From an uncultured Chthonomonas sp. (GTDB lineage Bacteria > Armatimonadota > Chthonomonadetes > Chthonomonadales > Chthonomonadaceae), in contig CAIONQ010000003.1 of NCBI GenBank assembly GCA_903859705.1, forward strand, positions 1-59,977: 59,977 nt of DNA, read 5' to 3'. The translations under genes were made by a program, and so were the position numbers. How positions within the stretch are numbered: the first letter of the stretch is position 1; every line of letters begins with the position of its first letter. The notes beneath the pieces were generated by a model. It was not told the DNA's origin and made no database searches. It saw only the letters and a program-made list of their open reading frames with translations. Of the stretch, positions 1-59,977 are shown piece after piece.

Positions 1-385
1 ACCACCCATTGAGCTTTACAAGCTCCTGAGTTTCGGCGCAACGGTACAGGCTTAATCGATACGGCTCTGTGCTGTGAACACAAAACTCTGCCACGTGCCC
101 GGCGACACTCCAGCCCGGGCGCATATAACCCAGCAAACCATCTGATAGCAGCCGAAACTGGTGTGGAGTGCCGCCTTCGGCAACTTTAAATTTCTCAGAT
201 CGGTAGGAGCCATACCCTTTGCAGGCAACGGCTGCTGTGTATTCACCCGCCGGGACATCTGCAAAAACCGCCCCTGTTGCCGATGAAACAGCGCAGGCAA
301 CTTCCCTTTCGCCACAAAACAGGCTAACGAACGCGCCAGCTACGGCCTGATATTGCTCATCGCTTACGTATCCAATCAGCAACAT
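1..385 (-). CDS. N,N-dimethylformamidase beta-subunit-like protein, 5' part only
   Basis: A minus-strand frame opens with ATG at 383-385 and stays open to the window edge, giving the first 128 residues. A GGAG ribosome site lies 7 nt upstream of the ATG. The first 65 residues look like a carboxypeptidase-regulatory-like beta domain (ADVPAGEYTA turn). The segment FRLLSDGLLGYM, the following EFCVHS..PYRLSLYR region and the terminal LNGW resemble the N-terminal part of proteins annotated as N,N-dimethylformamidase beta-subunit family in Planctomycetes and Armatimonadota. From memory these are large proteins with a C-terminal LamG/petalase-like domain; that part is outside the window, so the reaction cannot be judged. 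There is no signal peptide. It is on the same strand as the DUF1501/DUF1549 pair, 26 nt downstream, and may belong to that transcript. Confidence 0.65.
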   Translation of the reverse strand, partial: MLLIGYVSDEQYQAVAGAFVSLFCGEREVACAVSSATGAVFADVPAGEYTAAVACKGYGSYRSEKFKVAEGGTPHQFRLLSDGLLGYMRPGWSVAGHVAEFCVHSTEPYRLSLYRCAETQELVKLNGW

Positions 386-411
386 ATCGTGGCTCCGGGA
401 ATGGGGCTTAT

Positions 412-1833
412 CTACGCAAGTATCTGCTTTACGATGGAGACTGGATGCACATCCGTAAGGCGTTGATCTCGCGAATCGAATCGATAGGAAAGTGAGCGAT
501 AGTCCAGGCCAAGAAGCTGTAGTATCGTGCCATGCAGGTCTGCAACCGTTACGATATCCTGCACGGCGGAGTATCCAAACTCATCCGTTGCTCCGTGAAC
601 GGTACCGCCCTTTATGCCGCCGCCTGCCATCCACATGCTGAAGCCTCGCTTGTGATGATCGCGGCCATCTTTGCCTTCGGCAAACGGCGTTCGCCCAAAC
701 TCACCGGTCCAGATAACCAGTGTATCCTCCAGCATTCCACGCTGTTTCAAATCTGCCAGCAGGGCTGCCACGGGCTTATCTGTGGATTTGCAGAGGCTCT
801 TCAGCTGGTTAGAGTTATCGGAATGGGTATCCCATGGCTGCCCGGTCATCATAACCTGCACAAACCGCACTCCACGCTCGGCGAGGCGGCGCGCCATAAG
901 GCACTGCCTTGCATACACCTCAGTTTCTGGTTTATCCAGCCCGTAGGCTGCGTGCGTTGCTGCCGTTTCCTTTTTTAGATCCAACGCATCGGTTGCTTCC
1001 AGCTGCATATGGGCTGCAAGCTCAAAATTCGTGATACGTGCTTCAAGGTCCAGGTTACCCGGGTGGTTCTTGAGGTGTTCTTTGTTAAGGGTTTGAAGGA
1101 ATGCGAGCCGGTGGTCTGCAGCAGCCTGTGGACCGTGGATATTCAGATTGAGAATTGGCGAATCTGCGGACGCACGAACTGGCATGCCCTGGTAGAGTGG
1201 GGGCATCCATCCGCTCGACCAGTTTCGGCTGCCATCTACAGGCATCCCGGCAGGATTGAGCAGAGCAACGTAGGCTGGCAGATTTTGGTTTGGGGTGCCG
1301 AGCCCATAGGTTACCCAGGCACCAAATGTGGGCCTGCCCGCCTGCGGCATGCCCGTATGCATGTGGCAACAGGCCTGTTCATGATTTTCGTGCTCTGAAA
1401 CCATGGAGCGAATCAGGGCGATGCTATCGGCATGGCCACCGAGGCCTGGCAGAAGTTCACTGAGCTCCATGCCGCAACTGCCATGGCGGTGAAATGCAAA
1501 GGGGCTTCCCAGCCAGGTACCAGTCTTCTTTACATCCACATCGTTAACAAATCCGGTGCCGGGTTTCTTGCCATCCTGGTTACGCAATTCGGGCTTGGGA
1601 TCGAACAGATCAACCTGGCTTGGGCCGCCGTTTTGAAACAGGTAGATTACACGCTTTGCTTTAACCGGGAGCGGTGGCTTTTTGGGTGTGAGGGTATAGC
1701 GAGATTGAGCTGTGGCGTTCTGTTCTGCCAGGAGCATTGCCAGAGCCAGTGCGCCTGCTCCCTGCCCGAGGCTGGAAAACAGCTCTCTTCTTGAAATCAG
1801 ATTTATCAACTCTTGCCTGGTATCCGATGCCAT
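412..1833 (-). CDS. DUF1501 domain-containing protein (TAT-exported)
   Basis: 473 residues. The frame extends 60 nt further upstream into the preceding gene, but the ATG at 1833 has a GAGGG ribosome site and gives a clean export signal: SRR at residues 14-16 followed by a small, hydrophobic Ala/Leu-rich stretch ending in ATAQ. The body has the hallmarks of DUF1501, a sulfatase/alkaline-phosphatase-fold family: GGPSQVDLFDPKP near the N-terminus, GEFGRTP and GRDHH in the C-terminal third, and a VKQILA end. Function is unknown; in Planctomycetes and relatives it nearly always sits next to a DUF1549/DUF1553 cytochrome-like gene, as here (14 nt gap). It is likely periplasmic and a partner of that protein. 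A second DUF1501 gene lies at 42553-44037. Confidence 0.9.
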   Translation of the reverse strand: MASDTRQELINLISRRELFSSLGQGAGALALAMLLAEQNATAQSRYTLTPKKPPLPVKAKRVIYLFQNGGPSQVDLFDPKPELRNQDGKKPGTGFVNDVDVKKTGTWLGSPFAFHRHGSCGMELSELLPGLGGHADSIALIRSMVSEHENHEQACCHMHTGMPQAGRPTFGAWVTYGLGTPNQNLPAYVALLNPAGMPVDGSRNWSSGWMPPLYQGMPVRASADSPILNLNIHGPQAAADHRLAFLQTLNKEHLKNHPGNLDLEARITNFELAAHMQLEATDALDLKKETAATHAAYGLDKPETEVYARQCLMARRLAERGVRFVQVMMTGQPWDTHSDNSNQLKSLCKSTDKPVAALLADLKQRGMLEDTLVIWTGEFGRTPFAEGKDGRDHHKRGFSMWMAGGGIKGGTVHGATDEFGYSAVQDIVTVADLHGTILQLLGLDYRSLSYRFDSRDQRLTDVHPVSIVKQILA

Positions 1834-1847
1834 GGTGTTACCCTCGG

Positions 1848-4439
1848 TTAGTCTACGTACAGAAATTCGTTTGAACTGAGAAGCGCCAGGCAAAAGTCCT
1901 CGAATGCGCGTTTTTGCCAGTCGGCTTCGGTGCCTTTTGCTCCAGGGGCACCGGCAAATGCTTTTGCCTGGTTCTGCAGAAAGTCTTGAGATTGCTTTAA
2001 CTCAGTTGCTGTGGGCGCTCGCTGAAATACACGCTGGAAGGCCGTTTGTATTTGTTGCGGTATATTTCCCGCGCTCGCTATCACGGTGGCGAGGCGCGCT
2101 GCGCGTGCTGCCGTAAAGGTACCGTTCATAACTGCCAGTGCCTGAACGGCAGTGGAGGAAGCTACGCGGCGCGTACAGTTTGTCTCCATGACTGGTGCGT
2201 CGAAGGCGTTCAAGAAGCTAACAGATTTTGAGCGCCGCACTAACAGGTAGATTGATCTTCTGCCCTTGCCATCTTCGCCGGCAGCCACCACCTCGCCTGT
2301 TGGGCGTGTGTCTTCTCCCACAGGTTCGCCGAACATGATTGGGTCCAGATCGTTGCTCATCTGTAGCATTGTATCCCGCAGCGTTTCGGCATCCAGGCGA
2401 ATGGTTCTCTGCCGCCATAGCAGGCGATCTTCAGGATCTCGTAGAGCGCCGGCCCCTTTTGGGTTGAGATCGGAGCTTTGCTGGTATGCCTGGCTGGTGC
2501 AGATTAGCCTGTGGATGGCTTTTCTGCTCCAGGGGCCAGCTCCGCCTGCTCCACGTACAAACTGCACGCTTAGCCAATCCAGCAGCTTTTGATTTGTTGG
2601 CACTGCGCCTGATTGACCAAGGTTATCCAGTGTGGCAACTATCCCTTCGCCGAAGTGATGTGCCCAGATACGGTTTACTTCCACTCTTGCAGTAAGCGGG
2701 TTAGTGGGATTTACGATCCAGCGCGCCAGCGCAAGCCGCCGGCCCGTGGTACCAGGTTCAACATCTTTTGCAGGTTCGTAACGGGAGTTGCGGCCGAGTA
2801 CTGCCGGAATACCCGGTAGCACCACATCTCCTGGTTTGAGGTATTCACCCCGAAGCAGGATATGGGAAGGTGGCGGGGCGGCATCCTGATCGTAGATTGC
2901 GCGCATTTCCGGGATATCGCGATGTTTGGCAACAGCAGCGGCTATACGCTGCTTCAGCGAATCGGTTGCTGCCTTGAAGGTAGGTATGGCTGCCGAAAGC
3001 TGATCTTCGGAAGGAACAGTAAGTCCTTTCCATTTAGCAAGTAATGCTTTCTGGTCTGCCCTTTGTTTTGCAACTAGCGTGGCGAGTGCATCGATTAGGG
3101 CAGGGCGTTCGGCTACTGGCACGTAGGCAAGGCGGCTCTCGAAGTACTGCCGTAACGTTTTGCTGCGCAGTTGTTCCAGCTGTTTCTCGGCGTCGGCTTT
3201 ATCTGCATCTGCGGCCGCATTTTCATCTTTGATCTGCTTTTGCTCGGATACCGAAGCCGCCAATACCTGCCTTCGTGCGGAAGGCAGCAGGGCACCTTCG
3301 GGCCTGATTGCGCCATTCAGAATTGCCTGAATGCCATAGTAGTCTCTTTGCGTAAAGGGCTCGTACTTATGGTCGTGGCAGCGCGCGCACTGCAATGTTA
3401 CACCAAGCGTGCTGGAGATAAGGATCGTCTGTGTGTCGTGGAGCATCCTGTACTGATACTCTACAAACTGATGCGTATTGAAATCATCTCTTGTGGCATC
3501 TACCGCTGTGCGCAAGAATCCCGTGGCTGTCAGGCAGGAACCAATGGAATCAGACCAGCTGTTTGCGGTGCGATAGCGCGCAAGCTCATCCCCCGCAATC
3601 TGCTCCATCAAAAACCGATCATATGGCAGATCTGTGTTAACAGATTTTATAACATAGTCCCGGTATCGCCAGGCATTTGGCCGAATGCGATCCTCTTCGA
3701 GCACACCTTCAGAATCCGCGTATCCCGCTGTATCCAGCCAGTAACGTGCCCAGCGCTCGCCATATCGTGGGTCGCTGAGCAGTCTGTCTATAATCTGGCC
3801 CCACGCCTGCGGAGTTGGGTTAGAAGCGAAGGCATCGGTCTCTGCCGGGGTGGGCAGCTCGCCAACAAGGTCGATATACAGCCTGCGAATTCGTGCACGC
3901 GGTGCAGCCATTCCGGAGAATGAGAGACCTTGCTTTTTGAGCTCTGAAAGCAGAAATCTATCTATCGGGTTGCTTGGCGTAACAAATGGCACAAGCACTG
4001 ATGGTGGGGATGAGGAAACTGGGGGCGTGTATGCCCAGTGGCCCACAGAGGAGCCATTAGCATGGGCCCCTGCTGCTATCCAATTCTTGATAATTTGAAG
4101 TTCCGCTTTTGTTACGGGGTCGCCGCTGCCTGCCGGTGGCATTCTATGCTGTTCAATGGCAGTAACCAGGGGGCTGGTATCCGGAGAGCCAGCATGTACT
4201 GCCGCACCAGCGTGTCCGCCCTGTTTTAGCGATCCAGGGGTGCGAATATCTAGCCCGGCTCTGCCACTGGCACTGTGGCAGGCGCCACATTTGCGTAAAA
4301 GCACCGGTCGAACATCGGCCTCAAACAGGGGAGTTCGGTTTCCAACTGCAGGCACTGCCCTTTGGCCGGCAAAGCCGGGGGCTGCAGATAAGGCGACAAA
4401 AAGTAGGGTTGAACAGAATGGACGGCTGCGGTGATGCAC
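1848..4439 (-). CDS. PSD1-type DUF1549/DUF1553 protein with cytochrome c sites
   Basis: 863 residues from a GTG at 4439, chosen because GAGG lies about 9 nt upstream and it gives a direct signal peptide ending SAAPGFAG. An in-frame ATG at 4505 would add 22 residues but has no clear ribosome site. Order of parts: signal peptide; planctomycete cytochrome c domain with CGACH (about residues 51-55); DUF1549 with a second heme motif, CARCHDHKYEP, near residue 350; a charged helical linker; DUF1553 at the C-terminus (ARWIVNPTNPLTARVEVNR). Predicted periplasmic heme protein; no enzymatic role is established for the family. It is the first gene of a two-gene unit with the DUF1501 gene downstream. The hairpin at 4525-4571 separates it from the PQQ gene. 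Confidence 0.88.
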   Translation of the reverse strand: MHHRSRPFCSTLLFVALSAAPGFAGQRAVPAVGNRTPLFEADVRPVLLRKCGACHSASGRAGLDIRTPGSLKQGGHAGAAVHAGSPDTSPLVTAIEQHRMPPAGSGDPVTKAELQIIKNWIAAGAHANGSSVGHWAYTPPVSSSPPSVLVPFVTPSNPIDRFLLSELKKQGLSFSGMAAPRARIRRLYIDLVGELPTPAETDAFASNPTPQAWGQIIDRLLSDPRYGERWARYWLDTAGYADSEGVLEEDRIRPNAWRYRDYVIKSVNTDLPYDRFLMEQIAGDELARYRTANSWSDSIGSCLTATGFLRTAVDATRDDFNTHQFVEYQYRMLHDTQTILISSTLGVTLQCARCHDHKYEPFTQRDYYGIQAILNGAIRPEGALLPSARRQVLAASVSEQKQIKDENAAADADKADAEKQLEQLRSKTLRQYFESRLAYVPVAERPALIDALATLVAKQRADQKALLAKWKGLTVPSEDQLSAAIPTFKAATDSLKQRIAAAVAKHRDIPEMRAIYDQDAAPPPSHILLRGEYLKPGDVVLPGIPAVLGRNSRYEPAKDVEPGTTGRRLALARWIVNPTNPLTARVEVNRIWAHHFGEGIVATLDNLGQSGAVPTNQKLLDWLSVQFVRGAGGAGPWSRKAIHRLICTSQAYQQSSDLNPKGAGALRDPEDRLLWRQRTIRLDAETLRDTMLQMSNDLDPIMFGEPVGEDTRPTGEVVAAGEDGKGRRSIYLLVRRSKSVSFLNAFDAPVMETNCTRRVASSTAVQALAVMNGTFTAARAARLATVIASAGNIPQQIQTAFQRVFQRAPTATELKQSQDFLQNQAKAFAGAPGAKGTEADWQKRAFEDFCLALLSSNEFLYVD

Positions 4440-4524
4440 TTGTGTGAACCTCACACCCGCAATATCAGGGGGCTCTGAACTATAAGCTGCCCGCTCGGTT
4501 GCCATACAGCTTTGTTTACAATGG

Positions 4525-4571
4525 AAATCAGCCCGGATGCCGATTATTGGTCAGGCACTCCGGGCTGATTT
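4525..4571 (-). terminator. intrinsic terminator after the PQQ propeller gene
   Basis: A 13-bp perfect stem (AAATCAGCCCGGA with its complement) has a 21-nt loop whose ends (TGCC/GGCA) can pair further. It lies 43-89 nt downstream of the stop of the PQQ-repeat gene and upstream of the DUF1549 gene. T-rich flanks are short on both strands (TTTT on plus, TTT on minus). Confidence 0.65.
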
Positions 4572-4613
4572 TAGTGAGAGAGATACTGCCCTCAGTTGGG
4601 CACGTGAACAGGC

Positions 4614-6323
4614 TTAGCCTTTGCCGCCGACACCGCCGCCGGGTTCGCCGCCGCCCTTGCCACCGAGACCGCCCTTGCCGCCCTTACCCCCCAGATCGCC
4701 CGGGTTGGTAGTTTTGCGTACCTTCTTTATCGACTCGTCGGTAACAAAAGACCATGTCTTAACGGTCTCGTTACCTTTCCAGTCCTTAACCGAAACACTT
4801 ACCGTATGATGTCCGTCTGCAAGGGTTGCAGACTTACCGGTTTCGTTCTCGAGAGTGGTGTACTCAATTGTAGAGCTATCTGCCTTGTAAACAAATCCAT
4901 TGTCTGCAGCGGTTGTAACTGCATCTTCAGGCTTGCGTTTAATGGTTTCGCCATCCAATTTAACCACCAGAGTGCTAAGATCCAGGCCAGAACCGTCGTC
5001 CGTGATGTGCGCCGAGATATGCACCGGTGGACGGCCATTGATCTCATCGCCCATTTCAGGGTCGACCTTATCTACAATTGGCCCGGTGGTATCAATTGCA
5101 TCATGTCTGAACGCAGTGAGGGAACCATCATCCGAAAGTGTGTATAGCGTATCGCCAGAAACAACGGGCATCGCCGCAACGCTTGTACCCTGTGGCACAA
5201 AGTTGGGATTATCTGATGCTGCTGCCAGTTTATAAGACCAGCGCAGTTCACCAGTAGTGGTATCAAAGGCAGAAATGCCGCCAAGCGCTGTGGTGACTAA
5301 CAGAAGGTTACCACTAACTACCGGCTGGGTAAGCGGCCGGTTTTCCAGTTTAGCGGGTTTCTTCCACAATCCCTTACCGCGAGGGCTAAGTGCATATACA
5401 GTTCTGTCCGACAGCACGATGAAGGCATTGCCTGTTTCATCTACCGCTGGCGGAACTGCAAGATCAGTTGGAAGCGGAATGGACCATCGGATCTGCCCAT
5501 TGATAGCTCGGTAGCTAGCAAAAGTAGAGCCGGTGCCAATGTAATAACCGTCTCCGTAGAAAATTGGCTTAGCGGTAGCAGTATCTGCAGTAAAATGCAC
5601 GCCGTAGCGCACAACTCCGCTGGAGATATTAAGCGCATGGATTCGCTGATCTACCGTTGTGTAGTACAGGTCGCCACCATTAAGCGTGGGCTCCTGCGCA
5701 AGATCGCCACCGATATCCACGCCAGCCGGTCGGTTTGCCGGTTTGTAGGGGCCGTCTGCAAGGTCACCGGTATTGGCATTGATCGCATACATGCGGCCAT
5801 TCTGCGCAATAAAGTACACCGTGTCTCCAACGACGATGGGAGACGTGATTACCTGGCTCTTGCCTGCAGGGTTGAAGCGCCACAGTTGCTTGCCATCGGT
5901 GGCATTAAGTGCATAGAGGCCATCGGGAGCAGAAACGTAAAGCGTTCCGTTTGCCAGGGTAGGTGTAAGAATCACCAGTTTGGGCATGGCGGCGCTTGGA
6001 TCAGATGGATAGCGCCACTTAAGTCCACCGGTTTCCAGGCCAACGGCGTATATGGCGTTGCCACATGCGATGTAGGCCGTATCCGCTGTGATTACAGGCG
6101 AAGCAGGGTTGCTGCCAAAAAAACCACCTGTGAACTTCCAGTCGACTGAGAGCGGCACAGAAAGCGAACCCGCTGCACGCTTCGAAGCGGCATGCCGGCC
6201 CGTTCCTTCCGCGGCCGCGGGGCAGTAAAGCCCCGTCAGAAGCACTGCCGGCATGGCAACAGCAAAAACTGCTGCGCCCGCACCGAGCAAGCGTTTCCGA
6301 CTAAAGAGACGGACAGAAGTCAT
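4614..6323 (-). CDS. secreted PQQ-binding-like beta-propeller protein with Gly/Lys-rich tail
   Basis: 569 residues from the ATG at 6323 (AGGGGG ribosome site; the longer open frame upstream has no signal peptide). The N-terminus MTSVRLFSRKRLLGAGAAVF is a signal peptide with a possible export Arg-Lys pair. Residues about 60-420 carry repeated PQQ-type blades: GNAIYAVGLETGGLKWRY, GLYALNATDGKQLWRF, GRMYAINANTGDL, TVYALSPRGKGLWKKP, GGISAFDTTTGELRWSY. An Ig-like segment follows (DTTGPIVDKVDP...DDGSGLD), then a tail of GGKGG/GGLGGKGGG repeats. The fold suggests an extracellular scaffold or BamB-like protein rather than a quinoprotein enzyme, since no dehydrogenase active-site residues were recognised. 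It is transcribed alone from the consensus promoter at 6546-6574. Confidence 0.85.
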   Translation of the reverse strand: MTSVRLFSRKRLLGAGAAVFAVAMPAVLLTGLYCPAAAEGTGRHAASKRAAGSLSVPLSVDWKFTGGFFGSNPASPVITADTAYIACGNAIYAVGLETGGLKWRYPSDPSAAMPKLVILTPTLANGTLYVSAPDGLYALNATDGKQLWRFNPAGKSQVITSPIVVGDTVYFIAQNGRMYAINANTGDLADGPYKPANRPAGVDIGGDLAQEPTLNGGDLYYTTVDQRIHALNISSGVVRYGVHFTADTATAKPIFYGDGYYIGTGSTFASYRAINGQIRWSIPLPTDLAVPPAVDETGNAFIVLSDRTVYALSPRGKGLWKKPAKLENRPLTQPVVSGNLLLVTTALGGISAFDTTTGELRWSYKLAAASDNPNFVPQGTSVAAMPVVSGDTLYTLSDDGSLTAFRHDAIDTTGPIVDKVDPEMGDEINGRPPVHISAHITDDGSGLDLSTLVVKLDGETIKRKPEDAVTTAADNGFVYKADSSTIEYTTLENETGKSATLADGHHTVSVSVKDWKGNETVKTWSFVTDESIKKVRKTTNPGDLGGKGGKGGLGGKGGGEPGGGVGGKG

Positions 6324-6545
6324 GATCAAGAACCCCCTGTTCGGTTGGCTGTATGCTACAGTCGCCGCCGACCGACTTAGCAGTATAACTACCCGAGATC
6401 GGCCTGTAAAATGTTCTCTTGCGCGTAAACGGCAGCCAAAAGTGCACTGCTGTTTGCCCACCCCGCTGAATATCTAAGCTGGCGGCAGCCTGAGACGTCG
6501 GCGCATCAAGAAATCGACGCAGCTGCGACTGTCACAGTTCAACCC

Positions 6546-6574
6546 ATTATAGATTAACGCTTAACGGCTGTCAA
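6546..6574 (-). promoter_or_regulatory. consensus sigma-70-type promoter for the PQQ gene
   Basis: On the minus strand TTGACA (6569-6574), a 17-nt spacer and TATAAT (6546-6551): both hexamers match the consensus exactly. The predicted transcript start is near 6540, about 215 nt before the ATG. Confidence 0.75.
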
Positions 6575-6676
6575 GCATGGACTATGAACCGCACGGCATT
6601 TGTTCACGGTATTCCCTTGATCGGGGCCACCAATCCTCCATTTAGCCGATTTTCACTGATCCCCATGTTACACCGG

Positions 6677-6705
6677 TTGACACAACAGCCAAGGTGCACT
6701 AAAAT
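6677..6705 (+). promoter_or_regulatory. promoter for the YwiC-like gene
   Basis: TTGACA at 6677-6682, 17-nt spacer, TAAAAT at 6700-6705. The predicted start point falls at about 6712, inside the inverted repeat 6711-6726. Confidence 0.65.
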
Positions 6706-6710
6706 AAAAT

Positions 6711-6726
6711 CGGATAAAGTTATCCG
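6711..6726. promoter_or_regulatory. operator-like inverted repeat CGGATAA-AG-TTATCCG
   Basis: Perfect 7-bp half-sites with a 2-nt spacer, directly over the predicted transcription start of the YwiC-like gene. This is a typical place for a repressor. The Rrf2-family regulator encoded convergently at 7688-8131 is the nearest candidate. I do not recognise the motif as a known Rrf2 site. Confidence 0.5.
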
Positions 6727-6792
6727 GATATCGTGCGGAGACTTCAGAAAAGTGAAACTGTCGCAAAAGTAAGTGAAAGGTGAAATTGGCGT

Positions 6793-7683
6793 ATGGCAGC
6801 CAGATCCGAGGTGGCACAGAATGCAGCTCCAGGCTCAAAATTGGCAAGCAGCCTAATACCCCGGGAGCATGGTGCCTGGCTAATTTTACTTATACCTATG
6901 CTTGCAGGAACTGTACTCAGTGCTGCAGAGCTCAGAGGATTTGCCTTGCTACGGCTTTTGCTGGTTACCGTGGGGGCGCTGTGCGCATTCACAGGCGGAA
7001 GTGCTGCCGAGGCTGTGCTAAGAAGAAATCAATCTGTCCGCTGCTCTACGCCTGTGGTGGCCGTGCTTGCCATTTCGGCCTGTTGCGGTGTGGGGTTGCT
7101 TCTAACCGTGCAACGGCACGCTATGCTCTCGATAATCATACTAATAGCACCGGTTCTACTCATCAGGGTGCTTGCGCAGGTAGCTGCGGGCAAAAATCGG
7201 CCAGATAAAACAATTATGGGGGAACTACTGGCCACTATAATACTTACTGCTACCGGGCCAGCGGCACGAGCGGCACTATGTGATAGGTTCGACTCAGCCT
7301 CCCTATGGTTGTGGGTGCTAAGCGTAGCATTCTTTTCTGGCGGAATTGTTTACGTTAAAATGCAACTTGCAGCGGCAAAGTATAGAGCCAATTGGGGAAC
7401 AGCAAAGCGGGTTAATATAAGCGTGCCTACCCTCGGATGGATAGGCCTAATGCTTGCATCTGCGCTGCTGCTAATGAGCAGGCAGCCATTTAGTGGAAGT
7501 AGAAGCATTAGATGGTTGGTTCTATGCGCTTTTGGGCCGGGGTTTATCCGGGCATGTATCGGTATTATGCGCCTTCAGCCCAGGGTTCCGGTTCTGAAGA
7601 GAGTTGGGATGATAGAAGCGGCACTGGCCACTGCATTTCTGTGTGCCGTTATACCGCTTGTAAACGCACTTACAAAGCCGTAA
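6793..7683 (+). CDS. YwiC-like integral membrane protein
   Basis: 296 residues. The signature PREHGAWLILLIPMLAG at residues 23-39 is the hallmark of the YwiC-like family. Several hydrophobic segments follow across the whole length (about seven or eight), so it is an inner-membrane protein. Function is unknown. The Bacillus subtilis founder lies near the anaerobic nitrate-respiration genes, which fits loosely with the Rrf2 regulator and heme protein next door here. A GAAAGGTG ribosome site precedes the ATG. It ends 4 nt from the convergent Rrf2 gene. Confidence 0.8.
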   Translation: MAARSEVAQNAAPGSKLASSLIPREHGAWLILLIPMLAGTVLSAAELRGFALLRLLLVTVGALCAFTGGSAAEAVLRRNQSVRCSTPVVAVLAISACCGVGLLLTVQRHAMLSIIILIAPVLLIRVLAQVAAGKNRPDKTIMGELLATIILTATGPAARAALCDRFDSASLWLWVLSVAFFSGGIVYVKMQLAAAKYRANWGTAKRVNISVPTLGWIGLMLASALLLMSRQPFSGSRSIRWLVLCAFGPGFIRACIGIMRLQPRVPVLKRVGMIEAALATAFLCAVIPLVNALTKP

Positions 7684-7687
7684 TGAA

Positions 7688-8131
7688 CTACATGCTAGAT
7701 GGTTCAATCGGGCTGCTGCACAGTGGGCGGCTGGTAGACGGTTCTGCAAGCATCTCGGCCAGGTTAGATTCGCGAAAGGATCGTTCGACCTGGGCCATCG
7801 CGTCGTCCAATCGGCGGTGCAGAGGGCAGAGTGTCTCCCCGTGAGAAGAGATTCCCAACGGGCAGGTCTTTATACGGTGAAGGGGATCGACAGCCTGCAC
7901 AATATCGTAGATCGTTAGATCCTGCGGAGTGCGGAGCAGGGAGAAACCGCCATGAAGGCCACGCTGAGACTGGATAAGGCCAGCACGCGTGAGCTCCTGC
8001 AATACCTTAGACATGTAGTGAAGCGGTACCAGCGTTACTGCCGCAATTTGCTGCGATGTCTGCGGCTTGTCTGGATTTAATGCAAGCTGTGCCATGGCGC
8101 GCAGGGCATATTCGGCAGTTTGAGAAATCAT
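7688..8131 (-). CDS. Rrf2 family transcriptional regulator
   Basis: 147 residues, normal length for the family. MISQTAEYALRAMAQLA at the N-terminus and the winged-helix segment LIQSQRGLHGGFSLLR are typical of Rrf2. Cysteines occur in TCPLG and LCPLH at about residues 89 and 102, with one more near the C-terminus. Rrf2 members such as NsrR and IscR use three cysteines for a [2Fe-2S] or [4Fe-4S] cluster, so cluster sensing is plausible but not shown. It lies divergent to the heme-protein gene at 8214 and convergent to the YwiC-like gene, and may control either or both. Confidence 0.88.
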   Translation of the reverse strand: MISQTAEYALRAMAQLALNPDKPQTSQQIAAVTLVPLHYMSKVLQELTRAGLIQSQRGLHGGFSLLRTPQDLTIYDIVQAVDPLHRIKTCPLGISSHGETLCPLHRRLDDAMAQVERSFRESNLAEMLAEPSTSRPLCSSPIEPSSM

Positions 8132-8165
8132 ACTTAAACAAGTCTCCAGGGTGAGCGTCTGAAGT

Positions 8166-8175
8166 CAGTATACTG
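8166..8175. promoter_or_regulatory. perfect palindrome CAGTATACTG between rrf2-like and heme-protein genes
   Basis: A 10-bp perfect palindrome in the 82-nt divergent intergenic space, 35 nt from the Rrf2 start and 38 nt from the heme-protein start. It could be an autoregulatory operator. The match is short, so chance is possible, and it does not resemble the inverted repeat at 6711-6726. Confidence 0.25.
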
Positions 8176-8213
8176 TGTTTCGCGAGGTTAAGAACAGAGA
8201 TCGGTATCCAGAT

Positions 8214-9599
8214 ATGAAGAATTCGAATGCATCCAACTATTCCTTTACAGTTAGTGTATGGCGATTGCTTGCCCTCCTCATACTGCTGTTAACGGGTATC
8301 TCCGCTCTAGTACCGGGGGCCAGCTATGCCTCTAAAGGCCTTGATGGTGAAGACAGTGAAGACGATGCAATTCAGTACAAAAAAAGCACCCCAACCGATG
8401 TGATTACACGGTTGCAGCAGGATCTGGATACTGGCAGGCTACACCTCACGCCCGCTGGCCGGCAGGGTGTACTACAGAGTCTACTGAAGCAGCTCAACAT
8501 TCCGATAGAGTCACAGATACTGGTATTTTCAAAAACAAGCTTTCAGCGTGAACTTATTTCGCCTTCCAATCCGAGGGCATTGTATTTTAACGATACCACC
8601 TGCATTGGGTGGGTACAGGGTAGCCCCGTTATAGAAGTATTGACTATGGACCCAAAACTGGGAGGCGTATTTTATACGCTGGATCAGGAGCATGCCGGTA
8701 AGCTAAAGTTTCGGCGAGGCACCGATGAGTGCCTGCAATGCCATGAAACTGCTATGAGCAACAAAGTGCCGGGCAACATTTTCCGATCGGTGTATCCCCA
8801 TGCTGACGGTCAGCCAGAGTTCAGTGCTGGATCGTTCCTTACGGATGACACCAGCCCAATCGAGGAGCGTTGGGGTGGCTGGTATGTTACGGGCACGCAT
8901 GGTGCCATGCGGCATATGGGCAACACCGTTGCAAAAGGCGTGCGAGAGAACATAACGTTGGATAAGAACACGGGAGCGAATATCACCGATCTCAACCGCT
9001 TCTTCCAAACCTCACACTACCTTGCTCCATCCAGCGATATTGTGGCTCTGTTGGTGGCCGAACATCAAACCCACATCCAGAACCTGATTGTAAAGGCTGG
9101 TTACCAGACTCGGATTGCCGAGCGCTATGATGAAGCACTAAACCGGGACCTTAATCGGCCGTCAGACTATCACTCCGACAGCATGAGAAGCCGGATTACA
9201 AGTGTTTGTGAACCGTTGGTACACGCCATGCTGTTTTGTGGCGAGCAGGCACTGGCCAACCCAATTAAAGGCAATGGGGGCTATGCAGCTAAATTTGAGA
9301 AACTCGGCCCGGCGGATACTGCTGGTAAATCGCTCCGACAATTGGATCTGCAGACGCATCTCTTTAAGTATCGATGCAGCTATCTCATCTATTCGGAGCT
9401 GTTTAAGGGTATGCCACAACGCGCAAAAGAGTTTGTTTACCGAAGGTTAAACGAAGTACTTACCGGAGCTGATACCAGCAAGGATTTTGAGCATCTCTCG
9501 ATGTCCGAGCGAAAGAGCATAGTTACAATTCTTGAAAGCACCTCACCAGAGTTTGTTGCATACGAGCGTGCGCACTCCACTCCGGTAAAACGACCGTAA
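8214..9599 (+). CDS. secreted single-heme c-type protein of unknown family
   Basis: 461 residues from the ATG at 8214; an in-frame GTG at 8175 would put 13 charged residues before the signal peptide. The signal peptide spans about residues 15-40 (LLALLILLLTGISALVPGASYA). One heme c attachment site, CLQCH, is at residues 173-177, preceded by an acidic RRGTDE segment and followed by SVYPHADGQPEFSAGSFLTDDTSP and EERWGGWYVTGTHGAMRHMGN. I recall similar sequences as unnamed proteins in Planctomycetes and Acidobacteria. It is probably a periplasmic redox protein. It is divergent from the Rrf2 regulator. Confidence 0.75.
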   Translation: MKNSNASNYSFTVSVWRLLALLILLLTGISALVPGASYASKGLDGEDSEDDAIQYKKSTPTDVITRLQQDLDTGRLHLTPAGRQGVLQSLLKQLNIPIESQILVFSKTSFQRELISPSNPRALYFNDTTCIGWVQGSPVIEVLTMDPKLGGVFYTLDQEHAGKLKFRRGTDECLQCHETAMSNKVPGNIFRSVYPHADGQPEFSAGSFLTDDTSPIEERWGGWYVTGTHGAMRHMGNTVAKGVRENITLDKNTGANITDLNRFFQTSHYLAPSSDIVALLVAEHQTHIQNLIVKAGYQTRIAERYDEALNRDLNRPSDYHSDSMRSRITSVCEPLVHAMLFCGEQALANPIKGNGGYAAKFEKLGPADTAGKSLRQLDLQTHLFKYRCSYLIYSELFKGMPQRAKEFVYRRLNEVLTGADTSKDFEHLSMSERKSIVTILESTSPEFVAYERAHSTPVKRP

Positions 9600-9750
9600 A
9601 CCGCCCAAGCGCTGACATTTACAGTTACCCTGGTGTGGAAGGAAATGCCGGCCCTCGCATGGAAGTCACCCGCATCTGAATCGGGTGGAACACCCCCATT
9701 AATCTGGCATATCACCGATTTGCACGGCGGGGTGCAGCAGGAGGGTTTGT

Positions 9751-10578
9751 ATGCTTACCGAAGCGCAGGTGGCCGAGTTTCATGAGCGTGGTTATCTGGA
9801 AGTAGGGCGTGTGATGTCGGACGAGCATGCAGATATCATGCGCGAACGGCTGTTTGAGGTTATGGAAGATCGCTCCCAGCGCAAGGCGGAAGCCAACCGA
9901 AATATGCTGGGTGACCCGAACCGAGTTGTGATCCAGATTGTAAACATCTGGGAAGCAGACGATCTATTCCGGGAGCACCTCTATAACTCCGTTATGTGCG
10001 GGATTGTTTCTCAGGTAACAGATTGCGATACTCTTCGTGTGTGGCACGACCAGGTGCAATATAAGCCGCCAAAGGTTGGTGGGCCCACTGACTGGCACCA
10101 GGACCATCCGTATTGGCCGATTATCCAGCCAGCTGATCTGGTAAGTGTATGGGTGGCTCTCGATGATGTGGATGTTGAGAATGGCTGCATGTGGATGGTG
10201 CCGGGATCTCACAAATGGGGGGCACACAAAGGCGGAACAATAGGTACAAATTCTGCAGATTTTTCACCAATGCCAGATCTATCGCAACTGCCTGCCGGAG
10301 TTGATGTAACTCCTGTGCCGATGCCAGTAAAGAAGGGGCATGCGGGCATTCATCACTGCCTTACATGGCACGGCTCGCCTCCGAATCGATCAGACCGGGG
10401 TAGACCAGGAATAGCTGTTCACTACATGCCCGGGTACACAAGGTACGAAAAAGATCCGGCAAAAACGCATCTGGTGGAGCACAACGTAGAAGTGGAACCT
10501 GGCCAGGTGCTTAAAGGTAAGCACTTCCCGACAGTGATGGAGAATGGCGTAGTGCTATCTGCGGACAACGTAAAGTAG
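9751..10578 (+). CDS. phytanoyl-CoA dioxygenase (PhyH) family protein
   Basis: 275 residues. It is an Fe(II)/2-oxoglutarate oxygenase fold: the iron-binding HxD is His116-Gln-Asp118 in TDWHQDHPYWP and the distal His is about 207 in LTWHGSPPNRS, with Arg residues nearby for 2-oxoglutarate. CMWMVPGSHKWG is typical of the family. It is cytoplasmic, with no signal peptide. The start has a GGAGGG ribosome site 5 nt upstream. The substrate cannot be inferred; such genes are numerous in Planctomycetes and Armatimonadota. It stands alone and ends at the terminator hairpin before the convergent proA. Confidence 0.88.
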   Translation: MLTEAQVAEFHERGYLEVGRVMSDEHADIMRERLFEVMEDRSQRKAEANRNMLGDPNRVVIQIVNIWEADDLFREHLYNSVMCGIVSQVTDCDTLRVWHDQVQYKPPKVGGPTDWHQDHPYWPIIQPADLVSVWVALDDVDVENGCMWMVPGSHKWGAHKGGTIGTNSADFSPMPDLSQLPAGVDVTPVPMPVKKGHAGIHHCLTWHGSPPNRSDRGRPGIAVHYMPGYTRYEKDPAKTHLVEHNVEVEPGQVLKGKHFPTVMENGVVLSADNVK

Positions 10579-10603
10579 CACCCCGGTATAAGTAAACGCA
10601 AAG

Positions 10604-10642
10604 CAGCCTGCTATGTTCTGGTTAACAGTGCCTGGCAGGCTG
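10604..10642. terminator. hairpin between convergent PhyH gene and proA
   Basis: CAGCCTGC (10604-10611) pairs with GCAGGCTG (10635-10642) across a 23-nt loop. TTTGTCTT follows on the plus strand. It lies in the 85-nt convergent gap and may act for the plus-strand gene. The loop is long, so strength is uncertain. Confidence 0.45.
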
Positions 10643-10663
10643 TTTGTCTTAAAGTTGGACCAG

Positions 10664-11965
10664 TTAGGCTCGGATTTGGCCAGTTCCGTAAATTACATAT
10701 TTATAAGTGGTTAGCTCTTGAAGCCCAATGGGCCCTCGGGCATGAAGCTTTTGAGTAGAAATTCCAACCTCTGCACCCAGGCCAAATTCAAAACCATCAG
10801 TAAACCTTGTAGATGCATTCACATAAACACAGGCGGCATCCACTCTGTTTGTAAATAGCTCTGCATTGCGTGATTCGTTGGTAACAATGGCTTCGGAATG
10901 ACCAGTGCCGTGTAGCCCAATATGCTCAATGGCATCCTCTACGGAATCGACTACTTTCACCGCCAGAATCAGGGCCAGGTATTCCGTGTCCCAATCTGCT
11001 AGCTCTGCTGCAACTATGTCTGGATACAATGTGCATGAGCGTTCGCACCCTCGAACCTCAACTCCGGCGGCGTGCAGGCGCGGGATCAGTTGCCCTAATA
11101 CGTCGCGTGCAACGTCGGCGTGAATCAGCAGAGTCTCCATAGCATTGCAAACCGATGGACGAGACACCTTTGCATTGAACGCAATGTCTACTGCCATTTG
11201 TATATCGGCTGTGGCGTCTATAAATGTATGGCAATTGCCACCCAAAGAAGTTAGTACTGGCACACGTGCATTATCGAGAACAGTCTTCTTTAATCCGTTC
11301 CCGCCCCTGGGTATCAACAGGTCTACAAGGCCCTCTGCCTGCATCAGAGCGAGGGAGGATGCGCGATCAGTATCCTGAATCAGCTGTATTGTGCCCTCAG
11401 GTAGGCCGCAGTTAAGCACGGCACGAATCATGATATCTGCAAGGCATCTGTTGGATTGTATGGCTTCGGATCCGCCACGTAAAATCACGGCGTTTCCGGA
11501 TTTTAGGCAGAGGGAGGCAGAGTCTGCGGTTACGTTCGGGCGGGACTCGTAAATAATCCCGATTACCCCCAGTGGCACGCGCACCTTGCTAATTTTCAAG
11601 CCGTTGGGCCGCACGTTCTCCCCGAGTTGTGTCCCGATGGGATCCTGCAACAGGGCAACTTGCAGAACGCCGGCTGCCATGGCCGCGATTCTGTCATCGG
11701 TTAAAGTGAGCCTGTCGATCAGAGCTGGTGCCATAGCTGCAGCCTTTGCTGCCCGTATGTCTTCCGCATTGGCAGCCTTTATTGCTTCGCCGTTGGCCTG
11801 TAGACTCAGGGATATTTCTTCCAGAGCTCTATTGCGTTGCGCAGTTGAGGTTGTCGCAAGAATTCTTGACGCTACTCTCGCAATGTGGGCCATTCCCAGC
11901 ACGCGTGCAGCTCTGTTCTCAACCGGGATGGGAACCGTATCAACTTCTGAAGTACTCAATTTCAT
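10664..11965 (-). CDS. proA: glutamate-5-semialdehyde dehydrogenase (gamma-glutamyl phosphate reductase)
   Basis: 433 residues from the ATG at 11965, close to the usual length of about 415-430. The frame is open 52 codons further upstream, but that part lacks similarity and runs across the promoter. It reduces L-glutamyl 5-phosphate to glutamate 5-semialdehyde with NADPH, the second step of proline synthesis, in the cytoplasm. Visible family features: SRPNVTADSASLCLKSGNAVILRGG for cofactor binding, the catalytic Cys near residue 273 in RPSVCNAMETLL, and FGLGAEVGISTQKLHARGP at the C-terminus. No proB lies beside it in this window. It is divergently arranged with the 5'-nucleotidase gene. Confidence 0.95.
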   Translation of the reverse strand: MKLSTSEVDTVPIPVENRAARVLGMAHIARVASRILATTSTAQRNRALEEISLSLQANGEAIKAANAEDIRAAKAAAMAPALIDRLTLTDDRIAAMAAGVLQVALLQDPIGTQLGENVRPNGLKISKVRVPLGVIGIIYESRPNVTADSASLCLKSGNAVILRGGSEAIQSNRCLADIMIRAVLNCGLPEGTIQLIQDTDRASSLALMQAEGLVDLLIPRGGNGLKKTVLDNARVPVLTSLGGNCHTFIDATADIQMAVDIAFNAKVSRPSVCNAMETLLIHADVARDVLGQLIPRLHAAGVEVRGCERSCTLYPDIVAAELADWDTEYLALILAVKVVDSVEDAIEHIGLHGTGHSEAIVTNESRNAELFTNRVDAACVYVNASTRFTDGFEFGLGAEVGISTQKLHARGPIGLQELTTYKYVIYGTGQIRA

Positions 11966-11999
11966 GCCCTGTTGTAGTGGTTTAATGAGATGGTGGCTG

Positions 12000-12005
12000 A
12001 TTATA
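12000..12005 (-). promoter_or_regulatory. extended -10 element for proA
   Basis: On the minus strand TGATATAAT: TATAAT with the TG dinucleotide of an extended -10. No good -35 hexamer is visible at 16-18 nt. The predicted leader to the proA ATG is about 28 nt. Confidence 0.5.
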
Positions 12006-12135
12006 TCACAGCAGGTTTGATCGCGCTCCGATGTCCACCACAGGCTGGCGTTAAGGTAGAATTGAAAATCTACTGCCACTTGCCGTTTACTTTGTGATGT
12101 GTGCTTTGCCACTGGCTGCACACCGGGGATTGAAC

Positions 12136-13662
12136 ATGCGTTGTTTCTTCCAGAACCTTACCTCTGTATTGGCTGTGTTTACCGTTCTTGTCGGTGGCCA
12201 GGCAGTAACTACTGCCCAGTCTACAGACTTTCAGCTGACACTGCTGCATACCAACGATACGCACGGTCACCTACTTCCCTATAGCTATCCCGAGCATTTT
12301 AGCCCGGGAGCACCAGAAGGAATGCTAGTATCGCGGAGGGATATAGGTGGCGCAGCGCGTCGCTCAACACTTGTAAAGAAAGTTAGGGCCGAAAAAGGGC
12401 ACGATACACTGTTGATCGATTCCGGGGATATATGCGACGGAACGCCATTTTCCACGGAGTACCATGGAAGCGCCGACGTGGCTGTTATGAACACCATAGG
12501 CTACGATATCGCCTGCCCCGGCAACCACGAATACAACAATACCCTTGCACAGGTTAAGACAATGGCGGCGGCGGCCAGATTCCAGTTGATCTCGGCAAAT
12601 TCGACTGTTAGGGCCGATGGCAAGCTCCTTTACACACCGTACATTATCCGCAATATCCAGGGAACCAGGGTTGCCTTCTTTGGCCTTATGACCTACGATG
12701 CAAGAACTTACCCGGCAGCCAAAACAGAAGTGCAGATGGAAGAGCCAATTGCAGTTGCGAAACAGCTCGTTCCCGAACTGCGCAAACAGGCAGATTTTGT
12801 GGTTGCGGTTACACACATTGGAGTAGATGAAGATGTCAAGCTCGCCGCTGAGGTGCCTGGAATAGATGTGATAGTTGGTGGGCACACACACACTCTGCTG
12901 CCGCACCCGTTATTTGTTCCGCGCCCATTGGATACTTCTGATCACTCAGTACATGGAACCGTAATTGTGCAAGACTTTCAATGGGCAGGCACTCTTGGCA
13001 GACTTGATCTGAAGATTCATCATGAGAAAGGCCATGCAGCTACAGTTGCCACCTACAGCGGCAAGTTGCTGCCAATAACAGCTGCAGTGCCTGAAGATAA
13101 GCAGGTTGCGGACGTCATAAAGAAATACTGGGACCCTATCTCTGCAAAATATGCACGCAAAATTGGGGAAACAGCCGATGACATCACAACCATAGGAGAT
13201 GATCTCTGCGAATACAACATCGTTGCCGATGCTGTGAAAGAGAAGACCGGTGCCGACTTTGTAATGGAAAACCTTGGTGGCGTGCGAGCACCCTACGTGC
13301 GAGGCAGCATAACGTACGGGGATGCCATTACTGCCGATCCATTCGGAAACAAAATCGTTACATTCAAGGCTTCTGGAGTCCAGATAAAGAAGATGCTGCT
13401 GGTGTTTCAACCAGCCGTAGCGGGGTTGGCATACACTATAGATCACGGCAAGCTGACGCGTGCCGAAATTGCAGGCCAGCCAATTGAAGATTCCAGGACC
13501 TACTCGGGTGCTACTAACACTTATCTGGCACAAACGCTTCTGAAAGACATCCCACTCAAAGTCACTACGGAAAATGCCCGTCTGGACGCTTCCATCCAAT
13601 ACATCACAAGGCATAGCCCCGTGCATGCTGCATACGATGGCAGACGCAAAATATCCGAGTAG
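12136..13662 (+). CDS. secreted 5'-nucleotidase / bifunctional UDP-sugar hydrolase family metallophosphoesterase
   Basis: 508 residues from the ATG at 12136 (GGGGAT upstream; it begins a clean signal peptide ending VTTAQS). The metallophosphoesterase motifs appear in order: LLHTNDTHGHLLP, IDSGDICDGT, PGNHEYNN, AVTHIGVDED and VGGHTHTLL, which hold the dinuclear metal ligands. The C-terminal 5'-nucleotidase domain starts around residue 330 and contains NLGGVRAPYVRGSITYGDA and DPFGNKIVTF. Likely periplasmic release of phosphate and nucleosides from nucleotides. Organisation is UshA-like. It reads divergently from proA and is probably a single-gene unit. Confidence 0.9.
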   Translation: MRCFFQNLTSVLAVFTVLVGGQAVTTAQSTDFQLTLLHTNDTHGHLLPYSYPEHFSPGAPEGMLVSRRDIGGAARRSTLVKKVRAEKGHDTLLIDSGDICDGTPFSTEYHGSADVAVMNTIGYDIACPGNHEYNNTLAQVKTMAAAARFQLISANSTVRADGKLLYTPYIIRNIQGTRVAFFGLMTYDARTYPAAKTEVQMEEPIAVAKQLVPELRKQADFVVAVTHIGVDEDVKLAAEVPGIDVIVGGHTHTLLPHPLFVPRPLDTSDHSVHGTVIVQDFQWAGTLGRLDLKIHHEKGHAATVATYSGKLLPITAAVPEDKQVADVIKKYWDPISAKYARKIGETADDITTIGDDLCEYNIVADAVKEKTGADFVMENLGGVRAPYVRGSITYGDAITADPFGNKIVTFKASGVQIKKMLLVFQPAVAGLAYTIDHGKLTRAEIAGQPIEDSRTYSGATNTYLAQTLLKDIPLKVTTENARLDASIQYITRHSPVHAAYDGRRKISE

Positions 13663-13854
13663 TAAGTTACGCAGACAGAGCTATAATAGTAGATACTACT
13701 AACGCGTATTAGTGATATTTCATTAATGTGACGTTGTACTTACGTTCTCGACCAAAAAAAGGCGGAACTGACCGGTGGCTGTATTTTTTCGCTGACCATG
13801 TGTATCTTAATGATTACCTTACCTTCGGATAACCTCGCAATTTTGGATGTCCCT

Positions 13855-13897
13855 GGCAAGTGTCAGTGATTGCCTGGTACCTGAACGCATTTTCAGG
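13855..13897 (+). other. two small inverted repeats in the leader of the pilin-EXORDIUM gene
   Basis: GGCAA/TTGCC (13855-13859 with 13870-13874) and CCTGAA/TTCAGG (13880-13885 with 13892-13897) lie back to back, ending 32 nt before the start codon at 13929. They could be a structured leader. I could not match them to a known riboswitch. Confidence 0.25.
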
Positions 13898-13928
13898 CCA
13901 ATTATACGCGGTATAGGATGAAGAAAAT

Positions 13929-15098
13929 ATGGTGCGAAACTCGCTGAGTTTACGAAGGGCGCGAGCCTTTACGATGATTGAGCTGGCTGTAACGCTGGCT
14001 CTGATTGCGGCTCTGGCCGCTGTGCTTTTCCCTGTGATCGCCAGCGGCAAGTCTATGCGCGATCGCGGATGCCTTAGCAATCACCACCAGTTAGTGCGCG
14101 CGGTCTCAATGTATGTCGAGGATTTCGGCGATGGTGAGCTGACTAATAAGGTTCAGTTGGATCCGTACATCGGCGCGAACCTGGTAGATTGCCCCAACAA
14201 TTTTTCTCCCGCATTCAAGCACACCCAGAAGAAGGATGGATGCGGGGATGATGATGCCCGCCATGGCGACGAAGACCACGGCCGAGGCTGCGGTGGCGAT
14301 GGCGAGAATGGCGGTGGACATAACGGTGCAGGGCCGTCTGGTGGTGGTGCCGCATCTACTGCTAACATGACCAGCCATGGTGGCTCCGTTCTTACCAGCA
14401 CCGCTACCGCTGCTATATTTTGGGGTAAGAGCTGGGCAAGCACCTCGTACGTTGCAGACAAGGTTTCCGGCCTGGACCTGTGGTATGCAGGATTCGGTGG
14501 CAGCCGTTATGCAGCGACATGTAACGAGTACAAGGGCTCTAACGGGCAGGTAACTTCTACGTCGACCTACCTCGGTCACTACATCGATACATCTGCTGCC
14601 GCAACGGGCCAGCCAAGCACTGCTGCCATTCAGGCCGAAGTATGTAAGATGATCCCGGCGGCCAAGCTGTATACCAACGGCTACTATGCAGTTTATACGG
14701 ATACTCCCCGTGGCACTGCAGGTTTCTGCGCATGGCACAGCTGGGGCACATGCTCGGGTATCCCGGTACAGTTCGCCTTCTTCTTCAGCCTTGATGGCGA
14801 TGCAGGATGTAATCCAAGCGATGCATCTGGCCTGCACTCACAGGGCCTTGCGGCACTTGCCAATGTAACTGCCCATGAGCTTTGCGAAGCACGCACAGAT
14901 GCTCGTGGTTCCGGTTGGTACGATTCTGCTGGTGCAGAGAACGGCGACAAGTGTGCATGGACCTATGGTTCTCCACTGGTATCATTCCCAAACGGTACCC
15001 AGTGGAAACTGCAGGGTGAGTGGTCTAACTCGGCATACTCTGCCGGCACAGGCTATAAGAACTCTGCTGGCCTCAAGGGTTGCCTTTCAGGGCTATAA
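13929..15098 (+). CDS. fusion of prepilin-type N-terminus and EXORDIUM/PHI-1-like domain
   Basis: 389 residues. Residues 1-35 are a class III prepilin signal: a basic leader, then AFTMIELAVTLALIAALAAVLFP, with Ala instead of the usual Gly before the cleavage Phe. Residues 36-100 resemble a short pseudopilin (CLSNHHQLVRAVSMYVEDFGDG). Residues 102-142 are a Gly/Asp/His-rich linker. Residues 147-389 match, from memory, bacterial EXORDIUM-like proteins: MTSHGGSV, IFWGKSW, DLWYAGFGGSRY, HELCEARTD (316-324), GAENGDKCAWTYGSP, TQWKLQGEWSN. HExxE might bind metal, but activity is unproven. A cell-surface domain appears to be delivered on a pilin-like anchor. AGGA lies about 10 nt before the ATG; a strong terminator follows at 15134. 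Confidence 0.8.
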   Translation: MVRNSLSLRRARAFTMIELAVTLALIAALAAVLFPVIASGKSMRDRGCLSNHHQLVRAVSMYVEDFGDGELTNKVQLDPYIGANLVDCPNNFSPAFKHTQKKDGCGDDDARHGDEDHGRGCGGDGENGGGHNGAGPSGGGAASTANMTSHGGSVLTSTATAAIFWGKSWASTSYVADKVSGLDLWYAGFGGSRYAATCNEYKGSNGQVTSTSTYLGHYIDTSAAATGQPSTAAIQAEVCKMIPAAKLYTNGYYAVYTDTPRGTAGFCAWHSWGTCSGIPVQFAFFFSLDGDAGCNPSDASGLHSQGLAALANVTAHELCEARTDARGSGWYDSAGAENGDKCAWTYGSPLVSFPNGTQWKLQGEWSNSAYSAGTGYKNSAGLKGCLSGL

Positions 15099-15133
15099 AT
15101 TCAGATACTCGCAAGAGTATGGACTGATATAAA

Positions 15134-15169
15134 AAGGGGACCATCTGACAATTGTCAGATGGTCCCCTT
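15134..15169. terminator. bidirectional intrinsic terminator
   Basis: An unbroken palindrome of 36 nt centred between 15151 and 15152 (arms AAGGGGACCATCTGACAA and complement). It is flanked by A-rich sequence on the left and TTCTTAATTT on the right, midway between the convergent fusion gene and the VWA gene, so it can serve both. Confidence 0.85.
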
Positions 15170-15192
15170 CTTAATTTGCATCCTTGTTGGCC

Positions 15193-16590
15193 CTATATTC
15201 GGTACCTATTTTGAACAGTGGCGGTGTCCAGCTCTTCAACCATTTCCGGCTTTGGATGCCTGTCCAGCAGTGGCGAGTCAATGTCAATACCAAAATCAAG
15301 TGCGGTAAAGCTTGCAGATAGCTTCTCAAGCTCAGGGTTGGGTTCTGGCACTACCATTACCGTATGAACTTTTACACGTGCTTTCATCAGGGTGAGGCGT
15401 GTACTTTCAAGCATCTCTGCTCGCCCATCGGTTACCAGCAAAATTTCCGCGTCTGGCCCTCCATCGGAGCGCAATGCCTCGATATCTTGAGTGGCAATAG
15501 TCAGGGCATCGTTAACGTCTGTTGCGCTGCCGTTGAAGTTTGTCTTCATGATGGTGCTCAGCAACTCATCTTTTTGTTGAATGGTGGTTGCAATCAATGG
15601 GTGATCCAACCGCTCTGGCCACATCTGTTCCTTTTGTGCGTATCGTCGGAACAGGTAGCGCGTTCCTGTTTGCCCCATATTGCATCGCATTGCAGCGGTA
15701 ATTACCGCCATTGCTACCACAGCTCCTGATCCCCGCATAGATGCGCTGAAATCCAATAAGATGTAGAGTAACTGCCCACCTTTACCAGAACCGCTCTCAC
15801 TCTCAATTGGGATAGGAACTTGCTGGCGGCGCACCGTTTCAACTCTGCGGATCTCTTTTCTGAAATCCAGCCTTAGTTTATGCGGGTTGCGTATGGGAAC
15901 CATGATCTCGCCGCGCGTCCACTTCTCTACAATAACCCGTGGCGGAAGCACCTGATCCAGCAAGCGAGCCTTCCATACTTCCTCGAGGCCTTTTGCTGGC
16001 CGCATTGTGTGTGAGGCAAGCGGGCGATCCTTCCAGGAATCATCGGGAAAAAAAAGTTCTGCTTCTTCCCAGACATGCACTTCTTGTTCGCGATATAGCA
16101 CTTCCTGGCTGTGGCTTTCGGAGCCAGATTCGCCGCCATCGAGTACCCTATTTAGGTGCATCCACGGCGGATTTTCGCGTAGCAACCTATACATCAGGCG
16201 CTCAACCTGGGCTGGATCACCAAAAAAGTCGCTCTCTGGCAAGCGGAATTGGGATGCGAATTCTGCGAGATTTTTGAAATCTCCGAGATCCCCATGCCGG
16301 TTCATCATCTTTTCAATCTGGGCATCCGGCGGGGGAGTATCGCTTAGACCTTCGGCAGTGAGGAAAATGTGCCACGGGCGTGGTTTGCGGCGACGATGCT
16401 TACCGCTGCCCTTTAAAATAAGCGCGAGAGCGGCAATAACGGCGTCAAAGTACTCCTTCAGGTTTTGAAGGAAGCCCTTATTGTCTGCCTGCTGGAAAGC
16501 GATCGTGCCACCTGAATGCAGCGATTTTTCAGCCGAATTGGCCGTATCCTGAGGCAGGGCATCCTGTTTGTCTGCGCCCTGCGGATCCAT
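15193..16590 (-). CDS. von Willebrand factor A domain protein (MoxR partner)
   Basis: 465 residues. The N-terminal 270 residues are charged and not recognised. The VWA domain begins near 272 (QLLYILLDFSASMRGSG); the metal-adhesion motif DxSxS is Asp280-Ser282-Ser284, with NFNGSATDVNDAL supplying the Thr and LLVTDGRAE the later Asp. No signal peptide is present, so it acts in the cytoplasm. Its ATG overlaps the stop of the MoxR-type ATPase by one base (TAATG), implying translational coupling. MoxR-VWA pairs generally act as a chaperone or remodelling system for metal-enzyme maturation or stress; the client here is unknown, since no third partner gene is linked. Confidence 0.85.
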   Translation of the reverse strand: MDPQGADKQDALPQDTANSAEKSLHSGGTIAFQQADNKGFLQNLKEYFDAVIAALALILKGSGKHRRRKPRPWHIFLTAEGLSDTPPPDAQIEKMMNRHGDLGDFKNLAEFASQFRLPESDFFGDPAQVERLMYRLLRENPPWMHLNRVLDGGESGSESHSQEVLYREQEVHVWEEAELFFPDDSWKDRPLASHTMRPAKGLEEVWKARLLDQVLPPRVIVEKWTRGEIMVPIRNPHKLRLDFRKEIRRVETVRRQQVPIPIESESGSGKGGQLLYILLDFSASMRGSGAVVAMAVITAAMRCNMGQTGTRYLFRRYAQKEQMWPERLDHPLIATTIQQKDELLSTIMKTNFNGSATDVNDALTIATQDIEALRSDGGPDAEILLVTDGRAEMLESTRLTLMKARVKVHTVMVVPEPNPELEKLSASFTALDFGIDIDSPLLDRHPKPEMVEELDTATVQNRYRI

Positions 16591-17777
16591 TATTCTTCGT
16601 CCGAAATCTTAGAAATGGCCTGACGCAGCACTTCAACCAGATGCCCGGCCCCTGCACTGCCACGCACCGAAGCAAGGTGAGCCAGCAACTCTCGTCTCGC
16701 TGAGAATATAGTTGGGCGGCCTGGCAATCGAAGTCGGAACTCACCTGGCCCGCGGCGGCGATTGTGCTGATACTGGAGTACCTGCTGGGCTAGGTCTCCC
16801 AGCGCATCGTATAGTTCTAGATCTTCCCTCAGAATCTTTTTGGGGACTATCTGGTCCAGAACGTCATTCAGAATGGCATGTGCTGCAATACCATCAGCAT
16901 CGTCACCAAGTGGCAACGCATAGGGCAAATAGCGGCGAATGTGCCCATATTCGGCGCGCTGGCGGCCCTCTAGCACGGCTCCGGCACAGATTACATCCAG
17001 AAAGAGATTATCTCGGCGTAGGTCTGAAGAGAACAAGCCGGAACGGCCCAGATGCACATCTTGCTGGCATCTACGATGAAACTCACCAGATATCCAGCTC
17101 TCAACGAGCAGTACTCCCGGTGGCACCTCCATGCGCTCACGCTGGCCGCATAGTTCCTTTACCTGATCCATGTCTACAAGGGGCACAGATGGAGCGTGGC
17201 CATGCGTGTGCAGATATACCTGGCCCGTTTGAAAACGGCCCCAGCTAGAACTCACCTCTGGAGGTGTAAAGCGGAATGCAATGCGGCTCCATACAGCCTT
17301 CCACTCTTCACCATGCGGTGCCTGGTTAGCAGTGAGCACGGCTGTGTGGAGTGAGGCCGGCAATGGGTCCTGATCTTTTACCTCAAACAGACGTTCATAC
17401 AGGATTGTGTTTAGCGACCGGGCCAGTGCAACCGGTCCGTCGGAAAACTCTTCCAGGCAGGCAAGATCGCAGTTGAGGATGCCATTCTCGGTGTTGTACA
17501 CCTGTTTACCCTGCTCAAGATAGGTTTGAGGGATAGGGGCACCTACTAGATGATCAGGCATGGTGTATGCTGTAATCTGGGTTCGAAATATCCTGGCACC
17601 GCGAACGGCGCCGAGGAACATGCGAGAAGGATAAGATTTGCCTCGGCCTGGCCTGCCAACAAGCAGTACATGCTGACCGGTGAGGAGTGCGAGCTTGAAC
17701 TGCTCAACTCCATCATCGTAGCCAATCAGGTGCTCTTTGAGGGTATCCAGGGAGGTGGAAAAACTGATGTCACTCAA
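16590..17777 (-). CDS. MoxR-family AAA+ ATPase
   Basis: 395 residues from a TTG at 17777, supported by GGAG about 9 nt upstream. Walker A is GRPGRGKS at residues 41-48; the Walker B position reads LACLEEFSDGP, with Glu-Glu where MoxR proteins usually have Asp-Glu. LTANQAPHGEEW matches the sensor 1 region and RFTPP lies near the Arg-finger region. The C-terminus GRPTIFSARRELLAHLASVRGSA resembles the MoxR lid domain. Predicted ATP-driven remodelling with the VWA protein encoded next. A good promoter lies at 17937-17965, giving a leader of about 150 nt. Confidence 0.85.
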   Translation of the reverse strand: MSDISFSTSLDTLKEHLIGYDDGVEQFKLALLTGQHVLLVGRPGRGKSYPSRMFLGAVRGARIFRTQITAYTMPDHLVGAPIPQTYLEQGKQVYNTENGILNCDLACLEEFSDGPVALARSLNTILYERLFEVKDQDPLPASLHTAVLTANQAPHGEEWKAVWSRIAFRFTPPEVSSSWGRFQTGQVYLHTHGHAPSVPLVDMDQVKELCGQRERMEVPPGVLLVESWISGEFHRRCQQDVHLGRSGLFSSDLRRDNLFLDVICAGAVLEGRQRAEYGHIRRYLPYALPLGDDADGIAAHAILNDVLDQIVPKKILREDLELYDALGDLAQQVLQYQHNRRRGPGEFRLRLPGRPTIFSARRELLAHLASVRGSAGAGHLVEVLRQAISKISDEE

Positions 17778-17936
17778 CGTCTAAATCGCTCCGATGCTGC
17801 TCCGATGCAGAATTGATGTCGGGCTATAGATAGGATGATCCTCGGGAGTAGGTTTGAATACGCCGCCGCGACGAGCACACTTCCGGCGAGGGCCCCAAGG
17901 GCTGACTTCTGGAGTTACATACGTATCACTCCGCGC

Positions 17937-17965
17937 ATTATATCAGCACCCGTGGCAAATGTAAA
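17937..17965 (-). promoter_or_regulatory. promoter of the MoxR-VWA operon
   Basis: On the minus strand TTTACA (17960-17965), 17-nt spacer, TATAAT (17937-17942). Confidence 0.7.
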
Positions 17966-18018
17966 CAGCTAGATGTGTCAAACGTGTGTATGCACCAAGG
18001 CCATAGGAAGCATGTCTT

Positions 18019-18048
18019 TTGACATAGGTTTCCTACACGCTGTATCAT
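18019..18048 (+). promoter_or_regulatory. promoter of the ClC channel gene
   Basis: TTGACA (18019-18024), 18-nt spacer, TATCAT (18043-18048), about 55 nt before the ClC ATG. Confidence 0.6.
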
Positions 18049-18102
18049 ACGTGCGTTGCTTGAGAGGTATTTGCATCTTGCCGGGATGCAACAGGATGAA
18101 TT

Positions 18103-19416
18103 ATGCCGGACGATATGAGCACAAAACCATCACAATCCCATGGCCGGAGTTCCGAGATACCTGCATTGGCACTAAATCTCATCAGGCTTACAATCATTGG
18201 CAGTTGCGTTGGAATTCTCTCTGGTGTTGCTTCTGCAATCTTCCTACTTTCACTGTCTGCGGCTACAAATTATCGGGAATCACACTCCAACCTGCTGTAC
18301 CTTCTGCCGGCGGCGGGCGCATTGATTGGACTGATTTATTCAACGTACGGCAAATCCGTGGATGCAGGCAACAATCTGGTGTTGGAAACCGTGCACGATC
18401 CTAATGGAAGCATCCCCTTCCGTATGGCACCCCTTGTGCTTGTTACCACAGTACTTACGCATCTTTTTGGTGGCTCTGCGGGTAGAGAGGGTACGGCAGT
18501 ACAAATGGGCGGTGCGCTGGCCGCTTTATTGAGAAAACCTTTGCGCCTGGACCGTAAGGACTTTCGAATCGTAGTTATGAGTGGCATAAGTGGCGGCTTT
18601 GGATCTGTATTTGGAACGCCAGTAGCAGGAACAGTGTTTGGATTGGAGGTGCTCACACTTGGCCGCATGAGCTATGAAGCGATAATTCCCTGCCTTGCAG
18701 CCAGTGTAGTTGGCGATATTGTTTGTAGGGCTCTTGGTGTCCAGCACCATTTATACGTAGTTCAGCCAATTCAGCAGCTAAGTGGCAAAATGTGGTTGGC
18801 GGTTATTCTGGCTGGTGTAGCATGTGCTGGAACTGCTGCAGCATTTAGTGAGCTAACGCATTCCATAAGCGCGCTGACAAAAAAATATCTGAAATCTGGC
18901 TGGGCTCGCCCCGTTATAGGCGGAACTTTGATAATCGCTCTGACGTTGGCTCTTAAATCGCGAGCGTACCTTGGCCTGGGCCTACCTTTGATTGAACAGA
19001 GTTTTCAACAACACGGTGTTCCATACACAGCTTTTGCGATTAAAATACTATTTACTGCAATAACGCTGGGAACAGGGTTTAAAGGTGGTGAGGTTACACC
19101 GCTTTTTTGTATTGGGGCAACTCTTGGGGCTGCGCTGGCGCATGTCATCGGTGTGCCGTGTGACTTGTTTGCCGCACTCTGTTTTGTGGGTGTATTCGCT
19201 GGGGCTGCAAACACACCCGTGGCGTGTATCGTTATGGGTATGGAACTCTTTGGATCGAGCCTTGCAGTGCCACTGGCCACCGTGTGCATTATTAGCTATC
19301 AGCTTACCGGCCACCGTGGTATATACCTGTCTCAGCGCGTTCATACTGCAAAGGCAGAATCTCTCACCTCTGTTACAGGCAACACGCTCCGAGAGTACCG
19401 AACCCGTGAGCCGTAG
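18103..19416 (+). CDS. ClC-family chloride channel / H+-Cl- antiporter
   Basis: 437 residues with about ten hydrophobic stretches. Selectivity-filter motifs are present: GGSAGREGTAVQMGG (about residues 123-137), including the gating Glu; GSVFGTPVAGTVFGLEVL (about 166-183); and GFKGGEVTPLFCIGATLG (about 325-342). The usual GREGP reads GREGT. There is no C-terminal CBS pair, so it is the short form. It would move chloride or fluoride across the inner membrane. AGGA lies 8 nt before the ATG. The gene is monocistronic and ends 3 nt from the convergent DUF5995 gene. Confidence 0.92.
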   Translation: MPDDMSTKPSQSHGRSSEIPALALNLIRLTIIGSCVGILSGVASAIFLLSLSAATNYRESHSNLLYLLPAAGALIGLIYSTYGKSVDAGNNLVLETVHDPNGSIPFRMAPLVLVTTVLTHLFGGSAGREGTAVQMGGALAALLRKPLRLDRKDFRIVVMSGISGGFGSVFGTPVAGTVFGLEVLTLGRMSYEAIIPCLAASVVGDIVCRALGVQHHLYVVQPIQQLSGKMWLAVILAGVACAGTAAAFSELTHSISALTKKYLKSGWARPVIGGTLIIALTLALKSRAYLGLGLPLIEQSFQQHGVPYTAFAIKILFTAITLGTGFKGGEVTPLFCIGATLGAALAHVIGVPCDLFAALCFVGVFAGAANTPVACIVMGMELFGSSLAVPLATVCIISYQLTGHRGIYLSQRVHTAKAESLTSVTGNTLREYRTREP

Positions 19417-19419
19417 CGA

Positions 19420-20208
19420 TCAGGCAGTTACGACGTCATCCAACACCTCTATCCAATTATCCGCTTGTTCCAGATGCTTTAACAACGGTACGAGAAATGG
19501 CAAGTCACTGGTTGGTGTAAGTATTATCTTTGCCAGAACTACTGCCGTGCTATCCAGGGATTGACGAATAGCAGCCTGTCGATCTGGGGTTGTATCATCT
19601 GAGCTGCACAATGCAAGGGCCATTGACCAGGCATGCTCCCTCGCCGCGTCAAGGCTAAAGTTTGTAACATCCGACCCGAGTGGGCCAAGCGCGCGCGCCA
19701 ATAAACCCAGCCCGGGCGCATAAAGCTGCGATATGGCAGTTTCTACTGGCTGTGTGGCCTGCTGTAATACGAGGTTTACTCTGTCGTGATCTGCGTGTCT
19801 GCTTTCGTGTGGATCGATACTCACCGTTTGCAGAGCGAGTGCCAGATCATGATTCACGTGTGCATTGATTCCAAGCACAAGGTCCTGAATTACTAGGGAA
19901 CTGCCGGTCTCAGCAGAATCAAATGCTGCTTTCCAGCATGATGGCAGGCAATCATCGTCAGCTTCACGCTGAAGTAGCGCAATGCGATATAGATTTGCGA
20001 ATGCAACAAGGTATTTTTCAACCCACACATTGTCATCAAACATCTGCTGCTGCAAGTTCTTAACCATCGTGCGCGTCATTACAAGATAACATGTTGCAAA
20101 AACAGATCGGCGATCGCCAGCAGACCTGCATGCTTGCAGATAGGCTGCCAGCTTATCGGAGGCATCCTCAGCCGAAAGAAATGGGACCGAAAAGTCAACT
20201 TGTGCCAT
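19420..20208 (-). CDS. DUF5995 family protein
   Basis: 262 residues, soluble and mostly helical, with no signal peptide. The segment LGINAHVNHDLALAL (about residues 107-121) is the conserved core I associate with DUF5995. The last 50 residues are Leu-rich helices. Function is unknown; the His/Asn/Asp cluster could bind metal. It lies convergent to the ClC channel and divergent from the S51 peptidase gene. Confidence 0.65.
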   Translation of the reverse strand: MAQVDFSVPFLSAEDASDKLAAYLQACRSAGDRRSVFATCYLVMTRTMVKNLQQQMFDDNVWVEKYLVAFANLYRIALLQREADDDCLPSCWKAAFDSAETGSSLVIQDLVLGINAHVNHDLALALQTVSIDPHESRHADHDRVNLVLQQATQPVETAISQLYAPGLGLLARALGPLGSDVTNFSLDAAREHAWSMALALCSSDDTTPDRQAAIRQSLDSTAVVLAKIILTPTSDLPFLVPLLKHLEQADNWIEVLDDVVTA

Positions 20209-20335
20209 AAAGAATGCCTCTCACTACCGAAAAGTGATGTTCGTTCCCTTCCATATTGGGTAGACTTCCTGTGCACTCCTGCAATAGGCACACTTCATGC
20301 CCGCGTAGCGTGACAAAAAATCGGGAGCCCTCCTC

Positions 20336-21049
20336 ATGCCCGAATCGGTAACAAGAAACATCATTGCGCTGGGCGGTGGTGGTTTTTCGACGGATCCGGG
20401 CGATCTTCGCCTGGAAGAGTATGTCCTCAGTACAGCGCATAACGCACGCCCCCGCATCTGCTTCCTGCCAACCGCCAGTGGCGATTCAACAGATTACATA
20501 GACAGGTTTTATAACGCGTTCAATAGGCTCCCTTGCGTTCCTTCCGTGTTGTCGCTGTTTCATCCTGCTACTTCAGATTTACGTGGCCACTTGCTCAACC
20601 AGGATGTGATTTATGTTGGAGGTGGTAACACGCGCAACATGCTGGCAATGTGGCGAGAGTGGGAGCTGGATCTTGCACTGGTGGAGGCCTGGAAATCTGG
20701 AGTGGTTATGGCTGGCATCAGCGCAGGGGCTAATTGCTGGTTTGAAAAGTGTGTTACCGATTCTAACCCTGGCCGCCTTTCCGTAATGGCATGCCTTGGC
20801 GTGCTCCCAGGAGCATACTGCCCTCATTATGAACTGGAAGCCGCCCGGCGGGCTGCAACCCATCGCCTTATGCTGGCAGGCGAAATGAACTCATGCTGGG
20901 CTGTAGACGACGGCGTTGCTTTGCATTTTGTCGGTAGTGAGTTTTCAAAAGCTATCGGCAATAGGGAAGAAGCACGCGCATTCCATGTTAGCACTGGCAT
21001 TGATGGGCAAATGATAGAATCGCCCATTGCCATATCTATTCTCAATTAA
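20336..21049 (+). CDS. peptidase S51 (dipeptidase E / cyanophycinase-like)
   Basis: 237 residues, the usual size of PepE-type serine peptidases. The nucleophile Ser129 lies in GISAGANCW, preceded by IYVGGGNTRNML; the C-terminal His/Glu part of the triad likely lies in the GAYCPHYELEAAR and MNSCWAVDDGVALHF region. It probably hydrolyses Asp- or iso-Asp-containing dipeptides in the cytoplasm. GGGAG lies about 8 nt before the ATG. The MFS gene follows closely and may be cotranscribed, so the pair could handle uptake and cleavage of small peptides. Confidence 0.87.
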   Translation: MPESVTRNIIALGGGGFSTDPGDLRLEEYVLSTAHNARPRICFLPTASGDSTDYIDRFYNAFNRLPCVPSVLSLFHPATSDLRGHLLNQDVIYVGGGNTRNMLAMWREWELDLALVEAWKSGVVMAGISAGANCWFEKCVTDSNPGRLSVMACLGVLPGAYCPHYELEAARRAATHRLMLAGEMNSCWAVDDGVALHFVGSEFSKAIGNREEARAFHVSTGIDGQMIESPIAISILN

Positions 21050-21083
21050 TGACGAAGTTCTTAATCGCCAACAGGAGTGTGTA

Positions 21084-22379
21084 TTGACAGCTTCTAACAC
21101 ATCAATCAACACAGATGATACACCAGCAGGCGCCCTGAAAGGCAAAGAAGCTTTTGGGCTATATGTGTTCTTTTCCGCAATGATCTTCACTCTGGGTGTT
21201 GCTGGTGGTCTGGCAAGCTTGCCGGTGTCGTTCTATCTTAAGAATACGTTGCACCTCAGCCCTAATGTTATGGCTCGTTTCGGGGCAATAGTCTCTCTCC
21301 CCAGCTACTTCGGTTTTGTAGCAGGGTTTGTGCGTGATAGATGGAAGCCATTCAGACAGGGAGACGCCGGCTATTTTATTCTGACACTGCCAATACTTGC
21401 CAGCATTAACCTGTGGCTCGCTTATTCACACCTGTCTTACAACGGTATCCTCTATCCTTACCTTGTTTTTGGAATTGTATCCAGCCTGTTATCTTCCGCA
21501 TTGGCTGGTATGGAAGTTTCTGCGGCACAAAGGTTTTCACTTTCCGGCAGAATGGTAGCGATGAGCGCAGTTATAGGTGTGCTGCCAGGCATCGTGACCT
21601 CCGTGTCCGGAGGATGGCTTACCAGCCATGTGCCCGTAAAAACTGTGTTTATTGTTTCTGCTGGCGTGTACGGTGTGGCGTTGCTCCTATCGTTCTGGCG
21701 TCCGAAATCTGTGTTTGAACTGGCACCTCGCCAGATTCAGGCGGCAAAAGAGAGCGCGTGGCATGCAATTGTTCGCATGGTACGACATCGGGAGCTGTGG
21801 CCTTCTTACTTGATAATGTTCCTATTTGTGTTTGCGCCAGGGTGGGGTACGCCGCTGTTTTACTATCTAACCGATACCGTTCACCTAACTGAGCAACAGT
21901 ATGGCAACACGCAGGCGTTCGGAGGTGTGGCTGTCCTGTTTGTTGGCTTTAGTTACGGCTACCTGTGTCAGAAGATACGTTTGAAGTCGCTACTTTTCGT
22001 CGGAACGATTCTCGCAGTTATAAGCGGGCCAGCCTATCTGCTCATTCACAACTACAAGATGGCCATGGTAGTCACCCTGGGTACAGGCATACTTGTGGGA
22101 TATGCAAACTCAGCGTACAAGGACCTGCTGTTTCGCTCGTACCCAACGGCTCTGGAAGGCACTGGAACCGCCATCATGAGCTCCATTACCTCGGCAACCA
22201 ACGTTAGCAGCGATCTCGTTGGAGCGGCCCTGTATACCCGCGGTGGATTCAAACTTGCACTCATTATTACTACCATCACAACAGCGCTGATACTGCCAGC
22301 GTTATTGCTTGTGCCGCGGAAACTTACACAGGGGCACGATGGCGATCCGCTGTTGGAGTTAATAGTGGATCCAGAGTAA
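21084..22379 (+). CDS. MFS transporter (BT1-like)
   Basis: 431 residues from a TTG at 21084, chosen because CAGGAG lies 6 nt upstream. An ATG at 21027 in the same frame would overlap the peptidase gene by 23 nt. Twelve hydrophobic segments span the length. SFYLKNTLHLSP and FVAGFVRDRWKPFRQGDAGYF resemble BT1 (folate-biopterin) type carriers. The substrate is unknown. It is 34 nt downstream of the S51 peptidase and convergent with the ABC permease gene. Confidence 0.8.
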   Translation: MTASNTSINTDDTPAGALKGKEAFGLYVFFSAMIFTLGVAGGLASLPVSFYLKNTLHLSPNVMARFGAIVSLPSYFGFVAGFVRDRWKPFRQGDAGYFILTLPILASINLWLAYSHLSYNGILYPYLVFGIVSSLLSSALAGMEVSAAQRFSLSGRMVAMSAVIGVLPGIVTSVSGGWLTSHVPVKTVFIVSAGVYGVALLLSFWRPKSVFELAPRQIQAAKESAWHAIVRMVRHRELWPSYLIMFLFVFAPGWGTPLFYYLTDTVHLTEQQYGNTQAFGGVAVLFVGFSYGYLCQKIRLKSLLFVGTILAVISGPAYLLIHNYKMAMVVTLGTGILVGYANSAYKDLLFRSYPTALEGTGTAIMSSITSATNVSSDLVGAALYTRGGFKLALIITTITTALILPALLLVPRKLTQGHDGDPLLELIVDPE

Positions 22380-22388
22380 AAGTGTGCC

Positions 22389-23204
22389 TCAGCTTCCGGT
22401 TGAGTGGTAGTGCCGCACGCCAGCACTCCAGGCAATCATTGCGGCGCTGGCAAACAAAGCAGCAGCAATTGGTGCAGCGCACAGAACGGCAAATGCGGAC
22501 AGTGGAGCCGAATGGTGCAGCAACAGGTTGATAGGTAGATAGTTGGCAAAGGCAATCGGAATTACAAACGTAAAGAAGCGCCGAAACCATGGCCTGTATA
22601 TCGTTAGTGGATACTGCGCAGTTTCGGTGCCGCCATAGGTAACGGTGTTCATTATTTCGAGTGACTCAACTGTCCAGAATGCAAGTGCTGCCTGTGCTAT
22701 AAATAGCGCAGTAAATACAACAGCAGCCGTAACCACGGCAACTGCAAGCAGGGCCGATCCCAGGCGAGTAAGCACCAAATGCAGATTGCTCAGACTCCAC
22801 CACAGCACTACGCCGCCCTGCAATAGTCTTCCGCTGCGCATCAACTGAACTTCCCCTGCGGCCACTTGCAGGCAAAGGCTGCGCGGACGCAAAAGCAACC
22901 TGTCAAAATCACCGCTCTTTACCATTGCAGGAAACGTATCGAAGCCCCGCGCAAAGCCCTCTGAAAGGGCAAATGCAATATTGATCACTCCATAGAAAAC
23001 ACCAACTTCTGGCAGACTCCACCCGCGCAATGTTCCAAATCGCGCAAACAGTGCTGCTATGCCTGCAAACTCGATTCCCGTTGTAAGCAACGATCCCAGG
23101 AGCATCATCACAAAACTTGCCCGATGCTGTAGCTGGCTTCGAATAGAAATCGAAACATACCGCAGGTACAACTTCATTCCATTAATATGTCCATGACCTG
23201 GCAT
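22389..23204 (-). CDS. ABC-2 type transporter permease (DUF990-like)
   Basis: 271 residues with six hydrophobic segments. GDFDRLLLRPRSLCLQ, after the second membrane pair, is the conserved cytoplasmic loop of the DUF990 ABC permease family. The start at 23204 lies 4 nt after the GDSL stop; an internal ATG at 23177 (MKLYLRYVS) is also possible and matches typical family starts better. It is the last gene of the six-gene minus-strand run and likely forms a heterodimer with the permease at 24548-25351. Confidence 0.85.
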   Translation of the reverse strand: MPGHGHINGMKLYLRYVSISIRSQLQHRASFVMMLLGSLLTTGIEFAGIAALFARFGTLRGWSLPEVGVFYGVINIAFALSEGFARGFDTFPAMVKSGDFDRLLLRPRSLCLQVAAGEVQLMRSGRLLQGGVVLWWSLSNLHLVLTRLGSALLAVAVVTAAVVFTALFIAQAALAFWTVESLEIMNTVTYGGTETAQYPLTIYRPWFRRFFTFVIPIAFANYLPINLLLHHSAPLSAFAVLCAAPIAAALFASAAMIAWSAGVRHYHSTGS

Positions 23205-23208
23205 TGAA

Positions 23209-24498
23209 TTATCGGGGTGCCTTTACGGTAATTGTTAGTTCCACTGGTTGTAGCAGTTCAACTAATCGAGCCCTAATCTCTTTCTCAACGGCTCCGGCGT
23301 CATCGATGGAAACACCCTTTGCCATACCAGGCCGCTTGTGCCCTGTCTTCGTCAGCCATGCATCGGTTAGCATCTGTCGCATCGCATGAACGTCTGCCAT
23401 CAACCTCTTGCCACGAGCTTTGTCGATCTGGCCAATAGCCAGTGTCAATGTTCTATTGTCTGCAAGCGGCGTTGCGGTTACTATCTCTTCAGGCAATCCA
23501 ATAATACGCGTTGTTACTTGCACTAGCTCAGCAGGCTTCAGTGCGCCCCGAGGCAACGTTAAATGCAAAGTACCAAGGTCCATGCGGGACTGCAAAAGTT
23601 CTTCGGCAGACATTCCGGCATCTTCCGGCACAGGAATCGAGGTACTTAACTGAGTGTGTGTAGACCACACCCCCACGGCGGCATCTGCCTTTACCTGAAC
23701 TCTGTGATGCAGTGGTCCAATCTGCAAGTGCCCGATAATCTCGCGGGCCGCAAGCCAATGGCCATAGGCGTTCATATGAACACCATCGCCTGCAAAGTGG
23801 TAGTTGGGTATTGACATACGTATCCTTGTAAGGCTCGCATTCAATGGACCATGGATATCAATTACATTCCATCCATGTGCACGTTGGGACAGCAGCCAAT
23901 TAGAGTATGCCCCCAGTACGCTGTCGTAGCCCTCAAATGGCAGCGGATAGGCTGCACGTCCGGCTGGCAGCGTGTTTCCACCCAGCGCCGATGCATCGAA
24001 TGGAGGTGGCGTTACAGCAACAAACCGTGCACCAGCATGTTTTACTGCAGCTGCAAGAGTCTCGTAGCCCTTCTTGTATGCGTCAAAGCGGTCCTCAGCA
24101 AGAGGATAGTATATCCCATCGTTCATGCCATAGCATGCAAACACCAGGTCTGGATGCGTGGCATTCAGCACTCTGTCCAGTCGCTCAAGCAGGCATGGGC
24201 GTGGGAATGCACCACCCGCGTGCCCGGGCTCACTCAGGCCAGATACGGTTTCGCTCGGTAGCCCGGCATCAATCACCTCTATCTCTTTCCCTACACCCTG
24301 TGCCATCATGGCCGCCTGAACATAATCTACATAGCCACCTGCGTAGGTTATGCTGTCGCCCAGAAACAGTATTCGCTTTACTCCGCGTAGGGCTGGTGGC
24401 ACTTGCGTTTTCTGCTGTGCATCACTTCCCGCTCCCGCAGCCATCATCGAAACAACTACAGCCAGAGCCCAGGCAATCCGGGCAGGAACGCTATACAT
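23209..24498 (-). CDS. secreted SGNH/GDSL hydrolase family protein
   Basis: 429 residues with an N-terminal signal peptide (AWALAVVVSMMAAGAGS). The SGNH motifs are visible: FLGDSITYAGG with nucleophile Ser49, the Gly block around GLPSETVSG, GMNDG, and AGDGVHMNAYG with the catalytic Asp/His. Residues 270-429 are a second, less clear region. It likely acts on esters of carbohydrates or lipids outside the inner membrane. Unusually, it sits between the two permease genes of an ABC-2 transporter, 49 nt after one and 4 nt before the other. Confidence 0.88.
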   Translation of the reverse strand: MYSVPARIAWALAVVVSMMAAGAGSDAQQKTQVPPALRGVKRILFLGDSITYAGGYVDYVQAAMMAQGVGKEIEVIDAGLPSETVSGLSEPGHAGGAFPRPCLLERLDRVLNATHPDLVFACYGMNDGIYYPLAEDRFDAYKKGYETLAAAVKHAGARFVAVTPPPFDASALGGNTLPAGRAAYPLPFEGYDSVLGAYSNWLLSQRAHGWNVIDIHGPLNASLTRIRMSIPNYHFAGDGVHMNAYGHWLAAREIIGHLQIGPLHHRVQVKADAAVGVWSTHTQLSTSIPVPEDAGMSAEELLQSRMDLGTLHLTLPRGALKPAELVQVTTRIIGLPEEIVTATPLADNRTLTLAIGQIDKARGKRLMADVHAMRQMLTDAWLTKTGHKRPGMAKGVSIDDAGAVEKEIRARLVELLQPVELTITVKAPR

Positions 24499-24547
24499 GG
24501 TGTTCTCCTATAAGGCAGTGCACATAGAGTGAAGGTAACAGGCAGGG

Positions 24548-25351
24548 CTAACCACCCTGCACAACCAGCTTACGTAAGCCGCACTGCATCATAAGCCTTC
24601 CGCTAAGTAGAAGGGCGGCTGTCCAGGCTGTGGTGTGAAGTGCGGCCGGGATAACGTGGTGCAGCGTTGCCGGGATCTGGCCAGAATAGATGCGGAACGG
24701 CACATCTACCATGTTCCGAAACGGTAATGCATTTAGCAATGGCTGCATAAATGCTGGCATAAGCGGCAGAGGCACCATCATTCCAGAAAAGGCATACACC
24801 ACTGGCGGTGCCAGTCGCGAAATTCCTTCGCCCGAAATTGTCCACATCATGCTAATGGATATCAGGCACGAAAAAGCACAATTCATCAAGAGGGCAAGAA
24901 CCGTCATTCCCAGCCATGCGACTAATGCTGGCGCGCTTGTGGGTGGTTTTAAACCGAAAAAGCATCCGGCAACTACAAACAGAGGAATGGATTTGAGTAG
25001 AGTTGGTGCCGTTCTCGTGGCAATGGCCTGAAAATACCACTGAAAATAGAGGTCCATTGGACGAAGCAGGTCATAAGCAACTCCGCCTGTCCGTATCTTT
25101 TCACGCATCTCTCTGTCAATGCTCCAGGGCAACAAACCTAGCAGCGCCTGCCCAAGCCATACATAAGAAACCAGCTGCGCATGGTTCATTGGTATAGCTT
25201 GCCTATTGGGGCTCGCTGAGTAGAATGCTTCAAATATCATCACACGTATTAGGCCCCAGAACAACTGCGTCGCCAGCCCGGCTGCCGCCGCCGTTCGGTA
25301 CTGCAACAGCGCAATAAACCGCATGCGCAACAGGGCGGAGTATGGCTTCAC
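24548..25351 (-). CDS. ABC-2 type transporter permease (DUF990-like), first subunit
   Basis: 267 residues with six hydrophobic segments. IRTGGVAYDLLRPMDLYFQW is the conserved loop of this permease family, and LPFRNMVDVPFRIYSG near the C-terminus is also typical. Its ATG overlaps the stop of the ATPase gene (ATGA at 25348-25351), so the two are translationally coupled. It likely pairs with the permease at 22389-23204 and the ATPase upstream to form an exporter. Confidence 0.87.
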   Translation of the reverse strand: MKPYSALLRMRFIALLQYRTAAAAGLATQLFWGLIRVMIFEAFYSASPNRQAIPMNHAQLVSYVWLGQALLGLLPWSIDREMREKIRTGGVAYDLLRPMDLYFQWYFQAIATRTAPTLLKSIPLFVVAGCFFGLKPPTSAPALVAWLGMTVLALLMNCAFSCLISISMMWTISGEGISRLAPPVVYAFSGMMVPLPLMPAFMQPLLNALPFRNMVDVPFRIYSGQIPATLHHVIPAALHTTAWTAALLLSGRLMMQCGLRKLVVQGG

Positions 25352-26337
25352 TGGCTACCCCCCGCGTAAAGGTTGGCAATTATCTCTTCAATAGGCGCAT
25401 TTTCAACAAAGAGATCTGCCACCTCTACACGCGCCGTAACCTCCCGGATCAGCTCTGCAGGCGTAATTACTATTGGATCAAAGCTCAGCACGCAACGTCC
25501 GGCATTTGTGGTGGTAATCTGTACACCCGGTAGTCCGTTCAAATCTAGAGTGGCTGCCTTCACCATATCGATGGTCAGCCGCCTGCCTGCGGAGGCGCGC
25601 CTTCGCAGGTCCTCGAAAGATCCATCAACCAGGATACGCCCGTCCGATACCACAAGTATCCTGCGGCAAAGCGCCTCTATATCGTCCATATCGTGCGTGG
25701 TCAGGATTACCGTCACACCAAGATCCTGATTAATCTGGCGCACAAAACTTCGCACCGCGAGTTTGGATACAGCATCCAACCCAATGGTCGGTTCATCCAG
25801 AAAAAGCAGACTGGGGCCATGCAGTAATGCTGCTGCGATATCGCATCGCATCCGTTGGCCAAGGCTTAACTGGCGGACAGGTGTGGCAAGGAAGGAGGTA
25901 AGGTCGAGGATGTCGATGAGGTTGTCGCGACGCTGCTTATATACCTCTTGAGGAACGGAATAGATGTCCCGAAGCAGGTCAAACGAGTCGGTAACTGGCA
26001 GGTCCCACCAGAGCTGAGTACGCTGCCCAAACACCGCTCCTATGTGCTGCACATGCTTGATACGGTGCTTCCATGGTGTAAGTCCCGCCACCTCGCAACG
26101 CCCAGATGTGGGAACGAGAATGCCTGAGAGAATCTTAATCGTTGTGGATTTACCGGCGCCATTTGGGCCAATAAACCCACACAATTCGCCCTTCTCAACT
26201 TGAAAGCTTATGCAATCGAGCGCAACCTTTTCTTCCGATTGTCTTCGGAATACTCCACGGATTGCGCCCGATAGCCCGGGATTGCGAACTGCAATCTGAA
26301 ATGTGCGCCGCAGGTTTTCTACTTCTATATGTGCCAC
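25348..26337 (-). CDS. ABC transporter ATP-binding protein (NatA/CcmA type)
   Basis: 329 residues. Walker A is GPNGAGKST (57-65), signature LSLGQRMR, Walker B LLFLDEPTIGLD and a switch His in LTTHDMDD. An unusual N-terminal extension (NPGLSGAIRGVFRRQSEEKVALD) precedes the first strand, as is common in ATPases that serve DUF990 permeases. The last 85 residues are an accessory domain. It powers export by the two permeases of this operon. Confidence 0.92.
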   Translation of the reverse strand: MAHIEVENLRRTFQIAVRNPGLSGAIRGVFRRQSEEKVALDCISFQVEKGELCGFIGPNGAGKSTTIKILSGILVPTSGRCEVAGLTPWKHRIKHVQHIGAVFGQRTQLWWDLPVTDSFDLLRDIYSVPQEVYKQRRDNLIDILDLTSFLATPVRQLSLGQRMRCDIAAALLHGPSLLFLDEPTIGLDAVSKLAVRSFVRQINQDLGVTVILTTHDMDDIEALCRRILVVSDGRILVDGSFEDLRRRASAGRRLTIDMVKAATLDLNGLPGVQITTTNAGRCVLSFDPIVITPAELIREVTARVEVADLFVENAPIEEIIANLYAGGSQ

Positions 26338-26388
26338 GAAGCCCCTGCGTGCCTTCCTTTAAGATCCATTCAACCTGAAAAACCCAGA

Positions 26389-27105
26389 TCACTTCTTGAA
26401 ATGGTTCACCTGTTCTGGCTCGCCAAAGGCACCCTTCTGCCCAAATGCTACAAAGCGTACCTTTAACAGATGTAGGCCGTCCATCCGGATGGTGCCACCG
26501 TTCTGACCGCTCTGCCGTGATACACCCAGAATGTCCTCACGCTCCCGAGCATGTGGATTGATGGTGCCAATCAATCGGCCGCCGTCCATATGCCGCAATC
26601 CATTCGGTACACGGAAGAGCACCCAGTTCCACTTCGCATTCTTTGCAGCAATTGGCAGCTCACCGCCATCAACCGCAATGGGATCTGGCAAGGTACCGGT
26701 AAGGAAATTGAAATACTGCGGATTTCCATCTTTTGCAACGAGGGCATCGTCCCCATAAACTTGCATCAAAATGTCTACCGTGTGTTCATTTGCCCACAAA
26801 GTAAACTGGTCGTCAACAGTGTTGAATTTGATCCCCATTACCTGCACACCGGTGTGCCCCCCAACGGTTATGGGTTCGGTAATATGATCGGCACCAGTAA
26901 GGACATGCAGACAGTGCGTCCAGCTGTCGGCAGGAGCAGTAAATGCGGAGTCGATACTTACGAAATGTACTTTCCTGGTAAGGTCCAGGGTAGGGGGCAG
27001 TTTCTCCGGGCTGAAGGGTCCCTTTTTCGCCCTATCGCCTGCAAGTGCAGGAATGCTCAATATCGCCAGAAAAGTGGCCAGCCACACCATTGTGCGAATC
27101 CGCAT
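26389..27105 (-). CDS. small secreted protein of unknown function
   Basis: 238 residues from the ATG at 27105, which gives the signal peptide MRIRTMVWLATFLAILSIPALAG and has AGGAG upstream; the longer frame runs into the ROK gene. The mature part is rich in beta strands (WTHCLHVLTGADHITEPITVGGHTG, FTLWANEHTVDILMQVYGD). No family recognised. The ending VRFVAFGQKGAFGEPEQV has no known motif. It lies 7 nt downstream of the ROK gene and 51 nt upstream of the ABC ATPase, so it is part of the six-gene run. Confidence 0.75.
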   Translation of the reverse strand: MRIRTMVWLATFLAILSIPALAGDRAKKGPFSPEKLPPTLDLTRKVHFVSIDSAFTAPADSWTHCLHVLTGADHITEPITVGGHTGVQVMGIKFNTVDDQFTLWANEHTVDILMQVYGDDALVAKDGNPQYFNFLTGTLPDPIAVDGGELPIAAKNAKWNWVLFRVPNGLRHMDGGRLIGTINPHAREREDILGVSRQSGQNGGTIRMDGLHLLKVRFVAFGQKGAFGEPEQVNHFKK

Positions 27106-27112
27106 AAACTCT

Positions 27113-28081
27113 TTACTCCTGCAGCCAGAGGGCGATGCCAGCAAGGTCCTGTGCTCTGTCTTCCAGAGCGGCAGGAACAATTCGGCATACGTCTGCGCTG
27201 CGCTTCCAGGCATATTCACCGACTGCTCGGCGGATGGGTTCAAGTATCAGATCACCGGCATGTACGGCGATGGTCCCTAAAATCACTACTTCAGGGTTCA
27301 GTATCTGGATGATATTGGCAATACCCAGGCCCATGTAGGTCCCGGCCTCCTCCAAAATCGCCAGTGCAAATGGGTCGGACTGTTTCGCAGATTCAACAAT
27401 ATGTCTGGCGGTTATGTCTTCAACCCGGCCACCAGCCATCGGTAGAACAACCCGGTTTCTGCCCTGGCGAGTGCTGTCCTTTGCCAGGCGGGCAATGGAT
27501 GGCCCAGAAGCAAGGGCCTCAAGGCATCCGCGCTTACCGCAGCCACACAAGGGGCCATTTATAAGCACGGTTTGATGGCCCAGCTCACCCGCCAGATCGT
27601 TTGCGCCGTGGATTAGGCGTCCATCCGCAATGATGCCACCGCCGATGCCAGTACCCATCGTCATAAACACCAGGTTGCGAGCACCGATGCCAGCGCCAAA
27701 CTTCCACTCAGCAAGTGCTGTGGCGTTTGCATCATTCTCCACACGCACCGGCACTTTTAAGTGTTCTTCTATGAGGCGTTTTACGGGTACCGCCTGCCAG
27801 CGTGGCAGGTTCGGAGGAGCGTAGATAATTCCCGTTGTTGTATCCAACGGCCCACCACAGGAAACGCCTGCACCTAGAAGCCGGCTTCGATTAATGCCGT
27901 TCTCGATCAGTAGGCGGTCTACCCCTGCAGAAAGGCTCGCAAGAATCTCTTCCGGAGATCTGTCGTCGCCTCCTGTGGGCTCTCCATACCGATGGAGAAT
28001 GTTTCCTGAAGTGTCTGCAACGCAAACGGCACACTTCGTGCCGCCAATATCTACGCCAATAATTAACTGATCGGTCATCAT
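27113..28081 (-). CDS. ROK family sugar kinase / glucokinase-like
   Basis: 322 residues. The ATP-binding motif GVDIGGTKCAVCVAD is at the N-terminus, GTGIGGGIIADG in the middle, and the ROK zinc site is CGCGKRGCLEALAS following GELGHQTV. No DNA-binding domain, so it is a kinase rather than a NagC-type repressor. It likely phosphorylates glucose, fructose or N-acetyl sugars in the cytoplasm. It is the first gene of the six-gene run with the GDSL hydrolase and ABC-2 exporter. Confidence 0.9.
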   Translation of the reverse strand: MMTDQLIIGVDIGGTKCAVCVADTSGNILHRYGEPTGGDDRSPEEILASLSAGVDRLLIENGINRSRLLGAGVSCGGPLDTTTGIIYAPPNLPRWQAVPVKRLIEEHLKVPVRVENDANATALAEWKFGAGIGARNLVFMTMGTGIGGGIIADGRLIHGANDLAGELGHQTVLINGPLCGCGKRGCLEALASGPSIARLAKDSTRQGRNRVVLPMAGGRVEDITARHIVESAKQSDPFALAILEEAGTYMGLGIANIIQILNPEVVILGTIAVHAGDLILEPIRRAVGEYAWKRSADVCRIVPAALEDRAQDLAGIALWLQE

Positions 28082-28267
28082 ATTTCTTTCACTGGCTATG
28101 GGCTGTGGCTTCTGCCATCTGCCTCTATGTTGCCGTTGTAATGCACCTCTGATTCTCTACGCGTGCTCTGGCTTCCTGCCACCGCTCATAACGGCATCGG
28201 GTTATGATTCTGCAAACGCAATAATTGGCTATTTTATGGCTGCAAATAGGTTTCAATCTCCTCACTA

Positions 28268-28297
28268 TTTGCAATTCTGTAAACACTGTGATACAAT
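28268..28297 (+). promoter_or_regulatory. promoter of the tRNA-Ser gene
   Basis: TTTGCA (28268-28273), 18-nt spacer, TACAAT (28292-28297), 11 nt before the mature tRNA 5' end. Confidence 0.55.
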
Positions 28298-28308
28298 ACC
28301 CGTGCTCT

Positions 28309-28399
28309 GGAGAGGTGGCTGAGTGGTCGAAAGCGGCTGACTGCTAATCAGTTGTAGCAGGAATACCTGTTACCCCGGGTTCGAATCCCGGCCTCTCCG
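28309..28399 (+). tRNA. tRNA-Ser (anticodon GCT)
   Basis: A 91-nt cloverleaf: acceptor stem GGAGAGG/CCTCTCC with discriminator G, D-arm GGCTGAGTGGTCGAAAGC, anticodon loop CTGCTAA in the stem GACTGCTAATC, a long variable arm (TTGTAGCAGGAATACCTGTTA contains a self-pairing stem) as expected for a type II serine tRNA, and T-loop GGTTCGAATCC. It reads AGC/AGT codons. CCA is not encoded; TTCC follows. Confidence 0.97.
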
Positions 28400-28495
28400 T
28401 TCCTTTTCTTTCATGTTCAAAACACCGCTGTGGCTGCGGTGTGATGGCGGCAGCCAGGCACTCTGGTTCCCCATGTTTCAATTAAGGACATGCCC

Positions 28496-29647
28496 GTGAT
28501 CAAGCCATCCCTCCTCAGGTTCTCGCATCGCACTTCAGTAGTTTGCGCTCTCAGTATCTGCACGTCTGCGCTTTGCTGCACTCTGTTCCAAACTCACGCA
28601 TTTGCTTCTCTGCCCGATAAAGCATATACCGGTACTGCCTATGCGTCGTTGCGCCGCCAGGCCCGATGCGATACTGCACTTAGCTACGCCCGAGTTCAGG
28701 CAGATCCCACTTTATACCGTGGCAAAGTCATAGAGATTGCAGGCCGAGTGGGCGGAAGTTCATCGGATGGAGTTACGCTTTCAATAGTTGTTGTTCTCAC
28801 CGATGGCAATGCGGTGTCAGTAGATCTCCCTGCATCTGCCTCTGAGGCGCTTTCAGAAGATCCAACAGGCAGAGTACGCGTACTTGCAGAGGTTGGATCA
28901 ACCGAGATAAGCAACACGCCACCGCTGAAGGCCTTGGGATTTGTGCATGAGGGCGATATCCGCCGCCTTGAGCAGGCAGAAGAAGCTAAAACAAAAGCCG
29001 TAAAAGATGCCGAAGAACGCAGGCGAGAAAAAGAAGAGAAGTGGAAGAAAGAGGCAGAACGCGCCGTTAGCGTAAATCGTGTTCCCGCAGCTCCAATTCT
29101 TCCCCCTCCGCCCGGCGGCTCCGATACCGTTAGCCTGCAAAACTACCTAACGCCGCGCGCGAGGCCGCTGTTCTGGCCGTACTATCGTTACATCGCCAAA
29201 ACAAACGAACGGCTTGATGCTGCAATGGCAGGCAAAATCACGTTCCATCTCCTGAATTTTGCAGATCATAATAATGTTGATCCGCGCCTCGTGGTGGCTA
29301 TGATCTTTGCCGAATCACACTTTGATCCCAATGCCACTTCCCGCTCTGGCGCTATGGGGCTTGGTCAGCTAATGCCGGGAACAGCACGTTCGCTTGGTGT
29401 AGATAACCCCTACGATCCCATTCAGAACCTGGGTGGCAGTATCAACTATCTTCGTAGCCGGCTGGATACATTCGCCGATCATGCGCTCCCGGGGGGCAGC
29501 GTTAGCTTTGAACAGGCAGCTCTGGCTATGGCAGCCTACAACGCGGGCGTTAATGCAGTTAAGCGGTACAATGGCATCCCGCCGTATACCCAAACGCAAA
29601 ACTACGTTCGTAAGGTCATTTCACTATACAGGCAGCTTTGCAGCTAA
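28496..29647 (+). CDS. secreted lytic transglycosylase (SLT domain)
   Basis: 383 residues from GTG at 28496, which lies 7 nt after AAGGA; the ATG at 28490 is too close to that site. A signal peptide covers about residues 10-38. Residues 45-155 are an uncharacterised beta domain (YRGKVIEIAGRVGGSS), followed by a charged helical linker (EEAKTKAVKDAEERRREKEE) and a Pro stretch. The SLT catalytic domain occupies about 235-383, with Glu273 in FAESHFDPNATS, GAMGLGQLMPGTA and AAYNAGVNAVKRYNGIPPY. It cleaves peptidoglycan glycan strands in the periplasm. A very strong terminator follows. Confidence 0.9.
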   Translation: MIKPSLLRFSHRTSVVCALSICTSALCCTLFQTHAFASLPDKAYTGTAYASLRRQARCDTALSYARVQADPTLYRGKVIEIAGRVGGSSSDGVTLSIVVVLTDGNAVSVDLPASASEALSEDPTGRVRVLAEVGSTEISNTPPLKALGFVHEGDIRRLEQAEEAKTKAVKDAEERRREKEEKWKKEAERAVSVNRVPAAPILPPPPGGSDTVSLQNYLTPRARPLFWPYYRYIAKTNERLDAAMAGKITFHLLNFADHNNVDPRLVVAMIFAESHFDPNATSRSGAMGLGQLMPGTARSLGVDNPYDPIQNLGGSINYLRSRLDTFADHALPGGSVSFEQAALAMAAYNAGVNAVKRYNGIPPYTQTQNYVRKVISLYRQLCS

Positions 29648-29689
29648 TTACTTAGGCGCAAATGGCAACCAGCTACAATTCACTGATGA

Positions 29690-29733
29690 AAAAAGCCGGG
29701 TCCCTCGAGAATTCTCGAGGGACCCGGCTTTTT
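29690..29733. terminator. bidirectional intrinsic terminator
   Basis: A 44-nt perfect palindrome (22-bp arms including GCCGGGTCCCTCGAGAA) with A-run on the left and T-run on the right. It separates the convergent transglycosylase and oxidoreductase genes. Confidence 0.9.
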
Positions 29734-29746
29734 GTTAACGCGATTA

Positions 29747-31129
29747 TCAGTACTCGCGGTTGGTAACAATACCTGGCTGTGGGCGTGGGTAGAAACCCTT
29801 TGCATCCGAAATCAGCGGAGCGGGGCTGTCTGCCGTAAGCTTGTCCAGTCCCGGTGCAAACTCATGGTCGCCGTTCAGGATCTGATCGTACGAAACTTCC
29901 ATGCCGGTGTGAACTGCCATACGGCCCATGCTTGTTACAAGGCTACACTCAACGCCGCGTTTAACTTCGTTGTATGGCTTGTTGTTGCGAATAGCAAGGA
30001 TCAGCTCATCCCACTCGTTCTGGTAGGGATCGCTCGCGTCGGTTGACTGCCATGCGGGATCGCCAGAGAAGTCCTTGGTTTTGTAGATCGCAGATGGGCG
30101 GCCAATGTCATTAGCGCGGGAAACAATTGCTGTTCCCTTGGTGCCATGAACATAGCTGGAGTAAATTCCCTGTGCGCCGTTCATACAGCGGCCATCAAAA
30201 AAGAACTTCGTACCATCCTTATAGGTGTACTCTACTGAGTAGGAATCAAAGTTCTGATCTACCCACGGCACGCCCTCGGGGCTGGTTTTGTAGTGGCGTC
30301 CGCCAACTCCCTGAGCCTTCACAGGCCAGTCATTCTTCATCCAGCTAAGGTGATCGATGAGGTGAATGTAGAAGTCCGAGAAGTTACCACCACTGGCCCA
30401 CAGGAAGCTGTGGAATCGGCGAATCTGGTACTCAGTTTCTGGAATGTTTGCTGGCTTTGGAGCAGACTGGAAGGATCCGCCCGGGCCATGCATGCGGTAA
30501 CCACGCATTAGAGTTATATCGCCCAACTCGCCGCCATGGATGCGCTTGGCAAGCTCCTGCATTGGGCGAGAGTGGCGAGACATCAGGCCTACGCCAACCT
30601 TCAGGTTTTTCGCGGTGGCCAATTCGGCCAGCTGCAGCATTTTGCGGCTGGTCGGTCCATCAACGGTAACCGGCTTCTCCATGAAGACGTTTAGCTTCTT
30701 CTCGATAGCATACGTGAAGTGCACCCAGCGGAATGCAGGCGGCGTGGTAAGGATTACCACATCGCCCGGCTTCAGCAGGTCCATTGCCTTTTTATATGCA
30801 TCGTAACCAACAAACCGGTGGTTTGCAGGCACATCCATTTTGGATGCAACTTCAGAAGCCATCAGGTTGTTGTAGCTGGCAGTCAGCCTGTCCTCAAAAG
30901 CGTCGGCCATCGCGATGATCTTGATTGGGCCACTGGTGGTGGAGAGTGCATTGCGTGCAGCGCCGCTTCCACGGCCGCCGCAGCCTACAAACGCAACCTG
31001 TATAAGGTCGTTGCCTGCAGCATGCGCGTTGGGAAGAGTGATGCCACTGAGGGCGCTGGTGGCCACCACGCCGCCTGCAACCTTAATTACATCACGGCGG
31101 GTAGGGGTAACATTGTTTTCAGAAGTCAT
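29747..31129 (-). CDS. TAT-exported Gfo/Idh/MocA family oxidoreductase
   Basis: 460 residues. The twin-arginine signal is TPTRRDVIKVAGGVVATSAL (Arg11-Arg12), ending at NAHAAG. The Rossmann motif VAFVGCGGRGSGAARNAL follows, then EKPVTVDG with the family Lys. The C-terminal alpha/beta domain contains GGNFSDFYIHLIDHLSWM, whose His pair is typical. TAT export implies folding with NAD(P) inside the cell and work in the periplasm on a sugar-like substrate, as is common in Planctomycetes and Armatimonadota. GAAGG lies 7 nt before the ATG. It is probably monocistronic. Confidence 0.9.
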   Translation of the reverse strand: MTSENNVTPTRRDVIKVAGGVVATSALSGITLPNAHAAGNDLIQVAFVGCGGRGSGAARNALSTTSGPIKIIAMADAFEDRLTASYNNLMASEVASKMDVPANHRFVGYDAYKKAMDLLKPGDVVILTTPPAFRWVHFTYAIEKKLNVFMEKPVTVDGPTSRKMLQLAELATAKNLKVGVGLMSRHSRPMQELAKRIHGGELGDITLMRGYRMHGPGGSFQSAPKPANIPETEYQIRRFHSFLWASGGNFSDFYIHLIDHLSWMKNDWPVKAQGVGGRHYKTSPEGVPWVDQNFDSYSVEYTYKDGTKFFFDGRCMNGAQGIYSSYVHGTKGTAIVSRANDIGRPSAIYKTKDFSGDPAWQSTDASDPYQNEWDELILAIRNNKPYNEVKRGVECSLVTSMGRMAVHTGMEVSYDQILNGDHEFAPGLDKLTADSPAPLISDAKGFYPRPQPGIVTNREY

Positions 31130-31383
31130 GAGTTAACCTTCGTATTGGGCAGGATCTGGCGAGGTCCTTGAAATTCGGTAGTCAGCCCAAAGGCTGTTAC
31201 TTGCGGTTGCTTCGACACAGGCAGTCGGGTCTCCTTCCTGTGTTATCCTTATCAGGAAGAATTGACCGCAAATACATCTATTCTGACAATATCAGCCACT
31301 TCTTAAGGGCAAGTATTATCATCTTTCGGCAGATTTGTTTGGTTGTTCGGTCAAAGCATAAAATTGCCAGCAACTGTTGAGCA

Positions 31384-32040
31384 CTATCTTCCCATTAGCA
31401 ACCATGTAATTAGCCCACCAATCACGATGCCCGCAGAGCCTGCAATCAAGCTTGCCGTCACTATCCGGGCCTGAACCGTGGCCGCTACCTTATCTTTCAC
31501 TGTGTCCGGCTTTTTCATTCTAACATTGGATATTGGCACCGTGTAGTTCATGCCGCCGTAACTCATGTCGAACAGTTCTGTGGCAGGATGAAAGGCGCTT
31601 ACCTTGCCAGTACCCCACAATCCGGCACCCAGGCAGTCTGGGTGATGAAATTGCAGCCTTGTACCTGGTATAACAGCAAACTCGTGCACGCCGGTAATGG
31701 GCACCGTGGCCTCACCTGCAACTCTGTAAGCGGCGCGTATGCTGTGTGGTTCCCGTGCTATAACAGTTGCCGGGTAAAGATTGCCGTCTGCCTCTGATTC
31801 TGCAAACACCATATCGCCAACCTGAAAGCTGTCTGCAGAAACCAATATCTTTTTCTCATACAACGCCTGGAGCATGGCTTCACGAGAAATACCCGCCTCT
31901 TCTGCTGCATCCAGATAGAGCGAAACCGAAGCATGTGGATCGTCAGTGCCCACTGTCGTCTGGCGTTCCATAATCTGGGCAGCCCGCCGCACGGTGTCCT
32001 GTATGCTCTCATCGCTTAACTCAATTAGCGTGTTCTGCAT
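31384..32040 (-). CDS. C-terminally membrane-anchored protein with Tudor-like domain, function unknown
   Basis: 218 residues, no recognised family. Residues 1-65 are helical and acidic (SDESIQDTVRRAAQIMERQ, YLDAAEEAGISREAMLQALYEKK). Residues about 70-175 form a beta-rich region that starts FQVGDMVFAESEADGNLYPATVIARE, reminiscent of Tudor/Agenet-type small barrels. The C-terminus IVTASLIAGSAGIVIGGLITWLLMG is a single membrane helix, so the protein would be tail-anchored with its bulk in the cytoplasm. It lies 27 nt downstream of the next gene and is likely cotranscribed. Confidence 0.7.
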   Translation of the reverse strand: MQNTLIELSDESIQDTVRRAAQIMERQTTVGTDDPHASVSLYLDAAEEAGISREAMLQALYEKKILVSADSFQVGDMVFAESEADGNLYPATVIAREPHSIRAAYRVAGEATVPITGVHEFAVIPGTRLQFHHPDCLGAGLWGTGKVSAFHPATELFDMSYGGMNYTVPISNVRMKKPDTVKDKVAATVQARIVTASLIAGSAGIVIGGLITWLLMGR

Positions 32041-32067
32041 GTGGGGTTCCTGAAAAGGGGATGAATA

Positions 32068-32733
32068 CTACTGCTGAGGTAATATCTGCCGAATTTCTGG
32101 GCATGTTGTTGACAACTTTTTTAACAGGCGACCGCACACTTTGTCTGGCGAGTCTTCCATGTCGGATGCGCTCTGCTCAGGGAACGATATGTGAAACGCC
32201 GCTACCGATTTAGAAATCGGCTTACCGTTCTTATCGGTTTTAACGGTAACAATGGCCGCATTATTGCCGGTTTCGCTTGAAAGGTCAAGCTTCAAATCGC
32301 CAACCATGCACTGTTCTCGGTCTATCGTTCTGTTTTTCGGGTCAGCATAGCCTTCGTAATGTACAGCTACCTGTTCCAGGCCAGGTGGCTGCCAGTTGCC
32401 ATCATAGATTACTTTTTGATCTGCTTGCGAAAACGAACTGCTGGTGGTTCCCGGTATGTCCCGGTTGTTGTCTATCTTAATAATCACAATGCCGCGTAGT
32501 TTAGCTTTGTTACCGTCCAGCACGCACGGCGGCATTATTACGCCCGGTACCGAACCGCTCACCGCTACAAACCCTCCATGCAGCTCGTAAACAGGGCGCT
32601 TGATTAACCCGGGAATGATGGACGTTGTAACCGATCGTTTGTTGTTTCCTGGTCTGGATGAGATGACAACTCCCACCGTTCCAAGGCTCACAATTATTGC
32701 AATTCCAATTGCATAGGGTGCAATTCGGTTCAT
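32068..32733 (-). CDS. N-terminally anchored protein of unknown function
   Basis: 221 residues. One N-terminal membrane helix (YAIGIAIIVSLGTVGVVI) is followed by a periplasmic, beta-rich domain: AVSGSVPGVIMPPCVLDGNKAKLRGIVIIKID, then YDGNWQPPGLEQVAVHYEGYADP. Four cysteines are spread over the domain. No family recognised. It lies upstream of the Tudor-like gene at 31384-32040; the pair may form a small membrane complex. A TATAAT-like hexamer on the minus strand (32767-32772) lies 34 nt upstream. Confidence 0.68.
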   Translation of the reverse strand: MNRIAPYAIGIAIIVSLGTVGVVISSRPGNNKRSVTTSIIPGLIKRPVYELHGGFVAVSGSVPGVIMPPCVLDGNKAKLRGIVIIKIDNNRDIPGTTSSSFSQADQKVIYDGNWQPPGLEQVAVHYEGYADPKNRTIDREQCMVGDLKLDLSSETGNNAAIVTVKTDKNGKPISKSVAAFHISFPEQSASDMEDSPDKVCGRLLKKLSTTCPEIRQILPQQ

Positions 32734-32837
32734 GAACAGCGTTGTCTCCCCCGGTCGCTCAAATATATTATAGTGCCCGGATCAACTACGCTGCAGGCGA
32801 AGTCTGGTTTCATGCAGATCTCACACTTTGGGTCCAA

Positions 32838-33002
32838 CTACTTATGTGCCGATCCACAATCCGTAATCAGTTGCGCTACATTCGGATTTTTCTCCAGCAC
32901 TAACCGCAGAATCTCGGCTCTTACCTCTTCTGCTGGCTTTGCCATCAGTTGGATAGGCGGAGTTGGCATAACCATTCTGTAGGCAGCACTCTGCTTCCAC
33001 AA
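32838..33002 (-). CDS. small protein, 54 residues, TTG start
   Basis: A minus-strand frame from TTG at 33002 to TAG at 32838. An AGGTGA ribosome site lies 6 nt upstream of the TTG, a stronger signal than those at the internal ATGs (32975, 32969). The product has a polar start, then an amphipathic helix (AKPAEEVRAEILRLVLEK) and LITDCGSAHK. No family recognised. It is missed by ORF callers that require ATG or a length above 60 residues. The lipoprotein and pseudopilin genes lie upstream on the same strand. Confidence 0.45.
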   Translation of the reverse strand: MWKQSAAYRMVMPTPPIQLMAKPAEEVRAEILRLVLEKNPNVAQLITDCGSAHK

Positions 33003-33070
33003 GTTATATCACCTATTTGGGGATGAATGCTATCGCATCCATCCCCGCAAGCAACTCACATCATCACATA

Positions 33071-33355
33071 CTACTGTTTACCCCTCCTTGCGCGCGGTAG
33101 TACCTGCTTCTCACCCTGTGTGCCAAAAACCATATTGCTTCCGGGCACTGCAGTGTTGCTGCTTGTTGTTACAGCCTGGCTTCCACGTGCAACTGGTGCC
33201 GTTGTAGAGGCCGTTGGTGGTGCGCTAACGGAGCTCCGATCTGGCAGCCCTGTGCTGCTGTGGCCGCATCCCGCCATCACAATCAGCAAGGCTGCTGGCG
33301 GTAGTGCCCGGAGAATCTGCAGGCTGGATCTAACCAGGGAACAGTGCTTACTCAT
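33071..33355 (-). CDS. small lipoprotein
   Basis: 94 residues from the ATG at 33355, inside the end of the pseudopilin gene (overlap 8 nt). A lipobox is present: LLIVMAGC, with the acylated Cys near residue 29. The mature part is short, Ser/Thr/Pro-rich and basic at the end (PRARRGKQ), with no domain. Overlap with the pseudopilin gene suggests coupled translation. Confidence 0.7.
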
Positions 33356-34097
33356 TGCTCGGCAACCCATCGATGTTATGCATTCCCTGGTTGTTCACAC
33401 TATCTGCGGGCAGGCTTTTATCGAGTGTAAATGCAAAGCGCAACCACTTTGCATGGCCATCCAAAAACGCATAGTTGTCTCCAGATGTGTGCCTTCCAAT
33501 ATTGGGCGGGTCCAGTATCTGGGCATCAGTGTCTGGATCGCCAATCTTGTATCCAGATCCATCCAGGTAACCGCGCTCCCAATTACCATCCGGTGCTGAT
33601 GCCCACGGGTGGTAATCGAAGAACGCTATTCCGGAGTGCCGTTCGGCCATCATAATCTGCTCGGAAGGGCGAGAGAACATTCCGATAAACGCTCCATGCG
33701 CAAAAAAACCGTTGATTAGATAATCTGTGCGGTATGTTTTCCAGTCTGCCAGCGTAACCGGGTACGGAAACAGAGTAGGTGTATCGCTTACCGATGGATC
33801 GCGGAAGATCTGGTCGTTCTTGATGTAGGGCCGTAGCGGCTGATACCAGGCGTAGAGATTGGCAATTGTCTCCGGTGGCTCCAGATCGTGATGGGTTCTG
33901 CACGTCCTCTCATCCCAATCCTGTGTGTACATTAGAATCGCCAAACCAATTTGGCGAACGTTAGATAGGTCCGCAATGCTTCGTGCCTTTTCCCGAGCTT
34001 GCGCAAAAACAGGAAAAAGAATCGCTGCGAGTATCGCTATTATCGCGATAACTACAAGAAGCTCGATCAGTGTAAAGCCACGCTTAATGGCATGCAT
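33348..34097 (-). CDS. pseudopilin, DUF1559-like H-X9-DG protein
   Basis: 249 residues. The class III prepilin signal is [19 protein letters not shown], cleaved after the Gly. [12 protein letters not shown] follows, a motif I associate with Armatimonadota. The C-terminal H-X9-DG signature is [16 protein letters not shown] (about residues 216-231). These proteins are numerous in Planctomycetes and Armatimonadota and are thought to be type II secretion-like minor pilins or surface anchors. A hairpin lies 52 nt upstream of the ATG. The lipoprotein gene overlaps the 3' end. Confidence 0.9.
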
Positions 34098-34148
34098 CAG
34101 GGTATCTCCCTTACTTTAAAGCGGGTACAGACAACAATCGGATAAGCC

Positions 34149-34168
34149 CTGCAGCGATAGCGCTGCAG
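34149..34168. repeat. perfect hairpin upstream of the pseudopilin gene
   Basis: CTGCAGCG-ATAG-CGCTGCAG: 8-bp perfect arms and a 4-nt loop, 52 nt upstream of the pseudopilin ATG on the minus strand. It could be a terminator remnant, an operator or an RNA structure. Confidence 0.4.
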
Positions 34169-34225
34169 TCTGTGCCCGGGGGTGATGGGAGCAAAGGAAT
34201 GCGCCAATACATGCTAAAATCACCG

Positions 34226-34294
34226 TGTTCTGGGCGTGATTTAATCATGTTCGGTCCGGCGCATGAGCGTTACGAGCGCTCATGCGCCTTTATT
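34226..34294 (+). ncRNA. candidate small RNA ending at an orphan terminator
   Basis: The extended -10 element TGCTAAAAT (34211-34219) would start a transcript near 34226 that ends at the strong hairpin 34258-34288 plus TTTATT. No coding gene on the plus strand explains that terminator. The -35 is weak and no RNA family is recognised. Confidence 0.25.
34258..34294 (+). terminator. orphan intrinsic terminator
   Basis: GGCGCATGAGCG pairs perfectly with CGCTCATGCGCC across a 7-nt loop and is followed by TTTATT on the plus strand. No plus-strand gene lies upstream within 4.6 kb that is not already terminated at 29690-29733. Confidence 0.65.
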
Positions 34295-34448
34295 CAATTG
34301 CCCTGCCGAAATACCACGCACACCTATCGCTGCACGATTGGGTTCTTATCGTGAACGTTGGTATCTCAACTTCTGTTTTGAAATTAGCGGATGGAAATCT
34401 GGACGCACCGCGGCCTATGCACAAAAAAGAGCAGGACACGGAATGCTA

Positions 34449-34829
34449 TCAGGCGCCAACGGGTGGGCCACGCGAGGAAGCATGCAAAACTAAGAGGTCG
34501 AAACAGTCTTCAGTAGTTTCTGGGATCGAAGCAAACGCGGGTGTGGCAGGCACAAACATATAGGACGGTTGCGCCGCAGATACATTGGTTGCCTGCCATT
34601 CGCAACTTATGCAGTGGTCGCTGGCGGGCGCGTGCAACACTCTGGAAAGTACTGCACCATCGCCAGTAGCGGTTCGCTCGTTTAGCCTATTCGCCGTTGT
34701 GGAGTACGTCTGGCAGCTTGCCGAAATATGGTTATGGTTAAAAGGTAGGACCAGGCAAAGCAAACCATAACACAGGCACATAATTGCGGATATTATCCGA
34801 GTATGTTCATATAACCGTTGTGGTTTCAA
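34449..34829 (-). CDS. small membrane or secreted protein, function unknown
   Basis: 126 residues from TTG at 34829, selected by the near-perfect AAAGGAGG site 9 nt upstream; the frame is open for 27 more codons without such a site. One hydrophobic segment, IISAIMCLCYGLLCLVLPF, is followed by HNHIS and then SDHCISCEWQATN, so the soluble part carries His and a CxxC pair. This resembles small DUF2946-like proteins, but the match is weak. It is upstream of the pseudopilin gene and downstream of the aldo/keto reductase. Confidence 0.55.
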   Translation of the reverse strand: MKPQRLYEHTRIISAIMCLCYGLLCLVLPFNHNHISASCQTYSTTANRLNERTATGDGAVLSRVLHAPASDHCISCEWQATNVSAAQPSYMFVPATPAFASIPETTEDCFDLLVLHASSRGPPVGA

Positions 34830-34975
34830 TACTCTGGTCCTCCTTTCATTTTTCTGCCGCTCTGTCCCACGCACCATCAGTGCAACTCTGGTGGTGAATG
34901 GTCTGCTCACAAACAGGTACGCGGGTTTACCTTCGCACCGTTCCCTGCATGCGTGTATTTATTACGCTTTATGAG

Positions 34976-36025
34976 CTAATCGTCCTTCAAGGCCTCATCA
35001 ATCGCGGTTATCTCCTCGGCGGTGAATGCGGTTTTCTCTGCTGCCTTCACATTCTCTAATATCTGTGCTGGGCGGCTGGCACCGATTAATGCAGAGGTTA
35101 CGCGGCCATCACGCAGCGTCCAACTAAGTGCCAGCTGGGCCAGGTTCTGGCACCTTTCCTGCGCAATTACATTCAATTTCTTCAGCTTTGTCACCAGGGC
35201 TGGTGTAACCGCGCTCTCCTGCAGAAAGCCTTTCTCCTGTCGCACACGGGAGTCTTCTGGTATTCCGTTCAGGTATTTGCCGGTTAGCAAGCCCTGGGCC
35301 AACGGGCAAAATGCTATCACACCCATGCCGGTATCGCTAACGGCAGGCAGCAAGTCGGTTTCTACCCTGCGATTGAGCATATTGTAGCTGGGCTGATGGA
35401 TTATTGGCAGTACGTATCCCATGGCCTCGCAAACCGCGTGCACTCTGCGTGTTTGCTCACCAGAATACGAGCTAATGCCGGCATACAGCGCCCGGCCAGA
35501 TCGAACCGCTGTATCCAGCGCGCCAAGCGTTTCTTCCAATGGCGTGTTGGGATCCGGTCGATGCGAGTAGAAGATGTCCACATAATCGAGCTGTAACCGC
35601 TTTAACGATTGGTCCAGTGAGGCAAGTAGATACTTTCTGCTGCCCCAATCGCCATAGGGCCCAGGCCACATCCAGTATCCGGCTTTGGAGCTAATTATTA
35701 GCTCATCTCTGTGCTTTGCAAAGTCTGTTTTCAGTATCCTGCCAACTCTGGTTTCTGCTGCGCCCGGTGCTGGTCCGTAGTTGTTCGCAAGGTCAAAGTG
35801 CGTAATGCCGTTATCGAAGCACACCTGCAGCATAGCCCTTGCATTGGCATGTGTTCCCGCCTCATCCTGGCTTCGCGCTGCATCGGTGCCTGCGTCGCCG
35901 AAGTTGTGCCAGCAACCCATCGAAATCACCGGTAGCTGCAAGCCACTTCGCCCGCACCGGCGAAACCATCCGTTCGGTGTGTCGTATCGGTTTTCGTTAG
36001 GAGTGTATTCAGAACTGTTCAGCAT
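34976..36025 (-). CDS. aldo/keto reductase (YghZ-like)
   Basis: 349 residues. The TIM-barrel catalytic residues are visible: Asp and Tyr in FDLANNYGPAPG, Lys in ISSKAGYWMWPGPYG and His in IFYSHRPDPNTP. SALIGASRPAQILENV is the NADPH-binding end. The closest functional group is the YghZ/L-glyceraldehyde-3-phosphate reductase type, which detoxifies aldehydes in the cytoplasm. It is divergent from tetR across 169 nt, and the operator in that space may affect both promoters. Confidence 0.9.
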   Translation of the reverse strand: MLNSSEYTPNENRYDTPNGWFRRCGRSGLQLPVISMGCWHNFGDAGTDAARSQDEAGTHANARAMLQVCFDNGITHFDLANNYGPAPGAAETRVGRILKTDFAKHRDELIISSKAGYWMWPGPYGDWGSRKYLLASLDQSLKRLQLDYVDIFYSHRPDPNTPLEETLGALDTAVRSGRALYAGISSYSGEQTRRVHAVCEAMGYVLPIIHQPSYNMLNRRVETDLLPAVSDTGMGVIAFCPLAQGLLTGKYLNGIPEDSRVRQEKGFLQESAVTPALVTKLKKLNVIAQERCQNLAQLALSWTLRDGRVTSALIGASRPAQILENVKAAEKTAFTAEEITAIDEALKDD

Positions 36026-36136
36026 TGGTTGTTCTCTTCTTTTCTCTTTGATTTGTCAATCAGTGATAAATGCAGCAGCCTCTCTCGTGATACCGCAAAA
36101 TCTGGCTCAATTTTAGTTTTGTGAGATTTTTGCTCC

Positions 36137-36166
36137 TTGACAGTCGTAGTTATCACTGTACATAAT
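36137..36166 (+). promoter_or_regulatory. promoter of the tetR-type gene
   Basis: TTGACA (36137-36142), 18-nt spacer, CATAAT (36161-36166). The -10 hexamer lies inside the operator 36148-36182. Confidence 0.65.
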
Positions 36167-36182
36167 ATTTACAGTGTTAACT
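36148..36182. promoter_or_regulatory. TetR operator 1 (autoregulatory)
   Basis: Two 13-nt half-sites, AGTTATCACTGTA and TACAGTGTTAACT, match in 12 of 13 positions as an inverted repeat with a 9-nt AT-rich centre. CACTG and CAGTG cores are 13 nt apart. It overlaps the -10 of the tetR promoter. Confidence 0.75.
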
Positions 36183-36194
36183 ATCGTGGGGCCA

Positions 36195-36815
36195 ATGGCT
36201 ATGACTTCCGCTAACAGAAGAGCAAAAGCAAAAGAGAACCTCCGTCGCGCCATCCTGGATGCCGCACGGGAGCTCTTTGCCACCCGAGATTACCAGGCTG
36301 TCACTCTGCGTAAAATCGCAGAGAAGATTGAGTACTCCCCAACAGCGATATATCTGCACTTTAAGGATAAGCATGAGATTCTGCTTCAGCTAATTGAAGA
36401 GGGGTTTCAGTTGCTCATTGATATGCTGGCTACGGCCGATTCGATTGAAGATCCCATCGAGCGGTTGCGAGCGGGTGGACACATCTACCTTCAATTCGCT
36501 CAGGAACAGCCGCACTACTATGGCTTAATGTTTCAACTGCAGGATAGTCAGATATGTGAGGAGCTAATCCCACGCTGTATAAATGGCCCACGTGCCTTCG
36601 ATTTTGTTGTTCATGCCGTTGTGCAGGGCATGGAACAGGGCAAAATCGACAGCTCGTTTCCTGTAACCGCGGTCGCACATGCCGTGCTCGCCTCAATGCA
36701 TGGGGTTGCCTCCATGTACCTTTCCGGACATATGTTCCTGCTGCCGGATGATATGGTTGCCGATTTCTTCGAATGCTCCATTGAGATGATTCTAAAAGGT
36801 CTCAGGCCAAACTGA
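36195..36815 (+). CDS. TetR/AcrR family transcriptional repressor
   Basis: 206 residues from ATG at 36195 (GGGG 4-8 nt upstream; an upstream ATG at 36174 lies inside the operator). The N-terminal helix-turn-helix is AARELFATRDYQAVTLRKIAEKIEYSPTAIYLHFKDKHEIL, a classic TetR pattern. The C-terminal ligand domain resembles the WHG/TetR_C_33 group (HIYLQFAQEQPHYYGLMFQL). It very likely represses itself and the RND efflux operon that follows in the same direction, through operators 1 and 2. Confidence 0.92.
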   Translation: MAMTSANRRAKAKENLRRAILDAARELFATRDYQAVTLRKIAEKIEYSPTAIYLHFKDKHEILLQLIEEGFQLLIDMLATADSIEDPIERLRAGGHIYLQFAQEQPHYYGLMFQLQDSQICEELIPRCINGPRAFDFVVHAVVQGMEQGKIDSSFPVTAVAHAVLASMHGVASMYLSGHMFLLPDDMVADFFECSIEMILKGLRPN

Positions 36816-36840
36816 TCCACTTTTTTTATAGACGATACTT

Positions 36841-36867
36841 AACACTGTTAATAATATTAGCAGTGTT
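36841..36867. promoter_or_regulatory. TetR operator 2 (efflux operon)
   Basis: AACACTG and CAGTGTT form a perfect 7-bp inverted repeat with a 13-nt AT-rich centre containing ATAATATT, the same core, spacing and centre as operator 1. It lies 31 nt before the adaptor gene. Confidence 0.75.
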
Positions 36868-36897
36868 ATAACAACTGGCAATCTGCTGGAGAAAATG

Positions 36898-38433
36898 ATG
36901 CAAGGACGTTTGACAATTAAGAGTGCCCTGGGCGTGGCGGTGGCCGGAATATGTGTGTGGACCGTGCTGCAGGTACGCACGAAATCGCAGCCATCGGCAC
37001 CGCCAACCGCGTTCCATGGTGCAGCCGTTACTCTTATAACGCCACAGCAGGGCCCAATAAACCTGTATTCTGAAATAACAGGCAGTGCGGAGCCAGCCTC
37101 CGCAGCCAACATATCTGCAGAGGCCACGGGGAGGGTGCTAAGCCGTCAATTCGATCGCGGCGATCGCCTGCAGGCTGGCGCCCCTCTTGTAGTTATCGAT
37201 TCGCAATCTGCCGAGGCCGATCTCGCTCGGGCGCGTGCCGCGCAAAACCAGGCAGCATCTGGCCGCATGCAGGCAGAAGCGGAGCTTGCCAGGGCAGATG
37301 TGGAAACTTCCGCCGCCACAGAACAGGCAGATGCACAGCTTAAACAGGCGCTTGCCGAAGAGGCACGTGCAACGGCCATGTTGGATGCGGCCCGTGCCGG
37401 CCAGCACAAGGCAGAAACCTACACAAGGCAGCAAGAGCTCAAGCAGGCACAGGATGCACTTTCGCAGGCCGTAACTTCAGAAAATCTGGCAAAAATAGAT
37501 CTCTCTCGTGCGCGTGAGCTCGTGGCCGAGGGCGCGGAAGCCCGGCAATCACTGGATAGAGCAAACGCAGCTTACGATACAGCCGTTGCCCGCAGGCGCT
37601 CCGCAGAATCGGCCGTTTCGCTGGCAAAAGAGGGTGCGAGATCGGAAGATCGGCAGGCAGCCTCTGCCCAAACTGATGCTGCAAAGGCAGCCCTTGCGGC
37701 CTCTGCCGGGCAAATTGCCTCGGCAAAAGCGGGAGTAAAATCCGCCAGCACTCGCGAACTGCGCCTTTCCGGCATTCGGCGTCAGATTGATGCGCTGAAA
37801 GCGCAGGAGCAACAGGCACAGGAAGCGGTGCGGTTGGCCCAGATTCAGCTGGATCACCACATAGTGCGAGCGCCATTTGCAGGCAGTGTACTGCAGCGCA
37901 GTGCCGAACAGGGCGATCTGCTTGCACCCGGCAGCCCCGTGGCGCGTATCGCAAACATTCGTAACATTAAGGTTGTGTTCAGCGTTCCAGAGCTGCTCAG
38001 CAGCCAGGTGCGTGCAGGGCAGCGTCAAACCATAGTCTTTGATGCATTGCCCGGCAAGCAGTTTAGTGGAACTGTGGTGATCAATGGCCTGCAGGCCGAT
38101 CCCAGAACAAGGGCCTTCCAGGTAGAGATACAGGTACCCAACCCAACCGAAAGTATTTTGCCGGGCATGGTTGGGCACTTAAGAATCCCGGCCGCGCAGG
38201 CACGTACAGGGCTCCTGCTACCGCCTTCCGCCATCATGGGCGAAGCCGGGCATCTGTGCGTATTCACCATTGAAAATGGCCATGCTATCCGCCGCGCAAT
38301 TACTACGGGCGAAACGGTTGGCAACCTGGTGGAAATAGCCACGGGCCTCCCGCCCGGCATCCCCGTTGCTGCCACCCCGCAGTTGCTGAGCGATGGTGCC
38401 GAAGTTACCGTGAATGCGGGAGGCAAACCATGA
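36898..38433 (+). CDS. RND efflux periplasmic adaptor (HlyD/AcrA family)
   Basis: 511 residues from the second of two adjacent ATGs; GGAG lies 6 nt before it. One N-terminal membrane helix (LGVAVAGICVWTVLQV) is followed by a split lipoyl/barrel-sandwich domain (EATGRVLSRQFDRGDRLQAGAPLVVIDS; HHIVRAPFAGSVLQRSAEQGD) and a very long Ala-rich coiled coil, residues about 105-320. The beta-barrel and membrane-proximal domains close the chain. The long coiled coil is expected for contact with an outer-membrane channel. No TolC-type gene is in the operon. Confidence 0.92.
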   Translation: MQGRLTIKSALGVAVAGICVWTVLQVRTKSQPSAPPTAFHGAAVTLITPQQGPINLYSEITGSAEPASAANISAEATGRVLSRQFDRGDRLQAGAPLVVIDSQSAEADLARARAAQNQAASGRMQAEAELARADVETSAATEQADAQLKQALAEEARATAMLDAARAGQHKAETYTRQQELKQAQDALSQAVTSENLAKIDLSRARELVAEGAEARQSLDRANAAYDTAVARRRSAESAVSLAKEGARSEDRQAASAQTDAAKAALAASAGQIASAKAGVKSASTRELRLSGIRRQIDALKAQEQQAQEAVRLAQIQLDHHIVRAPFAGSVLQRSAEQGDLLAPGSPVARIANIRNIKVVFSVPELLSSQVRAGQRQTIVFDALPGKQFSGTVVINGLQADPRTRAFQVEIQVPNPTESILPGMVGHLRIPAAQARTGLLLPPSAIMGEAGHLCVFTIENGHAIRRAITTGETVGNLVEIATGLPPGIPVAATPQLLSDGAEVTVNAGGKP

Positions 38434-41400
38434 GCCTCACACGCTTTGCCATCAAGTACCCACCGGTAACCTGGGTTATCACCGTTTTCATTATTGTGGT
38501 TGGCCTAATGGCCCTCTTTACTCTCCCGCGCAGAGAAGATCCAGACCTGCAGGGCCGTTTCGTTCAAATAACGGGGGTCTATCCGGGTGCCTCCGCAGGC
38601 CAGGTGGAGCAGCTCTTCACCGATAAGGTGGAGCGAGCGCTGCTGGAACTGGATGATATAAAAACTTTAAACTCTACCTCGCGCCCAGGCGCGTTTGTAG
38701 CGTTTGCAGAAGCGGCCGACCGCGTTCATGATCTCAAAAAATTCCACGATGATATCCGTCATCGCATTACAGATCTGCAGCCATCTCTGCCTGCCGAAGT
38801 TGCTATGGTAACGGTGGATGATCGCTTTGCCGATACCAGTGCGGTAATTCTTGCTATCACCGACGATTCGGCAAACGATAGAGAACGTGAGCAGATGGCG
38901 CGCCGCCTGCGAGATCGCCTGCGCGCCCTCACAGATGTTGCCGATGCAAACTTGCTGGGGGTAAGAGATGAGCAGATTTCTGTTAACCTCAGCCCGCAAC
39001 GCCTGTCTCATATGGGGGTGAACCCAACACAGGTTGCTTCTGCACTTAAACAGGCCAATGTTCTCGCCACATCTGCCGGCACCGGAGACTTTGGGAACTT
39101 AAAACTGGCCCTGCAACCCGGCGGTGGCCTGGATCGCGCTACGTCTGTGGCCGCCCTGCCGATTACGATGCCAGATGGCACAACCCTTCACATCCGGGAT
39201 GTTGCGAATGTGGTGAGAGATTACGCAAACCCGGCCAGCTTTTTGCTGCGTGCCAACCGCACACCAGCTGTTGGTGTGAATATCACAATGCGCAAGGGCC
39301 GGAATATCGAAGAGCTTGGCGAGGAGATCCGGCATGAATGTGCCGAGATGCAAAAGCAGCTTCCTTCCACGGCGCACATCATTACCATCAATAATCTTCC
39401 AGCATCTGTGCGTGGCAGAATGAAAGAGTTCAACGAAAACCTGCTTACGGGCGTTGGTTTGATAGTTGTTGTGCTCTATCTCTTCATGGGCTTCCGCTCC
39501 GCCCTAATCGTTGGCGCCATGCTCCCGGTAACTATCCTTGGCACCTTTGCCATGATGTACTTTACCGGCCGAGATATCCAGCAAATCTCTATCACAGCAC
39601 TTATCATTGCTCTGGGCCTTGTGGTAGATAACTCAATTGTGGTTATCGATAACATCGAACGCAAACTGGCTCTGGGCATCGATTCGGAAACAGCGGCCAT
39701 CACTGGCACAGATGAGGTGCGCGTGCCGCTTCTTACGTCCAACCTAACCACAGTGGCCTCCTTCGCGCCCCTCTTGCTACTCAGCGGTGGGGTGGGAGAG
39801 TTCATCAGGGATCTGGGCATTGTAACCAGCCTGGCAACGTTAATCTCACTCTTGTTCAACTACACCATCATGCCGCTGGTGGCGATGAAATACCTGCAAA
39901 AGGATCACACGGATAACCCCAATCCGGTGCGCCGCGTTTTCCTCGGAATGGTGGAATCACTGCGCAGGGTTATGACGAAAATTGCGGCCATCGCCATGCA
40001 TCGGCCGCTGGTTACAACTGGCCTGGCGCTGCTCAGCCTCGTATATGCCTTCACGCTTATCAAGTCGCTTGGTACACAGTTCTTCCCATCTGCAGTTCGC
40101 AGCCAGTTCACGGTGGATATTACACTGCCTGAGGGGCGTAACATTCGAGAAACCGAGAAGGTTGTCCGCCAGGTAGAGGATGCCCTTTATCGGCATACTG
40201 GCATCGTATCCTGTGCGGCATATATTGGGCGCGGTGGGCCAACCTTTTACTACAACATCATTCCCGAGCAGCCTGCATCCAACTATGCTCAGATTGTTGT
40301 AAACACCACAGATGCCGAAGTAACGCACCCCCTGGTTACACAGCTTCAATCGGAATTTCGGCAGTTTTCGGATGCACGGGTAACGGCGCTAAGCCTTGAG
40401 CAGGGCCCACCCGTTGGTGCCCCGGTTGCCGTTCGCCTCTCTGCCGAAAGCATTCAGAGCCTGCGCACTGCCGGTGAACGCGTGAAGGCAATTCTCATGC
40501 AAACTCCGGGCACGTTGTCTGTGTACCAGGATTATGGCGAGCCGCCGGTTACCTTGCAGCTGGATGTTAACCAGGAGCAGGCTGCCCTTGCTGGCATTAC
40601 CTCCGAGCAGATTGCTTCAACAGTACACATGGCCGTGGATGGAGCACAGGTAACGGCTGTGCGAGAAGGGGATGTCGAAGTACCTGTGCTTATGCGAGCC
40701 AGGTCAGAGGAGCGCGACACCGCACAGGGTCTATCAGATCTCAGCTTGCCAACAGCCAGCGGCGCAGCCATTCCGTTACGGCAGGTGGCCGCGCTTAAGT
40801 ACCGCACAGAGGAGGCGCGCATCGTCCGCAGAAACCGGGCTCGCACGCTCACAGTGTTCGCCTATCTGGATGGAAGCAAAATGGCATCACAAATTCTGGA
40901 GGAGGCAAAGAAGCCGATCGAGGCTGCCGTTAAGAAGCAGGGCGGGGTTCACGTTGCTTATGGCGGAGAAGCGGAGGAGGTTGGCAAATCGTTTAACGAG
41001 ATGCTGATGATCCTGTGGATCACCATTGCCGCCAACCTGCTAATCGTTGTGTGGGAGTTCAACTCGCTGCGTACAGCAATTGCTGTGCTTTCTGCGGTGC
41101 CTCTGTGCATGGTGGGCGCAATTCTTGGGCTGTACATAATGCACTTGCCATTTGGGTTCATGGCGTTTCTTGGCATTACCGCGCTTGCTGGCGTGGTAAC
41201 CAATCATGCAATCGTACTGTTTGAGTATGCCCGGGCAGAGCAGGCCACTGGCCTACCGTTGGATAAAGCTTTGATGAATGCAGGCAGCAAGCGCCTGCGC
41301 CCCATTCTGCTAACGGTGCTGCTCTCCATATTCGGGGTGCTGCCTCAGGCATTCAATGGTGGCACGCTGTGGCCCCCGCTGGCATGGTCTCTCATTGCGG

Positions 41401-41480
41401 GCTTACTAATGTCATTGGTGCTAACGCTGGTTGTCGTGCCTTCAGTGTACAGGGTACTTGGAAGGAATACAGACCATTGA
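38430..41480 (+). CDS. RND efflux pump inner-membrane permease (AcrB/HAE1-like)
   Basis: 1016 residues, normal for the family. The ATG overlaps the adaptor stop (ATGA). Features: first membrane helix YPPVTWVITVFIIVVGLMAL, PRREDPDLQGRFVQITGVYPGASAGQVEQ, and the proton-relay region ALGLVVDNSIVVIDNIER near residue 400, where the Asp is kept. GFMAFLGITALAGVVTNHAIVL marks the second half. It is a proton-driven exporter of unknown compounds, repressed by the TetR protein encoded upstream. Confidence 0.95.
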   Translation: MSLTRFAIKYPPVTWVITVFIIVVGLMALFTLPRREDPDLQGRFVQITGVYPGASAGQVEQLFTDKVERALLELDDIKTLNSTSRPGAFVAFAEAADRVHDLKKFHDDIRHRITDLQPSLPAEVAMVTVDDRFADTSAVILAITDDSANDREREQMARRLRDRLRALTDVADANLLGVRDEQISVNLSPQRLSHMGVNPTQVASALKQANVLATSAGTGDFGNLKLALQPGGGLDRATSVAALPITMPDGTTLHIRDVANVVRDYANPASFLLRANRTPAVGVNITMRKGRNIEELGEEIRHECAEMQKQLPSTAHIITINNLPASVRGRMKEFNENLLTGVGLIVVVLYLFMGFRSALIVGAMLPVTILGTFAMMYFTGRDIQQISITALIIALGLVVDNSIVVIDNIERKLALGIDSETAAITGTDEVRVPLLTSNLTTVASFAPLLLLSGGVGEFIRDLGIVTSLATLISLLFNYTIMPLVAMKYLQKDHTDNPNPVRRVFLGMVESLRRVMTKIAAIAMHRPLVTTGLALLSLVYAFTLIKSLGTQFFPSAVRSQFTVDITLPEGRNIRETEKVVRQVEDALYRHTGIVSCAAYIGRGGPTFYYNIIPEQPASNYAQIVVNTTDAEVTHPLVTQLQSEFRQFSDARVTALSLEQGPPVGAPVAVRLSAESIQSLRTAGERVKAILMQTPGTLSVYQDYGEPPVTLQLDVNQEQAALAGITSEQIASTVHMAVDGAQVTAVREGDVEVPVLMRARSEERDTAQGLSDLSLPTASGAAIPLRQVAALKYRTEEARIVRRNRARTLTVFAYLDGSKMASQILEEAKKPIEAAVKKQGGVHVAYGGEAEEVGKSFNEMLMILWITIAANLLIVVWEFNSLRTAIAVLSAVPLCMVGAILGLYIMHLPFGFMAFLGITALAGVVTNHAIVLFEYARAEQATGLPLDKALMNAGSKRLRPILLTVLLSIFGVLPQAFNGGTLWPPLAWSLIAGLLMSLVLTLVVVPSVYRVLGRNTDH

Positions 41481-41591
41481 CAAAACATACTGCAACTCTT
41501 TTAAAACATGTGTACTTAGTTCTACTTATTATCGATTTTACATGTAGATAAAAGTATACTATTGCTAATTCATGTGGAAGGTGAGCGCAGT

Positions 41592-42509
41592 ATGGAACAC
41601 GATCGATTATTCAAGGAATTAATCAGTACCTTCTTCTTCGATTTTGTGAAACTGTTTTTGCCAGAAGTTGCCCAATATCTGGAAATGGATGGTCCGGTTG
41701 AGTTTCTGGACAAAGAGTTGTTTACGGATGTATCGTCTAAAGAGCGTCATTACGTAGACATACTGATTAAGGTCCGATTTAAAGGTTCACCCGCCTTTTT
41801 CTTGATACATGTTGAGAACCAGGCAAGCCATGAGGTCAACTTCCCGAGGCGCATGTTCCGGTATTTTGCAAGGTTGTATGACAAGTATAACTTGCCGGTT
41901 TATCCGGTGGTGATTTTCTCTTACGATGCACCTCGGCTGCCAGCACCGGACCATTTCAGTGTTGAATTTCCGGACAAGAAGGTGTTACACTTTGAATACA
42001 CTGTAATCCAACTGAACCAATTATCGTGGCGGTCGTTTGTGAAGCGAGACAATCCTGTTGCGGCGGCACTGATGTCCAGGATGCAAATGGACCATGCTGA
42101 CCGACCCAAAGTGAAACTGGAATGTTTGCGAATGCTCGCGACCCTCCGGCTGGATCCTGCGCGGAGTCATCTCATCGGTAATTTTGTGGAACACTATCTG
42201 CAGTTGTCTGAATCTGAATGGTTGGAGTACAATCGGGAGGTTGAGCATCTGGCTCCCGAAGTTCAGGAGATAACATTGGAACTCATGACTCACTGGCATA
42301 AAGAAGGCAGGCTGGAAGGCAGACTCGAAGGTCAGGAACAGGTCTTGCTTCGGCAGTTACGACGTAAGTTGGGCGTACTGCCGGAACTCACAGTTCAATC
42401 GATCATGGATTTGAATGCAAACGCGCTCGAGGCATTGGCTGATGTTGTGTTGGATGTTACCAGTTTAGACGAGCTAAATACGTGGCTTGCCGATGCAGCT
42501 AAGCGATAG
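41592..42509 (+). CDS. Rpn family recombination-promoting nuclease / PD-(D/E)XK transposase-like
   Basis: 305 residues from ATG at 41592, 7 nt after AAGGTGAG. MEHDRLFKELISTFFFDFVKLFLPE opens the chain as in the Rpn/YhgA-like group. HYVDILIKVRFKGSPAFFLIHVENQAS carries the nuclease core (Asp and Glu-x-Gln in place of the common Glu-x-Lys). The C-terminus REGQ-type helix and LRRKLGVLPELTVQSIMDLNANALEALADVVLDV fit DUF4351. Such genes are often present in many copies; a role in phage defence or recombination is proposed for the family. It stands between the RND operon and the convergent DUF1501 gene. Confidence 0.82.
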   Translation: MEHDRLFKELISTFFFDFVKLFLPEVAQYLEMDGPVEFLDKELFTDVSSKERHYVDILIKVRFKGSPAFFLIHVENQASHEVNFPRRMFRYFARLYDKYNLPVYPVVIFSYDAPRLPAPDHFSVEFPDKKVLHFEYTVIQLNQLSWRSFVKRDNPVAAALMSRMQMDHADRPKVKLECLRMLATLRLDPARSHLIGNFVEHYLQLSESEWLEYNREVEHLAPEVQEITLELMTHWHKEGRLEGRLEGQEQVLLRQLRRKLGVLPELTVQSIMDLNANALEALADVVLDVTSLDELNTWLADAAKR

Positions 42510-42552
42510 TGTCCGCCTCGGCTGAACGAATTTGTGCGAACGTGCCGTAGCT

Positions 42553-44037
42553 TCAGGCAATTATCTCTTTAATGACAGATCCATGGTCCCTGTCCAAACG
42601 CTTACGGCCCGGCACCTCTAATCTGTGCGAATCAACTCCAAGCTGATGCAGCACGGTAGCATGAATATCGGTTACATAATGCCTGTCGCTAACGGCATGG
42701 AAACCGAGCTCATCAGTGGCACCGTGCTGCACGCCGCCTTTTATGCCGCCGCCTGCCAGCCACGCGCAAAAACCGTTAGGGTGGTGGTCTCTGCCAGTGC
42801 CCTGCGCCCCGGGAGACCTCCCGAACTCGGTGCCCCACACAATCAACGTATCTTGCAGCATGCCACGCTGCTTCAAATCCTGCAGCAGGCCCGCTATTGG
42901 CACATCAGTTTGTGCGGATAACGCTGTGTGGTTAACCTTTATATCGGAGTGTGCATCCCACGCTCCACCGCCTCCTCCGCCATGAAATACCTGTATAAAC
43001 CGCACGCCGCGCTCGGCAAGCCGCCGTGCGGCAAGGCACTGCTCGCCAAAACTCTTTGTGTCGGGCTTGTCCAGGCCATACATTTTGCGCGTAGCCTCGG
43101 TTTCGCGTTCTATCTGTAGCGTTTCCGGCACGGCACTCTGCATCTGAAATGCAAGTTCATAAGCCTTTATTCGGGCTTTTAGCTCCTGATCATCGGGGTA
43201 CTGTATGCCCTTTAGCCGATTCAGCCTGCCAATCAGCCCAAAGTCTTCAATCTGCTCCTGGGCCGAAATTTTGTTCTCAGAAGGGGATAGGAATGGCAGC
43301 GGGTGCGTTGGGTCGGTAGCCAGCCTCACACCGGCATATTGCGGGCCCAGATACGCGCCACCATACGTCCACGCACCGCCGCAGCAATCGCCCGTGGGCT
43401 GCCCCAGCACCACAAACTCGGGCAGGTTCTGATTCAGTGTGCCAAGTCCATAACAAACCCAGCTACCCAGTGTTGGGTGCGCACCCTCCCTAACATGCCG
43501 GCCGGTTTGAAATGTTAGCTGAGCGCCGTGGTCGTTATCTAATGTCCATAGAGAGCGAACAATGGCCAGATCATCGGCATGTTGCCCTATGTTCTTGAAC
43601 CAGTCTCCAACTTCCAGCCCACACTTGCCATATCGCTGATAACCCGTTTGGAGGGGCATGATTGTTTTACGGTTGAAGTGCTCCGGGTTGCCACCAACGA
43701 TAATCGCATCGGTTTTCTTTTGATCCAGCGCATCACGGTAGGGTGTATCTTCTATCGATTTTCCGCCGTATTTGGTTAGCTCTGGCTTTACATCAAAGCT
43801 CTCTACATGGCTAACGCCGCCACACAGAAATATCCATATTACGGTTTTGGCTTTTGGCGCAAAATGCGGACCGCTGCCTGCGCCACTTACCGGGCGGGCT
43901 GCCGTTTGCGCACCCGCATCTTTTGCGAGCATGGCGCTGAGCGCCAGGCCGGTAAAGCCCATGCCCGTTTCGGCAAGAAGCGTGCGTCGCGATAAGCCCG
44001 TGCATCCATTGCTATTTCTTGGTTTGTTAAAGCGCAT
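42553..44037 (-). CDS. DUF1501 domain-containing protein (TAT-exported), second copy
   Basis: 494 residues. The TAT signal is TGLSRRTLLAETGMGFTGLALS, ending near AGAQ. GGVSHVESFDVKPEL, GTEFGRSPGAQGTGRDHHPNGF and a VIKEIIA end are family motifs. The internal GGGGGGAWDAHSD loop is longer than in the copy at 412-1833, which reads GQPWDTHSD at the same place. It is 9 nt downstream of the DUF1549/DUF1553 gene and certainly cotranscribed. Confidence 0.9.
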   Translation of the reverse strand: MRFNKPRNSNGCTGLSRRTLLAETGMGFTGLALSAMLAKDAGAQTAARPVSGAGSGPHFAPKAKTVIWIFLCGGVSHVESFDVKPELTKYGGKSIEDTPYRDALDQKKTDAIIVGGNPEHFNRKTIMPLQTGYQRYGKCGLEVGDWFKNIGQHADDLAIVRSLWTLDNDHGAQLTFQTGRHVREGAHPTLGSWVCYGLGTLNQNLPEFVVLGQPTGDCCGGAWTYGGAYLGPQYAGVRLATDPTHPLPFLSPSENKISAQEQIEDFGLIGRLNRLKGIQYPDDQELKARIKAYELAFQMQSAVPETLQIERETEATRKMYGLDKPDTKSFGEQCLAARRLAERGVRFIQVFHGGGGGGAWDAHSDIKVNHTALSAQTDVPIAGLLQDLKQRGMLQDTLIVWGTEFGRSPGAQGTGRDHHPNGFCAWLAGGGIKGGVQHGATDELGFHAVSDRHYVTDIHATVLHQLGVDSHRLEVPGRKRLDRDHGSVIKEIIA

Positions 44038-44046
44038 CAGTTTCTC

Positions 44047-46752
44047 TCAGCGGATCGTTACAAAATCGGTGTGGTTAAACAGAACCAGTATCAGGTTCAT
44101 ACGGCGGCGTTCGAGAGAAGGTTGTTCGGCAGCATTCAGGCTTGCTTGCTTAACTCCAGAGGTTGGTTGTACACCCTTCTCCAGAAATTCGGTACATAGC
44201 CTGCGCTCTTCCACCGAGGGCTGCCGTGCAAGCACCGCAAGGCTTGCCTTCTCTACAAACTGTGCAGGGGTTAGGGCCAGAGTTGGATCGAGGCGCTTAG
44301 CCAGGGCTGTTGCTTCGCCTATAGCAATTTCGCTGTTTGCCAGCGCCAACGCCTGTTGAGGCATTACGCTTGGCTTGCGCGCATAGCACTCTGAAACGCT
44401 TGGGCCATCGAAGATACTTAAGAACTCCACCTGTTTTTCGGCCGCAGATTGCAGATACAGGCTGCGCCGCCTGGATTTGAGGCCCTGCATGTGGTCTACT
44501 TCCGGGCCACCTCGCATCTCATCCAGATCGCCTGAGGCGTAGAGAATGTTATCCCTAACAAGCTCCGCCTCCATCCGTCGGGATGGCATACGCCACAGGT
44601 ACACGTTGTCTGGATCACGCTTGAGTGAAACCGGATCCGCCGTGGAAGCCATGCGGTAGGCACGGCTGGTTACAATCAGCCTGTGAAGAGGCTTCATACG
44701 CCAGTTGCTGCTCATTAGCTCGCTGGCCAGCCAGTCCAGAAGTTCCGGGTGCGAGGGCTTTCTGCCGTTGGCTCCAAAGTCATCCACACTGGGCACAATG
44801 CCGGTTCCGAAGTGGCGCATCCAGATCTGATTTGCTGCAACGCGCGCCGTTAACGGATTTTCTCGCGATGCAAGCCAGTTGGCGAATGCCGTTCGCCTGC
44901 CAGTGCTGGTAGCGGGGTAGGTGGTTGCAACGCGCGGTCTGAAGTCGGTTCCTGGCTTCGCATCCAGTGCTGCGCGGGCGGTTCGCAGTGCGGTTTCCGC
45001 TTTGGCAACGGCCTCATCGGCAACTTTGCGGGCGGCAGCCAGGGCCGCGTGGTTGGCCGCTTTTTCCCCGGCGTTTGTATCGGCGGCAGCAGCGGCTGTG
45101 GCTGCACTCCGGGCACGGATTAGGGCCAGTACATTGGCGGCAACATCGGCCTGCTTCTGTGCCTTTGAGGCTGCCGTTGCTGCCAGCTTCCACTCCTGCG
45201 AGGTTTTGCCTGCTGGCAGCTCTTCTGCCTTTTCGGCATCCAGCACCGCTTCAAGTGCAGTCTGTGCTGCGTGGGCGTTCTTTACTGCCGCAAGCTTTTC
45301 GTTAAGATTGCCACCGGGCTGTGTCAGCTTATCTTCTGCATCGCGTATCGCCAGATCGGCAGCATCACGGGCCTCGGCAATTACAAAGCCGCGCCTGTCT
45401 GGATTAACGGCAAGCTGCGGAAGCGCTACCGGTGTTACCTTAAAGCTGCCACCGAAAACAGCGGGCACACCGGGAGCCATTGGCCGAGATTTATCCGGAT
45501 TGCGCTCATCACCGCGCACAAAGAAGTAGGTTGTTGCTTTGGGGTCGGCATCAAATGCGTGCACAAGCCCGTCCTTGGTCACATCTGGCTGGCCGGGCAC
45601 GCGGTCGGTTCTAACATTGTGCGGTTCAAACACGGCCCTAACGCGGTAGTACTCGTCCTGCGTAATTGGGTCGTACATATGGTTATGGCACTTGGCGCAG
45701 CCCAGCGTAACCCCCATAAAGGCGCGGCCCGTGTGGTTCAGCAGGTCGTCCATCCACTGTTCGCGGCTAAGCAGCTTAAAGTTACGCACCAGGTAGCCGG
45801 TTGCTCGCAGGGCGGTAGGGTCTTCCGGAGCTATCTCATCGGCGGCAAGCATCTCCCGCACCATCTGATCGTAGCCCTTATCCTGGTTCAGGCTGTCTAC
45901 AATCCAATCTCTCCAGCGCCAGATAAATGGCTTGCTGTCTCTAATCTGGTTTCCATCCGCCCAGCCAGCCCAATCGCTATAGCGCCAAACATCCATCCAG
46001 TGTCTGCCCCAGCGCTCACCATAGCGTTGGCTGCTGAGCAGTGTATCTACGGTACGCTCGTAGGCATCTGGCCGGGTTTCTGCCATAAACGCGGCTGTTT
46101 CGACAGGGGTGGGCTGTAGGCCGGTCAGGTCCAGATAAACCCTCCGAAGCAGCGTCTGTTTATCTGCTTCTGGCCGAGCAACAAGGTTGTGCTGGAGCCT
46201 GGCGGATGACAGGAATGCATCTACCGGGTTGGTGATGCCGAGCGGAGTGGGAGTTCTCGGGAGTGTGGGCCTTGTTACCGGCTCAAATGGCCGCCACCGA
46301 TACTCGGCAAGGTACCGGCTAAGTCGAAGTTTCAGGCTGGCGGCGGTCTTCAGTTGGGCTGCGTTGGGGTGCTCTGTTGCGTTACCCGGGCCCGTGCCCA
46401 GCAGTATTTCGGTGAGATTATCGATGCCATCATGGTCGGCATCTTCTGTGGCGATGCGCTGCATTCTGGAGGCGATATCTGCGCGCAGCCCCTGTTTGCG
46501 CATCTCCTCACCAGCCTGCGCCAGGCGTTTGCCAAAGGAGTTGTGTGGGAACTCTGCAAGGCTGGTGGGCAGGTGTGAATAGGTGGAAGACTGATGGCAG
46601 GTGCCGCAGCTATTAAGCGCCTCGGGCAGAAACCGCCCGAAGTAGGCGGTAAAAGCATTCTTATTTGCAGGCGTTGCCCCGGCTGCCATGCTTAACATCA
46701 GCACCACGGCCGATAGCACCATTAGCCTCAGGCTTGCTTGTATCATCCGCAT
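44047..46752 (-). CDS. DUF1549/DUF1553 protein with heme sites, Ca-binding loop and Ala-rich coiled coil
   Basis: 901 residues. The signal peptide ends at SMAAGATP. CGTCH (about residues 49-53) is followed by an EF-hand/TSP3-like loop DADHDGIDNLTEILLGT (about 104-120), then DUF1549 with CAKCHNHMYDP near residue 353. Residues about 455-625 are an Ala/Glu/Lys-rich coiled-coil insertion (AATAASKAQKQADVAANVL). DUF1553 follows (NWLASRENPLTARVAANQIW). The protein at 1848-4439 has a much shorter linker and no Ca loop. It is predicted periplasmic, and is cotranscribed with the DUF1501 gene. Confidence 0.9.
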   Translation of the reverse strand: MRMIQASLRLMVLSAVVLMLSMAAGATPANKNAFTAYFGRFLPEALNSCGTCHQSSTYSHLPTSLAEFPHNSFGKRLAQAGEEMRKQGLRADIASRMQRIATEDADHDGIDNLTEILLGTGPGNATEHPNAAQLKTAASLKLRLSRYLAEYRWRPFEPVTRPTLPRTPTPLGITNPVDAFLSSARLQHNLVARPEADKQTLLRRVYLDLTGLQPTPVETAAFMAETRPDAYERTVDTLLSSQRYGERWGRHWMDVWRYSDWAGWADGNQIRDSKPFIWRWRDWIVDSLNQDKGYDQMVREMLAADEIAPEDPTALRATGYLVRNFKLLSREQWMDDLLNHTGRAFMGVTLGCAKCHNHMYDPITQDEYYRVRAVFEPHNVRTDRVPGQPDVTKDGLVHAFDADPKATTYFFVRGDERNPDKSRPMAPGVPAVFGGSFKVTPVALPQLAVNPDRRGFVIAEARDAADLAIRDAEDKLTQPGGNLNEKLAAVKNAHAAQTALEAVLDAEKAEELPAGKTSQEWKLAATAASKAQKQADVAANVLALIRARSAATAAAAADTNAGEKAANHAALAAARKVADEAVAKAETALRTARAALDAKPGTDFRPRVATTYPATSTGRRTAFANWLASRENPLTARVAANQIWMRHFGTGIVPSVDDFGANGRKPSHPELLDWLASELMSSNWRMKPLHRLIVTSRAYRMASTADPVSLKRDPDNVYLWRMPSRRMEAELVRDNILYASGDLDEMRGGPEVDHMQGLKSRRRSLYLQSAAEKQVEFLSIFDGPSVSECYARKPSVMPQQALALANSEIAIGEATALAKRLDPTLALTPAQFVEKASLAVLARQPSVEERRLCTEFLEKGVQPTSGVKQASLNAAEQPSLERRRMNLILVLFNHTDFVTIR

Positions 46753-46890
46753 TGATCAAATTACTCCATAGAAACAGCCTACCACAGCACATAGCCAACA
46801 ACAACACTCTGTGTGGGGGCAATTATAGGCTTGGGAGGGAAGGTTGTCAAGGTGAGCAAAGCGCATCCAGCAGCTTTCCCCCGTTCCCTC

Positions 46891-48534
46891 TTACCTCTGG
46901 CCGCTTCCCTTCCTCTGCCCAATCACAATCGGCACGTATCCCACTTCCATGCCTTTCGGTGGTTTTACAATCAAACCCGGGTCCAGTTTTACCAGCGATC
47001 CTGCGGTTGGGGGCTGCATGTACTCCTTATCAATGGTCCAGCGGGAATGTACCTGTTCCACAAGTTTCTGCAGGCGCTGCCTGGTGCGTGCATCCCAGTG
47101 ATACTGTTGAAACACGGGCTGATCTATAAACCGATACCAGGCGTAAGTTACTTCGGAGCCATCTGCAAGGGCTACGGTAATGGTTTTACTTCTGGGGCCA
47201 GGAGTTGTCCATGCGAGAGAAACGGGCGTTACATAGTTGTTGCCGCTTGCAGAAACCTTAAAGCTCTGGGTGCTCAGGGTTGTTTCGGCGGGCACAGCAT
47301 CTTTTGCAATAGGTATCCAGTTTTTGCCGTCCTGCCGGAAGTACTCGGGAAACTCCCCGGGCTTTGTAACGGTGTTGGGGAACCACTCCATGCCCCAGCG
47401 GTTGCCATCAAACACCCGGGTTAAGCACACTTTGTCCACATCGTTGATGGGGGCGCTTTCCTGATCGTAGCGGGTTGGGCTGGTGCTTAAATCTGGCTTC
47501 CATTGGCCATCGGCGCTAAACTTTCCGCTGCATGCCTTGCCAGCATCACGCCACTGTTTTACGGCATCGTAAAGTGCAGACTTGGAGTAGTAGGTAACAT
47601 CCTGAACAAGCACGGCTTTGCCGTCGCCATCCACGGGGAAGTGCAGTTTTGGAATTCGGGAGTAGACTACGCCTTTTGAATCCTGAGATACAAACCGGGG
47701 CACAGTATTTATCTCAATGGCGCCGCCGCCAATTATCCCGGACCGGGCATCCAGACCACGCCCAAACAGAAAGGGATCTTTAAACAGAGACCCGATTTTG
47801 CTCCAGGTTTGTGGCACATAAAATGCGATGGGGCCTTTGAAGTTGAAAGCGTTCAGAAAGCAGGTCCAGCTCTGATCCCCGGTGGGCAAATCGCCCGTTT
47901 CTGCCTCTGTAAACGGCAGTGCCAGCCAGGAGTAACCCAGAAACTGCCCCTCTTTACGATCCTGAAAGGGCAGGCCATCCGGCGGAATAAGCAGGCGGTT
48001 GCTCAGCTGCGCAATGCCGAGCCTGTTATCTGGCAGGGACTTATCGCTGTAAAAGAACGACCACCCCGGCGAACCCACCTCATAATCGTAACACTGCGGG
48101 GTGGCATTCATACTGAACTTGGGTCCGCCATACCGAAAGTGATTGCCAGCCCAGTAGCCCAGCCCACCTTCCACGGTTTGGAACACAGAATCCCAGGTGG
48201 GTCCGCGCTCTTTCCAGGTGCGTGCCAGGGTGCCCTCCGGCGCCAGTGGGTGATTCTTATTGTCCCGGTTATCTGGCAAAATCCAACAGCCTGGCAGCCC
48301 AATCTGAAAGCCTGCCAGGGGCTGATCAATGAGAGACCAAACCGCGGAATAAAACCCGATGCCAGCATTGAAGTTGGATTTTTGAGGCGCCTGCTGAGTG
48401 TTGTAGCTTATGTACCCATGCAGCCCATCCTGCCGCAGCGAAACCTTACCGCTGGCATCCTGAGCTGCAGCAGGCACAGCGCTAAACGCACAAAGCAGAG
48501 GCAAATAGGGCAGAAACTGGCGTGGGGTTAACAT
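46891..48534 (-). CDS. large secreted protein, family not recognised
   Basis: 547 residues. The signal peptide is FLPYLPLLCAFSAVPAAAQ. The mature chain is rich in Trp, Gly and aromatic residues and in beta strands (GLGYWAGNHFRYGGPKFSMNAT, WSFFYSDKSLPDNRLGIAQL), which suggests a carbohydrate-related or all-beta surface protein. No catalytic motif can be assigned. It lies 138 nt upstream of the DUF1549 gene on the same strand and may be the first gene of that unit. Confidence 0.75.
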   Translation of the reverse strand: MLTPRQFLPYLPLLCAFSAVPAAAQDASGKVSLRQDGLHGYISYNTQQAPQKSNFNAGIGFYSAVWSLIDQPLAGFQIGLPGCWILPDNRDNKNHPLAPEGTLARTWKERGPTWDSVFQTVEGGLGYWAGNHFRYGGPKFSMNATPQCYDYEVGSPGWSFFYSDKSLPDNRLGIAQLSNRLLIPPDGLPFQDRKEGQFLGYSWLALPFTEAETGDLPTGDQSWTCFLNAFNFKGPIAFYVPQTWSKIGSLFKDPFLFGRGLDARSGIIGGGAIEINTVPRFVSQDSKGVVYSRIPKLHFPVDGDGKAVLVQDVTYYSKSALYDAVKQWRDAGKACSGKFSADGQWKPDLSTSPTRYDQESAPINDVDKVCLTRVFDGNRWGMEWFPNTVTKPGEFPEYFRQDGKNWIPIAKDAVPAETTLSTQSFKVSASGNNYVTPVSLAWTTPGPRSKTITVALADGSEVTYAWYRFIDQPVFQQYHWDARTRQRLQKLVEQVHSRWTIDKEYMQPPTAGSLVKLDPGLIVKPPKGMEVGYVPIVIGQRKGSGQR

Positions 48535-48677
48535 AGGGCTCCTTAACGGATCTGGATATGTGTTGCAGATTGGCCATTTGTAAACAAATAACCTTGCGAA
48601 GTGATACGAAGCAAGAATTTAACCCGCAGGTGTGGAAAGGTGACCCATAGATACTCTCCCTTTAAAAGGATGCCGAA

Positions 48678-50189
48678 ATGCCCGCAGATGCCGTTATGCC
48701 CGCCGCCCAGTTGCTCACCGATGAGCAGGTGCGTACCTTTATAACTGATGGATACATGCAGCTAAACTGCGGAGTATCTGCCGAGGTCAACGAGTGCATC
48801 TACAACAAGCTGCAGTACATTCTGCACCAGGAGGGCAACCCCGGCAACAACATTCTGGCTGCCGTGCCAGAGATGTACCAGGTACTGAACAGCCCAGCCA
48901 TAAAAGGGGCGTTGGCGAGCCTGCTGGGGCCAGATTATGTGCTGCACCCACACCGGTTTGTGCACAATATTGAGCCCGCCGAACGCGATGAAGAGGGCGT
49001 GCACATCGGCAAGGGTTCTGCCAGCTTTGTTGGCTGGCATCAGGATAGTCACAGCCCGTTGGCTCGGCCGCGCCACCACAACTTGCGCTATGCCATGCTA
49101 CTGTACTATCCGCAGGATACCCCGATTGAGATGGGGCCAACCCAGGTAATCCCGGCCACGCAGTACAACGGTGGCATTGCAGATGAGGACAAGGCTCGCG
49201 GATTTCAGGCTCCTGGCCCCGCCGGAACCTGTACTATTGTGCATTTCGATATCGTTCACGGTGGCTCCATGAACCTGGCGGATAGAACCCGGCACATGGC
49301 GAAGTTTGTGTTTGCCAGGGTATCGGAGCCAACCGCCCCTTCCTGGAACTGCACAGAAGATGGTTGGCATGCCCCGGAAAACCACCGGGCACCTGCCGAT
49401 TTAAGCGGTGTGTGGGAAAACCAGTGGAACTGGATGGTGGGCAAGCCGGAGCGCCAGGTAAGCACTGTGCGCTCTGGCAAACAATCCATTCAAGAGCTGA
49501 TTGAGGGTTGGAACACCGATGGGGCAACGCGCCTCCGCAGCATCTACAGGCTTGCTGCTATTGGGGAGCCAGCGGTGGCGCCGCTGTGTGCAGAGCTGGC
49601 ACGCCACACCGAAAGCCCGTGGACCGAAAGTGCGATTGTTATGGAGAATGCGGCCTATGCATTGGCCGCGCTCGGAACTGCGGCGGTTCCTGCCCTCGCG
49701 GAGTTGCTTACTCACCCCAACGATTGGGTAAAGATCAACGCACTGTTCGCTCTGGGCGAAATTGGCACACGGGCGAGGGATGCCGTGCCCGCCGTCGTCA
49801 ACTGCCTGCAGCATGCAAACCATCATGTGGTGCGCACCGCGCTGGATGCCCTGGGGCAGATGCATGCGGCAGAAATGGCACTGCCACAAATTCGAAGCCT
49901 GCTAACCAAAAGCAACCCGAACTGGCAGGAGCCCCTTTACCGCAAATGGACCGGCGAGAACCAGGTGCGCCTGAACGCCACCATGGCCCTGCTGCGTACC
50001 CCACATCCTTCCGATGAAGTGCTGCAGATAATCGCCGCATCGCTGAATGATCCATGTGGATGTGTGGGCGGCTTCGGGGTGGAGGCCTTGCTGCGCAACC
50101 CCACAATGGAAGGACTATCCGCTGCGCTTGATTATCTGATGGCGCACCGCTGGGATAACTCTCTGAACCGTGGGATACGCACCTATTAG
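48678..50189 (+). CDS. fusion of phytanoyl-CoA dioxygenase-like domain and HEAT repeats
   Basis: 503 residues. Residues 15-260 are a PhyH-type Fe(II)/2-oxoglutarate oxygenase: HxD is His121-Gln-Asp123 in GWHQDSHSPLARP and the distal His194 lies in FDIVHGGSMN, with a downstream Arg in LADRTRH. Residues about 275-500 are HEAT-like helical repeats (AIGEPAVAPLCAELARH, ALGTAAVPALAELLTHPNDWVKINALFALGEIG, ARDAVPAVVNCLQHANHHVVRTALDALGQM). The repeats likely bind a protein substrate or partner. No signal peptide. A PhyH gene without repeats lies at 9751-10578. Confidence 0.87.
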   Translation: MPADAVMPAAQLLTDEQVRTFITDGYMQLNCGVSAEVNECIYNKLQYILHQEGNPGNNILAAVPEMYQVLNSPAIKGALASLLGPDYVLHPHRFVHNIEPAERDEEGVHIGKGSASFVGWHQDSHSPLARPRHHNLRYAMLLYYPQDTPIEMGPTQVIPATQYNGGIADEDKARGFQAPGPAGTCTIVHFDIVHGGSMNLADRTRHMAKFVFARVSEPTAPSWNCTEDGWHAPENHRAPADLSGVWENQWNWMVGKPERQVSTVRSGKQSIQELIEGWNTDGATRLRSIYRLAAIGEPAVAPLCAELARHTESPWTESAIVMENAAYALAALGTAAVPALAELLTHPNDWVKINALFALGEIGTRARDAVPAVVNCLQHANHHVVRTALDALGQMHAAEMALPQIRSLLTKSNPNWQEPLYRKWTGENQVRLNATMALLRTPHPSDEVLQIIAASLNDPCGCVGGFGVEALLRNPTMEGLSAALDYLMAHRWDNSLNRGIRTY

Positions 50190-50208
50190 TTTTGTGTGAG
50201 TGCCTATG

Positions 50209-51798
50209 CTAACCGCAGGAGCAGCCAGATCCGCATTTACGTTTGGCAGCCAGCCGTTGCTCAATTTTGAGAGAAGTAGGCGTAATCGATAATCCACCCA
50301 GGGCGGTGCAGCGCACCTCTCGTGGCATCTGGTTGCCCACGCGTTTGGCAGTCTCTACCACCTCATCAAAAGGAATTACCTGATCGAAGCCGGCGAGTGC
50401 CATGTTGGCGCAGCTAAGTGCGTTGGCAGCTGCCATCACATTTTTGCCAAGGCAGGGTGCTTCCACTCGGCTGGCTATCGGATCGCAGATAAGGCCAATC
50501 ATGCTTTGCAGCGCCATAGAGGCAGCTGCCAGTGCCTGCTTCAGGGTTCCACCTGCCAGGGTAACCAGGCCGGCTGCGGCCATTGCAGAAGCGGCGCCGC
50601 CTTCCGCCTGGCATCCGCCAACTTCGGCGGCAAAGGTCCAGGCGGTGGCAATAAAAGTGCCAATGAGGCCGCTTGCCAGAATAGCGCGTGCCATCTCGGT
50701 TTCACCAAGGCCCATCTCTTCTGCCATGGCAATAACGGCACCGGGAAGGGCGGCACAGGCACCGGCAGTGGGCATGGCAACGATAACGCCCATGGAGCTT
50801 TTGACCTCCATGAGGGCCGTAACATATAGAATGATGCGGTTAAGCGGACCGGCGCTCAGCAGCTTGCCGGCCAGCATCAGGCGTTGAAACTCTCCGGATT
50901 GATGCCCCAGCACTCTATCCTCATAGCTTGTGCCTTCTATTCCCCGGGCAATCGAGCGGCGGAGGATGCGCACAATCTCCACCATCTTCGCTTCGGCTTC
51001 GGCAGGGGTAAGGCCGCCACGGGCGCACTCATAGCCAACGGCATGCTGCCACAGGGGGGTATCGGCACCGTTATCAAAAGCCAGCAGTGAGGCGCAATCG
51101 GTAAACGGCACACAGGTATCTTTGCGCGATAGCACGGGCAGCACCGGCCCAATGTTCTTAATCCACTGCAGAGAGAAATCGGCGTGCAGGGCATCCAGCA
51201 GATCCTGTGGTAAAAACTCCTGCGCCTTAACCTCCACCAGGCAAAGCTCACCCATTAAATGCAGCAGCACGGCATCCGCAACAAAGTTGGCTGCAATACG
51301 GCTGCGTAGCGCCTCGCCATCGCCATCGCCTGAGGTCAGCAGGAGCGTTTCAAAGTAATCGCCGGCCAGCGAGATGGCAAAGCCATCAATCTCCAGAACC
51401 TCCATAATGCCGCCACCGGTAGAGATGGCGCGTACAAAATGGCTTTCCTGCGCATTACTCACGGTTAAACGATAGGTATTTGGGTGGGGATCGCCAGTAT
51501 CCACCGTTTCAATACGGATAGAAGCGCCAGTATCCCGAAGAGCTTGCATTGCACCGGGCAGGCGTTCATCAGCGGCATCCCAGCCCATAAGGCCACCGAA
51601 CAGGCCCATATCCGAGCCCTGTGTATCGTGGGTGGTTGGCAGCGAACCATTGCGATCAAACTCAATCAGCACATCGGTAATAGGAGCATCCATGAGGTCT
51701 CGCGCGACTCGGCCAATACGCAGTGCGGCCGCACAGTGCGAGCTGGAGGGGCCGCGCATCACTGGCCCAATAACATCATTAAAAATGCTGACTATCAT
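50209..51798 (-). CDS. sdaA: L-serine dehydratase, single-chain iron-sulfur type
   Basis: 529 residues from ATG at 51798 with AGGAGA upstream; the frame continues 18 codons further, into a repeat. It converts L-serine to pyruvate and ammonia with a [4Fe-4S] cluster, in the cytoplasm. The beta domain opens with DVIGPVMRGPSSSHCAAALRIGR. The alpha domain has MPTAGACAALPGAVIAM, EVGGCQAEGGAASAMAAAG and CDPIASRVEAPCLGKN, which supply cluster cysteines. The C-terminus ends KRKCGSGCSCG, a Cys-rich tail that I do not know from the family. A repeat element lies 12 nt upstream of the start codon. Confidence 0.92.
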   Translation of the reverse strand: MIVSIFNDVIGPVMRGPSSSHCAAALRIGRVARDLMDAPITDVLIEFDRNGSLPTTHDTQGSDMGLFGGLMGWDAADERLPGAMQALRDTGASIRIETVDTGDPHPNTYRLTVSNAQESHFVRAISTGGGIMEVLEIDGFAISLAGDYFETLLLTSGDGDGEALRSRIAANFVADAVLLHLMGELCLVEVKAQEFLPQDLLDALHADFSLQWIKNIGPVLPVLSRKDTCVPFTDCASLLAFDNGADTPLWQHAVGYECARGGLTPAEAEAKMVEIVRILRRSIARGIEGTSYEDRVLGHQSGEFQRLMLAGKLLSAGPLNRIILYVTALMEVKSSMGVIVAMPTAGACAALPGAVIAMAEEMGLGETEMARAILASGLIGTFIATAWTFAAEVGGCQAEGGAASAMAAAGLVTLAGGTLKQALAAASMALQSMIGLICDPIASRVEAPCLGKNVMAAANALSCANMALAGFDQVIPFDEVVETAKRVGNQMPREVRCTALGGLSITPTSLKIEQRLAAKRKCGSGCSCG

Positions 51799-51810
51799 AC
51801 GTCTCCTGAA

Positions 51811-51854
51811 CTTGCAGACCAATGTAGGGGCGCCGCTTTGCCGCGCCCGCAAGC
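51811..51854. repeat. R1 repeat, copy A (partial)
   Basis: The 44-nt head of R1 (CAGACCAATGTAGGGGCGCC...GCGCCCGCAAGC, self-complementary GGGCG/CGCCC arms) in the sdaA leader, 13 nt from its start codon. Confidence 0.85.
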
Positions 51855-51963
51855 TCTTGCCGAAGTGTAATTACTGTAACTATTATGCGGAAGATATCGC
51901 GTCAATTCTACATGAGTCTCAGGGCTGCCCACCCGAACCGGCGAGAAAGGGAGGAGCAAGCGC

Positions 51964-52125
51964 AGCTGGGTAGGAATTGCTCTTGTGTACAAGCTTGCAT
52001 ACCAATGTAGGGGCGCCGCTTTGCCGCGCCCGCAAGCGTCAAGAACTCGGCATCCTACCGGCAGGCGGCATTTCACCCTGTCTCCTGACCCCCGACTCCT
52101 AACCCCGCCCAGTTCTCTCCTGCGC
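51964..52125. repeat. R1 repeat, copy B
   Basis: A 162-bp unit: AGCTGGGTAGGAATTGCTCT tail-like start, the GTAGGGGCGCCGCTTTGCCG hairpin head, then GGCGGCATTTCACCCTGTCT and the CCGACTCCTAACCCCGCC segment. It is directly followed by copy C. Confidence 0.85.
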
Positions 52126-52304
52126 AGCTGGGTAGGAATTGCTCTTGTGTACAAGCTTGCAGATCAATGTAGGGGCGCCGCTTTGCCGCGCCCGCAAGCG
52201 TCAAGAACTCAGCATACTACCGGGAGGCGGCATTTCACCCTGTCTCCTGACCCCCGACTCCTGGCCCCGCCAATTCTCTCCTGCGCAGCGCGGTAGAAAT
52301 TGCT
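52126..52304. repeat. R1 repeat, copy C
   Basis: In tandem with copy B at a period of 162 bp, about 90 percent identical by eye. The next unit begins at 52286 but breaks off after about 20 nt. Confidence 0.8.
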
Positions 52305-52440
52305 CTTCATATTCTTCCAGCCACCCGCCCAACGGTATAGCTTCCGCACAACTTCCTCTCCACGCGAGGAACGAGCTAAGTGGAGAGGCAAGGAGAGGCC
52401 CAACAGTTACGAGTTAATAACAGCTATCTACGATAAATAT

Positions 52441-52605
52441 CGCATTGCAGACCAATGTAGGGGCGCCGCTTTGCCGCGCCCGCAAGCGTCCATCCCGAGG
52501 CCAGCATACTACCGGGAGGCGGCATTTCACCCTGTCTCCTGACCCCCGACTCCTAACCCCGCCAACTCTCTCCTGCTTAGCGCGGTAGGAATTGCCTTTC
52601 ATAAA
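52441..52605. repeat. R1 repeat, copy D
   Basis: A full R1 head and body after a 136-nt unrelated insert. It carries the variant GCAAGCGTCCATCCCGAGGC, also seen at 52930-52950. Confidence 0.8.
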
Positions 52606-52625
52606 CATCAGCAAGCGCAGCCATC

Positions 52626-52740
52626 GGCGACCTGCCGATAAAGCACAAGCAAAGTGGAAAAAGACTACCTGCGCTGTAACTTCGAGCCTGCGAGGGGTGT
52701 ATAACAGCGCCAGCAATCACAAAGTTAATTTGGAGAGGAG
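52626..52740 (+). repeat. left copy of diverged direct repeat DR-a
   Basis: Aligns without gaps, within 1-2 nt, to 57388-57500 (offset about 4761). Shared words include GGCGA-CTGCCG-TAAA, CGAGC-TGCGAG-GG-GTAT-ACAGCGCC and a GAGGAG end. Confidence 0.6.
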
Positions 52741-52800
52741 CCGGAGGTGAGGTGGGTAATAGTGCCGGAAAACCTGCGCCCGCTCCAAACCTCTGGTTCT

Positions 52801-52931
52801 GTCGAATGAAAGCTGTGCTTACGCCACAGGTAGCTTGAGCGGATCCGTCTCCCTCTTCGGTGCATCTCTTCGCGTTCTTTGCATTTCCTTAGCGCGACAA
52901 AGGCATTTCAGACCGTGGCTGTGCTTGAGCC
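52801..52931 (+). repeat. R2 repeat, left flanking copy (DR-b)
   Basis: About 130 bp: starts GTCGAATGAAAGCTGTGCTT, contains TTCGCGTTCTTTGCATTTCC and GGCTGTGCTTGAGCC. It matches 57733-57862 in the same orientation. Confidence 0.8.
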
Positions 52932-53339
52932 CGCAAGCGTCCATACCGAGGCCAGCACCCATCCGGCGGGCCCGTGCATTGAGTCCTCTCCCCACGAGCT
53001 TGCGAGCAAATGTGGGATTGTTAACCTGGTTCGAAGCGGGGGGCGCACACATCCAGCAAGTTTCGTCTATATCCGTGCATTACAACCTATCAACGCAATG
53101 GCGCTGACCACCCAGAACCAACTACCGACCTTCAGCGTCACAAGATAGCTCCCCGCACCTCTGTGGGCTCCTCGCGCGATCTCAAAACCTACCGGGTCCC
53201 CACTCGCATACATCCATAGTTCGCCTACGGTGCGGATTTGGGGATTGAGTGATGGGGGAATGTGCGCCTCTGAGCGAGAGAAATGCAAGCGCCTCAGGCA
53301 GACCTAAGGGAAGCCGGATGGACCGCACCCTTTCTGATA

Positions 53340-53942
53340 CTAACGCGCTTCGCCCCTGGCAAAAACGTAGCCAGTGGTGTTTAATCGAACTCCCTTTATC
53401 CCGTACTTTTTTGCCAGCGGCCAGAATCGATCCGCTATAGCCCTGGGAGTTCTGTCCTCCATGCCGTAGCTACAACAACTTAATAGGAAATATCCCGTCG
53501 CGAGATGCCAGCGATTATCCGGAGACTCCGTCACATAAATCATCATATGGTAGGGGGAGCGAGGCCCGCCCCCCTTACCAGATGATAACCTGTATGCCAA
53601 TTGATCGACCGGATAGCTCTGGACGCGTTCGACGGACAATGGCCCCGGTGCGCCAACGTGATGCAACGTCTCTTCTAGAATTCCAAGTATCCCCTGCTTT
53701 GTGAGATGGAGTTTATCAACTTCCTCAGGCGCAGTGAGTGCAATCAGCGTGTCAACGTCACCTTTTGCAAGCGCGTCTGCCGTTAATTGCGCAACCTCAT
53801 CTGCCGTAGGGGGGCGAAATTTGAACCACCAGAGAAGGCTCAGAAGCAGAACTGGTGCAATCACAATTACGATTAGTCTGAGGCGCCCAGATGGACGTGC
53901 AGATGGACTTTTCGTGGCGCCTGCTCTCATTGAATTGCTCAC
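53340..53942 (-). CDS. N-terminally membrane-anchored protein of unknown function
   Basis: 200 residues from a GTG at 53942 that overlaps the stop of the preceding gene (GTGA), so translation is coupled. One membrane helix, RLIVIVIAPVLLLSLLWWF (about residues 22-40), is followed by a soluble domain: ADEVAQLTADALAKGDVDTLIALTAPEEVDKLHL resembles the start of NTF2/SnoaL-like or DUF4878-type domains, then DNRWHLATGYFLLSCCS. No firm family. It is the last gene of the repeat-bounded cluster. Confidence 0.7.
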   Translation of the reverse strand: MSNSMRAGATKSPSARPSGRLRLIVIVIAPVLLLSLLWWFKFRPPTADEVAQLTADALAKGDVDTLIALTAPEEVDKLHLTKQGILGILEETLHHVGAPGPLSVERVQSYPVDQLAYRLSSGKGGGPRSPYHMMIYVTESPDNRWHLATGYFLLSCCSYGMEDRTPRAIADRFWPLAKKYGIKGVRLNTTGYVFARGEAR

Positions 53943-54352
53943 GAACCCTGGTTAGGCAATGCGCAAAGGCCATCTTGCATATCAAGGTTGCACGGTACTG
54001 GCATTCCTGACCAAAGGCACTCGCCATCAAACAAATTTGCAGCCCCAGTATTGGTTGTAGTGACGGTACATGGGCAGAACCCCAAACCGTCACTAGTCTG
54101 GCCCCATGTCTGTATGGTTTGCATGTACTCGCAGCATCCCGTGTCTGTAAAGGGAGCGCATAGTTGCTTACACCAATTAGTGGTAGTGTAACCTCCTGGG
54201 ATGCAAGAAATGTTAGATAGGCAACCACCTACATTTGAATAGTTGTAACAATTTGTCGTTTGCTGGGCCAGCACGACCATCGGCAACAGCAGGGCAAGCG
54301 AAATCACTAAAGATAGACTGGCCAGTGTATTGGTGAGATTCGGAAGTTTCAT
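53939..54352 (-). CDS. Cys-rich secreted protein
   Basis: 137 residues from ATG at 54352 (GAGGAGA 5 nt upstream; the 13 extra upstream codons are arginine-rich and disrupt the signal). The signal peptide is SLSLVISLALLLPMVVLAQ. The mature part of about 105 residues holds at least a dozen Cys (GGCLSNISCIPGG, WCKQLCAPFTDTGCCEY, GFCPCTV, DGECLWSGMPVPCNLD), so a compact disulfide-bonded surface protein is likely. No family recognised. It lies directly after the pseudopilin gene and may be a pilin-tip or matrix component. Confidence 0.72.
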   Translation of the reverse strand: MKLPNLTNTLASLSLVISLALLLPMVVLAQQTTNCYNYSNVGGCLSNISCIPGGYTTTNWCKQLCAPFTDTGCCEYMQTIQTWGQTSDGLGFCPCTVTTTNTGAANLFDGECLWSGMPVPCNLDMQDGLCALPNQGS

Positions 54353-54391
54353 GTGTCTCCTCATGGGTGGTACTCGTCGAAGCATAATCAT

Positions 54392-54982
54392 CTACTCTTG
54401 CATACTGGCTGCGTGAACAGGAACCTGCCAGAACTGAACCTGCTGGTTGATCCTGAGGGTCTGAACCCGCTTTTTAGCCCATGACGGCTGCTTTTCAAAG
54501 TCCGTTCTGTCATTGTGCATCTCGCACACAACCAGGGGAAGCCTCGGACCGAGATGCGAAACCATTTCAGGATAGTGTGGATCATACGTCTCAGAAAGCA
54601 TCGCAGGTGTGGCATACGTAACCGCCTTTGGCGACACGCTGTGTGCCTGCCCGGGCATATAATGCGTGCTCGGACACCGAGTCACCGGCGATCCAAAAAG
54701 CTTGTAAGACTTCAGAAAAGCAATCCACGGCGGTCCGAGCGGCGGCAGCCCAATCTGTGCATGCGTCATTGGCGTCCCGACGCTGGGCTCAACACCATCC
54801 CAGTCCTGCATATACATAGACAGGGCTTTGCCCCACTGATGTAAGTTTGCCGCGCACACAGATTGTCTGGACTTTTCTCGGGCCGGTCCTAGCACACCGA
54901 ACAGCAAAGCGCACAGTGCGCCAATTATCGCAAGTACAAGCAAAATCTCTAAGATCGTAAACCCACGCCGTCGGTTGCTCAC
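54392..54982 (-). CDS. pseudopilin (type II secretion-like prepilin)
   Basis: 196 residues from GTG at 54982 with AAGGGG upstream. The prepilin signal is RRRGFTILEILLVLAIIGAL, cleaved after Gly7. REKSRQSVCAANLHQWGKALSMYMQDWDG matches the pseudopilin region of DUF1559-like proteins, but no C-terminal H-X9-DG motif is present, unlike the copy at 33348-34097. The leading gene upstream is the YARHG protein; the Cys-rich gene follows 39 nt later. Confidence 0.85.
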   Translation of the reverse strand: MSNRRRGFTILEILLVLAIIGALCALLFGVLGPAREKSRQSVCAANLHQWGKALSMYMQDWDGVEPSVGTPMTHAQIGLPPLGPPWIAFLKSYKLFGSPVTRCPSTHYMPGQAHSVSPKAVTYATPAMLSETYDPHYPEMVSHLGPRLPLVVCEMHNDRTDFEKQPSWAKKRVQTLRINQQVQFWQVPVHAASMQE

Positions 54983-55206
54983 TTGTTATTCCCCTTAATC
55001 AAATCAGGCAGGTCCGGTTGATGGTACAAGTCGTCTCCGTTTCCGAAACTGGCATAGATTCTCGTGTTTTTTCAGCACTGTACGTACACAGCCATCACTC
55101 AGTTCCAATGACACTTCCTTTAGGAACCTCCGGGCAGATGGCAAGTTGGTGAAACAACTGCCGTCCTGCTCTAAAGCAATTCGCCAGACTTGCCGACCGA
55201 CAGACC

Positions 55207-56667
55207 TTACTTTACACTCATCAGCAGCCCGTGCTGTTTCTGGTAATCCAGAATGAACTGCGTGTTAATCCGTTCCGTAGGTGAAAGCGTTTTGTAGACC
55301 TCGGCCATTTTAGGTTCTGTACCCTGGTACCACGTTTGTTGATTGTAGTAGTTCTGTAGCTTTGCAGAGGTAAATCTGTATCCGTGCCTCGCGTACGGCT
55401 CATTGCGCATGAGGGTGAGTTCCCAGGGTGTGTGTCCCTTTAGGTCGGCTTCATGAAGAATTCGCCCATCCCCCGGAGGTGGCACGGGCGGGCTTGCGGG
55501 TGAAGTCGCAGATGCGCTTTCAGTGGCCATGTTGATATCCTTTGACGCATACGATGGCGCAGATTTCTGTCTTGTCTTCTCCTCGGTATCCAAGTCTTTG
55601 CCGGGTTCGACTGTAGGTTCTGATTCAACCTGTGAGGACTTATTGGCATTTGTTAGTGGTACAGTCTCGGCCGCCACAGGCCTCATTGGGGCGCTATAGA
55701 TCGCTGCTTTCGGTACAGAGCTTGGACTGTGGTGCATTTGAGTGCCAAGAATAAAGGTAAGTGCCGTAAGCCCAATCACCGAAGCAGCAACCTGTGATAG
55801 CTTATTCCAATCTGAAGTTCCTTCTGGTTTGCCGGTTGGAACAGTAGAGCCATTTATCCGAGCGATCAGTAGGTTACTGAGCCTCTTTTTGAGGATCCGC
55901 CGGCTGCCAGTTACTGATACGAAAGCCCCGATCGCATATGCCATGGCAAACAGCACAATATTTGCGGTCTGATTATTGGATGCTGAGGTCCATGCACTGA
56001 TTGTGAGTATTACGAGGCCGTACCACAGCGCCGGTGCAACCGCCAGAAACTGAATATTCCACGGCTTAAGATAGGTATCCAATAATTCTGACGTGACGAC
56101 ATCCCGGGGTTCGCCACGCTTCGATTTGACCTGTTGAATCGTTGCACTGCTCAGGTCTTCCGCTGAACAAGCATCTGCCAGCCTTGACGATAGTACGTAT
56201 GCGGTGATGGCAGTGATACCTAACATCGCTCCCCATACAAGCGCTGTACCAACAACAAACGCCAACGCGAGGACAATGATCCCGATTGTTGCGACAGTGA
56301 CAATCAGTATGGCCCACCAGGGCAACTCAAGCCTTTCGCCGCGTTCGACTTCGTTTGGCCACGGGAAAAGTAGCACCATCGCTGCGCCTGACGCTACGGA
56401 GTTCGATCCCTTTACGCGACCAATCTTATCAAAACCATAATAAGATACCGAGCCGTTGGCCCGACATACTCCAATATGGTTTCCAGATTCGTTAAAGACG
56501 TGACCCTCTGCGTTTACTCTTCCAACGACTGTGCCATCGGAGTCGTAGACAGTTCCATCGCCTCTAATAGAGCCGATAGGAACCAGACGTCTGCCCTCGT
56601 AAGCCAAGACCTGGCCGTCGTCATCAATTTGGCCGACCTCCTGGCCATCAATATACAAAACTACCAT
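55207..56667 (-). CDS. YARHG-domain membrane protein
   Basis: 486 residues. Residues 1-100 hold short beta repeats with a G-x-V/I...DG pattern (DGQEVGQIDDDGQVLA, GDGTVYDSDGTVVGRVNAEGHV). Three to five membrane segments lie between about 115 and 310 (WWAILIVTVATIGIIVLALAF, LGITAITAYVL, YGLVILTISAW, IVLFAMAYAIGAFVSV, VIGLTALTFILGT). A Ser/Pro/Glu-rich stalk leads to the C-terminal YARHG domain (LTLMRNEPYARHGYRFTS), an extracellular domain linked with cell-wall or peptidase-associated proteins. GAGGTGA lies 6 nt before the ATG. It leads the cluster after the 46-residue peptide. Confidence 0.85.
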   Translation of the reverse strand: MVVLYIDGQEVGQIDDDGQVLAYEGRRLVPIGSIRGDGTVYDSDGTVVGRVNAEGHVFNESGNHIGVCRANGSVSYYGFDKIGRVKGSNSVASGAAMVLLFPWPNEVERGERLELPWWAILIVTVATIGIIVLALAFVVGTALVWGAMLGITAITAYVLSSRLADACSAEDLSSATIQQVKSKRGEPRDVVTSELLDTYLKPWNIQFLAVAPALWYGLVILTISAWTSASNNQTANIVLFAMAYAIGAFVSVTGSRRILKKRLSNLLIARINGSTVPTGKPEGTSDWNKLSQVAASVIGLTALTFILGTQMHHSPSSVPKAAIYSAPMRPVAAETVPLTNANKSSQVESEPTVEPGKDLDTEEKTRQKSAPSYASKDINMATESASATSPASPPVPPPGDGRILHEADLKGHTPWELTLMRNEPYARHGYRFTSAKLQNYYNQQTWYQGTEPKMAEVYKTLSPTERINTQFILDYQKQHGLLMSVK

Positions 56668-56678
56668 GTGTATTCACC

Positions 56679-56819
56679 TCACAATGATGCGGCTTTTGCC
56701 GAGCATGCATCCACTATTAATTGACCGAGTAACTGGACAGGGTCAATTAAGACAACACTGATTGCCGTAATCAATCCAACACTTTGTGCCAGGGCACCAC
56801 CTAATAGGTGGCGCGGCAT
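56679..56819 (-). CDS. small membrane peptide, 46 residues
   Basis: ATG at 56819, preceded by CGGAG 5 nt upstream; stop at 56679, 11 nt before the YARHG start. The product has one long hydrophobic stretch (LLGGALAQSVGLITAISVVL) flanked by MPRHL and VDACSAKAASL. No family recognised. The spacing and ribosome site suggest it is the first gene of the YARHG operon. The same frame is open further upstream without a better start. Confidence 0.5.
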   Translation of the reverse strand: MPRHLLGGALAQSVGLITAISVVLIDPVQLLGQLIVDACSAKAASL

Positions 56820-56972
56820 CTTATCTCCGAATGCATCGTCATATCTCACGCGGAATCGGCTAACTGAGAACCGATTGACAGGATAAAGAGATACTGGCGT
56901 GAGCTTCAAATTATGCTCTAAGCTCAATACCACAGGCTAACCTGATTTTAAAGGCGTAGGAAACCTAATAAA

Positions 56973-57105
56973 TTAGCGAACCTGTCTTGCGCTAATTTTG
57001 ATGAATTCACCTGTAGCCGCCCCCTTGAGGTCACAAAGAGTTACATCGGCACGCTCGGAGTAATATCGCCCGACATCGATTACGTTGCCGAAGGATGGCT
57101 GCAAC
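56973..57105 (-). pseudogene. possible decayed gene fragment
   Basis: A minus-strand frame ends at TAA (56973-56975) and reads GNVIDVGRYYSERADVTLCD then LKGAATGEFIKISARQVR, a protein-like composition. It is cut upstream by TAG; another frame just upstream reads YDWTLADIVAAILRQ, so a frameshift may have broken one gene. No family is recognised and chance cannot be excluded. Confidence 0.25.
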
Positions 57106-57370
57106 AATATCGGCTAACGTCCAATCATATTCGCTACATAGCGGTTCTGTCAAGTGGAAACATATAGAATTACAATGGCAAACCAGTCGCAAACAGATAT
57201 TCGTTGCAGGTGCCAGTAATGGATCCCAAATTGGGCAGGATATAACTAGCGTTACTATGGCATTGGCAACCAGGATCTGACGGTTTCATCTACCCCTGCC
57301 GTTCTTCCCACTGGCCATAGACATTTGGATACAATGCCAGCTGAGTGAGTAACCTTCTCCCCCATCCCGC

Positions 57371-57410
57371 TGAGCTTGCGAACAAGCGGCGATCTGCCGC
57401 TAAAACACTG
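57371..57410 (-). repeat. R3-like module, inverted
   Basis: The reverse complement reads CAGTGTTTTAGCGGCAGATC, then GCCGCTTGTTCGCAAGCTCA, joining two parts of the R3 unit found at 58322-58588, with an internal deletion. Confidence 0.6.
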
Positions 57411-57500
57411 ACAATACTATCAAGCCCGCCCGCACTGTAGTCCCGAGCTTGCGAGTGGCGTATGACAGCGCCGGAAGTCACTGGCTATTAACAAGAGGAG
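57388..57500 (+). repeat. right copy of diverged direct repeat DR-a
   Basis: Counterpart of 52626-52740, same orientation and order relative to the R2 copy that follows. Confidence 0.6.
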
Positions 57501-57732
57501 TGTTCTCTGTTTCGCGCGAGGAATGAGCGGTGAAGCAATAGAGCAGTGTTGGGGGTTAGGCAGAAAAAAGGGTGCACCTCGTAGTGCTTTGGCCACATCG
57601 AAAACTACCATCCCCCTCCACGATCCTCCCGCCCGGGGAGGAATTAAATGCACGCCTGGCAGTAGGATGCTGATTACGGGTTGGGAGCTTTTGATTTAGC
57701 GCGCGAAGATCGCAAAGCTATCATATGGTACC

Positions 57733-57862
57733 GTCGGATGAAAGCTGTGCTTAGGCGGAAAGTAGCTTGAAAGGAACCAGTTCCCTCTTGGATGCATCTC
57801 TTCGCGTTCTTTGCATTTCCTTAGCGCGACACATGCATTTCAGGCCGTGGCTGTGCTTGAGC
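57733..57862 (+). repeat. R2 repeat, right flanking copy (DR-b)
   Basis: About 130 bp, matches 52801-52931: GTCGGATGAAAGCTGTGCTT start, TTCGCGTTCTTTGCATTTCC core. A partial second R2 unit continues to 57930. Confidence 0.8.
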
Positions 57863-57931
57863 CACAGGCAGCTTGACCAGTACCAGTTCCCACTTCGGTG
57901 CATCTCCTTCGCGCAACGCAGAAGCGGATCT

Positions 57932-58030
57932 TCATGAAAAGCAATATCTACCGCGCTACGCTTAAGAGAACCGGCGGGGCCAGGAGTCGGGGGGCGGGAG
58001 TCAGGGACAATGCGCCGCCTGCCGGATGCC
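57932..58030 (-). repeat. R1 repeat, inverted copy
   Basis: Reads in reverse orientation to the R1 copies at 52 kb: ACCGCGCTACGCTT, GGCGGGGCCAGGAGTCGG and CGCCGCCTGCCGG are complements of R1 tail and body. Confidence 0.7.
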
Positions 58031-58040
58031 AGCTACGCTG

Positions 58041-58320
58041 AAGCGGATGTTATGAAAAGCAATTACTACCGCGCTACGCTTGCTTACGCGACACATGCAT
58101 TCCATAACGTAGCTCTGCTTGAGCGACAGGCAGCTTGACCAGTACCAGTTCCCACTTCGGTGCATCTCCTTCGCGTTCTTTGCATTTCCTTAGCGCGACA
58201 CATGCATTTCATAATGTAGCTCTGCTTGAGCCACAGACAGCTTCAGCAGTACCACCTCCCTCTCCACTGCATCTCCTTCGCGTTCTTTGGATCTCCTTAG
58301 CGCGACACATGCATGTCTGC
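58041..58320 (+). repeat. R1 tail followed by R2 tandem units
   Basis: An inverted R1 tail (58054-58082) is followed by R2 units with GCGACACATGCAT at 58088, 58195 and 58302, an exact period of 107 bp. Confidence 0.75.
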
Positions 58321-58321
58321 A

Positions 58322-58588
58322 CAGCGCAGGTGATTTTTTGCTGCCTTGCCAGAGTTTTAGCGGCAGGTTCGGAATGCTGAGGGCCACTGAGTATTGGCGC
58401 TGCTGTACACTGTTCGCAAGCTCACAGTTACAGCGCAGGTGGTTTTTTGCTGCGTTGCCAGTGTTTTAGCGGCAGGTTCGGAATGCTGAGGGCCACTGAG
58501 TATCGGCGCTGCTGTACACTGTTCGCAAGCTCACAGTTTCAGCGCAGGTGGTTTTTTTTGCTGCGTTGCCAGTGTTTTAGCGGCAGGT
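58322..58588 (+). repeat. R3 tandem repeat, 109 bp x about 2.45
   Basis: Units start CAGCGCAGGTG at 58322, 58431 and 58540, exact period 109 bp. Each contains a T-run (TTTTTT), TTTTAGCGGCAGGTTCGG and TTCGCAAGCTCACAG. The third unit ends after about 49 nt. Confidence 0.85.
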
Positions 58589-58674
58589 CGCCGCTGGTAT
58601 CCTGTTTAATATAGGGCTGCGTGCTTATTCGGTGTGGTTTGGAATGCATTGTAGTTCTAAAGGGCAAGACAACT

Positions 58675-59586
58675 ATGAAATACCAGTGTGGCGCTTTATT
58701 GGCAGCTTCTGTTTGTGGCTTCATTTTGTTGCCAGTTTCGGGCAACGCCGTTATACCGCAGGCGGTTACAAAGAACTTTCACGGTGCGCCCCGTTCCGCG
58801 GCGATTAGTGAAGTTAAGTTCGTAGAGTACGGCGGCCTTTTGCTATGTTCAGCGCTCACAGGGCAACAGCATGTGGTGGCTTCTGCGGCCGGGGGCGATG
58901 CTAAGGAGCGCTATTCGATGGTCGCAGATGTTCATGTAACGCAGCCCGTTGCATGGGTTCCGGCGGCAACAGTGCAGGCGCTTGCCGCACCAACTGCTTC
59001 TCTGCAGACCCAGGGTGCAGCCATTGTTGATTTCTGCCAGGAGTTGCGCGGCACCGGTACTATGCGCATCACGCGCACTAATGCTGGCACCACAGAGAGC
59101 CTTGTTGTTACCGTTTATCCAGATTCTGTGCCAGATCTACAGATTAATGGGCGCGCAATGCCGGTTCCACTGAGCAGTCCCGATGTGCCTGTGATAACTG
59201 CTTTCACACGCGATGTTGCCGCGGATAAGCCCGCTGCCAATTCTGTGGCGCATGATGTTACCGCTGTCGACCTGTATCAGCACCTGGCCCGCTTTTTTGA
59301 GAAGACTTTGCTATACCCTAAGAAGCAACTTGATATGAAGTACACGATGCCGTTGAGCAGTACTTATACCGCGCATTTATCGCTGATTGGCGGCGAATCT
59401 TCTGTAATTGAAAATGAAGATATCCTTGCCGGCAGCGCAGGCCATAATACGAATGTTGGGCATGCCCTGCGCTGCACAGCGCATATGCTTGCCTGCGGCA
59501 GCTCCGCACTGAAACAGCCCAAACTGAGTGTGAAGTTCACGAGTGGGGATAGAGAGCTGGTTTCAATATTGGTTGGAGGAAAGTAA
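58675..59586 (+). CDS. secreted protein of unknown function
   Basis: 303 residues from ATG at 58675 (the frame is open 18 codons upstream into the repeat end). The signal peptide is LLAASVCGFILLPVSGNAV. The mature part is beta-rich without recognised domain: VEYGGLLLCSALTGQQHVV, a TMRITRTNAGTTESLVVTVYPD strand pair, and a C-terminal LSVKFTSGDRELVSILVGG. Four or five Cys are scattered. It stands alone between two repeat arrays, separate from the minus-strand cluster. Confidence 0.68.
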   Translation: MKYQCGALLAASVCGFILLPVSGNAVIPQAVTKNFHGAPRSAAISEVKFVEYGGLLLCSALTGQQHVVASAAGGDAKERYSMVADVHVTQPVAWVPAATVQALAAPTASLQTQGAAIVDFCQELRGTGTMRITRTNAGTTESLVVTVYPDSVPDLQINGRAMPVPLSSPDVPVITAFTRDVAADKPAANSVAHDVTAVDLYQHLARFFEKTLLYPKKQLDMKYTMPLSSTYTAHLSLIGGESSVIENEDILAGSAGHNTNVGHALRCTAHMLACGSSALKQPKLSVKFTSGDRELVSILVGGK

Positions 59587-59977
59587 GAGGGCTGATGAGG
59601 GAGGACGCTTCGCTCAGCGAGGGCGCTACGCTGAGGAGGCCAGGTCATGCGCTCGGCCCGCTTCGCTCAGGTATGGGGTTCTGTACCGCGCCTACGGATG
59701 TTTGCTGGTACCGTGTTGCTGGATTCTTCAATTTCACGAACGGCAGCAGAGCCGCAAAAGAGGAAGACTACGAAGAGCAATTCCTACCGCGCTACGCTTG
59801 CTTCCGCGAGCCATTGCATTTCAGAATGTGGCTGTGCATGAGCGACAGGCAGCTTGACCAGTACCACTTCCCTCTTCACTGCATCTCTTCGCGTTCTTTG
59901 CATTTCCTTAGCGCGACACATGCATTTCATAACGTAGCTCTGCTTGAGCGACAGGCAGCTTGACCAGTACCAGTTCC
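59587..59977. other. repeat field to the window edge
   Basis: 391 nt without a credible gene; plus-strand frames are repeat-derived. It contains an R1 tail (59772-59800) and R2 units at about 59801-59977, with GCGACACATGCAT at 59913. The array continues past the window. Confidence 0.65.

Follow-up and report, generated by a model that had tools for sequence, protein, structure and literature searches.

Pilins in which a conserved N-terminal stem carries a domain not peculiar to pili have been described as modular pilins, a class that comprises more than 1,200 proteins in 264 architectures; S74 and M26 peptidases are among the predicted modules (PMC8179133). One of them, PilB of Streptococcus sanguinis, has a tested function, that of an adhesin (PMC8179133). 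In the phylum Armatimonadota, Fimbriimonas ginsengisoli encodes 79 pseudopilin genes, 65 of them with pfam07963, and carries fimbriae as well (PMC4072686). The EXORDIUM family is known from a different context; a paper of 2009 knew of one bacterial EXO-like protein (PMC2661892), and we found no biochemical activity of the family in the literature searched.

We analyzed a gene from a stretch of 59,977 nucleotides (the window) of the genome of an uncultured Chthonomonas sp., an armatimonad, in which a prepilin N-terminus is fused to a PHI-1/EXORDIUM-like domain. The protein shares with PilB and PilC of S. sanguinis a class III prepilin stem, a linker and a C-terminal domain that is not specific to pilus biology; it differs from the modular pilins in its cargo, which is not among the architectures described in the excerpted survey text (PMC8179133). 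The fusion is a variant of the modular pilin, a class already known, and its EXORDIUM-type cargo is new among the literature searched: by title and abstract, and with partial coverage of the literature, we found no pilin-EXORDIUM or pilin-metalloprotease fusion of this kind.

Organization of the fused gene

The open reading frame is intact, begins with ATG and encodes 389 amino acids. Its parts and surroundings are as follows.

13929..15098, plus strand: the complete gene fusion of 389 codons and a stop, running from the prepilin stem through the linker to the PHI-1/EXORDIUM-like domain
13929..13967, plus strand: basic leader peptide MVRNSLSLRRARA, residues 1-13, from the sequence and the N_methyl match
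13968..14198, plus strand: pilin stem up to the PY..CP motif (LDPYIGANLVDCP), from the full-length model and the stem model
14199..14366, plus strand: Gly/Asp/His-rich linker, residues 91-146, predicted to be disordered
14367..15095, plus strand: PHI-1/EXORDIUM-like domain, residues 147-389, with four conserved Cys, from the family alignment; predicted metzincin-type fold
14874..14888, plus strand: HELCE, the invariant HExxE, residues 316-320, on the helix equivalent in element order to the active-site helix of metzincins
14937..14957, plus strand: ENGDKCA, with invariant E337, D340, C342 and A343 in the family alignment
15134..15169, plus strand: terminator-like hairpin of 16 pairs, 3' of the fused gene, from the sequence
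12094-13662, plus strand: 5'-nucleotidase-like gene, the 5' neighbour
15193-17777, minus strand: convergent gene pair, the 3' neighbour

The open reading frames flanking the fused gene include neither a pilus operon nor an adjoining pilus gene. Elsewhere in the window lie two further prepilin (DUF1559-like) genes, at 33348-34097 and 54392-54982, both on the minus strand, the second being followed on the same strand by two open reading frames without Pfam matches (53340-54391, minus).

The N-terminus is that of a class III prepilin

An earlier note, made from the sequence, had read the first 100 residues as a class III prepilin signal with a short pilin stem, followed by a Gly/Asp/His-rich linker, and our analysis bears this out. 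The N_methyl model PF07963 (cut-off 21.2 bits) scores 22.8 bits when the first 100 residues are scanned and 24.6 bits in the genome search, falling just below the cut-off with the full protein (20.2 bits), and TIGR02532 lies above its cut-off in both the first 100 residues and the full protein. The sequence combines a basic leader, a hydrophobic alpha1 helix, Ala at -1 and Glu at +5, with cleavage predicted between RRARA and FTMIE, before F14; Ala or Gly at -1 is common among the pilins of this genome. When 27 other pilins from the source genome were made into a stem model, the window protein scored 62.6 bits with it; unfused relatives reached no more than 1.8 bits and 1000 shuffled sequences no more than 9.0 bits. 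Two further fused copies, a paralogue on contig C99 of the same genome and a copy in genome G016 (both described below), score 89.6 and 78.2 bits. Among the three canonical stems, that of the window protein has diverged furthest.

One common stem pattern, with ....MY.QDYDE, recurs in most of the 30 best N_methyl proteins of the source genome, and the PY..CP motif follows the stem in 16 of the 27 other pilins as well. In the window protein LDPYIGANLVDCP runs directly into the linker, which suggests that the head of the pilin has been exchanged. The full-length model places stem helices at residues 16-44 and 49-66, has pLDDT below 50 over residues 84-141 in the linker region, and reproduces the same C-terminal domain as the model of the domain by itself.

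The C-terminal domain belongs with EXORDIUM through its relatives

When the two halves were scanned separately against domain databases, the N-terminal half was recognized as N_methyl, and the C-terminal half could be assigned to EXORDIUM only via a family alignment. Residues 147-389 alone gave no match in Pfam, NCBIfam or PDB sequences, and PF04674 (curated cut-off 25 bits) had no match up to E 1 in the window protein or its domain, and none elsewhere in the source genome. Since Pfam has no match for the window protein by itself, the link holds only through relatives; the proposed match of residues 147-389 to EXORDIUM-like bacterial proteins thus stands by this route and not as a direct match. 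A collection scan yielded 274 relatives of the domain. The best 80 of the 274 come from Acidobacteriota, Burkholderiales, Actinomycetota, Myxococcota and others, with identities mostly up to 66% across the full domain. PF04674 is matched by 21 of the 47 family members in alignment A1 (best E 3.7e-37), comparison of the window-type with the EXORDIUM-type subfamily by hhalign gives E 2.3e-39 over 218 columns, and the A4 profile recovers the window protein at E 5.8e-31. One of the fused proteins from another family of the phylum, L091, itself scores 114.7 bits with PF04674, above the Pfam cut-off. Thirteen positions (domain numbering) are invariant in the 47 members: G20, Y55, C121, H124, H170, E171, E174, D178, W184, E191, D194, C196 and A197. 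The window domain can be aligned with bacterial PF04674 members across most of its length, but alone it scores below Pfam detection, and a pilin stem stands where the signal peptide would be. None of about 79 relatives from outside the phylum for which upstream sequence exists (from the best 80 of 274) has such a stem; their N-termini are ordinary signal peptides or other sequences, in line with the expectation that an ordinary signal peptide normally precedes these domains.

Phage records held no relatives of the domain and plasmid records one distant match. EXORDIUM-like proteins are also encoded by viral-classed IMG/VR contigs (L083-L086), two of these contigs being 129 and 185 kb long. Another architecture occurs in two Deltaproteobacteria MAGs (L061, L062), where segments resembling carboxypeptidase-regulatory repeats precede the domain.

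A predicted metzincin-type fold with an HExxE site

AlphaFold2, run on alignment A1, modelled the domain with a mean pLDDT of 96.6. The best Foldseek matches of this model are metalloproteases (E 4e-3 to 4e-2), the first being 6o38, which we take to be the secreted protease CpaA of Acinetobacter with its chaperone. After re-alignment of the structure matches, all 50 listed are of metzincin type (Z 8.1-9.9), the top one having Z 9.9 over 162 residues with an rmsd of 3.6 A and about 7% identity. In the model a strand, a helix, a strand, a helix and three strands are followed by a long helix (residues 159-177), which is the order found in the upper domain of metzincins, and the second half of that long helix carries the invariant H170-E171. 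Metzincins carry HExxH in the second half of their active-site helix. We thus assign the domain a predicted metzincin-type fold, resembling adamalysins, ADAM/ADAMTS proteins and CpaA in overall fold, element order and the His-Glu on the active-site helix. It differs from them in having an invariant HExxE instead of the zinc motif HExxHxxGxxH/D, with Glu replacing the second His, in the low identity and in the lack of a significant sequence match: hhalign against the metzincins of the phylum gave E 0.097, its sole short match aligning HE with HE, and the family profile found chance-level matches only among PDB sequences (MAT1, E 0.6). A structure search of BFVD returned nothing useful.

The model suggests a metal site of altered ligands. 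With its metzincin-like fold and the invariant His-Glu that its active-site helix retains, the domain most likely binds a metal, and its role would be that of a hydrolase tethered to the cell or of a binding module stabilised by the metal. A stronger version of the latter, in which the fold is catalytically dead and binds, for example, cell-wall sugars or proteins, making the protein an adhesin like the vWA and lectin pilins, is a tentative alternative whose chances we put only a little short of even. The missing second zinc His speaks for it, as do the existence of zincin families with conserved substituted motifs (PMC3650047) and the adhesin function of PilB (PMC8179133); however, in all 47 diverse members the His, both Glu, the Asp and the subsequent Glu and Asp do not vary, which seems to exceed the needs of a dead site. 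This alternative competes only with a hydrolase function of the domain, not with the modular-pilin architecture.

The fusion recurs within the phylum

The earlier note had advised looking for the same fusion in other Armatimonadota. Across 291 genomes of the phylum there are only five close members of the family, and all five have a pilin-type stem with Glu at +5. A second fused copy in the source genome, on contig C99, encodes 396 amino acids with a clearer prepilin N-terminus, its domain being 70% identical to that of the window. G016, a genome from a different genus of the family, has the fusion too, with a short linker. G030 and G163, genomes from two further families, each encode an EXORDIUM-type domain (L091 and L092) behind a decayed pilin stem in which, counted from +1, the Glu of +5 and the Pro of +22 stay in register. 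The stem model gives these 28.9 and 13.7 bits, the second value being weak, and Pro or Lys takes the place just ahead of the cut. As no Gly or Ala stands ahead of the cleavage point, both proteins may escape processing. Four weaker or partial matches complete the search of the 291 genomes; three, with L096 of the source genome (below) among them, have other architectures and the fourth, in G107, has E 8e-4.

Two observations concern individual loci. In the G016 copy (L087, frame from 1117 on the plus strand, G016:C27) a TAG interrupts the frame some 25 codons ahead of the natural end, from early decay or a sequencing error. The source genome also encodes a third, distant PHI-1/EXORDIUM-like protein (L096, G000:C135, about 928-2343, plus), which has an ordinary signal peptide and is extended at its C-terminus.

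In the phylogenetic tree the window copy and its C99 paralogue group together (support 90/94), and the G016 copy sits elsewhere on a long branch. The AU test does not reject a single clade for the three (p 0.589), which leaves room for a single origin; we accordingly did not retain three independent fusion origins, into which the tree as drawn would split them. L091 and L092 fall in the EXORDIUM-type clade behind a long branch with support 100/100, which disfavours the same fusion event for them and makes it likely that fusion happened twice or more, or that domains were exchanged later. The gene is absent from the one other genome of the genus that was searched, a patchy pattern such as would be expected for transfer from another phylum. 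Between window copy and C99 paralogue, dN is 0.22 and dS 1.46 for the domain, and dN 0.55 and dS 1.66 for the stem, the dS values being rough as they exceed 1. By these values both parts are under purifying selection, the domain more strongly than the stem.

Discussion

Our preferred reading of the gene product, with a probability of about 0.66, is a modular type IV pilin by which a secreted metzincin-like PHI-1/EXORDIUM domain is anchored or displayed. The gene would have arisen from a pilin of the stem type abundant in this genome, whose globular head gave way, just past the PY..CP motif, to a secreted PHI-1/EXORDIUM-like domain on a flexible linker. Prepilin peptidase would cut the leader, and the hydrophobic helix would anchor the protein in the inner membrane and permit its entry into a type IV filament or pseudopilus, with the domain exposed outside on its linker. 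Against this reading count the lack of a pilus gene next to the fused one, the divergence of its stem, the non-canonical HExxE, the modest Foldseek E of 4e-3, the non-significant sequence comparison with metzincins of the phylum, the residues ahead of the cut in L091 and L092, and the early stop in the G016 copy.

Display through the type II/IV pilus machinery, as the earlier note had suggested, is made plausible by the components encoded in the same genome, which include 68 prepilin (N_methyl) matches, two secretins, and a prepilin peptidase on contig C79 (L127, 1048-2124, minus) that scores 25.1 bits, just under the Pfam cut-off, has the usual sequence pattern and adjoins a pilin and a PilC/GspF gene; contigs C21, C104 and C95 encode further T2SSF proteins. 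The prepilin genes resemble the pseudopilin expansion of F. ginsengisoli in kind and number (79 there, 68 matches here), but the ordinary pilins of the source genome keep a head after stem and PY..CP, and that of the window protein is replaced. Near the prepilin peptidase and PilC/GspF gene (G000:C79, about 55756-57950, minus) there are also two open frames of prepilin type, 738 and 744 codons long, possibly large modular pilins.

The pilin-type N-terminus could instead serve as an export signal and inner-membrane anchor only, leaving the domain in the periplasm and outside any filament. Sixty-eight such N-termini seem more than one filament needs, the window gene has no pilus gene beside it and its product no pilin head, and L091 and L092 have lost the cleavage residue. 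The Glu at +5 of pilins matters for assembly and not for export, yet it is kept in every one of the fused members, and for export an ordinary signal peptide would suffice, as in the relatives from outside the phylum. On balance we regard a role confined to export and anchoring as rather unlikely, though it deserves to be taken seriously.

A bolder extension of the modular-pilin reading would see in EXORDIUM/PHI-1 a family of metzincin fold, active in its bacterial branch as an HExxE metallo-hydrolase and joined to type IV pilins on two or more occasions in this phylum, giving protease-bearing filaments; we consider this improbable as a whole. A link between EXORDIUM and metzincins is absent from the titles and abstracts in the part of the literature covered by our search.

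An assembly chimera or an annotation artefact merging two genes has practically nothing left to recommend it beyond the low-complexity linker, where misjoins can happen, as the same order and frame occur on two contigs of the source genome and in another genus, and base composition does not change abruptly at the joins (GC3 0.64, 0.50 and 0.54). Given its recurrence in the C99 paralogue and in sister genomes, the fusion is a real gene.

The fusion adds a type of cargo to the modular pilins, in a little-studied phylum with dozens of pilin genes. For the EXORDIUM family, the predicted metzincin-like fold, together with a conserved, altered metal motif, provides a structural lead.
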